Below, in pieces: positions 1 to 64,000 of a stretch of 64,000 bases of DNA. Source of the DNA: Toxorhynchites rutilus septentrionalis (Eukaryota; Arthropoda; Insecta; Diptera; Culicidae); assembly GCF_029784135.1 (NCBI RefSeq), contig NC_073746.1, forward strand, positions 264,267,598-264,331,597. The letters are read 5' to 3'. The stretch's first letter is position 1. Each line of letters starts with the position of its first letter. Both the position numbers and the translations under genes were made by a program. The notes below the pieces were generated by a model, which was not told the DNA's origin, made no database searches, and saw nothing but the letters and a program-made list of their open reading frames with translations.

Positions 1-139
1 TTGACCCATTGTCACCCCCTCTAAGGGGTGAAATTGGGTAAACTTTCATTTAATCGTAGTTCAGTGAAAAATTAATATTATTCAATAATTCCTTGAACAC
101 TTACGAATGTTCTCATTAGAGAACATTTCTACGTAATCA

Positions 140-1440
140 GAATTGTGTTTTACTCTAATTTGCATCACGGAAAAAACGCTGTAGAAATTAAATTTTTAGG
201 AATTATATCTTCAGCTTTCGCTTTAAAATCAGATAAGAGTGTATAGATCACGTTGGCCATGCTTCACTGTCAATTTTTCGTAAATTTGGAAAAATGTCGT
301 CGAACGAAAAAGAGCGTCGTGAATTAATCCTGTGCACTCATTTCGAGAATCCGGAGTTGTCACATCGGGACATCGGTAAGATGCTGGGAATTGTCCAATC
401 CACGGTCAGCAGAGTACTAAAACGATACTTCGAGAACCTAACCATCGACCGGAAGGTGAAGAACGGCAAAAATGGATGCTCCGTCAGTAAAAAAGATCAC
501 AAACGCGTAGTTAAGCAGTTTAGACGTGATCCGAGAAGTTCGGTCCGGGATGTCGCCAATAAGCTGAATTTGTCAAGTTCATTCGTCCAGCGGACCAAGC
601 AGCGGGAGGGCCCGCGTACATACAAGGTTCAGAAGGCTCCTAACCGCGACGAAAGGCAAAACATGGTGGGGAAGACGCGAGCCCGGAAGCTATACACCGA
701 AATGCTGACGAAGCCGCATTGCCTGGTAATGGACGACGAAACCTACGTCAAAGCGGACTTTCGTCAGCTACCGGGCCTGTTGTTCTTCTCCGCAGATGAC
801 AAATTCAGCGTTCCGGAGGAGATTCGCAAGCAGAAACTATCCAAGTTTGACAAAAAGTACATGGTGTGGCAAGCGATCTGCTCTTGCGGAAAGCGGAGCG
901 CCCCCTTCGTGATGACCGGCACGGTAAACGGGCAGGTTTACCTTAAGGAGTGCCTACAGAAGCGCTTACTACCACTATTGAAGCAGCACGAGGGCCCGAC
1001 CATCTTCTGGCCGGATCTCGCTTCGTGCCACTATTCAAAGGACGTGTTGGAGTGGTACGAAGCCAACGGGGTCACCTTCGTGCCAAAGGAAATGAACCCG
1101 CCCAACGCGCCGGAGCTTCGCCCAATAGAGAAATATTGGGCGATTATGAAGCAGGCCCTCCGGAAGAACCCAAAAGTTGTCAAATCGGAGGCGGACTTGA
1201 AGAGAAAATGGATTTCTGTTCAAAAAAAACTACAACCTGACGTTGTACAGAACCTTATGGACGGGGTAAAGAGGAAGGTACGAGCATACGGGCTTGGGCT
1301 CAAAGTATGAAAAATGGAAAATGCCAAAAGATGTTTAATAGTTTTTATTTTACTGTCTAAAATTTTCAAAAGGATCGGTCTACTGGGCGAATTTCTACAG
1401 CGTTTTTTCCGTGATGCAATTTGATGTGACACACCCTTTA
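140..1440 (+). mobile_element. Tc1/mariner-superfamily DD37E transposon, near complete
   Basis: An intact transposase frame is flanked by inverted repeats. The conserved 33-bp core lies at 157-189 and, inverted, at 1390-1422; it contains GCATCACGG, a run of A and CGCTGTAGAAATT. Outside the core the two ends diverge (the right end reads AAAGGGTGTGTCAC inward, the left is degenerate), so the outer limits are approximate and no TA duplication is assigned. The short length and single frame fit mosquito ITmD37E elements. A 9-bp hairpin at 106-127 lies just outside. Confidence 0.85.
294..1310 (+). CDS. DD37E Tc1/mariner-type transposase, 338 aa
   Basis: This is a cut-and-paste DNA transposase expected to act in the nucleus on its own inverted repeats. 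An N-terminal helix-turn-helix region (about residues 1-110, paired-like, with a basic linker) is followed by a DDE catalytic domain. Visible catalytic residues are D148 in VMDDETY, D241 in FWPDLASCHY and E279 in PELRPIEKYW. The spacing between the last two is 37 residues, which defines the DD37E group. The length is normal for the family and there is no internal stop or frameshift, so it could be active. The ATG at 294 starts MSSNEKERRE, a typical start for this group. I see no splice sites. Its GC content is higher than the flanks, as expected for a recent insertion. Confidence 0.93.
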   Translation: MSSNEKERRELILCTHFENPELSHRDIGKMLGIVQSTVSRVLKRYFENLTIDRKVKNGKNGCSVSKKDHKRVVKQFRRDPRSSVRDVANKLNLSSSFVQRTKQREGPRTYKVQKAPNRDERQNMVGKTRARKLYTEMLTKPHCLVMDDETYVKADFRQLPGLLFFSADDKFSVPEEIRKQKLSKFDKKYMVWQAICSCGKRSAPFVMTGTVNGQVYLKECLQKRLLPLLKQHEGPTIFWPDLASCHYSKDVLEWYEANGVTFVPKEMNPPNAPELRPIEKYWAIMKQALRKNPKVVKSEADLKRKWISVQKKLQPDVVQNLMDGVKRKVRAYGLGLKV

Positions 1441-2680
1441 TTAGAAAAAATAAGTGTTCCTAAGATTATGATATTTTATGTTAAAAAATATCATTTTTCA
1501 AAAAATATATGAAGTTGAAGTTTTCACCCAAAAGTAAGCATTTGAGAAGCGTTACCGATTCGAAATCAATATTTGACTTCTTTTAAACATACTCACACTT
1601 CCGTTATATCAGATGATATTTCTATTGTCATGAGCAAGCTATTTTGTATTTACTCTTCAACGGTTCTTATTTTACCCGTCATCAAATTCCTCAGCTGTAG
1701 CTCCACAAGCAGCATAACTAGACGGTATTAGTTCCGTTTATACGCTCTTCCTGCTCTGCATCAGAGTCATGTTGACGATTCGGGGTTTGCTTTCATTTCC
1801 ACCAGCATCAGCCTGGTTCTGAGGGTTCCGAAGTGTCCCTGCATCGGCTAAAAGTCAGCATGGGAGCAACAGGATAACAATCCTTTTCAGTGCATTCGTC
1901 GCATCCCGTAGTCGGGGGTCGAAACAAAAAGGGAGGGTAGACCGTTACTGACAGATGAAAGCCTGTCGAGTCCTGCTATGCGTGGAAGGAAACGTTTACA
2001 CGCCTGTGTTTGAAGAGAAATATTGAATTACATCAAATTAATTTGGTTCAACGTACGCAGAACAATTTCAGCTGCGAATGGCATTGGGATCGGAAAACGG
2101 TGATAATCTTCAGTGCTTTGTTTCTTCCGCTCGCATCATTCCACCACCATCCATTATATCAATATTCGGTAATGAAACTGCAGCTGTTTCAAACCGACTG
2201 TCCAGTAGCACTTTCAGATAGCTTCACAAAAAAAGAACAGCAAGAGAAAAAATATTAATCGGTTACTAAACGCCCTACCGGGATATCTCATGCGGGGGAG
2301 TGAATGCGTTCGAGAGAACCAATCGAACATTTCGGAATTGTAAAAGCGTTTCCAGCCCCATTAAGAGGAACTCGCCCTCTGAACAAAAAAGACGTACGCA
2401 ATCGAAAAATGTGAAGCCTCATGCGGTTGAATCCTATCCACAAGTGATGGGGGATTGAGTATCGAGTTTCGCCGATGTCCGTCGCTGGATTCCTCAACAA
2501 CCCTCGATAATGCTTGATGAGCCACAAAAACCGATATTTAAATTGCTCTCACCTTTTCACTCCGTTCTAGTGTGGCGGTACATCTGTCCGAGAGATACGT
2601 TAAATTTTCGTGTACGGTACCAGTTGAATGCCCTGTGCTGGTTTATCACGGAGTTGGGTGTTATTTATGCTGTTTCATTG
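1441..2680. other. Intergenic, no gene recognised
   Basis: AT-rich at the left, more mixed from 1900. Short frames in this stretch have no recognisable domain. An imperfect AT palindrome lies near 1470-1495. I see no RNA gene or transposase. Confidence 0.5.
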
Positions 2681-2689
2681 AGAAAGTAG

Positions 2690-3010
2690 TTTTGACGTAG
2701 GACTACGTCTTTCATTTCTATACCGGGGTGTAAAATCAATGTTTCGAAAACGAAAGCGTTACGCCGGAGACCGAGATTTTGAGCGTTAATAGCTCCTAAA
2801 CAACTGAACGAAATGGTATGATAAACACTTCATTCGAAAGATAAAATGTCTACGCGTTATATACTTGTTGCTTTTTGATCCAAAAACTTGTTTCAATAGT
2901 CTTAAAATTGCTTTCAAAACAGGCTGTTGAAATCACCAATCGGTATATAAGCGAGCGGCGCTCGGAAATCCACTCAGTTCTAATTGAACAGCGATTGGAG
3001 CATGTTGTCG
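2690..3010 (+). promoter_or_regulatory. Histone-type promoter fragment, copy 1
   Basis: About 300 bp here match 60190-60490 on the same strand, including the 30 bp around a TATA box and a start site. TATATAA is at 2944-2950 and the arthropod initiator TCAGTTC at 2974-2980, a spacing of about 32 bp. In the 60-kb copy this block stands immediately upstream of a histone H1 tail pseudogene, so I infer a displaced H1-type promoter. No histone coding follows this copy. Confidence 0.45.
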
Positions 3011-3170
3011 CTGTTGCGGTGAAGCTCTTTATTTATCATGAATGCGCGGATGAACGGTGTCACCAAGAGCCTGTTTGTGCACCCTAGGCCAGAAGGGAAT
3101 CTATCAGGAGGAGAGTGATGCCACAAACGGTTCCCTGGGAAGACATCGCTACACACACATACACGCGCGG

Positions 3171-3780
3171 CTATTAACAGGTGGTTATCGAGTTGGCATT
3201 AACCACTGGTGGGCTTCCAGTATCGAGGAAAATGTGGAAATATCTAATCGTTACTGAAAATAATCTGCCAGTTCCTCTGGGAATTTTCAAAATATATTCA
3301 TGTGAAAGAGTTTAATTGAATGTTTTCTATCCATGTTACACTGTGACCAAATATGTTTCAATCAAGTGCTATTAACAGGTGGTTATCGAGTTGGCATTAA
3401 CCACTGGTGGGCTTCCAGTATCGAGGAAAATGTGGAAATATCTAATCGATACTGAAAATAATCTGCCAGTTCCTTTGGGAATTTTCAAAATATATTCATG
3501 TGAAAGAGTTTAATTGAATGTTTTCTATCCATGTAACACTGTGACCAAATATGTTTCAATCAAGTGCTATTAACAGATGGTTATCGAGTTGGCATTAACC
3601 ACTGGTGGGCTTCCAGTATCGAGGAAAATGTGGAAATATCTAATCGTTACTGAAAATAATCTGCCAGTTCCTATGGGAATTTAAAATTACATTCATGTGA
3701 AAAAGTTTATTTTAATGTTTTCTATCCATGTAACACTGTGACCAAATACATTTGGTTTTGTGATTTTTCAATCAATCGCA
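3171..3780. repeat. Tandem array, three copies of a 198-bp unit
   Basis: Copies begin at 3171, 3369 and 3567, each starting with CTATTAACAG and containing GGTGGGCTTCCAGTATCGAGG. A trace of a fourth starts near 3778. Copies 1 and 2 are almost identical and copy 3 is slightly more diverged near its end. Confidence 0.9.
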
Positions 3781-3854
3781 ATTAACAGGATAGCTTCTGA
3801 AGATTATTCTTCCCCATCAGTAGAATATTTCCGTATCCAATATTGGATGCATAA

Positions 3855-3990
3855 AACCATGTGCCTCCAACGTAACGCTCTCGTTTTCGAAGTCCCCCAA
3901 ATATTCATTCATTCAGAATGAATTCAGATTCAACTTCAAACAAATGATCTCTAAATCAACGATAGTCCTACGTCACCCTTGCGGTTATAC
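3855..3990 (-). repeat. Inverted partial copy of the 2.7-kb promoter repeat
   Basis: Read on the minus strand, this contains TTCGAAAACGAGAGCGTTACG and a GACGTAGGACTA block, both matching 2695-2765. The 198-bp array is therefore bracketed by inverted pieces of the same repeat, suggesting a compound element of about 1.3 kb. Confidence 0.55.
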
Positions 3991-4870
3991 CATAGATATA
4001 ACCCACTTCCTGTTTTTTTATAAGACAATGTCTAGCGGGAATCGTCTGGGTGTGTTATACCATGATATACCTCATCAGTAGACAGGGACAAGTTGAAACG
4101 GTTTTTTTTTCGAAGTTGAACTTCAATTTGTGTAATAAAATTATAAAATTATCAATTTCAAGTCTGCTAACAGCCTTTAGTAGGTAACTCGGAGGATCAT
4201 CTATGAGAAATAATGAATCATACCACAAATTTTGAAAAAAATGTTTGTTCAAATTTTGATGGTGACATATGCTGGATATTGCTTCAAAATATACAGAAAG
4301 AACACTAGACAACTTAAATTTGTTTTCAAACTTGTTTGTTCAATTCAATTATACTTCATACTTCAATCCAAATCAAGAAAACAAAAAACTTCTAGCATAG
4401 GTGTAAGCCGACTTGCTATCCGGTTCCAGTTACGGCAACCCATTTAGGGCTTGTCTTGTTTTTAAACGGTTTTACTTAGCTTGCCCTGTAATCTGTTTAT
4501 ATGTTTGTATGTTTGTACAAGTAAACTTAGATATAACGTACATTTCCATTTCAAAATTGTACGTTTTATCGAAGCATAATAAAGAGTTCAGAAACATAGC
4601 TCATATTGCTTTATTGTGATGCTATTTTGGTAGAGTTAGTAAATAATGATGAAAAAATCCAACTAGAAGGTGAAGCCAACCTCTATCGTGATGTTTCCCT
4701 TCATACTGTTGATTGGGGGTAAATAGATGAAACGACCGCTTGTCCTTAGCGCTGACCCACATTAATAGAAATTTGACCCCCTTCCTGTTGACCGATTGAT
4801 CTGAAATTTTATTTTATTTTATTTTATCTCTGTAGTAATTATAAAACTGGGTATTTCATAATCTTGAAAA
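3991..4870. other. Intergenic, no gene recognised
   Basis: AT-rich, with many stops in all frames. It contains CCACATTAATAGAAATTTGA near 4758, repeated near 5228, so the 118-bp array that follows is bracketed by direct copies of this block. Confidence 0.45.
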
Positions 4871-5190
4871 TCCAAGATGGCGGCCGCTACAAAATGGCGG
4901 ACTACATATTTTGTCAAAACCTCATTAATATGAGTATCAAATGTAAGGGCTTGACTAGTAGAACACGGTTATTTATGAAAAATGCAAATCCAAGATTGCT
5001 GCCACTACAAAATGGCGGACAACATATTATGTCAAAGCCCCATTAATATGGGTATCAAATGAAAGGGCTTGACTAGTAGAACGTCGTTATTCATGAAAAA
5101 TGCAAATCCAAGATGGCTGCCACTACAAAATGACTGACTACATATTTTCTTAAAACCCTATTATTCTGGGTATCAAATAAAATGTTCTAT
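4871..5190. repeat. Tandem array, three copies of a 118-bp unit
   Basis: Units begin TCCAAGATGG (or a near match) at 4871, 4989 and 5107, with the shared blocks CACTACAAAATGGCGGA and GGGCTTGACTAGTAGAAC. The third copy is truncated after about 80 bp. Confidence 0.88.
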
Positions 5191-6305
5191 TTAGCTTGAA
5201 CTGTTCGTATGTATGTTTGTATGTCTGTAGGGTTGCCCCACATTAATAGAAATTTGATCAATAGGAACTGACCGAATTTATAAAATACCTTTATCTTTGC
5301 TGTGTTAATGATAGTATGTCTGGGAATTGACAGAAAGATCAAGGAATCGTTCAATCGAAAATGTTCAGCGTCAGTCCTCACGTAATGTAAAAGATGAGTA
5401 TATCTGCATCAAAGGTTGTGCATACTGATAAAAGACTCAATCCGACGACATACAAGAAGCAACGAGTATACGATTGTAAAGAGCAGCAGAAGCTGAAGAG
5501 GAAGTTCCCGAAGAAGTTCCTTCTGAGGTTGACGATCAGCGAGGAGGAAATGACCAAACCGATTTTTTTTCCTTCGGGACTTGCAATGAAGATAAACGTT
5601 GTAACGAAGACCGCCAACCAATGAGGTACATATAGAGGTGGAGCAGTAGGCGAAGTATATCTGTATTGGCAAGTAAAATATCGTGTCGTAATCATTTGCA
5701 TTCAATATGGAATGTATATGGAAGATATAAAACAATGTTCAAAGTACTCACGGTTGCATGAAAATTTGAGCCAAAATTCTCATGAAATCATTCAACTGGT
5801 TGTTTTCTAACAGATGACAATTATATCGTGGCTTATTTCGATTATTCATGTGGTAAAAAGGTCCAGAGAGCAGTCGTATGCTTAGTTTTTGAAAGCAGCA
5901 ACATTTCCGATGAAATTTTGATTAATTGGTGATTATTATCTCACAACATACACACCGACACTGAGAGCCTTCGAAACATCAACTTCATAATGGTAAAATA
6001 ATGAAACTTCGTTGGTTTCTATGAACGTGGGGGAGTGAAAATGGCACATGGAAGTATCACTTTTATCCGTCTTTTTCGACGTGATTTCACAAATATTCAC
6101 TCCGTGCTATCTCATTAGCCTCATATTCAGCGAGAGTTCTACAAAACTGTACATTTTTAATTGATAAATTATTTCCTGAAAATAGCATTTTTATATGGAT
6201 ACGGTGGGCAATCAAAGATAAACACAACGACTGACGTCACTATTTGCTAAATAGTTATGGCAGCGCATGCTATGTCGCTCGAAACTCAACCATCTTCATT
6301 ACCTT
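5191..6305. other. Intergenic, unassigned
   Basis: One 76-codon Lys/Arg-rich frame runs 5394-5624 on the plus strand. It has no recognised domain, and a second frame across the same bases is equally open, so I do not call a gene. The rest is AT-rich. Confidence 0.4.
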
Positions 6306-6309
6306 TTTT

Positions 6310-6470
6310 CTAGGACATTGACCGCCAACTCTCCCAATACCTCTCAGCTGCTACAGATAGAAAATTTTTGGGCGAACCGCGAACGGAGAATCTACTTAAA
6401 TAATTTATGTGGCCCAAGCGGAGAAAAAGCTGATCACCAAGCCCATCTTTTCAACGGCCATGCCTAATGT
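6310..6470 (+). pseudogene. Tc1/mariner-like transposase C-terminal remnant
   Basis: The translation contains QIENFWANRERRIYLNN after a Pro/Asn-rich stretch. This corresponds to the PIEnFWa block around the catalytic Glu of Tc1/mariner transposases. Only this end is readable and no inverted repeats were found, so it is a decayed fragment. Confidence 0.5.
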
Positions 6471-6789
6471 TCCAGTCAACTACCGTAAACCCGCCCAAAT
6501 ACCCGGTAATACGCTTCATTGAAACTTTGTAAAGATTTTGAGATAGCAGAATCGATGATGTGATTATTAGCACGTAACTTGAACCGTTGTATCCTGCCCT
6601 TAGGAACACCATCCACTGGGATAAAGGTGAAGTAATCATGATGGTACTGGTAAGCCAAAGGACGCACGAGAGTAGCTGTAACGGAGGGCGCGTCCGGCGA
6701 GGATGGCTGTGACGGGGCGCGATATAGGATAGTAAAAATATTCTTTGTTTTATTTCTTCAGAGTTCGAAAATATGTCCGAACTAGGGCT
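6471..6789 (-). other. Unassigned, minus-strand open frame
   Basis: A 63-codon minus-strand frame (6476-6667) reads smoothly, with YHHDYFTFIPVDGVPKGRIQ, and its GC is higher than the flanks. I do not recognise it. It could be part of a retroelement or an exon fragment. Confidence 0.25.
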
Positions 6790-7690
6790 TCTACTAGGGC
6801 TACCATATCTACAGAATAATCTGTATTTCTACAGATATTTCAAACTTTTTAAAACCAAGAACCTGTAATTACAGACTACAGAATTTTAAGGTTTCAAACA
6901 GAACTTACAGACTTTTAAGAAAACTTTCCAATATTAGTTAAGGTTTGACGTCAGTAATATTTTTCCACCTCACCTGTTACATTCTTTACATATAACATGA
7001 ATAAAGCGACGGTGTCTCGCACGCAAAGCTATGTTCCACTGATTCCCCGGTTAGTATGAAACCTAGGATCCTGTAGCAATGTCCGACCGAGCTTTATTGG
7101 CATACGTTTTCCCGGGGCGTTATGTTTGCCCGGTTAATTTTTGTTTTGAAATACAATACCGCGCCACAATATTTCTACACTTTTTCTGAGTGGATATTTC
7201 TGTTGCAGTCGTTTTCCTCGACGGTTTATTCCGGGAATCCATCTCTTTTTGACATTGAAATGTAGCGTGATGTCCTGCTTACCCATCTTTGGTCTCATTT
7301 AGAAAGCTGCAAAAGTCTCTGTCAAATTGGGATCGGTTAGCGTGACAATAAGTGAATAAAGCTGTTTGTCTTTTTGTTACGATAGTTTTTTCTTGATAGA
7401 CTCACGATCCGTTTGAACATATCCTAACAATCTATTGGAATAGGGAAAATGATGAATTTTTAAATAGTTAGTTTGTTAATGTAGTGTTGATACAGGAGCT
7501 TTTAATTTTCCAAATCAGGAGCCAAATCAATAATAACTATGCCTATTAATGATAATACAGCTAAGAATATGCTTGAAAGTTAGACTTAAAATTTTATTAC
7601 AGATTCCAATACATATTTTCTGTGAAAAAAACTAAAACGAAAGATTTTTTTCGAGCAAAAACACAGATTTTTTATTGCAACCCTGGTTTC
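6790..7690. mobile_element. Probable non-autonomous inverted-repeat element
   Basis: The left end reads AGGGCTACCATATCTACAG with repeated ACAGA/TCTGT motifs. The right end read inward begins AGGGTTGCAATAAAAAATCT and is also rich in TCTGT. The interior has no coding. The weak similarity of the ends makes the limits approximate. Confidence 0.4.
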
Positions 7691-9884
7691 TACATTAGAA
7701 TGTCCTCTTAAAAATGGTGAACAAATCTCACCAGGGGGAAAAAATCATCAATCTATCATCTTCTACTGCTTCTACAAAATCACGTAAACCGTCATCACTT
7801 TTCGAGGCCACCAAGACATTCTACTAATGATTAAATTCTAAAATTTCGATGCATTCTAAAGCGACATCCGAGGTGATGAATAAACGAGTTTAATTAAATA
7901 ACTTCGTAGTTCTACGTCAAAATTGCGATAGTTTCGTGAACATAACCCCGTTAATTTTATGCCATTTTTTGAGTAAGAAAAAAAACAATTCGAAATTGAA
8001 AAACTGATTGAAAATAAATAAATATGACTAATTGAGCTGGACTTACTGATAATACTCTCACAGGGTACAGCTAGTATTATAATAGGAAGAAACAAATTAG
8101 AAAACAATCATGTACCATAAATAATTTCCAATGTTTCCATCCGAAAATCGTCATAATTATGCTTCAATTAAATCATGCAATGTTATTGGGTTGCAGCAAA
8201 ACAAATATCGCTCGACGCAACACCTCCTTCCACAGAAAGAAGTAACACTTGTTGATGTGTCTGACACATTTCTATGACTCACCGGTTCCTCTCAGTGGGA
8301 AAAATATTCACGAAGTTTTATTTTCCCAATCCATGTTGGTTCGGACGAACATGATTCATTTTCATCGTTCGTAAATAGCTCAGCCATTCGGACGCCTGAA
8401 TATGACACACTCATTAGGTAAGTTGTTTTTATTGAGAATGTTAGTGAAATGTTGAGAATGTTAATAATAATGGTTTTATCTTGAATTTAAAATCAAAACA
8501 CTAGAATACATAGACAGTGGATGAACCAAATGGGGTTGCTTTAAAATAATATTTAAAAAAAGACAATTTTATTAAACATGTTAAATTGTTCCCAACATTC
8601 ACTTTTAATTACTCTATGTTCTATTCATTATTCTCATACACTTATAATTATATACAAAATTGACTAAAACCATTCCACGCAATCAGATACGAAATCGACA
8701 ACATCAAAACCTGTAAATTTTTATCATGGTACAGTTTATAGTGAATCTTTTGCCAATCATCAGTACAGTCACCTGCCTCATACTTATCGCCCCTTTCAAG
8801 CATTAACCGAAACAGATTGGATTACCAATAAATTCACATATTATAATGGATTGCCAAAATGGTAAAATCTAAGCGGTCATTCCCTCCAAAAACTACCCTG
8901 TCCACGTGTCGAAATTCCCGAGCACCTCCTGGAAGTATGAAAGTGTGTGATGATGTGCACAAATTTATCAGTGTCGTATGCAAGCATCGAATTTCTCACC
9001 ATAAAAGAACATTGCGTGGAAATATATTGGATTACAGAAATGGAGGGTTGTCAAAGGAGTAAGGAGAAATATATATACTACATTTAGACGGCCTCCTTCG
9101 TAATAACTTTTAGATAATTAGAATATTATTTCAGTTAGAATTAGAAATCGTGGGGGTTACTTCAAATTTTAGTTTTTTTGTACAGCTCATAAACACATTA
9201 TACAAGTTACTAGAACGCTCCCAAGATGGCTTGGCAACCGAAGTATAATTAAGATTCGACCAAATAAGCGAACAGCAGCACTCATACAATAAATTTCCAT
9301 TATATGTCAACATCTCGACATAATCCTTGAGGAGAGCACGGAGAAATATTCTAGCAGTAAATGAAAAGCTAAATAGACTACTGACGGTAAAACTGTTGGC
9401 GCGGATTCAAAGGGGGTTAGAAATCTTTCCTCTGTACAGACAAAACATTCCCATCCACAAGGGCTTAAGGAGTGAGAAATTGGTGAAAAATGAATTACAT
9501 CGAAGGTTTTGATAGTGCGTTCGAAACGACGTGCGGTCACGTGCCAGGAGCATACGCCGCAAATACGGAATCATTTGTTTACATTTTGGGACATGCTTTC
9601 GGTATGGATGTATATCTAGAATAGGTCGGGCAATGAAGAACTGCCACAACTAATACATATCTGCTGAGTAAATATGATACATTTAGTACAGCATACAAAT
9701 CCAAGAGAGTCAAAATATTATGTGGGGTGATAAGTCCTAGGAAGCATTCGAGTAAAATGTGTCAGAATATTGAACTGATAATTAAATTTATTTCGATAGC
9801 ATCACAAATTAATCATCATGAAGCGTGAATAATATAAGAGATTTTTTCAGTCGAAATGAAAGGACATAAATGGAAATGTAACAA
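7691..9884. other. Intergenic, no gene recognised
   Basis: Mostly AT-rich. Short frames at 8859-9062 and 9327-9512 carry no recognisable motif. I see no RNA gene or repeat array. Confidence 0.45.
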
Positions 9885-10040
9885 GGCATCGTGCACAAAT
9901 TACGTAACGCGAGAAGGGGGGCGAGGGGGGTCGAGGATGTGTTACTTGCTATGTATTAGAGATAGGAAATTGCGTTACGTAGGGGGGGTAGGGTGTCCAA
10001 AATCCGGTTTTTCAGCATTACGTAATTTGCACACGACGCC
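9885..10040. mobile_element. Harbinger-like MITE, 156 bp, copy 1
   Basis: The ends are GGCATCGTGCACAAATTACG and the inverse of GGCGTCGTGTGC. The flanking triplet CAA is present at 9882-9884 and 10041-10043, consistent with a 3-bp target duplication. The centre has G-rich and C-rich patches. A second copy is at 53018-53171. Confidence 0.8.
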
Positions 10041-11540
10041 CAAAAGAAACACGATAATGAAAATGACATTCGTTTAAAGAAGCAAGCAATTATTCATAAG
10101 CTAGTTTTTTGTTCATAGAGTTCAATGCTTGATCGATTCCACTTGCCATTATGTAAATTATAACACCCTACAAAAATTAAAAAGCAATCAAAAATGACCA
10201 CAATCCTCTAATCGACGCATAATATACACCCGCTCTGAGTCATTCCATGGATGGTTTCACGTAATGACACCTCACGTCTTTCTCCTTCGAGAAATGCTAT
10301 CGCAGACGTATCCATAGTATGCAAATATTCCTCCGCAAGAAACCGCACCGATGCCGACAAATTATTATCCTTTTCGCTAGACAAGTGAGAATCCACAGGT
10401 GTTTTACAGTAATGTTTTACTGGCGCCAACAGACGACGAACTTAAAGAAAGTGAACAAGGACAAAAGCACAACAAAAACGATTTTATTTCTTTTTTATTT
10501 TCTCCTATTTTTGAACATAAGTACGGTGTTGCAAAGGACACATTTTGAATCAAAAGCATTTATGCTCACACGAAGGGCTAGGGTTGTCTCTAATTATACT
10601 TATTCAAACTGGTATCTCAACGTCAGCGAATATCCAGGAACCACTATTCCTTCTTATACGTTCGAGCAAAAAAATGTCACCCTTGTAGTAAGGGGAAAAC
10701 TGCGCCCTATCAGCTATAATAAGGACCGGTATGTAGTCATTTAGGGCTATATATGTATGTGTGGCTTGTTGCAAACACTATATATATCATAACTCTAAAT
10801 GTTGAAATATTAGATGTGAAAGCGTCGGTATGCCAAAGTGATTCGAGATTCATTGGGATAAATTAATTCGTCAATATGCTCTTAACAGTGTTAAAAATTC
10901 CTTCTGAAAGCGTGATGTTGTTTTATCAAAAAAAAACTGCCAAAAAACGAGATTTGTCACTTGTTAATACTTTAACCCATTAACGAAAAAGTTGTAAACA
11001 TATTTTTTTGACAATTGCCGTTGATGTCATTTTGATTATTGGCGCTAAAGAAACCCCCAAATTCAAGGATTAATTTTTCTCCCATCTTCCAGTTCCCGGA
11101 AAATGATTGCTCGTAGAATCGAATATTGGCCAAAACCTGCTTTTTTGCAAGTTAAAACACATTGCGCACAAAAAGTCACTTCAATTAACAAAAATATACG
11201 GCATTCATAAATGCAATGTGTGTTGGCATTCATAAATGCAATTGCATCATGGAAAGACCTACACCCAAAAACGTGCTATGTGAAAAATATTTTTCGTAAG
11301 CTAAGATTATTCGCGGTCAGCATCGAATCTTATTTCTGGTTGAATGCATTTGTCAAAAACTAAAATATTTGCATTTGGTGTCAGAGGCAGTCTCAGGCAA
11401 TACGAGAATTGTCGAAGCATCCAGAACAATGCACTGTTTGGTGTGGTTTATCGGTCAGCGGAATTATTGGTCCATGAACCAACCATGAACTTGCAGTCGT
11501 GGACTGAACAGCGAAGACTTATCTCACTTCTTGACTAGGC
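10041..11540. other. Intergenic with an old dispersed repeat
   Basis: 10980-11240 is a diverged copy of 20390-20570 (shared CTTTTTTGCAA, CGGCATTCATAAATGCA and a GAAAATCGAA-like block), with a third trace near 20760-20830. A 141-codon frame at 10319-10744 has one hydrophobic stretch but no recognisable family. The stretch at 10424 (TGGCGCCAACAG) resembles a tRNA-Lys primer site, but no long terminal repeats were found. Confidence 0.4.
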
Positions 11541-11711
11541 AAACCTAGCCTGAATATTAACCTGGCCTCGGGATTCCTAATGCCAAAGTGGGACTAGGCT
11601 CTGCGGAATGTACGTATCTGCATGCTCGTGCTTTTTAGTCATGTCCGAGGAATTATCGGTGCTAAGGTGCTAAGAATGACCGACTTTTGGATGCCAATTC
11701 CTTCTCCATGT

Positions 11712-12420
11712 TCAACCCCTTAAGCCCTTCAGAAGTGTTTTCGGGACAATTCCAGTTCCAGAGAGAACAACAGTTCTTGGGACCTCCCTTAGTACCCACA
11801 ATTTCGCGGCCAATGGTCGGTACGTACAAATTTCGCGACCGTGGGTCTCTTCCAGATTCAGGTTCAGTGGAATAGCGACATCAATAACGGACAGCACGTT
11901 TTGGGGCAAGCTTGTACGCTTCATTTGTTCGGAATCCACGAATCCCCTCGACCAGAACATATTAGAACGGCATATTAGGTGTGATGCTAACCACTCGGCC
12001 ACGGGAGCAGCTTGCTCTTGTCATATACGACAATATCCGGACGGTTGTGGTAGATCGAGAGGTCGGTCAGAACAGTGCGATCCCAGTAGAGCTTGAAACG
12101 GTCATTTTCTAGGACAGGTGCAGACAGATACTAGCAGTTTGGTACGTAGTCTTCCAATAGACCAATGTGGCGCCAGTTGTCGATTAACAATGCGGGTCAC
12201 ATTGTTGTGACGCTCGGTGTAGGCTATATTGACCAAAACGGGACAGCTTCTCATAATGTGCTCTATGTTTTCACCTGCAGTTTCTTGTCGGCATTATCCT
12301 GTCTTGGATGGCTATCATGTCGGCTTCAACTACTGAAGAGAGTTCACCACGCGTTAGCCACAGATTAGATGCAGCAATGCACCATGCACCATGTCGATGG
12401 AGCGGCGTAGACAGATTGGC
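11712..12420 (-). pseudogene. Non-LTR retrotransposon C-terminus with restriction-like endonuclease, decayed
   Basis: Minus-strand reading across three frames gives, in order: a piece with ADMIAIQDRIMPTRNCR and EHIMRSCPVLVN (cysteine/histidine region), RPDIVVYDKSK, VIDVAIPLNLNLE, then VVLSGTGIVPKTLLKGL. The PD...DVAIP pattern is the catalytic signature of the C-terminal endonuclease in early-branching (R2/R4-type) retrotransposons. Frameshifts and a SINE insertion (11935-12008) break it. No reverse transcriptase part remains. Confidence 0.65.
11935..12008 (-). repeat. tRNA-derived SINE head fragment
   Basis: On the minus strand it reads GCTCCCGTGGCCGAGTGGTTA, a Pol III A-box segment, followed by the CTGGTCGAGG end of the tRNA-like region. 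The B-box portion is missing. It matches the head of the full SINE at 35931-36215 and sits inside the decayed retrotransposon. Confidence 0.6.
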
Positions 12421-12469
12421 CATTTGAACTTTATTGCTGTGTTCAGGCGTGAAACATTCAACAAACTGA

Positions 12470-13680
12470 AATCGCAGTTTTTCATAACTATAGAGCCAGA
12501 TGGAAAAACTCTCACTCCCTTACAAAAATAACGTCAATTTGAATAACAATATGTTTCAAATTCGTAGGTCATCTTTAGTTCTCAATCAGTTCAAATAACT
12601 CATTCGGGGTGGTTTCGACCAATCTACGCCATGTTGTTGTGTGTATCTTCTTGTTCTACGCAGAGGATACCGCTTGTGTAGGCTTTTCAAATCACTCATA
12701 CTTCCTATAAGATGTATCTACTATTCGTACGATCACTCCTCATAAGTTCTTGATAGGGTTTTGATCTGGTAAACTAGCTGACCAGTCCAGAATCTGAAGT
12801 CCCTATTCATAGAACCATGCCATGACTTTCCGGTTTTTTTGAATTGATGCCAAATTACCCTGTTATCACATTGTTTTTGATGCAAAAACAGCAGTTAATG
12901 ATTCTGAAGTACTTCGTTGCACTTCTGACTATTCATTAGTGTTTATGGTAAGCAACCTCAACCAGGACGTTTTGAATTTTTTTTCCCTAAACCATAAAAA
13001 TCCCATCTTCAAAACTCTGGGTCCAAAAACTAATCTTGAAGCTAATCCCATCGGTTCCACTATTTCAGGAGAACTTCTCTGATAAAAAGAAATTTAACTT
13101 AAATAGAATTTCTTCATACTGGAAGGACTTACGGAACGTGTCATGTTGGTTTGATAGTTTGAGGAAAATATTTCCAGAAATGCCTGGTTTAGACAGCCTA
13201 CCATCAACACTAATGTACAGTCAGAAGTGCAGAAAAGTAGTTCAGAATCATTTACTTCAGTTTTTGCATCAGAACCAATGTGATAACTAAGTAATTTGGC
13301 CTCATCCATGAAATCCGGAAGTTCATGGCATGGTTAAATGATTGGGGGCTTCAGATTCTAGCCTGGTCAGCTTGTTTACCAGATCAAAACTCTATCAAGA
13401 ACTTATGAGAAGTGATTTTACGAATAGTAGATGCAGCTTACAAGCAGTATGAGTGATTTGAAGAGCTTAAACGAGCAGTATCTTCTGCGTAGATCGAGAT
13501 ACACAATACAACATGGCGCAGCTTGCCACCACCCCTAATGGGTTATTTGAACTGATTAAAAACCAAAGGTGGCCTTCGAATTAGAAACTTATTGTTATTC
13601 ATGTGAAATTGACGTTAATTTTGTATAGGAGTGAGAGTTTTTCCATATGGTTCTATAGTTATGAAACACTGGAATTTTAG
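12470..13680. mobile_element. Palindromic Tc1-like remnant with two inverted transposase ends
   Basis: 12480-12860 and 13340-13675 are inverted copies of each other. Both arms translate outward into the same decayed Tc1 block, reading DWSASLPDQNPIKNLWG in the left arm (minus strand) and WSACLPDQNSIKNL in the right arm (plus strand), that is, the DLNPIENLWG motif containing the catalytic Glu, changed to Lys. The centre (about 12860-13330) is also partly inverted. Confidence 0.7.
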
Positions 13681-15206
13681 TTTGGCGCCTGAACACAACA
13701 ATGAAATTCAAATGGTCAATCTTATAAATGAAGATAGTTATTGTGTTCTACACTATATACTTCAGTTTAACCGGCTTCTTACATATCTCTGGAAAATCTG
13801 AAAAATGAAGTGGTTCTAAAGTTATGAAACGCAGTGTATACAATGGAGAGTATTCTTCAGTATCCTACGTCTGGCCCAGGTGGCACATGTAGAACGTGCA
13901 CCGCACCCAATGTGCACCACAACTATCTGAGCCACAATAATTCCAAACTGCAGCGAGGGGTGCAACGATAAATGTAGGTTATGTGTGTACGATTCTGGCA
14001 AGGGCTTGCATTGCACGATTCGTATTCGGCATTCGAAGCGTCTACATGCTGATAGGTTTGCTTCGACTCCTCGGGGGAATTGAGTCTCTGATCCTGTCAG
14101 AGATTTTTAACAATGCTTCCCCTCCCCTTCCATAGTTCGTAGGACTATTAATGGTTTTTTCAGGCATGGCTCTCTCCTATCAACCCAAGTGAAACGTGTT
14201 TGAATTTCCATAGTCACCCTATTCAGTTGCGGCGGCTTCATGACAAAATAGGCAAGTTGCAATGTTGGAAAACAAATTTATGCAAATACTTTTTACAGTT
14301 CGTCAACTGCGCGAGAATTCTAATTAGTTGTAAAAATCGTAAGCTGCGTTTGCGTGCCACGCGTCATGTTTGGTGCGCGCAAGGGTGCGTAAAAATATTC
14401 ATTTGAACACGCGTTTCATACTGGCGCAGATGCAGGATAGCTCACGAAGCTAGACGCAGTGTTATACGAAATAATTTTTCATTATCCTTATTGCTTTCAG
14501 GTAGAACCAGCTACAGCAACCATCGCTCCGCTAAACAGTATAATTTTTATAATGAAATAAACACACATTTGCTTTCGTGATGACCGTCACTGACATCGAA
14601 TAAATACAGCTCCACATCGCTTATATTCAATTTGGAAATAAGATACATCGTCTAGATCCAACATTACTACGGTGCCATTTGTTCAAACCCACACCACCCA
14701 TTCACCACCCAGATTGATCCACCTGTGTGATGCTCTCACCCTTCAAGATTCTTCAAGGAATGAATGAGCGTCTAGCCAAAAAGGAATACATTTTTACGCA
14801 ATGGCAATAAAAAGGAGGGTCGCTAAGGAATGAAAAATAAACAAGGCACCCAACACCTGAAGCTGGTTGAGAATACGAATGCAAGGCCGTGAACTTGGGA
14901 AATAAGAAAACATAGCGAAGCGCACACGCAACACTGCATTTGTGCCTCTGGAAGTTGGAAAGAAATTGTCCTGTGGTAAAAGGGTGACTTCGGGGCTACT
15001 GTAAATGGTTTGATGAGTATGTGTATGTTTGACACCTAAAGATTTCACACTCAATTAACATTAAGTCCATTGTTAAGGAACAACAAGTGCATGAATGGAA
15101 TAAGATGTTCCTTATGAGATTTGATGATTACGTTAATGGAGATAAACAGCATAAAATTAATTGTAGAAGGGAAGGAGAAAAAAAAGTTCCTGAGCTGCTA
15201 GATTTA
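13681..15206. other. Intergenic, no gene recognised
   Basis: A further trace of the Tc1 end (GTTCTAAAGTTATGAAAC) is at 13810-13835. Otherwise I see no coding, repeat or RNA feature. Confidence 0.45.
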
Positions 15207-15551
15207 TACAGGTCGGACTCGATTATATACAGACTCGATTATATACCGACTCGATTATATATAATTCGATTATATACAATTTTAGACTCGATTATATACA
15301 GTTTGAAAAAAAAATCTTTTTTTTTCAAAATGGCTTATTTCAAGAAAAAAATTATATTTCAAAATATTAAATTCACTAATTAAAATGTTTCACAACTATA
15401 TCTTGTACTAAATTTTCGCATGTTTCAAATGGAAGCAACAGAATCGTCCGACGTAGCGTACTTTTTGAAGCAGAGTCAGTTTAAGACAAACAGAGCCTGG
15501 CACAAAAAAGAAGTTCAATAAATCTATCAATATCGAAATTTGAACATACAG

Positions 15552-17482
15552 TGTCGGACAAAAAGTTAGGACCACTGCTCAAGCAAAAAAGAAAGTGACA
15601 AAACATTGAGAAAAAATAATGCAATCCAGTGCTTCAATACATTTATTCATTTTAGCATTACATTGTTCGAAGAAATTTATAACATCTGTAGTTAAAACAA
15701 TAGTCATTCATTGAAATAACGCGTTTTGAGCATACTTAACAACTAAAATGACGCGACAAGAGTTAAGACCCGTTCCTCGTTTCGACTGTTTCGAGTGTTG
15801 TTTCGATCGATTTTTGAAGAAAATTGATTGTTTCTCGGTGGTATTTTGTGTTTTTCGGATTCTGGTAAGTATTTATCATGTAAACAAAAAGTATGTATGT
15901 GCCGGCCATTCTATCCTGGATTCTTCGAATCAAAGGAGACGCGCCACGATTTATATGGGGTACGGACTAGGAGGGCGTCGCTGATCAATGGTCAGTTGCA
16001 CTTCAATAGGAAGTATCCCATGTCGGCCATACGTACAGAGCATTGGAGACTGCAACATCTTAAATAATAAAATACAATGTAATATTGACCTCGAGCCAAT
16101 CGCGAGTAATCGGTTACATATTCATATAACATAGTCGTGAGCAAAAATTATCGAAATATTGAACTCCCGGCCCCGTCAGATTATATGGGATGATCCAAAA
16201 CATTCGTGTTGAAAATCCTCCACCAAAAAATCCGAAACGACTGGACACTCAAGGAAAACGAACGCGAAAGGTTCCGATGCTGACGCCGAAGCATCTGGAG
16301 GCGCAGCTGAAGTTCGCGAAAGACCACTTCGCTTGGATCGATCCGGAGAAGGAAAAGCTGTGGCGAAATATACTGTGGTCGGGTGAGACGAAGATAAACC
16401 TCATCGGCTCGAACGGAAAAACTTGGGTCCATCGCTCAATAGGCTGCGCTTACATGCCACAGTATACTACGAAGACATTAAAGCATGGAGGAGGGAACAT
16501 TATGGTGTGGGGGTGCTTCTCCTGGTACGGAGATGGCCCCCTATACTGAATGGATAAGACCATGGATCAGTGCCTCTAAGCCCAAATCCTAAGGGAAGTT
16601 GTGTTGTCACACGCCGAGTGGAAAATGCCCCTGAAATGGCAATTCATGCAGGATAACAATCCAAAGCACACCGCCAAGACCGTCAAAAAGTGATGAAAAG
16701 ATTTTCTCGCTTGAGAAACTTATGCGATCATTCAAATAACATGATACATTTATGTATACACTAGTTCTGATACTCATGAACATTTTTTTCCATTACACCA
16801 AAGCGTAACAAGGGCTATATTCTGCAGTTTTTTTTTTGTCTTTATTTAAGAGACTTTTAGCCGTAGGCTGGTTCGTCTCTGATATTCTGCTGTTATTATT
16901 TCTGTCCAACATTCCTATGCATTCAACGCACTGTGCGTTCTCTTGTGTGGGTGACTACTTTGTTTAATACTGAGTACCGTTATCTATTACTCGTAGGAGC
17001 ACCGTATTGATTCGTGAACAGGTTCATACGACATCAAGCTTCGTTCAGGATAAGCATAAATCGATACTTGGTTGAGTTAAATATAAGATTAGCAGGGTTT
17101 CTTGCTATGGTGGCTGAGAGCAGACAAACGGCCAGAATGGTAAAAAAGGTATGGTGGCTGAGAACAGACAAACGACCACAAAGAGTCAATTTCTGTCGCG
17201 TCTTTTTAGTTGTTAAGTATGCTTAAAACGCACTTTTAATGAATGACTATTTTTTAACTACAGATGTTATAAATTTTTTCGAACAATGCAAATAAACTAT
17301 TATAATTGTTCAATCCATTTATAAAAATTTATTTGCATTGTTCGAAGAAATTTATAACATCTGTAGTTAAAAAAATAATCATTCATTAATAAATTCACTG
17401 GATTGGATTACTTTTTCTCAATGTTTTGCTGCTTTCTGCAATATGCTTGAGCAGGAGTCTTAATGTTTTGTCTAACACTGAT
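15552..17482 (+). mobile_element. Tc1-like (DD34E) element, degenerate, nested
   Basis: The left end CAGTGTCGGACAAAAAGTTA matches the inverse of the right end (AAACATTAAGACTCCTGC... to CAGTGTTAGAC). Long inverted subterminal regions continue on both sides (15600-15770 with 17170-17400), including the GAAGAAATTTATAACATCTG block, which is repeated twice more at the right end. Extra sequence at 15900-16130 resembles the 3' end of a non-LTR element (CGCGAGTAATCGGTT, also at 19540), and 16830-16880 looks like another insertion. Confidence 0.75.
16190..16693 (+). pseudogene. Tc1-like DD34E transposase, broken
   Basis: The frame contains LKFAKDHFAWI, WRNILWSGETKINL, YTTKTLKHGGGNIMVWGCFS and later FMQDNNPKHTAKTVKK, all standard Tc1 blocks in order. 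The first catalytic Asp (SDES in the family) is Gly here, at 16382-16384. Two in-frame stops follow the WGCFSWYGDGPLY block, and the protein ends at 16693 before the Glu motif. It cannot be active. Confidence 0.85.
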
Positions 17483-19028
17483 TGCATAGAAGGGTTTTTC
17501 CATCAAATATGATTCTCTACCTCCTCCTGAAAGATTCCAAATTAATGTATTTATTGCATGAGAAAGCAATTTTCTAACTTTAAGGGGATTAATAAAAAAT
17601 TAAATTCTTCTTTTATATTCAAAAATATATATATAGAACCATTTCATGCCAAACCGATATAATGGTTCTCAGATTTTCGTGAAAAGTGTTAATTTTGTTC
17701 TTTATCACAAAACATTAGACCCGTTTTTTTATATTTCTTCGTTAGAGTGACCATTCCCATTATAGGGTGGTCCGAAAAATCAATTATTTCCCCTTTTCCC
17801 CAAAAATGACTTTTTTTTTAAATTCATAACTTTTGAATCACTGAACCGATTTAAATGATCGACATATCAAAGTGAAACCAATAAGCTAGCCCTTTATAAA
17901 AAAAAATATTGAATTAGCAAATAGAATGGATTTTGTTTTCGTTTGTTTTCGTCATGGTCTTGGACTAGAGGGCGCTATATTTATTTTTTTTGAGAGCTGA
18001 GAGTTTTTACATAACATATTCCAAAATCAGAGATGTCATTTTCGTCGTTTCTAACTTATGATTTTTCAACCGATGGTCCAAAACATCATTTTTTGACATT
18101 TCTTCCAAAAATGACTTTTTAAAAAATTCATAACTTTTGAACTACTGGACCGATTCAGATGATCGACATATAAAATCGAATGAGCTAGTCTTTTATGAAA
18201 AAAATATTACAATTTCGAAACAAACTGGATTCTAGTCGCATAGATCTTATCTAGTTGCAGAGGGACATTGAACGAAGACTGAAAACAAGTTAAATTTGAA
18301 AAATCATAACCCAAAAACCAAAAAAAGATACATCTTTGGTTTTTTGATATGTTCGGACCAACCTAGAATACCAATTTCAACAGCAGCGTTTTGTTGTTAG
18401 CAGCTTTAAACTGAAATATTTTTTAGCAGTTTCTATTTTTTTTCAGGTTCATCTTTTTACATACATTTATACTTTTTCACCTAATCCTTTCTGTTCTTTT
18501 TTTCAGGTCAGCTATGGCGCTCGTGATTCCAGTACAGCTATAATTTTTCTGATTTTGAATAAACGCTTCAAAAAAACCAAACTCTGTATTTTTTACCTTA
18601 CGCTTCTACACTTCTACGACGATTATTTCTTCGCAGCTCTTAAATTCTGGGTCTCTCCACAATTCTGTTCCAATTTTATTTTCACTCTAATCGTTTTAAT
18701 TCACTTAGCAATAGCAATCTAATGAATCTTCAGCCATTACAATATATTTATGTTTAAAGGATATTTTATGTGAAAAAAACCTCAGCTTTAACGAAAAAAT
18801 ATGAAAAAATATAGCGAACTTTAACCGAGAAAACTATGAAAAATTAACACAATCAATAATTACAAAAATGAAAATCCAAATTTTTCACAAATGTAATATT
18901 TTTCAAAGAAGACTAGATCATTAGCTTCAATTCGATATATCGATCATCAGAATCGATCCAGTTGTTTGAAAATTATGATTTTTTCGTTTTTGGAAAAGGA
19001 GAAAATTTGATTTGTTCAACCATCGGTT

Positions 19029-19679
19029 TTCTCTCGACTCATGTCCAATCACTGTTCGTTAGACGCGCTACTCTTTCGTTCTAATCTTGCCGATGGCAAT
19101 ATCTGTGCTTGTGGCCAAGGTTACCACGACATCGAACACGTTGTTTGGTCATGCGAGGAGTATCTTGTTGCCAGATCGAATTTAGAAAACTCTCTTCGGG
19201 CTAGAGGAAGGCAGCCTAATGTGCCGGTGAGAGATGTGTTGATTCGGTTAGACCTTGATTACATGTCCCAAATTTATGTTTTCCTAAAAGCTATCGATCT
19301 TCGTGTGTGATTGTCCTTATATCCTTATATTCTCCTTTTCCTTTTCCTTCACGAGAAATCAAACCCCTTCTTACTAACAATAGAATAAGGTGAAATGTAA
19401 ATACATATTAGATATAAGATAGGCTTAAGAATTGAGTATGATGAATGTGAGTGCGAATGTGAGTGTGAACATTGTCAACATATCCTTATATCCCATCATT
19501 TTCCTGAAAAAAAATGTCACCCTTCTAAACTCGAGCAAACCGCGAGTAATCGGTTCTCTACTTCATTAACATTAGAATTAATGAAAAATGTTTATATATA
19601 CTTGTAACTATACAGATAGGAGTTTGGCTCCTTTAAACTTATGTAACTGAGCCTGTAAAAATAAACGATTTAATAAAAA
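19029..19679 (+). mobile_element. 5'-truncated non-LTR retrotransposon with target duplication
   Basis: An 11-bp direct repeat AACCATCGGTT flanks the insert (19018-19028 and 19680-19690). The insert ends in an A-rich 3' tail after a UTR containing GCCTGTAAAAATAAACG. Truncation at the 5' end, the target duplication and the A tail are hallmarks of LINE insertion. Confidence 0.88.
19041..19310 (+). pseudogene. C-terminal end of a non-LTR retrotransposon ORF2
   Basis: Eighty-nine codons contain CACGQGYHDIEHVVWSCEEY, the Cys/His end seen after the RNase H region of many insect LINE ORF2 proteins. The stop at 19308-19310 is probably the natural one. Everything upstream was lost by 5' truncation, so no functional enzyme remains. 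Confidence 0.75.
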
Positions 19680-20059
19680 AACCATCGGTTAACTTTGAAA
19701 ATTCATAACTTAAAAACGGAAAAAAATCACATCTCTGATTTTTGGATATGTTATGTAAAAAATTGCGAAAATAAAATCCAAATTGTTGGCAAACGCAATA
19801 TTTTCTTTCAAAATAGACTAAGACTTGATATATCGATCATCTGAATCGGTCTAGTAGTTCAAAAGTTATGAGTTTTCGAAAAAAGTCATTTTTGGGAAAA
19901 AGTCGAAGAAATTGATTTTCCGGACCACCCTAAAATGGAAATGAGCACCCAAATTAAAAAAAAATGAAAAAAACGGGTCTAATATTTCGCGATAAAAAAC
20001 AAATCTACCACTTTTACCGAAAATCTGAGAAACACTATTATCGGTTTGACATGGAATGG

Positions 20060-21683
<1,624 letters not shown>

Positions 21684-21739
21684 GCAAAAAAGCATGCAAT
21701 TTTGATGCACGCGTTCATCAAAATTGCATGCTTTTTTGC
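21684..21739. repeat. Perfect 24-bp hairpin
   Basis: Arms 21684-21707 and 21716-21739 are exactly complementary, with an 8-nt loop CACGCGTT. The arm contains AAAAAAGCATGCAATTTTG. It is too short for a usual pre-microRNA and is more likely a repeat terminus. Confidence 0.9.
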
Positions 21740-22790
21740 TAAATGTTGCGGTTGGGTTTGTGACGAAATGAAAATACCAAAAGCGAAATACCGGCAGAAG
21801 ATGCGCCATGGAATCAATTAAGTCATTATCGATGTCATATTTTTTCAGTCAATATGAACTAAAAAAAATGTAGAAAACAAAATCTCAAATAGTTCTAAAG
21901 TTCAGCAACCTTTACTAAACTAGCAAAATCTGACCACCAGCTGCACAACAGTTAACGAACCAAACAGTCCTTACCAGAGGTTGAAAACTTTTACCTGGCA
22001 CGAAAGCCATTTCCACAGCTTGCCAGCATCTAACTGTCGCGAGGTACCCTCATACACGTACATACCAGGCCAGGCATGTACGGACAATTAAATAATGAGG
22101 CTGATGCTGAAAAGCCAGAATAGATACCACCACATTCCGCAACAATCCGCACCCGGTTGAATGAACGAAAAAGAAAATCGTCCAGGTGCAACATTGATTT
22201 CAACCAAACAAAAAAACACGTCGTGTTATACCCGCTGCAGGCGACACCACTTTGGTGAAATGTTCCATAAATTTCCATTATTTTAGAGGCAACTCTGGAA
22301 AGACTGCACCCGAAAGTGAAACTTATCATAATCAACAATTAAACACTAAGATTATGCATAAAAAAAATGTACGCGTCCGTGGACAACCAGTGCGACGCTA
22401 GAGTAAAAAGGACCCGCCGAGAACAGCGAATGCATAAAAGTATGTTCAGGCATGAATCACCCTAAAAAAAGGATAGACGATGCAAGGGAGTAAACAAAGT
22501 TATGCGAGTTTATGTTTTGATCGGCCTCAGATGAGAGGACAGCCGGAGAGGTGCGGAGGATTCGTACATCAGCACGTGCTTATATGAGGCTATTGTGTTT
22601 CGAGATCGAGTCGCGTGCCGCTTTTCGTATAGCACCTACGTGGTGTGTGCATTCGGAATCGGAAGGGAAACATAGCGTCACCAACACGAAGGCAAGGGAA
22701 CCCTTGCGCATGCTCGGGTTTTACCGCTGTGCTTTTTAAATATCCTTTGCATGATTGTGTTGGTACTTCGTTGGCTTCGGCTAGGGTACG
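21740..22790. other. Intergenic, upstream of nerfin-1
   Basis: No gene is recognised. GC rises from about 22350 towards the gene, consistent with a promoter-proximal or 5' regulatory region. Confidence 0.4.
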
Positions 22791-22801
22791 ATCGGCCGCT
22801 T

Positions 22802-22839
22802 TATAAAGCGCAAGGACTCCGGCGATTACCGTGTCATTC
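22802..22839 (+). promoter_or_regulatory. Candidate nerfin-1 core promoter
   Basis: TATAAA is at 22802-22807 and a TCATTC initiator-like hexamer at 22834-22839, a spacing slightly longer than usual, about 200 bp upstream of the start codon. The sequence fits an insect TATA-Inr promoter, but no transcript data are available and an upstream noncoding exon is possible. Confidence 0.35.
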
Positions 22840-22953
22840 GGTGCCTGGCTTCGTTCCGGCATACAAGTGGTTTGCTGAACATTTTTCGTTCCTTGTACAT
22901 ATAGTTTATCCAGCAAAGTTTAGGTGTAAACAGTTTGGTCGACGTGTAAATTA

Positions 22954-23085
22954 ATGAATAAGTGGACCTAAGTTTTAGTGTAAAATCAACATTAAGCGAA
23001 AGATAGTGTTTGGGGAGCGTGCGCGTGTGACATGTTAGCATGGCTTCATCGCATCTCCAAATCCGCCCGCCAATGGGTCTCCTGA
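22954..23085 (+). promoter_or_regulatory. Two upstream ORFs in the nerfin-1 leader
   Basis: A 5-codon uORF lies at 22954-22971. A 17-codon uORF starts at 23032, 8 bases before the main ATG, in another frame, and ends at 23085 inside the coding region. The main start has A at -3 and G at +4; the overlapping upstream ATG follows GTGAC and is weaker. Both would lower translation unless scanned through. Confidence 0.5.
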
Positions 23086-24365
23086 CGACGGTGGCCGATT
23101 TGCCACCAAGTTATAAAGCGCAGTACATCAGTGTCCCAATCAAACTTACCACCGATTCACCGCTGGATTTGACGGTGAAGCAAAGCTTCGTGGGTGCAAT
23201 CACACCTCCGCTAACGCCATCGCCGTTGAAGAAACGCTACCGGGAGGATAACGACGAAAATCGTGATGGGAACCAGGCTAAACAGATTAAACTCGAATTG
23301 AAGGTGGAAGGGAAAAAGGAAGCCACGCCAGTGAAACCTGTAAAGGTGAACGTGGCTCCAAAGAGTTCCAAAAACCCTCCACCCGTGGCTCCTGTTTCGA
23401 AAGAACGCCGTACAAAAGCATCCAGAAAGTTGAAGTTTGACGAGGAGACGGCTTCGCCGGTATCCGGCACAGTTATCATCTCGATAGAAGATGTTATTAA
23501 CAGTGATATACCCCGGGAATCCGGCGATATTGATCCTCAGTTCAATTTGGTGGAAATATCTGACGAGGTGCGCGCAGAATTAGCCACTATTCCAAATGTA
23601 ATTGGTGCCTATAATTGCAAACTTTGTCGGCTCGAATTTGAAGATGCATTTGGACTAGCCCAGCATCGTTGTGCTTGCATTGTACTTCTTGAATACCGCT
23701 GTCCGGAATGCAGTAAGCGGTTCAACTGTCCAGCTAACTTGGCATCCCATCGTCGATGGCATAAGCCCCGTGATCAGGTCGCTAAAAAAGGTGAGAGCGA
23801 CAAACTCAGTGAGGATTCAGAATGTAAATATCGTTGCGAACAATGCAACAAAACGTTTAAACGTCCAGCCTATCTGAAGAAGCATCTGTTAACGCATAAC
23901 AAGTCTAAAAATAAATCGAAACATAATCAGCTAAGTGCCGAAACCGAAACAAACGCAACAATCAACTCAGCCACAAACTATCATAACAGTGGTGACGAAT
24001 CAAATCACTCTGGAGACAGCGGCAACACAGTCTACGTAAATCGTGTAACCGAAATACCGGAAAGCCTGTTTACTGTAGTGGCTAGTGAACCACCCCTTCA
24101 ACCTGATATTGTGCATTACAATTACCACTCAAACTCTGGAACATCGCAACAGTCTTCAACCACCGAACATAGCGAAGTGGAGGAAGATGATGACTACGAG
24201 GAGCGTGCCTTGGTAATAAACGAAGACTATCAGGATGAAATAGAAGAAATTCGCTCAACCTATTGTGACCGCTTCACGGAGGAGGAAAACATTGCCGCAG
24301 CAGCACTGGCTCATCTGCGCAATGGACCATCGGTGATTCGACACACAACTGCTTTAGTTGTCTAA
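23040..24365 (+). CDS. nerfin-1: Nervous fingers 1 / INSM-type zinc-finger transcription factor, 441 aa
   Basis: This is a nuclear DNA-binding protein of the INSM1/nerfin family; in Drosophila nerfin-1 is needed for axon guidance and for keeping neurons differentiated. Three Cys/His fingers are visible: C193/C196 with H209 (a degenerate C2HC finger, YNCKLC), C221/C224/H237/H241 in YRCPECSKRFNCPANLASH, and C266/C269/H282/H286 in YRCEQCNKTF. The second finger plus RRWHKPR is the family hallmark. PLDLT at 41-45 resembles a CtBP-binding PxDLS motif (inference). A proline- and lysine-rich spacer precedes the fingers and an acidic region follows. The single exon is close to the Drosophila protein in length. 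The ATG at 23040 is preceded by AGC, a good context. The long 3' UTR suggests microRNA control. Confidence 0.92.
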   Translation: MASSHLQIRPPMGLLTTVADLPPSYKAQYISVPIKLTTDSPLDLTVKQSFVGAITPPLTPSPLKKRYREDNDENRDGNQAKQIKLELKVEGKKEATPVKPVKVNVAPKSSKNPPPVAPVSKERRTKASRKLKFDEETASPVSGTVIISIEDVINSDIPRESGDIDPQFNLVEISDEVRAELATIPNVIGAYNCKLCRLEFEDAFGLAQHRCACIVLLEYRCPECSKRFNCPANLASHRRWHKPRDQVAKKGESDKLSEDSECKYRCEQCNKTFKRPAYLKKHLLTHNKSKNKSKHNQLSAETETNATINSATNYHNSGDESNHSGDSGNTVYVNRVTEIPESLFTVVASEPPLQPDIVHYNYHSNSGTSQQSSTTEHSEVEEDDDYEERALVINEDYQDEIEEIRSTYCDRFTEEENIAAAALAHLRNGPSVIRHTTALVV

Positions 24366-26127
24366 GGAACGTATACTCGTAAGTCGCCTCTTATTAGATG
24401 CTTAAGTTCTATTTTCAAGGTAAACGGTGCTCTACTTCACAATTCGTCTCGTATATAAGCTCTGTAAATTTTAGCAACAAAAAATCAGCTTCACACCAAA
24501 TAAGACTTATATAGGCTACTAATTACTTTATGAAAATAACTGGAGCAAAGCTCACATAGATTTAAGCCTCTCGTTTTGACGGAATAATTCCTGCTCTTTG
24601 AAATCTATTTACTTTACATTTAACGCTGTCCTACTCTATGCGCTATCTATGCTCAATGCGTTTTTCTCTTTTTTCTGTTCATGTTTGAAAATTATTTTCT
24701 AAATTAACGCAGGAACTTTCGTCCTCCAAACTTGTGTACATTCGGTTTAAAATTTTGCAAAAATTTTAAATTCACCCAAAGATGAGTATCCATCTAGTCA
24801 TTCCCTAACATTAAGATTACTTAATATAAAGAGCTTAATAATATATTAACATTATTTATTTGAGACCCTCATCTCACTACCCATGTTGAATCTTTCACAT
24901 GAGAACTATTTCTAGAAATTTTAGAAATAAAATCTCAAACTTGTACAGACACACACACACTAAGAAGACAGAAAGTCATGTAAGACAAAATATTAGTGAG
25001 ATTTTTTTTTTGCATCCGATCTTAGTTTCGTTGGAACACTACTTTTACAGTATGCTTTAAGAATGATAAAAGCACTAGCGCAGGTTCGGGTTGGCTTTTG
25101 CAATCAAGTGGAAGTTTGTGCCATATTACCATAAAAAACAACGCAAAATCGATGCTTAATAATGTAGGTTTGTATACAAGGAGCCTTTCAGCGAGTAGAA
25201 TCTAGTCGATTGCCCTCAAAGCAAAATGCAAGTCAAATAATATCTAGTCTGATGCGTAAAGCGATTCTAAATCTAGTCATACACCTCGATGAAATTGTTT
25301 CATTCATTCGAGCGAGATAGAGAAGCCAAAGTCAGGGTAGATTATAAAATCTAGTCGTGAGTTTTCTGGTCATTTTTTACTATTCTAGTCACACCAATTA
25401 GAAGCGAATGAACTTTTAGTTCAAAGTCTCTATGATAAAAAGAAGAAGAAAGGTAGTCACGTCAAACCAAATGTATAATATAGATGTATGTGTAATTAAG
25501 TCGGCTTTCCTTTGATCTCATAACAAAATCTAAATTGTAATCTATTTTTTTTTTCAAAAATCATCACTACCTAGTCCCTTAAAAAGCTCTAAGTATTTTC
25601 ACCCAAAAACTAGTCCCAAACATCGAACTTAATTTAAGTTAATTTATTTTATTTTATTTATGTACATATAAACAAATAATCCACTGCTACAGAAGAGTTC
25701 TATTTGTAATAATTAATGATTCGAAAATGTAATCTAAATATTTACGTACAAATATAATTTAAATATTTATTTATTATTGAACTTAGATCGTAACATACAA
25801 AGTAAACGCTGAAAAGAAGTAGAGCACCGCTCGTCAAATTGTAAAACACGAACAATCATAATCGCTTAGTACTATAGGATATACAATTGTAACCGAACGG
25901 CAGACTAACAGGTACAGTAGAACGTTACAATGTAATAACGAATGAAATGTGATATTAGATGAGTAAGTTTTTGCAAAAAGGCGAATCTTTACACTCGTAT
26001 TCATGTTTCAACTTTTTATCGCGAGAGAACAGTTTCATATGCGTTTGAAATAAATTTTAAGAATAGTTGTAAAATGACACAAAAAAAAGTATTTTGTACT
26101 ATTTAAAGCCTAAGAGTTTGAAATAAA
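24366..26127 (+). promoter_or_regulatory. nerfin-1: nerfin-1 3' UTR with miR-279/286/996-type sites
   Basis: This stretch of about 1.76 kb has no coding in any frame. TCTAGTC, complementary to nucleotides 2-8 of the miR-279/286/996 seed (GACUAGA), occurs at 24793-24799, 25201-25207, 25243-25249, 25272-25278, 25350-25356 and 25384-25390. The first, fourth and sixth are followed by A, making 8-mers. Six-base matches CTAGTC lie at 25571-25576 and 25610-25615. Possible poly(A) signals AATAAA are at 24926, 26049 and 26122; use of the first would keep only one site. miR-279 repression of nerfin-1 is established in Drosophila. Confidence 0.85.
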
Positions 26128-26136
26128 TTGTTTATT
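26122..26136. terminator. Back-to-back poly(A) signals for convergent genes
   Basis: AATAAA at 26122-26127 on the plus strand serves nerfin-1. AATAAA read on the minus strand at 26131-26136 serves the convergent zinc-protein gene, 39 bp past its stop codon. The two signals are separated by 3 bp, so the mature 3' ends probably overlap. Confidence 0.65.
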
Positions 26137-26174
26137 GACACAAAAACGGAAAAACAATCTCTTTTAATTCACCC

Positions 26175-26513
26175 TTATTTCCACAAGTCCACTTTACTTC
26201 TTACAAAATGTACCGACGGCAGCACGCAATTCTTTTCGCACTTGCATCTGGTACCGGAAACGAAATCAAATGATCCCACCTTTTGTCCACATTTGAGGCA
26301 TTTTAATTTCCCTTTTGTCCATTGTGACTGTTCGATTTCTGCTGTTATCCAATCATTAAGGTGGTCTTCGTGCAGGAAAACTTCGGAATTCTCCAACTCT
26401 GTCGGACAGGTCGGTACAGCGTTGATACTGCTTTCGTTACCGTGAATAGGAAGAATGTACTGCTCGTCAATTTCCAGCATCATATTGGCACATTTTCGAC
26501 ATTTTACAATCAT
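26175..26513 (-). CDS. Small RNF180/DUSP12-type zinc-binding protein, 112 aa
   Basis: The protein has paired cysteines C5/C8 (CRKC), C36, C72/C75 (CLKC) and C90/C92/C96, with WTKGKLKCLKCGQKVGSFDF and VHFVRSKVDL. This pattern is the zinc-binding region shared by the N-terminus of the E3 ligase RNF180 and the C-terminus of the phosphatase DUSP12; the wording is closer to RNF180. No RING or phosphatase domain is attached here, so it may be a stand-alone insect form or one exon of a longer gene (a possible acceptor, TTGCAG, lies about 30 bases before the ATG on the minus strand). Its function is unknown. It is convergent with nerfin-1. Confidence 0.8.
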   Translation of the reverse strand: MIVKCRKCANMMLEIDEQYILPIHGNESSINAVPTCPTELENSEVFLHEDHLNDWITAEIEQSQWTKGKLKCLKCGQKVGSFDFVSGTRCKCEKNCVLPSVHFVRSKVDLWK

Positions 26514-26974
26514 TGTTCTTTAATTTTAGAATGAGGTACTGCAAGAGGGGAGTTCAAAAATTTTGCGTTAAAATTCTATTTGTATCAAGTGAAACATGCA
26601 ATTGTCATAATTGAACCATCAACACCAATTTGTTATTTGTTAACGTTTCCATAGGATATATGTATCTATCATGTGTTCTCCCGTATTGCAACCACCCAGA
26701 AAACATTTTCATTTGTAGGACATGCGGAAGTGAGAGCGTTACAAAAATGGCTCTTGCTGCTCCAAACTGGGAGTTTTTAGCACGAAAATGTCTCCAAAAT
26801 GAACATTTCTTTATTTTTTCATGCTCAAAAAAATCAGGCATGATGTCAAAACTAGATACTGCAAGAGGCTAGAAGTGATAATTTATTGTTGAAGAAAAAA
26901 AAAAGCGTTGGAGACAATATAGTTGCCACTACCCGTGGAAGGGTTAAATATCTATACTCTTTAACTCTTTCTAA
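26514..26974. other. Intergenic spacer
   Basis: A block TACTGCAAGAGG occurs at 26537 and again near 26858 in the same orientation, so 26540-26860 may be an inserted or duplicated piece. Overlapping 78- to 80-codon frames on both strands have no recognised domain. Confidence 0.35.
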
Positions 26975-27304
26975 GGGTGGGTTTAGACTAGTAATATATT
27001 CGTTTGAAGAAATATGATGAGATTATAGAAACCGCATCAACCGTTTACACTAGCGTGAACTTATATAATGAATATATTCATATTTTCGGCGAATTTATTC
27101 ACTTGAAATAAAACTGCATCCAACTTTGGTGATTTCTCACCAGTGAGAAATTCACCAGCGTTTACATATGCTTTAATTTATTCTATACATTCTATACATA
27201 TATACCTCGAAGAAGTGTATCATATATATTCTCACTCGTTTACGTCTATTTTCAGGTGAATAAATACATCTATAGTTATAGATCTCCCTAATGTAAACCC
27301 GCCA
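26975..27304. mobile_element. Harbinger-like MITE, 330 bp, copy 1
   Basis: The ends are GGGTGGGTTTAGACTAG and, inverted, TGGCGGGTTTACATTAG. The TAA triplet flanks both sides (26972-26974 and 27305-27307). The copy at 62895-63215 is inverted relative to this one and flanked by TTA. Confidence 0.88.
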
Positions 27305-27626
27305 TAAGACACTATTTCGGTACGACTCATAGTTTTCGAGATATAAATTATCAAATATTTCTCTTGTTCTTGGTAAAATCGACAGGCCCTATTGGCGATC
27401 TAACGTACAAATCTACACCTAGGCGGCGCTGCGGTTAAAGTGATGATGGTTTCAAATTTTGCAATGCGAGTTTATGGGAGGTTTGTAGTTCTTTCCATAA
27501 ATTACACTGTTATAATCATAAAAGATTATTTGATGAATTTTGAAGAAATTTAATTCTGCGCAGTTTCATATATAACATGTTATTTGTTTACCTCTTTCAG
27601 TAGTGAAAACTGTATAAATATTGACA

Positions 27627-27737
27627 ATGGTTGAATTAAAGAAGGAAATTCGAGAGCACAATCAAAAACAAGTAGAAAAATGCATGATTCCTGTATGTAA
27701 GAAGTACCTGGAAAGCACGAAAGTAAAATATACGTGA
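27627..27737 (+). CDS. Possible short ORF or first exon, 36 codons
   Basis: The ATG in ACAATGG context begins MVELKKEIREHNQKQVEKC, a charged helix-like peptide with smooth codon use, ending at TGA. A GTAAAA donor-like site lies just before the stop (after CACGAAA), so it could be the first exon of a gene split or destroyed by the element that follows at 27840. A TATA-like TGTATAAATA is at 27611-27620. I do not recognise the peptide. Confidence 0.25.
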   Translation: MVELKKEIREHNQKQVEKCMIPVCKKYLESTKVKYT

Positions 27738-28452
27738 TTTGTTTTTGAGTTTTAGGTTACATTAGCATCATTTTCTTAGTTCAAAAACAAAATCCAGATG
27801 TCTCACCGATCGTTTACGTTTTGCGTTATGGGCACCTTACACGGTCAACCGGATTGACAATAAGTGTCTTCAATATCGTGACAGCTAGGCTTTCAACATC
27901 TGATCTAACCTCAATCAATATTTTTCCACCTTACACGGTCAATATCGCCCTCAACCCGAGACAACGAAAATATCCGCGATGGCTAGTGGCGACATTTGAG
28001 TTTGGGATCCAAACTATTCTCTATCAGATTAGAAGGCTAAAAGGCAATTTTCAATTGGTAAAATTTGAATGAAAATATCTACTTGGTATTATTTAATTAG
28101 TTGAAGCGCGTATTCCTAACCTTAACTTAACCTATTTCCCCTGAATTTTCAGATATTCCTACTAAAATGTATTATTATAATGGTGTCTATTCTGTATTTC
28201 AATCGATTCGAAATATTTCGAACGACTTGGTAAATTCCATTCCCTGTTTCGTTCGAGGTGTTTTCAAATTCGAATACCTTTCGTTCGGACTGTTTTGTTT
28301 TCGAACATCTTTCATTCGAATCAAACCAAACGTCAAACCCACTTTGTTTATGAAGGAGTGAATAATTTCCGCAGCGGATGAGCGGTGAACTGCAAAAATG
28401 TAAGCTAATTTTTAATCATTTTTTTCTTTAAATTAATTTTAACGTTCAACAG

Positions 28453-29243
28453 GGAAAAAAACAAAAACAAAACAACCACTAAAAATCAGTTCGAGCGGAT
28501 TGTGCTGCTTCTGGAGCAAGAGCCGGACATAGCAAAGGGTTTCTCCCGAGGAAATTCCGGACCCTTCTGGGATGATCTGGCGGCAGAAGTCAATAGTTTG
28601 GGACCGCCTATTCGCGATGGAAGTGGATGGAAAAAGGTATATACTAAAACGAATCCGAAACATATGTTTATAGTCTTATTTTTGCCCTGGTTTTCTGTGT
28701 AGGTTTGGGCGGACTAAGTCCGGATTAAAGCGAAAACTCGCTCACAACAAACGGGAGCAGAGGGCGACAGGTGGAGGACCCAATAAAATTATCAATTTGT
28801 CCGAGCTGGAGGAGCAGGCAGTTCTACTAACTGGGTTACTTGCGACCGTGGAAGGAATCCCGGGTACCTCATCTCATGGAACACAGTTGGATTCGCCTTC
28901 GGGTGAACCTCAAGCTGCAGACCAGGAAAATTTTATATATTATGGTACTTCCGACGAGTGTGACGGTATCAATAATACCATTCACTTCCAGCCCTCTCAG
29001 CCGAAAAAATCCAGACCTTCTACCACGAGGCTATTAGAGCTGCAAGTCGAGCAACAAAACAAATTTCACACCAATGTGAAATCCCTGTTAAAAAACACAA
29101 ACAAGAATTTGAGTGATCTGGTTCATTATCAGCGCCAATCAGCTCGAGCGATTCTTTCCGTGGATGCCACACTCAAAGAACATCTGAGTGAACAAAAACG
29201 ACATAACCACGAGATGAGAAGATCGCGCTGGAGAAATCAATAG
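28453..29243 (+). pseudogene. Harbinger Myb/SANT-like DNA-binding protein, frameshifted
   Basis: The first block (28453-28636) reads FERIVLLLEQEPDIAKGFS and FWDDLAAEVNSLGPP ending GSGWKK, the trihelix-like fold of Harbinger accessory proteins. A short intron follows (GTATAT at 28637 to TGTGTAG at 28702). The second block begins VWAD, then a stop; a 2-nt loss near 28717 shifts the frame, after which SGLKRKLAHNKREQ and a long acidic then basic tail run to 29243. A candidate first exon, ATG at 28378, does not join in frame, so the N-terminus is unclear. The partner is needed for nuclear import and end binding in related elements, so this copy is probably non-autonomous. Confidence 0.75.
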
Positions 29244-30125
29244 TCAAGCGACAAATCCTTGAAACGCAGATTGCGTATATTTCAGAACATTAGAATAATG
29301 TTTCAAAATATCAGTGATCTGATTTTTTATCTTTATATTGTAACTCAAGTATAAAAAAATGAAAAAAGTTCTAATCGTATTTTTATATCTTTCCATGGAA
29401 GAAAAATCTTACTTAATTTTTTCTTTGAAGTTTGTTTGGAATAGCATCAAAATTATATAAACTTTTTTAAAATTCACGAATTTCGCCTATAGTTTATGGA
29501 ACTTCCTTAACCCCTTCACGTACAACATTGAACTTCACTCGTTGTTTCTCGATGTGAAATAATTACATAGCTTCAGGCATATGATGAGGATACCGACAAC
29601 TGAAGATTATCAAATTTCCGTTATTTAAAAAAAAAATTGAATGAGCTAAAAATATAAAATATAATTTGAATATTATAATTAAAATAAAAACGAACGAGTT
29701 AGTACGTAGTAATAACTCCTTCGTTTTTATTTTAAACACAACATGTATTTGCTCATCATAGGGCACCCATGTTAGATACCCACACTCAGCAGAGTAGCGG
29801 AACGACTCGAAGTGCTCGTTTTGGGCCGTGCTGTTGGAAATTAAATCGTACAGCAAGGGGTTAAAACAACGCAAAAAGTATTAATAATGGTTATTTGAAT
29901 ACTTGGCCTGCTTACGAGAAATCGATAATGACATGTTCTCAAAGTGTTGGCAGGAATAAGAGTAAATAATTCTGCCGAAACCATAGTTAAGTAAGGAAGA
30001 CACTTCCTTTTCCGGTGGTTGTTATTTATTTGAGCATTTGCAAACAAGTTAGATGAAATTTAACAGTCATAAATATTAATTTAAACAAAAGTTTATTATG
30101 TAAACAGCTACATAACATATTATAA

Positions 30126-31264
30126 CTACTGAGAACGACCAAATTCTAAGCATATATTGTGAAGTGCACAGCATACATTTATAATTTGAGCGCATTTAGT
30201 AGGATTGTAGTGAAGTTGTCTCGCGCCAAGGATGCATCTAAACCGATTTTTTAGTAAACCGATTGTCCGCTCGACGATAGCACGACCCAAGGCATGCCTG
30301 CGATTAAAATCGCTCTCCAAACTCCCTTCCTCCGCTGCTCTGAATGGCGTTACTAACCAAGGTTCCGATGGATAACCAGCATCACCTGAAAATATTTTAT
30401 CACACAGTACATACAAGTATACTAAAATATTGTAGTTGAACATTACCTAGAATCTTAGTATTAACTTCACCATTTTGGTGAAGCTGCTCAAAGTGAGTTC
30501 TTGCAGGGCTTACACGCCATATATGAGAGTCATGATTAGATCCCTGGAAGGTAGGATCAACGAAACGAATCCTTTGCTGATCGTCACAAACCTATGTTGA
30601 TAAAAAAGAGTATTTGTTCATTGATTTGTTAATTCAAATACTAATAATACTTACAATCAGAACGTTGAGACTATAAAATCCCTTCCGATTAAAAAACAAA
30701 TTTCGATTCAGCTTAGGTGGAATAATTTTTACGTGGGTTCCATCCAAACACATAATAACACCCGGAATTGATGTTTTCTGATAGAAGTGTAGTTTAGCAC
30801 GCCGCTGTTCGTCTTCCGTCATATTTAGGGAAATCCATTTCTTACACAGTGTCCGCTCCAGAATGTTAAGCATTTCAGTCAGCACCTTGGAAAATGTGGG
30901 CTGTGCTATGGCAATGTGATAATCTTGCCCTGCTCCATGTTGATAATTTCCTTCAGCAAAGAATCGCAAACATGCTGCGAGTTTCACCTCCGTGGATAGA
31001 CCACCTTTCCTTGTGGTAAGGCAGTTCTCAATTTCCTCTAAAACGTACCGAAAAGCTTCCTTACTTAGACGAAAACTTTTGATGAATCTGAATAAGGGCA
31101 AAATTAATCAATAAGAGAAACAAACATGGGATTTTTGAGACGGATACTTACGCTTCATCAGAAAGTTTCATGAAGTCGGTTGATTTTCGGTGGTTTCGCC
31201 GATGGTAGCAAGGCATTCCAATTTCTTCTTGCTCCGCCAAAATCGGTAACAAAACGGAATCCAT
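30126..31264 (-). CDS. PIF/Harbinger DDE transposase (HARBI1-like), 316 aa, four exons
   Basis: The minus-strand exons are 31152-31264, 30655-31087, 30447-30591 and 30126-30385, all with GT-AG borders and consistent phases, giving 951 nt. It starts MDSVLLPILAEQEEIGMPCY. The catalytic triad is visible: D153 in MCLDGTHVKI, D203 in SNHDSHIW and E269 in AIVERTIGLLKNRF. The length is slightly short for the family but all core blocks are present (FFAEGNYQHGAGQD, QPTFSKVL, VDPTFQGSNHDSHIW). There is no stop or frameshift. It would cut at the 3336-bp element ends and duplicate 3 bp. Its accessory protein gene is damaged. Confidence 0.92.
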
Positions 31265-31809
31265 TGAACGAGAAAATTTTCTCACAAATTTCTCTTAGGA
31301 TCAAAAATTAACTGAAATTCAACTCGCACTCGCCGCTATTTAATACGGTGTTTCTTTTTGTTTATCGGTTTTTGACAGATCGATGCATATTCGAAATTTT
31401 CTAACACTTTCGTTCGAAACGAGCAAAACGATTGGAATAGGGAATGGTAAATTCGAAAACGATCGAAATATCACTTTCGAACGAAATAGAAATCCGTCGG
31501 AATACAGAATAGGCACCAATATAACGTCAATTTCAGACATAATTTTCGTATGGGATTTTCTTACCACTTGCAGAAAAAAAGTGATTTGCATTCACATAGA
31601 ATACTAATTTGATTCGTAAAAGTTAATTTTCATTCAAAATTTACACTTTAGAATTCGGTTTTTCTTCCCAAAAATACATCATAATACTCGTTTCACAAAT
31701 ACAGACTGTTCCTTTCAGTTTCAGAGATGCCAGATTATTTTAGTTTGCGAAAATATATGCAAGTTATTTTATCTGCAAGCAAATGTTTTTATTCCATAAA
31801 TGAGACTAT

Positions 31810-32153
31810 GACAGTAGAACCCCAATTATCCGTGAGCGGGTGATCCGCCCTGCGGATTATTCGTGACTGCGAATTCCATAGTAAATCAATAGGCCTTTCC
31901 GGAATTTGTTAGTGAGTGGTAGGTCCATGCTCTTTTGTTGTGGTCATGGCTTTTACATTATTTAGCCACTGGTGTACACGACCTTATATAGATGGATAGT
32001 TGATTGATTTCTGTATTGATAGAACATAGTTTTTATGTTGAAACATCTCTTTTCGTGTTTGCATTTTTTTGTCCTTTAATGGGTCATCCGCGATTTTCGT
32101 TAATCGCGGTGAGTTTGCCCGACTATTCCGCGGATAATCGGGATTCTACTGTA
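31810..32153. mobile_element. pogo/Tigger-like MITE nested in copy A
   Basis: The ends are CAGTAGAACCCCAATTATCC and its near-perfect inverse ATAATCGGGATTCTACTGTA. The GATTATCCGCGG core is typical of pogo/Tigger termini. The same MITE sits at the same place in copy B (37551-37893) and, truncated, in copy C (34593-34680), so it was present before the host element spread. Confidence 0.85.
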
Positions 32154-32689
32154 GCTTGAATTAACACATGATGTTTTTTCATCTGTGATTTTCCCAGATC
32201 TTCTCATTCTCCAAATTTTATAGCGGAGTGTGAAGAAACACACAACCCGCTCACTAGCGCAAAGAATGACCGAGTTCAACGTTAAAAAATTCCTAAAACG
32301 TTGTTAAATTTCATCCACTCTCTCACCATCACATTGTCAGTTTACTTTGAAGTTTTGATTTGTATCGTGAAAAGTACCGTATTTTGCTATTCAAAGTATC
32401 GGTTTTCCAAACCAAAAGCTTCCATTTATGATTCCTACAATTTCAGTAGTTTATAAATTTTAATTGCAAAAAAGACTAACAAAAATTAAATGTGCGCTTG
32501 CATATCTGGCAACTCAGTCTGGAAGTCCGTGAGGTAAAACGTCAACATCATGCATCCATATGGAATGTCACGATATTGATGCTCGAAAATCAGAAAATCC
32601 GGATTTCTGCGTCGTCGGCCATGTTCAGCTGTCATTATGCTCTCAAATGTCATCATAATGTCAATAAAGTTGACCGTGTACGGTCCGCT

Positions 32690-33882
32690 TTAGATCGCCA
32701 ATTAAAACATTACACTTGAGTCAAAAAATTCCCAATTGCTGTGGAAAACTCATATATTCTCCAACCCAAACAGAATACAAACCTTCATTGGAATCAAAAA
32801 TACATGTTTATAAAATCTGCATTTTTAAAACGTTTTCATTTGGAATTACTCTTTAACACAGGCGATGTTACATACCTGCTATTCTATTTACTTTGGTCAT
32901 TTTCCTCAAAACCAAAGATCTCTTGGGTTATGGTTCTCGCCAAACGAGCGATCGAAACATCAATTGTTTGCGTATAAAGTATAAAGATATGAAACTCGCG
33001 CATTTTAGTATGCAATACTAAATATATATAGCGTTTCGATTAGCTTTTATCAAAATGATTAGCGAAAAAGCTTAAAAAAAAGACCTTAATTAACCACAAT
33101 AAATATGTATGTTTACCTTTGCCAATGTTCACTTGTTCCAAAGTACCTAGAATAAGAAGGTAGTCTTCTCGCTGCTTTGTTCAAGTGGTGGTAGGAAAAG
33201 AAAAAAAATATAATAAACCATCGATCGAATCCATATAAATTCAACCATTTTTTAATTTTTTAAATTATAACACAAGAACAGTCGCAAAATATGTTTCGAA
33301 ATGATGAAATAGTAGTTTACTTCATTATTTTAAAATTTAAAACTGTAAAATTTTCGCACCTGTGCTATAAAAAATACAAAACCGATAAACAAATATGTGG
33401 AGAGGTTATATCAAAGCTGTGTTGTTTCCGTTCCCGATCCAAGGAGCGAATGCATGGGATAGCTAAAAACATCTTCGATATGTTTACACACATCTACATT
33501 AGAATTATTCTGTTCCGGCATCGCGGGAAGTGGTCCTTCAACATTTCTTGTAGTGGTACTTCAACAAACCTTACTTGTAGTGAGAAAGCGGTACACTATC
33601 GTGTTTACCGTCGGCTCGACTTGCGATTTTGTCCTTTTTATGATTTTTAGAATTTTTCATATCAAGAAATATTGAAATACTTCAGAACTTCGAACAAATT
33701 GAGGATTTTTTATTACTAACTTCGTTGTGTGTGTAACACATGCGCCCTCCGTTTGTCTACACATGAAATATGCCTTACCTTCTATTCTACGTACTTTGCA
33801 CTTGTTCGATGAATTACACACTTATGTATGTATGTCAGATGTCAGATTTTTTTTTCAAAATGTCTGTCAATTTTGTTCTTAA
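32690..33882. other. Intergenic, no gene recognised
   Basis: AT-rich sequence. The longest frame (33291-33650, 119 codons) shows no domain and has coding-unlike composition. Confidence 0.45.
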
Positions 33883-35203
33883 GCGAACCTTACACGGTCA
33901 ATATTATTGACAATATGACGACATTTGAGAGCATGTGTTGCCGGCGGTCTCCGGCACTGGTTTTTCCCGGGAATAAAACGACGTGCCCGGCGCGGTACGA
34001 GTTTTGAGTATCAATTCCTCGAGCCTGACCGACTCGAATGCTTTTATTAAACTTTAAGTTTACAATTTTTATTTTCTTATTTACTAATACAAAATGTGGC
34101 TCGCGCTCGAATCGTGCACACACGTTTCCATGGAGCTTACTTTGCGCGAGCCCCGTTGTATTACTAGCTTAAATTTCTTATTTACTAACTTAAATTTAGG
34201 TCGCGCTCGAATCGAACACACATGTTTCCGCGGTCCTGACTCTGCGCGCACCCTGTTATGCAAGTCTTTTTTGCAATTAAAATTTATAAACTTCTGAAAT
34301 TGTAGGAAACATAAAGGAACACTTTTGGTTTGGAAAACTGATACATTTAATAGCAAAATACGGTACTTTTCGCGATACAAATCAAAACCTCAAAATAAAC
34401 TAACAATATGATGGTTAGAGAGAGTGGATGAAACGTTACGTTTTTCATTGTTGAACTCGGTAAATTTTATGCACTAGCAAGCGGGACAGCCACTTTAGTC
34501 TAAGTTGTGTGTTTCTTCACACTCCGCTACGAAATTTGGAGAATGATCTGGGGAAATCACAGGCGGAAAAACATCATGTGTTAATTCAAGGTACAGTAGA
34601 ATCCCGATTATCTGCGGAATAGTCGGGCAACCTCACGAATAACGAAAATCGCGGATGATGCATTAAAGTACCAAAAAGAGGCGCAATTATTATATGTTTT
34701 TGAGGAGGAAAAACGAATTTTGAAGTGTAAATCATGAATGACAATTAACTTCTCCGAATGAAATTAGTATTCTATGGGAATGCAAATCACTTTTGTTTCT
34801 ACAAGTGATGAGAAAATCACATGCAAAAACTGTGTCTGAAGTTGACGTTATATTGTAATAGTAAGTTTTAGTAGGGGTATCGGAAAATTCAGAACAAATA
34901 GGTTAAGTTAGGGTTAGGACTGCGTGCTTCAAGTAACTAAATAATACCAAGTAGATATTTACATTCAAATTTTTTCAATTGAAAATTGCTTTTGAGCCTT
35001 CTAATTTGACGGAGAATAGTTTGCATCCCAAACTCGAATGTAGCCACTAGTCATCGCGGATACTTTCGTTGTTTCTGGTTGAGGACAATATTGACCGTGA
35101 AAGGTGGTATAATATAGATAAAGGTTAGATCTGATGTCGAAAGCCTAGCTGTCACGATATTGAAGACACTTATTGTAAATAATTTTGATCGTGTAAGGTG
35201 CCC
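33883..35203. mobile_element. 1.5-kb inverted-repeat element, copy C (rearranged)
   Basis: The ends match copies A and B: GCGAACCTTACACGGTC at 33883 and GTGTAAGGTGCCC at 35203. An unrelated insert, about 33935-34265, contains two diverged 95-bp direct repeats (GGTCGCGCTCGAATCG blocks at 34095 and 34198). The nested pogo MITE is cut at about 34680. The Harbinger target region near 34860 is uninterrupted here. Confidence 0.8.
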
Positions 35204-35917
35204 ATTAGGAATATTTGGTTCTCTTGAAATGTTTTCGGTAAAGTCATTCACGTTGAATTACGAAATCATGCGAATATATCAAACCATCGTTCTTACAATG
35301 GAAACAAGTTCTTCGTGATTAGTGATTCATATTACTCACAAATGTGAGTTCAATTATAACTCGAGCTCGAAAATTCATGCAGTATAAATAGAAATTTGGA
35401 AAATTATTTATTATCCTGCAGCAACCTCGAATATTGCTTACTTCGTTTCATCGATGTGAAACTGAGCGAAATTTTGTGTATCTTGTTGCACCCATCTTAA
35501 TTGTCTTGTTCCAACTTACTTTTTTTCTCTATTAAGTGCGATTCACATACAACATCCAAGTCACGTTCACGTCCCGTCACGTTCCGTTACGTCAGTTATT
35601 CTACCATGCAATTCATATGAAAGCATACGTTCAACGAAAACGACCGGCAGGATTTGTAGAAAAGAATAATTGACGGAGATGGATGGCTCGTAGGGTTTTT
35701 GTCTGGGCTTTGTGTCTCGGCTTTTGTTTTGATTTTGGCTGCATTTTTTATGCCAACATATCTCCCAGTTTCAAATTTCTCAGTCAAAATCAATTCACGA
35801 CTAGCTGAGAAAAACAGTCTATATATTATTATTGTTGAAAAGGGTCGGGACTACAGGTTTTAGGCATTTAAGTAATATAGTTCAATGATTTTCACTGAAT
35901 TTTTCTAAATTTAGGAC
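35204..35917. other. Intergenic, no gene recognised
   Basis: Nothing is supported beyond short AT-rich frames. A block with CACGTTCACGTCCCGTCACG at 35560-35590 resembles the GTTCACGTTCACG motifs of the 51-55 kb repeats and is interrupted by the SINE-containing piece. Confidence 0.4.
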
Positions 35918-35930
35918 TGATTCTAGACAT

Positions 35931-36215
35931 TCTTCTTCTTCTTCTTCTTCTTCAATGGCACTAACGTTCCTAGAGGAACTTCGCCGTCTCAACGTAGTAT
36001 TACTTGCGTCATTTTTATTAGTACTTAGTTGAGATTTCTATGCCAAATAACACGCCTTGAATACATTCTGAGTGGCAAGCTCTAGAATACGCGTGATCAC
36101 AGGGCAAGTCGGAGGAAATTTCTTTGACGAAAAATTTCCCCGACCAGAACGGGAATCGAACCCGAACACCCGGCATGTTAGTTATGACGTTAACCACTCG
36201 GCCAAGGGAGCACTG
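35931..36215 (-). mobile_element. tRNA-derived SINE, full length
   Basis: On the minus strand it starts GTGCTCCCTTGGCCGAGTGG (A box) with B box GGTTCGATTCCC, then a tRNA-unrelated body, and ends in (GAA)n. A 13-bp target duplication TGATTCTAGACAT is at 35918-35930 and 36216-36228. Fragments of the same SINE are at 11935-12008 (head) and 62650-62755 (body). Confidence 0.9.
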
Positions 36216-36228
36216 TGATTCTAGACAT

Positions 36229-37012
36229 ACTGATTTGAAGAGGGCGTTGCAATTCAAAATTGTTGTAGATGGCGACACCATGAATAACGTTGAATAGATT
36301 ATTCGTTTGACATTTGACGTGACTGTGCTGGTGCAAGCATTGACTGCATGTGTGAATTGGTGGAGACGTTGACGGAACGTAGACGTTCTTTTCCGTAATG
36401 TTCTATGTGAATCGCACATTAAAGTACCTTTCAACATTTTTGGCTAGTTCGTCACTTTACTTCCATTTCGGAAGAATGTCTGGAGTGAGAATTGAACTCG
36501 TGAACTTTAACAGGAGACTTACCTCCAACTTACTGATGTGGGCAGAAGCTACTGTCAAAGCAACGCGAATTCGTATTTTTTTCGCAGCAAAAGCTTAGGA
36601 AGTTCGGTCTTTTTCTGCTCTTTGCAAGTTATTCCGCGCTTCGTTCTGATTGGTTGCGGAAAAAGCTCTCAAAAATTCGCGTAAATTTGTATTTATTGTG
36701 AAGGGTTGATAATCAACCTTTATACTTGAAACCACATTTGTAAGTAATATGAAATTGTTTCACCAATCTCGTTAAACTTGTTTTTGTTGTAAGGACAGAA
36801 TGATTCGCTTGATTTCATAACTCAATGTGAACGACTTTAGCGAAAACATTTCGCAAGAACCAATTTCGCACCTGGAAAAATCGCTCATTCTCAAACAAGC
36901 TTAATCTGTTAAAGATTACACTTTCGAGTTTGGGACCCAAATTATGGCTCCAAATTTGAAAGTCCGCACAAGACGGCGGCACTGTGCAACTGTCATCGCG
37001 TATTGCTCATAA
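36229..37012. other. Intergenic, no gene recognised
   Basis: Short frames only. GTTTGGGACCCAAATTATGG near 36915 resembles a block in the inverted-repeat elements and also 54080, so it is probably an old repeat fragment. Confidence 0.4.
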
Positions 37013-38534
37013 GCGGACCTTACACGGTCAAATTTATTGACAATATGATGACATTTGAGAGCATAATGACAGCTGAACATGGCCGACAACGCAGAAATCC
37101 GGATTTTCTGATTTTCGGGCTTCAATATCGTGACATTTCATATGGATGCATGATGTTGACGTTTTACCTCACGGACTTCCAGACTGAGTTGCCAGATATG
37201 CAAGCGCACATTTAATTTTTGTTAGTCTTTTTTGCGATTGCAATTAAAATTCATAAACCACTGAAATTGTAGGAATCGTAAATGGAAGCTTTTGGTTTGG
37301 AAAACCGATACTTTGAATAGCAAAATACGGTACTTTTCACGATACAAATCAAAACTTCAAAGTAAACTGACAAAGTGATGGTGAGAGAGTGGATGAAACT
37401 TAACGTTTTAGGAATTTTTTAACGTTGAACTCGGTCATTCTTTGCGCTAGTGCGCGGGTTGTGTGTTTCTTCACACTCCGCTATAAAATTTGGATAATGA
37501 GAAGATCTTGGAAAAGCACAGATGAAAAAACATCATGTGTTAATTCAAGCTACAGTAGAATCCCGATTATCCGCGGAATAGTTGGGCAAACTCACCGCGA
37601 TTAACGAAAATCGCGGATGACCCATTAAAGGATAAAAAAAATGCAAACACAAAAAAAGATGTTTCAACATAAAAACTATGTTCTATCAATACAGAAATCA
37701 ATCAATTATCCATCTATAAGGTCGTGTACACCAGTGGCTAAATAATGTAAAAGCCATGATCACAACAAAAGAGCATGGGCCTACCACTCACTAACAAATT
37801 CCGGAAAGGCCTATTGATTTACTATGGAACTCGCAGTCACGAATAATCCGCAGGGCGGATCACCCGCTCGCGGATAATCGGGGTTCTACTGTCATAGTCT
37901 CATTTATGGAATAAAAACATTTGCTTGCAGATAAAATAACCTGCATATATTTTTGCAAACTAAAATAATCTGGCATCTACGAAACTGAAAGGAACAGTCT
38001 GTATTTGTGAAACGAGTATTATGATGTATTTTTGAGAAGAAAAACCGAATTCTAAAGTGTAAATTATGAATGAAAATTAACTTTTACAAATCAAATTAGT
38101 ATTCTATGTGAATGCAAATCACTTTTTTCCTGCAAGTGGTGAGAAAATCTCATACAAAAATTATGTCTGAAATTGACGTTATATTATAATAATACATTTT
38201 AGTAGGAATATCTGAAAATTCAGGGGAAATAGGTTAAGTTAAGGTTAGGACTACGCGCTTCAACTAATTGAATAATACCAAGTAGATATTTTCATTCAAA
38301 TTTTACCAATTGAAAATTACCTTATAGCCTTCTAATCTGATAGAGAATAGTTTGGATCCCAAACTCAAATGTCGCCACTAGCCATCGCGGATATTTTCGT
38401 TGTCTCGGGTTGAGGGCGATATTGACCGTGTAAGGTGGAAAAATATTGATTGAGGTTAGATCAGATGTTGAAAGCCTAGCTGTCACGATATTGAAGACAC
38501 TTATTGTCAATCCGGTTGATCGTGTAAGGTGCCC
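37013..38534. mobile_element. 1.5-kb inverted-repeat element, copy B (uninterrupted)
   Basis: The ends are GCGGACCTTACACGGTC at 37013 and GTGTAAGGTGCCC at 38534; the length is 1522 bp. It is inverted relative to copy A and nearly identical to it. It contains the nested pogo MITE (37551-37893) and the empty Harbinger site, read on the minus strand near 38180-38190. Confidence 0.9.
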
Positions 38535-38861
38535 AATATAATAAACAAATTTGTTTACAAATATAGATCCCATTCAAGCAACACTAAAACATTCGTTGGT
38601 AAAACTGCAGTCTCGCGCTTGCATTCGTCAGCTAACATGTTGATTTCAACTTATCATATAACCCCTTACTATCGATAAATATCTACAGTGAGTAACCGAA
38701 ACACAACACTGAGATCTGCAACAAGTGGTTAATGTGTGTAATACAGGTCAACAAATATGAACACTATCGTCCCGTTATTCTTAGTGTATCTCGCTTGATT
38801 AACGAGCCAACAATTCCAGTGTCGGTTCTGAGCCAATACATAGTCCTACAGTACTTTCAAA
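38535..38861. other. Upstream region of rasp
   Basis: The spacer between copy B and the rasp start codon probably contains the promoter and 5' UTR. No clear TATA box is visible. Confidence 0.4.
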
Positions 38862-40531
38862 ATGTGGCCCATCCAAACATCAGCTGATGCAGCCGTTTGT
38901 ATTGTTTTGTATATTGCATGCCTGCTTTACTCGTTCTATAAAAACTACGAAATCAGTGATGGTTTGTATAACATAAACATAATTTGACTCACCAACCAAC
39001 ATTTTCTAATGATTCGTTATAACGTTATTCTCAGATAGACTCCAGAACTATTACTACCTCGAGGAAGGATGGTCTGTATTCAAAGGACGTCGTCGTGATG
39101 ATTACGACTGGGAATGGGAAATATACAAAAAATACGCTATTAGCAACGCGGTGATTTTCCTCATCCATGGAGTTATATTCGAAGCTATCAGGATCCTGCG
39201 AGTGAAACGCATTTCTCTTATATTGGCCACATTCGGTGGGGTGGCTATACTTCACATCTATGGATATAAAGTTCTTTTTATTCTTCTTTTTCAAAATTTA
39301 ACATTTTTCGCGCTCAACTATTGGTTAACCAGCATAACCTTACTGTGGGTTAAAGCTTTTTTATGGATAGCACTGATTAATAGTATTAAAATTCTATTCT
39401 TTTATGATAAGCTCAATGTTCTACTCGACATTGATAACGATAAACTTTTAGAATTTAGTATCATAATATCATGGAACGTTATAAAATGTACATGTTTCTG
39501 TTTAGAGCGAAGCAATACGAAAGCAAACACCAAAGACTTTCGATTGATAGACATGCTGGGATATTCGTTTTATTTTCCTCTTCTACTATATGGCCCGGTG
39601 ATTATTTACGATCGCTTCAAGGAGTGCCACAAAATAAGTGGACCATTTGAGAATACAAATAGAATTTGTCGACTGAAAAAGTTGGTTATACGACTGCTTA
39701 TTTGCTACTTTTGGGCACTGGTTATGGAAGCTGGACAGCATTTCTTCTACATTAATATTATCCAACTGGATGTGGAGGTAAGAAGTATGCTTCATATTCT
39801 TAAAACTATTGAAACTTACGATTTTTGCAGCTATTGCAGCGTGTTAACCTTTGGGTACTGTATGGATTAGGTTATCTTATGGGCCAATTCTTCTACGTAA
39901 AATATGTTGTGTTCTATGGCATTGGAATAGCTTTCGGAAGCTTCGATGGAGTTGAGATGCCACAGAAACCCATTTGTATCGGCAGGGTTCATCTTTATTC
40001 CGATATGTGGAAATATTTTGATCGTGGATTATATGAGTTTTTGTTCAAGTATACCAACGCATTAAAGATCTTTAGCACATTTAACATCCATTCATTTCCC
40101 CCCATTTCAGATATATTTATACCCAACTGTGTACCAAAACTTCATCTCACACGCGTAAAGTGCTGGCAAGCTCAATTACATTCATATTCATCTACATTTG
40201 GCACGGCTTGTATACGTTCATATTAATTTGGTCTGCATTGAACTGGATATGTATCGTGCTGGAAGGTTTTGTTAAGAACATCTTTGGAAGCAACACCCGT
40301 CTTAACGCTTTGGTTGGGACACACGTCTTCATCTTATCAGTGCTATCAAACTTCTTTTTCTTTGCGCGGGAGGAGGTGGGTTATATTTACATCGAGAGAA
40401 CCTACTTCGAAAGTTTGAACAACTATTTGGCTCTGTACGTAGTTGCTTATTGCTTCTACACCACTGGAGCATGGTTTAGGTCCGTAGAAAGTCAATATGG
40501 AGGTCCAACAAGGAAAACACTTAAAGATTAA
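38862..40531 (+). CDS. rasp: Protein-cysteine N-palmitoyltransferase Rasp (Hedgehog acyltransferase), 493 aa
   Basis: Four exons: 38862-38961, 39035-39777, 39831-40048 and 40111-40531, with GT-AG introns of 53-73 bp and matching phases. This MBOAT-family membrane enzyme palmitoylates the N-terminal cysteine of Hedgehog (and of Spitz-type ligands in flies) in the secretory pathway. Visible features are many hydrophobic segments from residue 10 onward, YYLEEGWSVFKGRRRDDYDWEW near the N-terminus, LGYLMGQFFYVKYVVFYG and MWKYFDRGLYEFLF before the active site, and the MBOAT histidine H385 in FIYIWHG. The length matches Drosophila Rasp and HHAT. An alternative acceptor at 39839 would remove three residues. 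It is convergent with PIN4. Confidence 0.93.
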
Positions 40532-40561
40532 AATCATTTTTTATGAAACAACTGCATTATT

Positions 40562-41013
40562 TTATTTTTTCCCTTCAACCATAATAATATGGTAACCAAA
40601 TTTTGTCTTAATTGGCGGGTCGGTATATTTCGGCGCGTTTATCGTTGATATGGGTAGCGCAAAAGCAGCGTCTTGAAATGGACCTACCATAGCCCCACGT
40701 ATTTGCCAGCCCAGGTCCCCTCCTTGGCGGGCTTTGTCTTCGCTATAGTTAGTGGCAACGACGTTAAAATTTTGTCCTTCCTTAAGTTTTTCCAATGCCT
40801 CCAATATTTTTCCTTGTTTTTCACACAGAATGTGACGAACTTTTACCGCGTTACCACCTTTCTTCTCTTTGCCACCGGCTGAAATGCATTAGCAGTGATG
40901 GATATTCAAATGACACGTTTTTGAAACTTTTTACCTTCGTCTGCTCCGGATGCTCCTTTCTTTCCACCTACACCTCCCTTGGCGCCACCTTTAGCATCCT
41001 TCTTTGGAGGCAT
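40562..41013 (-). CDS. PIN4: Peptidyl-prolyl isomerase PIN4 (parvulin 14), 131 aa
   Basis: The minus-strand exons are 40935-41013 and 40562-40878, with a 56-bp intron (GTAAAA to TTTCAG). The protein starts [14 protein letters not shown], a basic Gly/Lys-rich tail for DNA or pre-ribosome binding, followed by [18 protein letters not shown] and a full parvulin domain ([40 protein letters not shown]). It catalyses cis-trans isomerisation of prolyl bonds and is implicated in ribosome biogenesis. The length equals that of human PIN4. The stop codons of rasp and PIN4 are 30 bp apart, and an AATAAA spans the PIN4 stop. Confidence 0.96.
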
Positions 41014-41203
41014 ATCTAGTTGACTGAACGATGATTACAGCTCATTGGAAAATATCGCAATATTTTTTAGCAAGATTACAATTTTTTGATGTTGTGTGAT
41101 CTCTGAGACAGTGAACTGGCTAACAATCAGAGATGCCAGATTTTTTTTCCAATTGTCTGTGGAAAATTCGGAATGTCTGTAAATTATTGACGAATCTACG
41201 TTA

Positions 41204-41555
41204 GGGTGCTCATACACTGTTTGACCGAAGCCAAATATTTGACTCTTTTTGACAGATAAAATTTGGTCAACGTGTACTGATCAAATATATTCTACACAAA
41301 ACACGACAAGCAAATATTCAATTATTGGATGCCTAAAATATTTTTTCAGTCCGTTATTCGAACCTGTCGGTACATGGTTAGGTTACCTTGAATATTTCAG
41401 TTGATTTTTTCCATGTTCGGTGTTTGATATTGTTTACTACTGTTGAAAATTGAAGAGTGGCAAACAAAATAGTGTTTGTACAAATATCAAATCAAACCTT
41501 ATCTGTCAAAAAATATCAAATATTTGACCTCCGGGCAAACAGTGTACGGCCACCT
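41204..41555. mobile_element. Harbinger-like MITE, 352 bp, copy 1
   Basis: The ends are GGGTGCTCATACACTGTTTG and, inverted, AGGTGGCCGTACACTGTTTG, with TTA on both sides (41201-41203 and 41556-41558). It is the exact-length inverted partner of 48266-48617. Confidence 0.9.
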
Positions 41556-41558
41556 TTA

Positions 41559-42339
41559 GATTTGCAGCGAGTAAAACGATGATGTTTGGTATTGACGAAT
41601 TTACGTTGGATTTACAACCAGATGGCGCAGCGAGTAAAATGAGGATGTTTTGTTTTTTTGGTATGAAATTCGTTCAAATTTTCTAGAAGAATCAGAATTT
41701 ATCTTCAAATTTCCCGGTTTCATGTATTCTTTCCACGCTGAAAATATTAGAAAATCATCATTTTACAATGTGCTGTGTGTATTACGAGGAATGGATTGTT
41801 ATAAGTATTGTAACTTTATTTTTTTCAACTAAGTAAACGATGAATAGAGTGTTTTGCGCTAAAAATACTGCAAATTCTTCTCGTATCGGCCCCTACATAA
41901 TCAAAGATATCAGCCAATTTGATATGATATCGATTTCATCGCATCTATCCATAGTATCAATAACCGGTATGCATTATCAAACTTAAAATTTTCGAAGATT
42001 ATCTATGACTTTGGTCAAATCGCGTGTAGAAACCATCGTAAATATACAAAACTCCAACTTTCTTACCATATATTGACGACATTCAATGGCTGAAATGACT
42101 CTAAATTAAAATAAAATGAATAATAACCACCGAATCTTGCTTTTCATTGCGTAAAATAAATAAACACCCTCATTTTTGTGGTTCTGAGCTCTAATGTAGA
42201 TGTCGCATGAGCTGATTCAGCTTTGCGTAAATTCGTCAATCCGCATTGACGGCATTGAGCTTCGTATTACGAAATGAGGGAGTAGGCATGTCAATATGGT
42301 AGAAGGAATGAACAATATATTGCAGAAGAAATGAACACA
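41559..42339. other. Intergenic, no gene recognised
   Basis: AT-rich. The block CCGCATTGACGGCATTGAGCTTCG near 42240 recurs near 56930, so both are old dispersed repeat fragments. Confidence 0.45.
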
Positions 42340-42660
42340 CTTTCAAAATAAAAATTATGAATGAAAATTATGTTTTCCAAATCAAATTAGTACTCTATGT
42401 AAATGAAAATCTTGCTTTGAAGTAGTGAAAAATATCATACAAAAATTGTGTCTAAAGATTATAATGGTAAATGTTGGTGAGAATATCTGAAAGTTCATAG
42501 AAAATAATTTAAATTAGGGTCAGAACAACGTACTTCTAGTAGGTAAATAACGCCAAGAAAAAATTTTCATACAAGTATTAGCAATTTAAAACTACCTTAG
42601 AGCCGGCTAATCTGATAGAGAATAGTTGGCCTCATACAAACTAATGTCGTATCCAGATGT
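42340..42660. repeat. Diverged partial copy of the 1.5-kb inverted-repeat element
   Basis: Blocks such as TTATGAATGAAAATTA, AAATCAAATTAGTA, CTCTATGTAAATG and CTAATCTGATAGAGAATAGTT match copy B 38060-38350 in the same order. The termini are lost. Confidence 0.65.
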
Positions 42661-43440
42661 CGACACCATTTAGCCGTCAACGCGAATGAAATTCGTTTGA
42701 ATTCATTAAAATATACAGATTTTTTTTTCAAATTTTCCGGTTTCAAATATTCTGTCTACGCTGTAAAGGTTAGAAAATGATCATTTTACCTTGTTTTATT
42801 CATATTATGTGAAGAATGACTTGGTAGAAGTGTTGTAATTTAAATTTTTTTTACTAGAAGAACGATGAGTAACATATGTTGAACATGTATGAACTCGATG
42901 TTTACAAAAATGTCCAATTAGAGGTAAAAATGTTCAATCAAACTTATCGCATTACAGGTCTGTTCAATTATCAAAATGTCGTATTAAACGTAAATTACTG
43001 TAATCACAAATGAATCTCGCTTGTAAGCTGCATCAGCTAGGGTGGCAATGGATCTATGGAAAAAAATTCATCATCGAATTTCAAAACCGTACATTTTGTT
43101 CATTGACCCAAAAAAATGTGCAAAGTTTAAGCTCAATCGGACATGATTTAGGGTGCCTCAAAGCGTTCAAATTTTGATTTTATCATATTCGAAAATTTTC
43201 CACGGGGTTAGTACAGGAAATTTGGAAAATCGATTTTTTTTTCGATGCCAAATGACTTAAAAATGCATGAAACGTCGAGATCTGGTGCCATCTCGAGAAA
43301 AAACTTTTTGGCCGAAAATCGACCCTTTTGGGACTTAGCCTGAGAGGCAATGAAGGCATGGAAAAAAATTATTATCGAATTTAAAGAGCCGACCATGTAC
43401 ATCTCTAAACATCAACTTCTGTTCTATGCATCCTTCTAAT
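42661..43440. other. Intergenic, no gene recognised
   Basis: No feature is supported. It is AT-rich with short minus-strand frames only. Confidence 0.45.
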
Positions 43441-43694
43441 CAAGGCGCCTAGAAGTATATCCTAAGGTGGGCCAATGTGCAAAAACCACTCTGCAGCCTT
43501 CTTGGAAGTCTACTTTATTTTGTTTGTATACAAAACACAATACGCTTGTACAAGATCGCTCCTGATCAGTCTGTCTCTTCCACGCTTCAAGCAAATAATT
43601 CCCCTTCTGCTTGCTTTCGTACTGTTTTCATATACCGCTCCTCTAACCAACTTAGTGACGAAACGGCCTCACCTAGTACCAAAGACCCGCCTTA
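43441..43694. mobile_element. hAT-like MITE of about 256 bp, copy 1
   Basis: The left end is CAAGGCGCCTAGAAGTATATCC, matching 52453; the right end is CCCGCCTTA. It is homologous over its whole length to 52453-52708 and, inverted, 54721-54976. Its flanks no longer show a clean duplication. Confidence 0.75.
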
Positions 43695-43704
43695 CCTCTG
43701 ATCA

Positions 43705-43865
43705 TAAGGTAGGTTCAGAGTTCCCGTGAACGTGAACGCGGACAAACACTTTTTTGTTAATAATTCATAAGTCCATATATAAAACGCGAGGACAACATCA
43801 TGAAACGATAGGAAGAAACATTTTCTAGTTGAAAAACATGTTTAAACGCAATTCATATTGATAAA
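43705..43865. repeat. Terminal piece of the GTTCACG inverted-repeat element
   Basis: It matches the right end of the 54669-55617 element in inverted orientation (GAGTTCCCGTGAACGTGAACGC, then AAACACTTTTTTGTTAATAATTC and TTTAAACGCAATTCATATTG). Confidence 0.75.
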
Positions 43866-44039
43866 AGTGGATTGATTCAATCACCCTCATTCCGGTTCAC
43901 GATCGGCGATTGGATTGATTGGATTTCACAATCCGAACGAGTTCGAATATTTTGCATTCTGCCCGTTCGCCACTAATCCTAAAGGGCGGTGATTTTCGAA
44001 CTTTCATCGCAGCTGTCATACAACTGTGAAATCAAAACA

Positions 44040-44625
44040 AAAACAAAAGTTTTTCCGCAAGCCACTTTCGGAACGATTATTCCATTTACTGATTCACATG
44101 TAATTCGAACTCATTGGCATCCGAAGTTGAACCAGATTTTCCTTGGGTGTAGAAATGGAATTATCTGTGGATTGTGCGATGAGAAGCGAAGTATGAGAGG
44201 AGTCAAGCTCTGCGCGGATCGTGCCTATCGCCGGAAAAGATGCGGAAGTGATCGGAGCCGCCCAAGTCATTACTCCCCACACGTTTTCGATGTTCCATCA
44301 GGAGAAGTCTCGCTCTCATCGGAAGAAGATGGAGAAGGATCGATTGGTTCTTAATAAATCCAAATGACCAAATTTTCCCATTACCTGTGAACAAAGGGGG
44401 CGTGTCACTAGTTCCGGAGGCACCTTGACGTCGTATGTAATTAGGAATCTTGGTCTGAACAAGAGAGTGGAAGATGATCAAGATCCTCGTGAGACACTTC
44501 TCAAATATGCTAAGGATGTAGAAGAAAATCCTTATTGGATTGTTCCAGTCTACTCTAAAATGCAACCTAGGGCAATATCTGTCTATGAAGATGAGCCGAA
44601 GAGTAAAAAAGCGAAGAAATACTAA
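44040..44625 (+). pseudogene. WDR70 C-terminal fragment, disabled
   Basis: The reading contains DSHVIRTHWHPKLNQIFLGC, RSMRGVKLC, then in a second frame EVIGAAQVITPHTFSMFHQ and RKKMEKDRL, then SYVIRNLGLNKRVEDDQDPR and ENPYWIVPVYSKMQP, ending in a Lys-rich tail. These are the last WD repeat and the C-terminus of WDR70. A frameshift near 44240 and an in-frame TGA at 44365-44367 break it. No intron is visible over 585 bp and AATAAA follows the stop at about 44632, but there is no poly(A) tail, so whether it is a processed copy or a genomic duplicate is open. Confidence 0.85.
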
Positions 44626-44729
44626 AGAAAATAAAAAATATTAACGCTTACATCTATCAAATAGTCAATTTAATTATAATAATCTTTAAAGATAGCATGC
44701 TGTAAATGAAAACAGTTTCTAGCAATCTT

Positions 44730-45087
44730 CCATATGTTGGCTCCGGCTTGCAAAGCTTGCATTAATGCTTTCGTTCCGGTCTTGGCGATCGTACCAAGGT
44801 TATATACCAGATCGGTTTTGGTCATTCCGATACAAGTATCGATGTTAGTCAGAAATGCAGCTTCCTTGTTAAATATGAGATTGATAAACAGTTCCTTGTT
44901 CGCTGTCCAATTTTAAGGGTTCGATGAGCGATTTATAACGAATTTTGTCGAGAGCATACGAAGAGTTAGTGATCAATTCACGCAAGAATATTTCTTTGTT
45001 CGGGTAGAACGTGTTGATGATAAGCGACAAGCTGAGAGATCTCAGCCTTAAGGCAAAGGTTTCCACATCTCCGGTTGATTGTGGCAT
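44730..45087 (-). pseudogene. Hsp90 (Hsp83-type) N-terminal fragment, disabled
   Basis: Minus-strand reading starts [14 protein letters not shown], then [19 protein letters not shown] and [14 protein letters not shown], and after a 2-nt frameshift near 44905 [32 protein letters not shown] and [10 protein letters not shown]. This covers about the first 120 residues of the Hsp90 ATP-binding domain. The GxGIG motif is altered (DTCIGM). Directly before the ATG is TACTATCATTTTTCAG, an intact-looking splice acceptor, as expected of a genomic Hsp83 copy with its intron just upstream of the start. Confidence 0.85.
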
Positions 45088-45278
45088 CTGAAAAATGATA
45101 GTAAAACTATATTATAAAATCAACCGAAATGACACAACACTTTACATTTTCAAATGTAAGAAAACTTCGTATTTCACATCGCAAATAATCGATATTGAGA
45201 ATAGAAAATATACATACCCTCGAGTCCTTTTGATCTTTTTGTAAAATATTCAAAGTCTGCACTGCAAACATCTAGAAC

Positions 45279-45947
45279 TAGAGATGGGCAAACCGTTCAT
45301 GAACTGTTCAAAAGAACTAGTTCACCAAAAAGAGTGAACGAACGGTCGTTTTTTTTATGGTTCTTAAATTGGATTGTTCGATTATTTATCAAATAAAGTT
45401 TTAATTTCATATTTTCAAGTTGAGGGTAAATATTTCAGTAAGATATGCAATCACAAGAAAAAAAAACAGGTGAAAGCGAAACGATTCAGTATTTTTCAAC
45501 AGTAAATAAAAATTTGTGTCGCTGATATGAAATGTTTTTATATTATATCATATTGTGCTTGATAATTTCGAGAAAGTCTTTCGCGTTTTGGTACAGTTTT
45601 GCTATAGCAGTTATTGCAAAACATTGTAGAAAAGAAGTGCAACGCTAGTTTGTGCTGAAAATAATAAATCACTGCTCAAAATAAATCAAAATTTCAAAAT
45701 CATAGTTTGATTTTCTATTCTGCTAAGATATTTTTAACAAAATTCGGACACAGAGTTATTGCTAACAAACAGCATTTTATGAATGAAAAGAACAGTCCTA
45801 CATAACATTTCAATTTTTTTATACATGATTTGGCATATCCCTCTAATGTACGAAAGAGTGAGTGAACTGCTCAAAAGAACTAGTTCACTTAAGTGAACGG
45901 TTGGTCACTGAACGGTTCATTAAAGTGAACTGTTTTGCCCATCTCTA
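45279..45947. mobile_element. hAT-type MITE, 669 bp
   Basis: The termini are TAGAGATGGGCAAA and, inverted, TTTGCCCATCTCTA, with longer imperfect repeats containing GAACTGTTCAAAAGAACTAG. A perfect 8-bp duplication TCTAGAAC is at 45271-45278 and 45948-45955. There is no coding inside. Confidence 0.92.
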
Positions 45948-45974
45948 TCTAGAACTATCAGCTAATGAAAACCT

Positions 45975-47303
45975 AAAGCCGGGTTCAGACGGTGCGAGTA
46001 AGCATACGAGTCGATCTAGTCAGTTACTGCAGTGCAGCTACTCACACCGTGTGAACACATCATGCCAGTTAGTGTCATGTGTGATTCGGCGTGCGAGCTA
46101 CTTCAAAGTTTTTTGAATTTACTCGCACTCGCATCCCTCAAAACGTCAAAAAACAGAATTTAGCGTTCGAATCAGGGATGCCAAATGTAAACAAATGTCT
46201 CTATTTTTAAGATATTTGAAAATATGCGAAGATATTTATAGACTTGAAAAATATTGGAAAAACAAATAAAACCCTAATAGTTTCTAAACGGAATCGTTGT
46301 TATTTTGTTTGGCACACTGGCGGGGCACGTTTTCTTATTGAGACAGTTTTATTGGGAATCTAAATATAAAATCATCATCGGGCACAATTTTCATTCAAAA
46401 TTCACTCACAACTTGCAAAAAAAAGTATTGTTCTAAGAAACAGAATACATATTCGATTTGAAAAAAGTATATTTTCATTCATTATTTTAGTTTTTGAGAC
46501 GTATTTATTCCTCCGGCGAATCTACTATCATTTTCATTTCACAAATTGGTACACGAAGCTGCTGTCAACGCGAAGTAAATCAAATTTTGAAAAATCTTTT
46601 AGACTGCCATTTGTAGCACCACATACTTTCGGAATTAATTAAGCTATGGATGCTTTCGAGGTTCTAAAAAATAGCGACAATAATCTGATATATATTCCAT
46701 ATTCCAGAAGAAAGGCACATCATTTCTAGTTTCACTCATGAGTGTATATTGGCGTTGTATTTGTGGAGCAATTAAATCCAACAGTTTTTTCACTTTTTCA
46801 GGTGTTATTTCCAACACTGCTCTGTACTCTCGGGGATCATCATCGTGGAGTTACTCCAGTATTGTATTTGTTACTCCTTTTCTTTGCATCCAATTCCTGG
46901 CCCGAATCCTTTTTTCTTTCTGCTTTTTTCGGATAGTACCCTCAGTTCAAAGAAATTCAGCACAAAGTATTTGTAAACACGGCCAGCGTGTGTCTCGCGA
47001 TAAAATTTAAAATTGTGTAATGATAAATTCAACTGAAAACCTAAGCCGAAAACAGCCAATAAATAAGTTGATTTCGGATCAATCATCTGTCAAATTCGGA
47101 CCTGATTGCTGTTTCTGACTATTTGATGGACATTTGAAAAATCGTCTGGCATCTCTGGTAAACCCGTACTTAGTATCTAGTTTCTTGTCAGCAGCTCACA
47201 TTGTGTGAACGGACAAGGCGAGTCAACCATTTGTCAAGCGAGTTCACCGGGTCAGTAGCTGCTCGTTGTGAAGTCAGCTACTAGCAACGTATAAATGGGC
47301 CTT
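45975..47303. mobile_element. Inverted-repeat MITE split by a nested element
   Basis: The left half contains GCCGGGTTCAGACGGTGCGAG and CTCACACCGTGTGAACAC; the right half has the inverted pieces CTCACATTGTGTGAACGG and AACGTATAAATGGGCC. A nested element occupies 46173-47157. The limits are approximate. Confidence 0.6.
46173..47157. mobile_element. Element with GGATGCCA termini, 985 bp, nested
   Basis: The ends are CAGGGATGCCA and, inverted, TGGCATCTCTG. The same terminal motif occurs alone at 31725, 41130, 47372 and 51285. The interior 46390-46530 resembles the 1.5-kb inverted-repeat element (TTTTCATTCAAAATTCAC, AACTTGCAAAAAAAAG). No transposase is seen. Confidence 0.6.
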
Positions 47304-47743
47304 AAGACAAGACCAGACAACTGGCTTCTTACTCTTCTTCGTCGTCCAAAAACGAAGCCATGACATGAAGATGCCAGAGCTGCCAAATATTATAAAATAT
47401 CGGATTTTTCAAATTTCTATTTTAATGAATCGTAACATTTGGTTGGTGCGAATTCAATGATTATTACATATTTTCAAATAGACAATCTCAAAAATATGCT
47501 TTAAAAGGATAAAATAAGTCTTTTAAACACCCATATCTATAATATAATCGTTTCCAAAACAAATTTGGGATTTTTTTTAGCAAATAAATCTAATCTGACA
47601 ACCGTTACAGCGTTATGCAGATTCTCATTGTCTGAACCAAAACATTCTATCTTATTATATGAGCAGGAATACAACCAAAACAACGTTAGGAAGGCATTTT
47701 ATTCATACAAAACGTAATTCAAAAACTAACGAAAAAATAAAAA
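47304..47743. other. Intergenic, no gene recognised
   Basis: AT-rich, with a single GATGCCAGAGCTGCCAAAT terminal-motif fragment near 47370. Confidence 0.4.
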
Positions 47744-47841
47744 ATACGGGTCTAATATTTTGCAATAAAGAAAGAAACTACCACTTTTCATGGAAATCTG
47801 AGGAGCACTATATCGGTTTGACATGAAATGGATGAAAAAAA

Positions 47842-47844
<3 letters not shown>
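47744..47844. repeat. Solo end of the TA-flanked fold-back element
   Basis: It contains ACGGGTCTAATATTTTGC, ACTACCACTTTTCATGGAAA and ATCGGTTTGACATGAAATGG, matching the right end at 19965-20060. It is followed directly by a (TA)n tract, as at 20061. Confidence 0.8.

Positions 47845-47904
<60 letters not shown>
47845..47904. repeat. (TA)n microsatellite, 60 bp
   Basis: An uninterrupted TA run bordered by TTT and AAATTTTT, next to the fold-back element end. Confidence 0.97.
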
Positions 47905-47907
<3 letters not shown>

Positions 47908-48262
47908 TTTTCAATTCAATCAAAATATAGTAACAAAATAATTAGGTAAAACGTGTATACAATTCCTTCACATTTCCTCTAAACTAAGTATCGTAATATC
48001 AATTAAATTCATTTTTTTTCTAAATTCAATACAAACCCAACGTAATTTATTTTTATTGGCAACACTGGAAAAATCGACTTTGTTTACAAAATTTATCGAA
48101 ATCGACCAATCAGAAATCAGAACGACTGACAGAAATTTGGTCCGTATCTGACAGAAATTTGGTCCGTAAAAGACCCCCTATTGTCTGATCTTATCTTAGA
48201 TGAAAACCATTGAGAAATATGTTTTCGTTTTAGGCACGATAGATACAATACGGTAGCGCGAC
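47905..48262. other. Intergenic, no gene recognised
   Basis: AT-rich; a short direct repeat CTGACAGAAATTTGGTCCGTA occurs twice near 48126 and 48150. Nothing else is supported. Confidence 0.45.
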
Positions 48263-48265
48263 TTA

Positions 48266-48617
48266 AGGTGGCCGTACACTGTTTGCCCGGAGGTCAAATA
48301 TTTGTTATTTTTTGACAGATAAGGTTTGATTTGATATTTGTACAAACACTATTTTGTTTGCCACTCTTCAATTTTCAACAGTAGTAAACAATATCAAACA
48401 TCGATCATGGAAAAAATCAACTGAAATATTCAAGGTAACCTAACCATGTACCGACAGGTTCGAAGAACAGACAGAAAAAATATTTTAGGCATCCAATAAT
48501 TGAATTTTTGCTTGTCGTGTTTTGTGTAGAATATATTTGATCAGTACACGTTGACCAAATTTTATCCGTCAAAAAGAGGCAAATATTTGGCTTCGGTCAA
48601 ACAGTGTATGAGCACCC
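48266..48617. mobile_element. Harbinger-like MITE, 352 bp, copy 2 (inverted)
   Basis: It starts AGGTGGCCGTACACTGTTTG and ends with the inverse of GGGTGCTCATACACTG; TTA is present at 48263-48265 and 48618-48620. It is the same length as copy 1 and about 97% similar by eye. Confidence 0.9.
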
Positions 48618-48639
48618 TTATGAGAAAGGCCTTTCAGCC

Positions 48640-48862
48640 ATCTTGGATTTTGTATGTAAACAATCTGCAATATTTTGCAATATCTTTTTTTTGCTCTTTG
48701 TGTGAGGTATTGTTTTGGTGGGAATAAGAGCATTGAAAAATTGAAAGGTAAGTCTTTTACGGTTAAGGTTAGATTTGTAATATACTCAATCTTATATGTT
48801 TCAGCTCAAGAGAATAAATCGACTTTCGGTGTCGGTCGGTGATGGAGGTATTTTTCCCGCGT
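48640..48862 (+). other. Possible small exon-intron remnant
   Basis: A donor GTAAGTCTTTTACGG near 48748 and acceptor ATGTTTCAG near 48806 define a 55-bp intron-like block, with short flanking exons rich in Lys and Arg codons. The hAT element then interrupts the sequence, which resumes at 50444. No protein family is recognised. Confidence 0.25.
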
Positions 48863-48870
48863 TTTGCAGT

Positions 48871-50435
48871 TAGAGACGTCGGTTAATCGTTCGATTAATT
48901 CAAATAATCGAATATCTGTATCAGTAATTTTATATCAAATAATGAAAAATCAAATCGAATAATTATCAAAGTAATCGCGATTAATGAAAAAGGGAACCAT
49001 TTTTTTCAGAAAATACAGTGCAAATTTTTTTTAACCGTCATGGTGTTTCGTCGAAATTCATAGAATATGCTAAATCATTTACGGTAGAAGCTTGATTCCT
49101 AGGTGGTGGAGGAGACTGGGAAGAAGAATTCAGGGTGTGCAGGAGTAAAATGCGGACTTGAAGAAGGTGGTCTCAGCTCCCGTTCTAAAATAGTAGTATT
49201 CAAATTCAGAGCGCCGAGGAAAATATACCATACTAGTGATCAATGATTCTATGACCAAGCAGAGATATTCAAACAAATCAGCTATTTCGACAAACAACAT
49301 TCGAAGAACAGATAATTTTGAACAGCCAAAATTTTGGTTGGTTCAAAAAAAATGCATGTCATACTCGACTAATATCGACAGACTCGATAATATGTGATTC
49401 GATTATATACAATTTTGAACTCGATTATATACAGTTTGAAAAACAAGATTTTTTTTTATATTTTAAGTATGACTTATTTCAAGAAGGAAGGTAACCTTTT
49501 TACGATAAGGTGAAATTTAAGTGGCTATTACATGTACAGTGGGGTGAAAATCGTCATTTTTGAAGATTTTGCTTGAGTTTTCACCAGTTATATCGTTATA
49601 TCGTTGCCAAATTAAAAAAGCAGAAGTTGGGTGTCAAAAAACAAATTTTAGAGCGGTTAGAGAGCTTTAATTTAATTAATAGAAATGATCTAGTTCAATA
49701 TAAATTTTCAGGATAAAATTAATAATAACACATTAAATATTATTAACTTTCAAGTTTTCCACTTCCAAAATGTTAAAATCAACTAATTTAGATGTTCCAC
49801 TACTATATCCTGTACAAAATTTTCTCATATTTCAAATGAAAGCAACAGAATCGTCTTCCGTAGCGTAGTTTTCAAAGTAGAGCCAGTTTGAGGCAACAAG
49901 TCCGAAACAAAAAAAAAAGTAGTTCTATAACTATTTCATTGTTGAAATTCGAATATATGCGTAGAAGGATTTTTATTCATCAAATATGATCGTCTATTAC
50001 CTCCTGAAAGAATCTGGATAAATTTATTTTTTTCATGCGAGAAAGGTATTTTCTGACTTTGAGGGGGTGAATCAAAAATCAAATTCCTGTTTTATATTCA
50101 AGAAATGAAAAAACATACAAAAAACGATTAAAAACTTTTTTCTGACTCGATTATATACAATGAAAAGGAATCAGAAACTGTATATAATCAAGTCCGCCCT
50201 GTATTGTGCATCATTTTCATGGTGTGCTCTTTTTTTAATCAACCTAAAAACATCATGAACTTCAAAATTATGACATATTTTTTTATCATAAATGTCTGTT
50301 TGTTTTGATTACAAGAAATAAATATTCGCTCGAATAATCGAATACTGAAAGACAATTATTCGAATCAATCGAATATATAAAAATCACCCCACGATTAATC
50401 GACAATCGAATAAACGAAAAATTTAGACATCTCTA
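48871..50435. mobile_element. hAT-type non-autonomous element, 1565 bp
   Basis: The termini are TAGAGACGTCGGTTAATCG and, inverted, GACATCTCTA. A perfect 8-bp duplication TTTGCAGT is at 48863-48870 and 50436-50443. Subterminal regions are rich in ATTCGATT/AATCGAAT motifs on both sides. A second element (49361-50203) is nested inside. No hAT transposase is present. Confidence 0.88.
49361..50203. mobile_element. Element with GATTATATAC subterminal repeats, copy 2 (uninterrupted)
   Basis: The right end read inward starts TACAGGGCGGACTTGATTATA; both ends carry several CTCGATTATATAC motifs. It matches 15207-17620 with the Tc1 insertion removed (CTATATCCTGTACAAAATTTT, AAGCAACAGAATCGTC, TACCTCCTGAAAGA blocks in order). 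Confidence 0.75.
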
Positions 50436-50443
50436 TTTGCAGT

Positions 50444-50775
50444 CAAATCCCTTCCCACAATCCTCTGTATATTTATACCGTTTCCCCTCGCGCACTTATT
50501 GACCACACGGTCACACCTTTATTCTACACATCTTGCGTTTTGGGTTTTGCCAGAGTAAGGCGGCGGTGACACTGGATGCAGAAAAGTGGTCGTACGAATT
50601 GTATGCAATAGTGAAGCTAAACAACCACATTGAGTTGTATTGGTGTGGTTACATTGCTTCCCCCTTGCTTCGTTCGTATTCGTCAGCTTCTATCGAACAA
50701 AATTGTTTGTTTCTATTCGTACAATCAAATTTTCGTGCGTACTCCTATCCAAAGTAACCTTAGCCTAATACTTAT
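50444..50775. other. Intergenic, no gene recognised
   Basis: Short frames of about 75 codons without recognisable domains. CTGTATATTTATACC near 50465 is TATA-like, but no gene can be attached to it. Confidence 0.35.
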
Positions 50776-51259
50776 GACAGACATACAGCTGTACTTGCGT
50801 TGTACTTCGAAAATTGTATGTCTGTCACCATGTACAGCGCAAGAACCATGCAAGCAACTCGGTACAATCGCTGTACCTGTACCGACCTGTTTTACCGCTG
50901 TACATGGCTACAGTTGTACTGTGCGCAGCGCCATAGACGGTTAGTGGTGGGTAGCATGAACAAGCAGAATCAAATCACTTGATAAACGTTCTTTTCATTG
51001 ACTTTCTTTTAAGTTAATAACTCAGATTGGAAACTTTTTTGTTGTGTTTGATAGTTTAGACACTAAATAAAAACCTTTTTCATTGAAATATGTGGTGGAA
51101 ATTGGAAAAATATCTGATTGTCAGTTTGACATACGGTACAATGTACAACCAAAGTATGTCTGTTATGGTACGATGGTACCTGTACAACGCTGTACACGTA
51201 CAACGCTGTACACGTACAACGCTGTACACGTACAACGCAAGTACAGCTGTATGTCTGTC
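50776..51259. mobile_element. MITE with perfect 30-bp inverted ends, 484 bp
   Basis: The left terminus 50776-50805 and right terminus 51230-51259 are exact inverted copies, starting GACAGACATACAGCTGTACT. The interior has further GTAC-rich inverted motifs and, beside the right end, a 16-bp tandem array. Confidence 0.9.
51183..51238. repeat. 16-bp tandem repeat, 3.5 copies
   Basis: The unit TACAACGCTGTACACG is repeated without change from 51183, the last half-copy overlapping the MITE terminus. Confidence 0.95.
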
Positions 51260-51659
51260 CCTGGTATAAACGTCATCGCCTCCAGAGATGCCAGATGTTT
51301 TTTTAAGTCCGCTACGAAAATGTTAATGAGTAAATATCCGCCAGCTACCTTTTTAACCGTTAGAATCGCAAAGTGATGTCTAAAAAAGAGGTTGTTAGCG
51401 CAGGAAAGTGAACCAAACCATAAAGAAGAGAAATACCATATCACTGTAATCTGCAACTGAAAATATAACTCCGCAGGAGAATAGAGCTTGCGACGAAAAT
51501 TAAATATCAGTAAAATTGCGAACAAGTCTGCGAATTTGGCATCCTTGCATTGATGAAAAACAAATTTCGAAATAATTCGAAGTCGAACGGATTGATAAAA
51601 GTGCTTATTTGAAGTCGAACGGGTTACAAAATGCATCATTTTGCTAATTTCAAACCCGT
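51260..51659. other. Intergenic, repeat fragments
   Basis: It includes a lone CAGAGATGCCAGAT terminal-motif fragment near 51282 and a short direct repeat GAAGTCGAACGG near 51580 and 51612. No gene. Confidence 0.4.
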
Positions 51660-52452
51660 TCGTGTACCGGAATAGAGGTGAATATTTCACAACGATTCTG
51701 AATTTCCACCGTGGAATCGCGATGTTGGTGAATTCACCATAGTTCACCGACTTCGGTGAATGTGAACGTGAAAACAGTGGTGAATATAGACGTCAAAATG
51801 TTTCCTCGTTCATGTTCACGTTCGAATGTCCCAAGGCATTCTGAAAATTATTTCACCGTGAACTGTAAAAGGATATGTTTAGCAATTCTCATGTTTTCAA
51901 TGAAAATTTTGATATGGATGCAATTCGTTCTATTCACCACGATTTTTTGAGTTGTTTGTTATGCCGGATTTACAATCCTTCACAATGAGCGCGATTTTTT
52001 TCTTCAATAACGATTTTTATTCGTCAACCAATCAGAGCAAAGCGCGAAATCACCCATGACAGCGCGAAAAAAGATAGAACTCTCCAAGCTTTGGCTGCGA
52101 AAATCGCGTTGCTTTGATGAGAGACACTACATACATCAGACAGGTGGAACAAAATATGCTTGATGGGGGGAACGATATATCGAAATAAATGTTCAGTTCT
52201 ATACATATGAGGCGCTTCATAAAGTGAGAGCTGAATCGATTACCTGTTGCAAGTGTTTTTCTGCATAATAATAATTATTTTTACGCATTTTTGTTAATAT
52301 TGGATTGAATTCGTTAGTTTTTCGATTATTAATTATCTGGAGTTTTATACTTGCTTTCACATTTCTAGCGTTATGATTTTGTTCCACCAATTTAGTACGA
52401 CCTTGTCCATAACAAATAATGGCAGTTTGGTTAGAGAAACGCAGGTTTGACC

Positions 52453-52708
52453 CAAGGCGCCTAGAAGTATATCCTAAGGTGGGCCAACTTGCTAAAACCA
52501 CTCTTCAGCCATCTTGGAAGTCTACTGTGTTTTGTTTGTAAACAAAACACAATACGCTAGTGCCGAAGCTCGCTCGTGATCAGTCTGTCTCTTTCACGCT
52601 ACAAGCAAATAATTCCCCTTCTGCTTTCTTCCGTACTGTTTTCATATACCGCTCCTCTAACCAACTTAGTGACGAAACGGCCTCACCTAGTACCATAGAC
52701 CCGTCTTG
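52453..52708. mobile_element. hAT-like MITE, 256 bp, copy 2
   Basis: The ends are CAAGGCGCCTAG and, inverted, CAAGACGGGTC. A perfect 8-bp duplication GTTTGACC is at 52445-52452 and 52709-52716. Confidence 0.88.
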
Positions 52709-53017
52709 GTTTGACCGACAGATTATGACAGATCATCTCGCGATATCGCGCACCATTGTAAAGAGCTGCACTGAAAAATATCGCGAGTGAGTATATCGCA
52801 TGCGATTAAAAGCCTGCATTTGAAGAAAGCATTAGCAATGTAGTTCACCGTGAAATGATCGTACTATTCCACCACGTGTTCAAGTTCACGTTCAAGGGAA
52901 CTTTTAACCGAGCTATACTGCCATTATTTGTTATGGACAAGGTCGTACTAAATTGGTGGAACAAAATTATATCGCTAGAAATGTGAATGCAAGTATAAAA
53001 CTCCATATAATTAATAA

Positions 53018-53171
53018 GGCGTCGTGCACAAATTACGTAACTCTAAAAGTCCGGATTTTGGACCCCCTCCCCCCTACGTAACGCAATTTCCTATCTCTAA
53101 TACACAGAAAGTAACGCAACCTCGACCCCCTTCCCTCCCCTTATCGCGTTACGTAATTTGTGCACGACGCC
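53018..53171. mobile_element. Harbinger-like MITE, 154 bp, copy 2
   Basis: The ends GGCGTCGTGCACAAATTACG are perfectly inverted. TAA is at 53015-53017 and 53172-53174. It is inserted in the right arm of the 52-53.5 kb inverted repeat, whose left arm lacks it, giving a second line of evidence for the insertion point. Confidence 0.9.
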
Positions 53172-53459
53172 TAATTGAAAAACTAACGAATTCATTCAAA
53201 TATTAACAAAAATCTGTAAAAATACTTATGATTATGCAGCAAAACTCTTGCAATAGGTGATTGATTCAGCTCTCATTTTATGAAGCGTTTCATATGTATA
53301 GAACTGAACATTTATTTCGATATATCGTTCCACCCATCAAGCATATTTTGTCCCACCTGTCTGTTGTATGTAGTGTCTCCCATCAAAGCAACGCGATTTT
53401 CGTAGCCAAAGCTTGAAGAGTTCTATCTTTTTTTGCACTGTCATGGGGGATTGCTATGA

Positions 53460-53634
53460 AATCGCCATTGAAGAAAAAAATCGCGCTCATTGTGGATGAT
53501 TGTAAATCCGGCATAATGCTTCCTTTACAATGCAGGCTTTCAATCGCACTCATTGTGAAGGATTGTAAATCCGGCATTATTGTAGAAAAAAAAATCGCGC
53601 TCAATGTGGATGATTGAAAATCCGGCGTAACAGT
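53460..53634. repeat. Tandem repeat, about three units
   Basis: The block ATCGCGCTCATTGTGGATGA followed by TTGTAAATCCGGCAT occurs at about 53480, 53550 and 53595 with diverged spacing. One unit of it also forms the left end of the inverted repeat at 51963. Confidence 0.7.
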
Positions 53635-54668
53635 GGAATATAATTTTACATTTCATATTTTTTATGTTTTTAAATTTATTTAATTTTATTTTTTTTCAAG
53701 AATTATATTATAACCCACTACCCTTGTGATTTTACCGCCAGTAGAATGAAATAAATTTGTCTGTAGCTTCCGAAAACATCATTCGTTTTCTAACCACAAA
53801 GTAGAGCTCATATGCTAAGGCCTTCATTCTAGCATGTAGCTGTGGCAGCAGCAGAAATAGCGGAAGCGGTAGTGGAGGAAACTGTGACAGCGGGCAACGA
53901 GTTTCGATTTTGTTGTCATCAAATAGACTATTTTTATTTGCATAGGGATTCGACTCTAATTCTAAATCTAGCTTATTATCAGACATGTACAGTAAGTTCC
54001 ATTTAATGCAGCATTTTTCTAATTGGACAGACCTGTAATGCGACAAGTTTCATTGGACATTTTTGTAAACATCGAGTTCGGGGCGCAAATTATGGCCCCA
54101 CATTGAAAGTCGCCACGAGACGTCGACACTATACCATTGTCATCGCGAATGTCCAATAACAGGACAAAATCTCCTCTAATGCGACACTGAGTGGTGCCTC
54201 GGTATGCTGATTTAGAAGGAAGGTCTTGTATTATAGAGACTTTAAACTTTTGCAGTTCATTCGTCTCTAGCTGATTTAGAGACAATTTTCTGTATATATA
54301 TATATTTATATATATATTTTTTTTTTAACTTGAATTTTTTAATGAACTTTTCAGATCCAAAAAAACAACACTTATCTCGCAAGTTGGAAAAATTCTGTCA
54401 GAATTTGACAGCTTCACTTGCCTCTCTAGTCGAACTAACGAACTCCGGGTTTGTGCTTAACCGACAATCCTTTTCACTCCTCATACTGTGACATTGTGAG
54501 TTACTAAAAAACGATTATTTTTTAAATTAAAAACACAGCTAAAATAGCTTATTCAAATGGAAGCAGTAGACAACGAGATGTATAAATAATTACGCCACGA
54601 GGTATGAAGTGTGTGATATCGAAGTTATATACTCACACACTCCACCGTCTTCTCCACCCTTCAGCCTG
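53635..54668 (-). other. Unassigned, gene-like minus-strand frames
   Basis: Minus-strand frames at 54019-54285 (MSLNQLETNELQKFKVSIIQ) and 53732-54046 (MSDNKLDLELESNPYANKN further in) look more coding-like than the surroundings. I recognise no family, and a block at 54010-54180 (CTCTAATGCGACACTG) looks like an insertion between them. They could be remnants of one gene. Confidence 0.25.
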
Positions 54669-55617
54669 GTTTAGAGTTCCCGTGAACGTGAACTTGAACA
54701 GGTGGTGGAATAGTACGATCCAAGACGGGTCTATGGTACTAGGTGAGGCCGTTTCGTCACTAAGTTGGTTAGGGGAGCGGTATATGAAAACAGTACGGAA
54801 GAAAGCAGAAGGGGAATTATTTCCTTGAAGCGTGAAAGAGACAGACTGATCACGAGCGAGCTCCGGCACAAGCGTATTGTGTTTTGTTTACAAACAAAAC
54901 ACAGTAGATTTCCAAGATGGCTGAAGAGTGGTTTTAGCAAGTTGGCCCACCTTAGGATATACTTCTACGCGCCTTGAGTACGATCATTTCACGGTGAACT
55001 ACATTGCGAACATACAACTCAAAAAATCGTGGTGAATAGAATAATTTTGTTCACGTTCACGTTCATATTAAAAGTTCGGCAATAAACGTGAAGTAAATAA
55101 ACATCGATCTTCAATAAAGTAATTCGGTTAAAATATACAGTTGTTCACGAATCAACCCAAAGCAACGAAGTTTTTTAACCCGCGCAGAGATCCGATTGAA
55201 TGAAATTTCATCCATATCAAAATTTTCATTCAAAACTAGAAAATTGCTAAACATATCCTATTACAGTTCACGGTGAAATAATTTTCAGAATGCCTTGGGA
55301 CATTTGAACGTGAACATGAACGGGGAAATATTTTGACGTCTATATTCACCACTGTTTTCATGTTCACGTTCACCGAAGTCGGTGAACTATGGTGAGTTCA
55401 CCAACATCTCGATTCCACGGTGGAAATTCAGAACCGTTGTGAAATATTGAATTAATCCACTTTTATCAATATGAATTGTGTTTAAACATGTTTTTCGACT
55501 AGAAAATGTTTCTTCCTATCGTTTCAAGATGTTTTCCTCGCGATTTATATATGGACTGATGAATTATTAACAAAAAAGTGTTTGTCCGCGTTCACGTTCA
55601 CGGGAACTCTAAACCTA
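54669..55617. mobile_element. Inverted-repeat element with GTTCACG ends, 949 bp
   Basis: The ends are GGTTTAGAGTTCCCGTGAAC and its exact inverse at 55598-55617. Many GTTCACGTTCACG motifs lie inside. The 256-bp MITE at 54721-54976 is inserted near the left end. Confidence 0.8.
54721..54976. mobile_element. hAT-like MITE, 256 bp, copy 3 (inverted)
   Basis: It has the same length as copy 2 but the opposite orientation. The flanks share AGTACGATC (54712-54720 and 54977-54985), an 8-9 bp duplication. The neighbouring sequence ATAGTACGATCATTTCACGG, without the insert, occurs inverted near 52860. Confidence 0.88.
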
Positions 55618-55863
55618 CCTTTATATAGGAATCACTGCCAACTGACATACCTAAAGTGATAATGCGTGTTTCTGTTGTTCTATTGGCAGCTTATTTTCTT
55701 TGCAATCAGACGTAATCAATAATTTATTTTTTTATAAATCTTTCAAGAAATGAATTAACGACGGGTACGGTGTGAATTGGCTAGGGTGCCCTTACAACGT
55801 AACTCAAATGTTCTGAGAATCTTTGTGCTAAATACAAGAGAAAAACAGTGATATTGAAGCAGA

Positions 55864-58799
55864 ATGTCTCGCCATCGGAATGTTCGTTCGTTGAATTACG
55901 AAGGTGCAATATTTGGTTCACTTTTTTATCTCTGGTGATTGTGAATTTTGTGTTCCAGAATACGATGATGATGATGACTATCATTACGGTCAGTCAGTGG
56001 AAGACGAATGTATCTCTCCAACGGATGCTCAACAATGGATCTATGATAGGGCAAAAGGTGAGCAGAGCATGTCTGCTTTCCTGGCAAACAACCGAGATAT
56101 TGAAGAAGAGGATGATGATGAATTGGAAGCAGATCGCGAAGAAGACAAGAGACACGCAAGACGAGATTCAGAGGTTGTTATAACGAATCGTATCATTAGT
56201 TTTTCAATTTTAAACCAGCAACAGTTGAAAACTAACTTCCGCATTTTGTCTTTAGTGCTATCAACTTCCGGAATTGAATGACGTAGATCGAACGCGATTG
56301 GTTTCGTGCATGGACGAAATTAGGAACATTGTCGGTGAATCAGTCACCGATAGGCAACTGGTTGAAGCAATTATGAAACACAATTACGATTTCAATAAAG
56401 CTTTGGATGAAGTTCTGAACAGTAGCAAGGCGTCGGCTACTTCCGTCGAAAACGTCAGGAAGGATAATTTGGAACCTGTCGAAAAAGGTGACTATTTGAA
56501 AATTTTATTCCTTTCCGTTTATGAGCAATTTCTAATGCCCTCACGCGTTTTTGTAATCTGGATCGTTATAACATATCTGCACCAAATGAATCTTTCGAAA
56601 AAACTGAGACTGAACAACCATTCTTTCTACTAGGCCGTATGAATAAAAACAAAATTCACCTTTACTTCATTCGAGCAGTGAGATTAAGTTTTTACTACGT
56701 TTGGTATGAATAAAAGAAACAACAAAATATTTACTTTTCGAAAATGGATGTTTAGCTGATTTCGTATGAATAAAACAGCATTCATCAAGTATTTACTTCG
56801 ATATTATCAAGTATGCTCATGAGCATACTTTGGATCTGAAAACACTATCATTCGTTTTGATGTCATATCCGATTTATGTTTAATGCTGCTATCTTGTGCT
56901 TGAAGTTAAACAAGTTAACGATCCGCATTGATGGCATTGAGCTTCGTTTACTAGTTCAGGGGAGCGTAAAAAATTGATTGATTTTCAGGCGGAATGAACA
57001 CGTTTTTAAAATTTAAATTATGAATGAAAAATAACCTTTCCGTACCAATTTGGCATTCTGTTCAAATGAAAAACACTTTTGTTTGCAGGTGGTGAAAAAC
57101 TCTTGTACGATATTGTTTCTGAAGACAACTTTATATTATAACGAAAAGTTTCAGTAATGATGTTGGAAATGTATAGACAAAGGGTTAAATAAAAGTCGGA
57201 AAAAGTGTTTTAAGTGATTAAATGATGTGAACATTTTCATTCAAATTTTAACATTTGAAAACTGGCTTCGTGTCTTCTAATATGATAGGTATTACACTAA
57301 CGAGATAGGGACCTATTCCTTTTTCATCGCGAATTCACGCTTTGTCCAAAAAGAACGTTTTGAAACGAAACCTAAACAATCAGTTGATAGATGTTTGACA
57401 AAGTAAAAACTATGTTCGAATTCGAAAATCAAATTAGTAAAGTAAACTTTTATTCATACGGATTCAAGTAAATACTAGCAAAGTTTACTTTACTTGGAAA
57501 CGGGCAGAATAAGTAAATTCTTTTTTTTATTCATACGACCTAATGCCTCCTGTTTCACGTTGTGATAGCGTTTCACAACATTTTGCAAGAATTTGTGGCA
57601 GTGTTGGCAGTTTGATTGCTGTTAATTCAAGTTTCTTCCGTTTTTTCTGAAGTCATTTGTTTTTCTGTTTCAAAATAATCACAACGTTACACACTGACCA
57701 TACGCAAATTCATGCAATGCTCTTACGATTGCTGGTGAAATATATTCGCTTATTTCATATAAAATCGGGTGAGCGTAGACTACTATCATCAGAATTATCT
57801 ATACTCTCTCTCAATCTTGTAGTTAATGTAGTGTTGACAGTTTTTAACATATTTCCAAATGTCTCTTCTATTTTCACGTTCAATTTGGTGTTTTCAACGA
57901 ATGTGTACCTTGCTTGGATTGCTTACGGAAGGTAAGATTTTACAATTCCCAAAATTTTTACAGCAAATATAACAGTGAAACAAACGCCGCAATTTTGTCT
58001 ACCTGCGGTGCGTTTCGGAACCTGTCCAGGGCAAGGAAAGGAAATCCCAACGCTGATTGCTAATCTCAGTGATTTGGTTAAAATGCGCGTGAAGAAAAAT
58101 CAAATGGATGTCGTAAATATTAGCGATGAAGAGAAAACTGATGATGAGACTGAAGGTCATGCGTTAACGCCTAAACTGTCCGACCTATCAATCGGTACCA
58201 GCGACAGCGGAATGGTTTCATCGTCTCCTTCAGAAAGTACATTTTCCAATCTAACCGACTTGGCACGTTTCCACTTACAGTCCAAGGGGGAAACCCCGAC
58301 CGGAAGCCCACTAGGCGTTGGCTTTACTGTACCAAACATTTTCAACACGCCATCTATTAGACCACCACCTGGTTACAACGGTTCTACTTCAAAATTTAAA
58401 ACGCAAACACCACTCGGGACGAAGGATTGGATAGTAGATCTGAAATCAGCTTTGATAAAAGATAAATCTGAAGTTACCCTTCGTCCAAAAATTACTCAAT
58501 CGAAGGAAGTACCAATCCATTATGGATTCATTGATTGTGACATTGTCGAGACGAAACCGATTATAGACGAATCTTGCTCGATCGATTGCTCCGCAATTAT
58601 GAAACAGACATTTGTTAATATTTCTACGGTGTCCTCTGGTTTAGGCAAAGTTTTATGTGTACGTTATCGGAAACGACAGAAAACGCGTATCCAACATGGT
58701 TTCATAAGCAAACCCGATGTAGTGCCTTTCCGTTTCAATGTTCCTTCACCGGATGATATCATTCTTGGGCATATGAGAAAGAATTGCAGATACCAATAG
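55864..58799 (+). CDS. HBS1: HBS1, short isoform with SKI7-like terminal exon, 436 aa
   Basis: Exons: 55864-55903, 55959-56173, 56256-56487 and 57976-58799; all GT-AG, phases consistent, 1311 nt. It starts MSRHRNVRSLNYE, the conserved HBS1 N-terminus, then YGQSVEDECISP and the HBS1 N-domain (residues about 89-138, MDEIRNIVGESVTDRQLVEA). Full-length HBS1 is a GTPase that with Pelota rescues stalled ribosomes. The last exon (163-436) instead ends in its own stop, carries three LSDL/LTDL motifs (193-196, 230-233, 255-258) and closes with FNVPSPDDIILGHMRK, resembling the human HBS1L short isoform that acts like yeast Ski7 and links the exosome to the SKI complex. GTPase exons would have to lie beyond the window. 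A TE (56633-57540) sits in intron 3. Confidence 0.88.
56633..57540. mobile_element. TA-target element in HBS1 intron 3, 908 bp
   Basis: The ends are GGCCGTATGAATAAAAAC and, inverted, GGTCGTATGAATAAAAA, flanked by TA. TATGAATAAAA recurs subterminally near 56640, 56705 and 56768 and, inverted, twice at the right end. The interior 56990-57300 is a diverged copy of the 1.5-kb inverted-repeat element. No transposase. Confidence 0.8.
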
Positions 58800-60180
58800 C
58801 AGTGATTGTTCTGGTACCATTATTCAGCGCCTAATGCTACCGAGGACCTGAGATGAACAATTGAAAAAACCAGGAACAATATTTTTTTTTTTTTTGATCA
58901 GCTGTATTTGTAGTCTACATTTATTTAATAACAAACTATTGCACCACATTTTACACATGTCACTTTTTAATGGTATTTTAAATATTCGATGTTCAAATAG
59001 ATAAGCAAAGTATTCAACATGTCTTCAATGTTATTGTTGGTTGTGAAACCTTCCGAAGTAAATAATTCCGTGTTCTCTATAGTAGGTTCTATCGATTTAT
59101 TATAAACTGATTTTTGTTTCAATTTCTATATATCCAAAAATCTCGTGTTACGATGTTTGTGCTTCGTTTCGTTCTTCGAAACGGCTCGACCGAAATTATG
59201 CACAAAAGCTTGGTAGGCATGAGAATAGGTCGTCAATTATATATGGTACCGCTAGGAATCCGACTACCATATATTTAATATCGATTAGGTTGGCGCTATG
59301 CAGAAAAAATCTGACTGCCTTTTTTATAAATTTAGATTCATGTATATAACCCTAAATTTAAAAAACATTTTTTATTTTTAATCGCGATTTTAGTATGTTT
59401 GTTTGAGCAGTATTCAAATAATTTTACCGTTGTTCGTTTTTCAAACATAACCAATTTATTTACGTTGTTATGACTCCTATACTCGCGCATTGGTCTTCCA
59501 GACCGAGAAATCAATAATTCGTTCATTTCTCAGAAAACATCAACTCCACTACTTTGCGATTCTCTCTAGCTTCATCTCTATTCGTCGTTCGTCATCGTTT
59601 AGCGTATCCCATGTGTTGGTAAGAAGGGGACGTGTCACTTTTTTACACTTTCGGTCTGACACACCGACGCGAATATAGGAGTAACTTTTTTGGACAAGTG
59701 CATTTTTTCATATTCTAGAATATTGTTGAATGGAATGTATAAATTAATGTTAGTGGCGTGGAATATTTATCCAGAAGGTCGTTATACATTCTTCTCTTCG
59801 ATAAAAGACCCGAAAAACACGCAACAACTGCATGAAATGTAACAAATATGTTTGTTTCGAGCATGCACTTATGCTATGTTCTGATTCTTACTCCAATGAA
59901 ACCACAATCGAATAATACGTTTTTATGTTATTTTAAAGCTCTTTGTACTTCCATGAATTATATTCAGTTGCTTACTTTCAATTAATGACAGTGAAAAATT
60001 CAAATTTCGTTATTTGTGTTGGAGTATCAAAAAATACTCTACTTTAAAGCTAAGAGAGAGGAGCCAGCTCGCGTTTGTTGTGATCACCCCTATGTCAGCG
60101 CGAACCAGTCACGGTGAACCAAGGGGAAGTATTGAAATATGTAGAAAATTTCAACATGATATTTTTTTGCAAGACGTTTT
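58800..60180. other. Downstream of the HBS1 terminal exon, no gene recognised
   Basis: There is a 15-nt T run near 58885. No GTPase-like exon (GHVDAGKST or similar) was found on the plus strand here or further to 64000. Short frames have no domain. Confidence 0.5.
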
Positions 60181-60189
60181 ATGTGAAAA

Positions 60190-60480
60190 TAATGTTGACG
60201 TTGGACTACATTTTTCATTTCTATACTGGGGTGTAAGTTCAAGGCATCGAGAATGAGAGTGTTACATTGGAGAAACAGGATTTTGAGCAATAAACCCTCT
60301 TCGCCGGTTGAAAGAAATGGTATGATAACCGCTTCATTCCAAAGAAAGAAATCTACGCGTTATATGTGTGTTACTTATTGATCCAAAAACTTGTTTCAAT
60401 AGCTCAAAAATTGTTTTGAAAGCAAGCTATTGAAATCACAAAAATCTGTATATAAGTAGGTGCCAGCTCCACTCAATTAT
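60190..60480 (+). promoter_or_regulatory. Histone-type promoter fragment, copy 2
   Basis: Same block as 2695-2980. TATATAAG is at 60449-60456 and the start-site-like CTCAATTATAATTG begins at 60472. It lies directly before the H1 tail pseudogene. Confidence 0.5.
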
Positions 60481-60514
60481 AATTGTACAGCGGTTAGATC
60501 ATTTTGGAACAGTT

Positions 60515-60705
60515 ACTGCTGCAAAAAAACAAACTTGCTGCTGTGAAGAAGGCGACCAGCAAGAAGAAAGCTGCTGGTGTGGCTGCCCGAAAGCAAAAGC
60601 CAAACAAATCCTCAAAAATCGTTGCATGCAAGCCGAAAACGCCGAACTCATAGAAATCAGTAGCAGCTTCGAAAAAACCTACCATCGCTACACATAACGC
60701 ACAAC
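60515..60705 (+). pseudogene. Histone H1 C-terminal tail pseudogene
   Basis: One frame reads LAAVKKATSKKKAAGVAARK, then KPNKSSKIVACKPKTPNS, a stop, then KSVAASKKPTIATHN: the Lys/Ala/Pro-rich tail of a linker histone. The globular domain and N-terminus are missing although a TATA box and start site lie just upstream, so an internal deletion is likely. A histone-like 3' stem-loop remnant follows at 60746-60761. Confidence 0.65.
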
Positions 60706-60745
60706 ACGAGAGAAAACAAGATAGTGTTTTCAGCAAATCAAATCC

Positions 60746-60761
60746 AGTTCTTTTCAGAAAG
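60746..60761 (+). terminator. Degenerate histone 3' stem-loop
   Basis: AGTTCTTTTCAGAAAG resembles the histone mRNA stem-loop (GGCTCTTTTCAGAGCC): the loop TTTC and four inner base pairs are kept and the outer two pairs are lost. Its position 40-60 bp after the H1 tail is as expected. Confidence 0.5.
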
Positions 60762-60799
60762 AGTTTATCAAATACTGCGGTCAAATACATTCTTTTTGT

Positions 60800-62340
60800 A
60801 ATTTCTTCGATCAAGTGCGATCAACGTAAGATTACATCTTTCGAGCACTTATTAGGAGTACAATGAATCTTGAGAAAGACAATTCATTCCTGCTCGACAC
60901 TCGCACTAAAACTGTTCACTCATCAATGTCACAAACGGGAAGTGGGTGTTGTGAGGGAGGGCAGAGTGAGCGCAACATTTATGCAGATTGATTGGACGAC
61001 AGATATGTTGTATATGGGAAATGGTATACAAATTATATTACACATAAAGGGGAGAAAGAATCTAGAAAGAATCTATTGGTTCACCTTCACTATCGGTCAA
61101 TTCGATTGGATCTTCAGTGATACTATTGCCTTGATTAAACCTGCATGTCAAATTTGAATATTGCATATGGTCCATCAGTGATGGGCAGGAATATCATGGC
61201 AAAGATGACGAGAGACTGGTGGTATAATTCTCATCTTCATCCGAATGCCTGTTAAAAATGCAGACACAGCATCCTTTTTAGTCAACCTAGTATTATTTCC
61301 ATCGGACACAAACAAAATTCCCTCAAAATGCACCTGAGAGAAATCAATGTTGGCTATTTTCATTGGAAGATAAGCTCTTATTTTATGTATTCCACATACA
61401 CACAGGTTTTTTTACGCGGGGGATACGTATCTCGTAAAAAAACCGCGTTAATTGGAAAATCCGCGTAAAACAATCTGGGTGTACGCTGCACATTCAAATT
61501 GCATCGGAGATAGACAATCATCGCCCACATTGCAAAAATCGATTCGTCGAGCTTGCAGCAATAGATCAACCTGGAACCAGTGAAAGAATACAAGAATTCG
61601 CGAAAACTGAATGAACGATCGGAAAAAGTCAAATGGGCCCAAAACACCCATAAATTCACACAAGATCTCCACCGACAAACGAATCATAAAAGTCAGTTTG
61701 CTTCTAATTTTGGATTTTGTTTTAGAAATCATAGAAATAATTCTTTAGGACAACTATATCGAAATTATCAAAAGTAAAAAATGTTTGAATGGGCCGATGC
61801 CGCTAGAAGCCATGATGTGGGTTGACCTGGTACATCTTTTATTATAATATGATTATTATAATAAATAATATGATCAGTGTTCAAATTTTTACCCCCCATA
61901 TATTCCTGTTAGACGCAGTCCTATGTTAAAAATCAAATCGGAGATAAAACGCACAAATGTACTCACTAACAAAGTTTCACGTCAAGTTTGAACACTTTTC
62001 TCATAAATGAATGACAACAACTTGCTTGATTGAAATTGTCAGTTTGGAATTTTCTTGATGAGAATGCGTAAAAAGAATAAGAAGAAAACAAACTATCTGT
62101 CATTCAGCTGGCTCCTCTCTCTCAGCTTTAAAGGAGGCTGAATTAGATGACGATAATAAAGACGAAGAAAACATATTTTTTGGAGTTTTTTCATTCATTT
62201 ATACCCTCTTCTTCAAATGAATGCAAATAAAGCCTGAAAAATACACAATGGCAACATTACAGAGAAATTCAATTTTCGGTCTGTGACACCGTGCGCGAGT
62301 AAACGTGTTATGATTTTGCACGCGAGTACAGGAGGGTTAA
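60800..62340. other. Intergenic with small repeats
   Basis: 61405-61470 is a short compound repeat of CGCGTAAAA / TTTTACGCGG motifs. 62285-62335 matches 21610-21670. Frames of 60-95 codons have no recognised domain. Confidence 0.4.
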
Positions 62341-62649
62341 ATGACAGATAGCGCTACACCTCTTCATCGAACTTCCATCCATACATACACAAGCAAGCTC
62401 AATTTGAGCTGGAAGCCTTTTAGAATTTGCACAATGAAGTGTTTAAATTTTTCAATTCACACTTGCTCGGATTACAAAATGACGATCCCGCTATTGTCCT
62501 CAATCCTGAAAAAACACAAGCTAAAGAGCAAGTATGCAGATTCAATGTGCAAGCGTTGCTGGAATCATGGTAGGTGTAGCGAGAAATTGTGATTCGAAGA
62601 ATTCATCGTTGACACACACCATTCATACGACTCTCGCCATGTTCTCCAA
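62341..62649. other. Intergenic, no gene recognised
   Basis: One 83-codon plus-strand frame (62341-62592) with scattered Cys and Lys but no recognised motif. Confidence 0.3.
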
Positions 62650-62755
62650 TGGCACCTAACGTTCACCTTCTCAAGTATTTAGTTGAGATTTCTATGCCAA
62701 GCAATACGCCTTGAATATATTCTGAGTGACAAACTCTAGAATATGTGTGACTATA
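62650..62755 (-). repeat. SINE body fragment
   Basis: It matches the body of the SINE at 35931-36215 (TAGTTGAGATTTCTATGCCAA, AATACGCCTTGAAT, GACAAACTCTAGAATA). The tRNA-like head is absent. Confidence 0.75.
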
Positions 62756-62784
62756 GTGTTAGTCAGTAGGGTTTCTGTGATCAA

Positions 62785-62890
62785 AAATCCGTTTGGACTA
62801 GATTTTCAGTCATCTACTGCGTTATACGCGATTTTCGCTATCGGAGGTGACGTTGCCAGATTATTCCGCTGGTAATCGTGGTTCTACAGT
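62785..62890. repeat. pogo/Tigger-like MITE fragment
   Basis: It contains CGCGATTTTCGCTATCGG and ends TAATCGTGGTTCTACAGTA, matching the right half of the pogo MITE nested in the 1.5-kb element. It directly precedes the MITE at 62895. Confidence 0.65.
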
Positions 62891-62894
62891 ATTA

Positions 62895-63215
62895 TGGCGG
62901 GTTTACATTAGGGAGATCTATAGCTATAGATGGATTTATTCACGTGAAAATAGGTGTAAACGGGTGAGAATAAATATGATACACTTATTCGAGGTATATA
63001 TAACTTGAATAAATTCAGCATATGTAAACGCTTGTGAATTTCTCACTGGTGAGAAATCACTAAAGTTGGATGCAGTTCTACTTCAGGTGAATAAATTCAT
63101 TGAAAATATGAATATATTCATTATAGAAGTTCACGCTAGTGTAAACGGTTGATGCGATTTCTATAAATCTCATCATATTTCTTCACATGAATATATCACT
63201 AGTCTAAACCCACCC
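62895..63215. mobile_element. Harbinger-like MITE, 321 bp, copy 2 (inverted)
   Basis: It starts TGGCGGGTTTACATTAGGG and ends with the inverse of GGGTGGGTTTAGACTAG; TTA is on both sides (62892-62894 and 63216-63218). Confidence 0.88.
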
Positions 63216-63343
63216 TTACACAAACATTAAAAAACGAGACCCCGCCACAGATATTTCATACATTATGAACATCTTTTCTAATTTGGAATTAATATTTATG
63301 AACATGCGGTTAGAGGACTCGAACAAATAAGATAGTGCGCGCG

Positions 63344-63830
63344 ATGGATTTTTATGTATATCATAGGATGTTTCGACGTGGTCCGGACTACGCCATTCTA
63401 CGATGTCGTGAGCTGTGCCAACAATTTATGGTCGACATGTACGCGAAGGTAAAGTGCGAATGATTGCAATACCTAGGACACAATCAACAAAAGCGGCGTA
63501 ATGAAGAATACATTCACTTGTGAGACGCTATCATAAACAAAGCCTACACAGTTTTTGCTATTGTCAATCCAAAACGCAGTACATTGTCATGTGTAATTTC
63601 ATGGCAAAGCATTGCGTGTGTGTTCAAATAAAAAATGAAGTGCGGTCGGATTGAATCCCACATTTTGCTGGATGTTTCTGTTGAGTTGAAGAAGCGAGGA
63701 TTACCCCATACACACATTTTTAGTTTGGTTAGTCGGCAAAATGTGGCCCTGAGAAAATGGATAGTGTAATTTCCTCGGAAATTCCAAATCTGTCTACTGA
63801 ACAACTACTCACCCGTATTCTGAAATCCGA
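63344..63830 (+). pseudogene. Helitron Rep/helicase N-terminal remnant
   Basis: Plus-strand reading: RCRELCQQFMVDMYAK, then (after a stop) LQYLGHNQQKRRNEEYIHL, another stop and DAIIN, later SVELKKRGLPHTHIF, then MDSVISSEIPN. These blocks occur in this order in the Helitron-like N-terminal domain; HTH in LPHTHI is the HUH motif of rolling-circle Rep. Stops and a replaced middle section show it is dead. No helicase part is in the window. Confidence 0.72.
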
Positions 63831-64000
63831 TCGAATCAGAATTACCCGAACGTATCGTAATTTTGTATTCTGCGAAAATGGAGACGGAGCCTTCTTGACG
63901 TTCGGAATAAACGCAGCGCCAACATCACGTTTGACCATCACCTTCTGGTTGGCGAGATCCACTTGTGCCGCCTTTCACGGATCCAGCGACAGGTGAAGAG
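63831..64000. other. Window edge, unassigned
   Basis: The minus strand has an open frame from the edge reading VDLANQKVMVKRDVGAAFIP then a possible GTAAGT-less end; the plus strand is open too. I recognise neither. Confidence 0.2.

What the first reader, a model, noticed from the sequence alone, without database searches (positions are those of the whole stretch)
24793..25390. Six miR-279/286/996 seed sites in the nerfin-1 3' UTR
TCTAGTC occurs six times in 1.76 kb of 3' UTR (three followed by A), plus two CTAGTC six-mers. By chance about 0.1-0.2 copies of a given 7-mer would be expected. The seed of miR-279 and its relatives is GACUAGA, and miR-279 repression of nerfin-1 is known from Drosophila CO2-neuron work. 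The site density suggests the switch is conserved and strong in mosquitoes, where CO2 sensing has a different neuron layout.
Basis: partly seen in the sequence, partly recalled or inferred. Interest (0 to 1): 0.85.

Follow-up and report, generated by a model that had tools for sequence, protein, structure and literature searches.

The report
miR-279 target sites in mosquito nerfin-1
The tail of a mosquito nerve-cell control gene carries six copies of the docking site for a small silencing RNA already known to control the same gene in fruit flies, so this looks like a mosquito example of a known switch rather than a new kind of system.

Summary
TCTAGTC occurs six times on the + strand (24793, 25201, 25243, 25272, 25350, 25384) within 1,765 nt downstream of an intact nerfin-1 orthologue (ORF 23040-24365). 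About 0.1-0.2 copies are expected, and 0 of 3,000 simulated sequences at each of two Markov orders reached six. It is the most over-represented of the 1,495 distinct 7-mers there, and the only one of 70 Aedes seed families clearly enriched. [quoted passage not shown] Regulation of nerfin-1 by miR-279 is established in Drosophila and predicted in Tribolium, so a mosquito case is expected. Conservation of the sites among mosquitoes could not be tested, because no other mosquito DNA could be reached; the CO2-neuron claim is also untested. Two sites are predicted poorly accessible, and five of six lie beyond an early AATAAA at 24926. A predicted 14-bp long-range stem enclosing all six sites is an unexplained extra.

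The parts
23040..24365 (+). nerfin-1 (INSM1-type zinc-finger) ORF, 441 aa
24366..26130 (+). inferred 3' UTR, stop codon to just past the last AATAAA
   Evidence: sequence, AATAAA positions; no RNA data
24793..24800 (+). site 1, 8mer TCTAGTCA; the only site before the early AATAAA; strongest predicted 3' pairing (miR-996 -23.3, miR-279 -19.1 kcal/mol)
25201..25207 (+). site 2, 7mer-m8; low predicted accessibility (8th percentile)
25243..25249 (+). site 3, 7mer-m8, 42 nt after site 2
25272..25279 (+). site 4, 8mer, 29 nt after site 3; best predicted accessibility of the six (65th percentile)
25350..25356 (+). site 5, 7mer-m8; low predicted accessibility (5th percentile)
25384..25391 (+). site 6, 8mer, 34 nt after site 5
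25571..25576 (+). CTAGTC six-mer
25610..25615 (+). CTAGTC six-mer
24926..24931 (+). early AATAAA; an mRNA ending here would keep one of six sites
26049..26054 (+). late AATAAA
26122..26127 (+). last AATAAA
24425..24438 (+). 5' arm of a 14-bp perfect long-range stem enclosing all six sites (role unproven)
25816..25829 (+). 3' arm of the same stem

Best explanation
The six TCTAGTC copies are canonical miRNA target sites (three 8mers, three 7mer-m8) in the 3' UTR of a culicine nerfin-1 mRNA. [quoted passage not shown] possibly miR-286 or miR-2945 in embryos) pairs with them and brings in CCR4-NOT, so the mRNA is deadenylated and decays; this would clear nerfin-1 from cells that should not keep it. 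Shown here: gene identity, site number and place, excess over chance, specificity to this seed family. From the literature: the miRNAs exist in Aedes and Culex, and the fly nerfin-1 UTR is silenced this way. Inferred: that it happens in this species, and in which cells.
For: Six sites against 0.1-0.2 expected; top of 1,495 UTR 7-mers; of 70 Aedes seed families the only one clearly enriched, the other 69 having 5 m8 sites together against 7.6 expected. Not a duplicated repeat. miR-279, miR-996, miR-286a/b and miR-2945 of Aedes aegypti all carry the seed GACTAGA (table read); miR-279, 996 and 2945 are printed with the same sequence, apart from length, in a paper on Aedes albopictus and Culex quinquefasciatus (passages). 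In flies nerfin-1 is the top single-miRNA target of one prediction, has three predicted sites each for miR-279 and miR-286 in another, is derepressed in miR-279/996 mutants, and its UTR confers CCR4-NOT-dependent decay with miR-279. Site 24793 pairs beyond the seed with miR-279 and miR-996 better than most UTR controls (p=0.004 each, uncorrected for 30 comparisons).
Against: No expression, Argonaute or reporter data; no cross-species alignment could be made (genome search did not complete). Predicted accessibility is ordinary to poor: percentiles 48, 8, 46, 65, 5, 46. None of the 30 site-miRNA 3'-pairing tests passes a Bonferroni limit of 0.0017. Five of six sites lie after the AATAAA at 24926. 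The species' own miRNAs were not seen; the window holds no Rfam match.
Confidence: 0.85

Rival explanations
1. Most nerfin-1 mRNA in the relevant cells ends at the early signal (24926). Only site 24793 is then used, and the distal cluster matters only in a long, perhaps neural, isoform.
For: AATAAA at 24926; site 24793 has the strongest predicted extended pairing.
Against: The region after 24926 is poor in G/T (0.33) compared with that after 26049 (0.47), though 26122 is no better (0.30); a crude measure. Five further sites in the distal part would be hard to explain if it were rarely made (inference).
Confidence: 0.2
2. The copies are a chance or repeat-born cluster without function.
For: AT-rich UTR with 8 direct-repeat families of 16-27 nt; TCTAGTCA is not in excess over the whole window.
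Against: Poisson P(>=6) at most 7.5e-8, at most 0.0012 after allowing for all 16,384 7-mers; no repeat family covers the sites; it is the expected motif in the expected gene.
Confidence: 0.03
3. The motif is bound by something other than these miRNAs, such as an RNA-binding protein, or acts at the DNA level.
For: No direct evidence; sequence counts alone cannot exclude it.
Against: All six are on the sense strand of the UTR and the reverse complement is absent from it, which speaks against a DNA element; the motif is the exact seed complement of a miRNA family known to control this gene in flies.
Confidence: 0.04

Closest known systems
Drosophila nerfin-1 regulated by miR-279/996/286 (PMC1183519, PMC1180435, PMC4456407, PMC3510486; passages of each)
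   Same: Same gene, same seed, several sites in the 3' UTR (two anchors plus many scattered sites in flies; three predicted), repression shown in flies.
   Different: Here a mosquito; six 7-8mers in a cluster with five inside 191 nt; an extra culicine miRNA with the seed (miR-2945); no experiment.
Tribolium nerfin-1 as predicted miR-279/996 target (PMC6961396, passages)
   Same: Same gene and miRNA family, reported as strongly conserved predicted target between beetle and fly.
   Different: Number of sites in Tribolium was not in the passages seen.
miR-9 control of nerfin-1 in Drosophila neuroblasts (PMC12064045, passages)
   Same: Same gene, miRNA control through its UTR.
   Different: Here only one 7mer-A1 miR-9a site (24776) and no 7mer-m8.

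Membership tests
miR-279 seed-family target | Exact matches to miRNA positions 2-8 in the 3' UTR, in excess of chance | tested here: met
   Six sites
miR-279 seed-family target | Sites conserved among related species | not testable with these tools
   No other mosquito DNA found; the genome search unanswered in 10 of 10 numbered calls
miR-279 seed-family target | A miRNA with this seed is present in the organism | not tested
   Known in Aedes and Culex; this genome could not be searched; no hairpin in the window
miR-279 seed-family target | Accessible site context | tested here: inconclusive
   Percentiles 48, 8, 46, 65, 5, 46
miR-279 seed-family target | Repression depends on the sites and the miRNA | not testable with these tools
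   Needs a reporter
nerfin-1 orthologue | INSM1-type zinc fingers and N- and C-terminal blocks shared with proteins named nervous fingers 1 | tested here: met
   42% over 418 aligned positions to Musca autumnalis 'nervous fingers 1'; 44% over 359 to a Drosophila erecta protein; INSM1 is the closest solved chain
nerfin-1 orthologue | Distinct from the fly paralogue nerfin-2 (name recalled) | not tested
   No tree with nerfin-2 was made

The most novel reading that the evidence does not exclude
Mosquito nerfin-1 is under isoform-gated, multi-input control: the short mRNA keeps one strong site, the long mRNA gains five clustered sites inside a loop closed by a 14-bp long-range stem, and the culicine miR-2945 joins miR-279/996/286 as a repressor. 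The cis side of the proposed fly/mosquito CO2-neuron switch is then intact in mosquitoes, and any difference must lie in where the miRNAs are made or in later steps.
Probability: 0.12. Interest if true: 0.6.

Novelty: new member of a known kind. Interest (0 to 1): 0.36.

Why it matters
[quoted passage not shown] One way to lose such a switch is to lose the target sites in nerfin-1. A mosquito nerfin-1 with six sites argues against that route and points to miRNA expression or later steps, which can be tested directly. It also brings in miR-2945 as an unexamined regulator. Otherwise it confirms an expected, old target relation.

Tried and rejected
Chance and tandem duplication: rejected. Other miRNA families: of 70 Aedes seeds only the miR-279 family is clearly enriched; the next, miR-263a, has one site (33 of 2,000 simulations have one or more), not notable among 70 tests. 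Cross-species UTR comparison: relatives sought in viral contigs and bacterial/archaeal contigs, none found; the protein database gave relatives but no DNA (each listed its best 120 only). miRNA hairpins in the window: none at Rfam gathering scores. Tree of 14 proteins (window and 13 of the hits; P0013 and the rest left out): the window groups with the unnamed P0001 at 99/100 and its place among culicines is otherwise open, so no genus is named.

Earlier reports: a published account of miR-279 sites in a mosquito nerfin-1 was sought (PMC library only; titles, abstract starts, and passages of some papers). I saw none. Of the 10 papers I opened passages of five (PMC12193925, PMC7466983, PMC2268679, PMC3871958, PMC8929568); the other five I saw as listings only. 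Subscription papers are mostly not held; the 2008 Science paper on miR-279 and CO2 neurons is not held, nor did I see the 2007 nerfin-1 UTR paper that I recall. nerfin-1 with alternative polyadenylation gave one paper, on mouse colon by its abstract; with long-range RNA structure none.

Controls and dropped rows: the seed control used 78 rows (70 distinct seeds) of the Aedes table. Left out before counting: repeated hairpins of one mature sequence, further members that I judged by eye to share a listed seed, and all star strands but miR-281*. Against the long-range stem: 26 of 1,000 shuffles hold an exact inverted repeat of 14 nt or more, though 0 of 1,000 one as stable; 8 of 71 overlapping same-size windows of the 64 kb hold a more stable one. 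For the UTR ended at 26130 or 26145 the minimum-energy fold lacks the stem (by 1.3 kcal/mol in the latter), while the ensemble favours it.

Full report
What was checked. The six TCTAGTC copies are at exactly the stated places on the + strand, three followed by A, with two more CTAGTC six-mers. They lie in the 1,765 nt from the stop of a 441-aa ORF (23040-24365) to just past an AATAAA at 26122. The ORF is a nerfin-1 / INSM1-type gene: its best relatives are one unnamed protein (94%) and mosquito proteins (83% Topomyia and below), it aligns at 42% with Musca autumnalis 'nervous fingers 1' and 44% with a Drosophila erecta protein, and INSM1 is the closest solved chain. In a tree of 14 proteins the window sits with the unnamed P0001 (99/100) among culicines, its place otherwise open.

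More than chance? Expectation is 0.13 and 0.19 copies by order-1 and order-2 Markov models, never above three in 3,000 sequences each; the rest of the window gives 0.10-0.11. Of 1,495 distinct 7-mers in the UTR, TCTAGTC has the strongest excess. Poisson probability is at most 7.5e-8, or 0.0012 after multiplying by all 7-mers. Among 420 permutations of its letters no other exceeds two copies. The reverse complement is absent from the UTR. No repeat family covers the sites. Spacings are 408, 42, 29, 78 and 34 nt, so five sites lie within 191 nt. Over the whole window the 8-mer TCTAGTCA is not in excess.

Which miRNA? The Aedes aegypti table of PMC2797818 (section read) prints five mature miRNAs with the seed GACTAGA: miR-279, miR-996, miR-286a, miR-286b and miR-2945. 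Its notes place miR-2945 (as miR-M3) among miRNAs with no homology found outside mosquitoes; it has 33 embryo reads there. A paper on Aedes albopictus and Culex quinquefasciatus prints miR-279, miR-996 and miR-2945 with the same sequence apart from length (PMC2834634, passages). Of 70 seed families tested, only this one is clearly enriched; the other 69 have five m8 sites together against 7.6 expected. [quoted passage not shown] the remaining 24 of 30 comparisons are above 0.05, and none passes correction. Five of six sites carry A opposite position 9, as miR-279/996 would pair (p=0.024), which is weak.

Mechanism. [quoted passage not shown] another predicts three sites each for miR-279 and miR-286 (PMC1180435, passages); miR-279/996 double mutants massively derepress nerfin-1 in heads (PMC4456407, passages); a reporter with the fly nerfin-1 UTR has a half-life of 31 minutes with miR-279, rising to 182 with an inactive POP2 (PMC3510486, passages). 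Tribolium nerfin-1 is a predicted conserved target (PMC6961396, passages). By homology the mosquito sites most likely work the same way. Not shown here: that this mRNA is repressed, in which cells, and whether the sites are conserved.

Points against or open. Predicted accessibility is ordinary to poor: percentiles 48, 8, 46, 65, 5 and 46 within the UTR. An AATAAA at 24926 would leave one site; G/T content downstream is 0.33 there, 0.47 at 26049 and 0.30 at 26122, which does not decide between them. Cross-species comparison was impossible (genome search did not complete). The CO2 idea comes from fly work: the review PMC3871958 (passages) says miR-279-mutant flies grow palp CO2 neurons whose place and wiring resemble those of mosquitoes, and that miR-279 was proposed as the switch. 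Intact sites in one mosquito argue against loss of the cis side but cannot decide it, and the fly authors infer nerfin-1 control outside CO2 cells.

An extra feature. A perfect 14-nt inverted repeat (24425-24438 with 25816-25829) encloses all six sites. No shuffle of 1,000 has an exact pairing as stable, although 26 have one of 14 nt or more, and 8 of 71 same-size windows of the 64 kb hold a more stable one. Ensemble pairing is 0.89-1.0 in the UTR alone, and 0.54-0.57 in an mRNA that I assumed to start at 22835. Without conservation this is a lead only.

Verdict. Observation confirmed; canonical miR-279-family target sites; a new member of a known kind.

Noticed in passing
24425-24438 and 25816-25829: Perfect 14-nt inverted repeat, 1,377 nt apart, enclosing all six sites; predicted as a stable long-range stem in the long 3' UTR.
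   Followed up: partly
26178-26513 (- strand): Convergent 112-aa ORF with cysteine pairs, no Pfam match; a minus-strand AATAAA at 26136-26131 would make its 3' end overlap that of nerfin-1.
   Followed up: partly
24776-24800: A 7mer-A1 match for miR-9a (CCAAAGA, 24776-24782) 17 nt before the first miR-279 site; miR-9 also controls nerfin-1 in flies.
   Followed up: no
22800-22807: TTTATAAA about 230 nt upstream of the ORF, possible TATA box of nerfin-1 (read by eye).
   Followed up: no
294-1310; 30634-31101 (-): Transposon ORFs: the first matches DDE_3 above its cut-off; the second matches DDE_Tnp_4 only weakly, below its cut-off.
   Followed up: partly
52376-52426 and 52917-52967: Perfect 51-nt inverted repeat about 490 nt apart, perhaps ends of a small transposon.
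   Followed up: no
39151-39870: ORF matching the MBOAT acyltransferase family.
   Followed up: no
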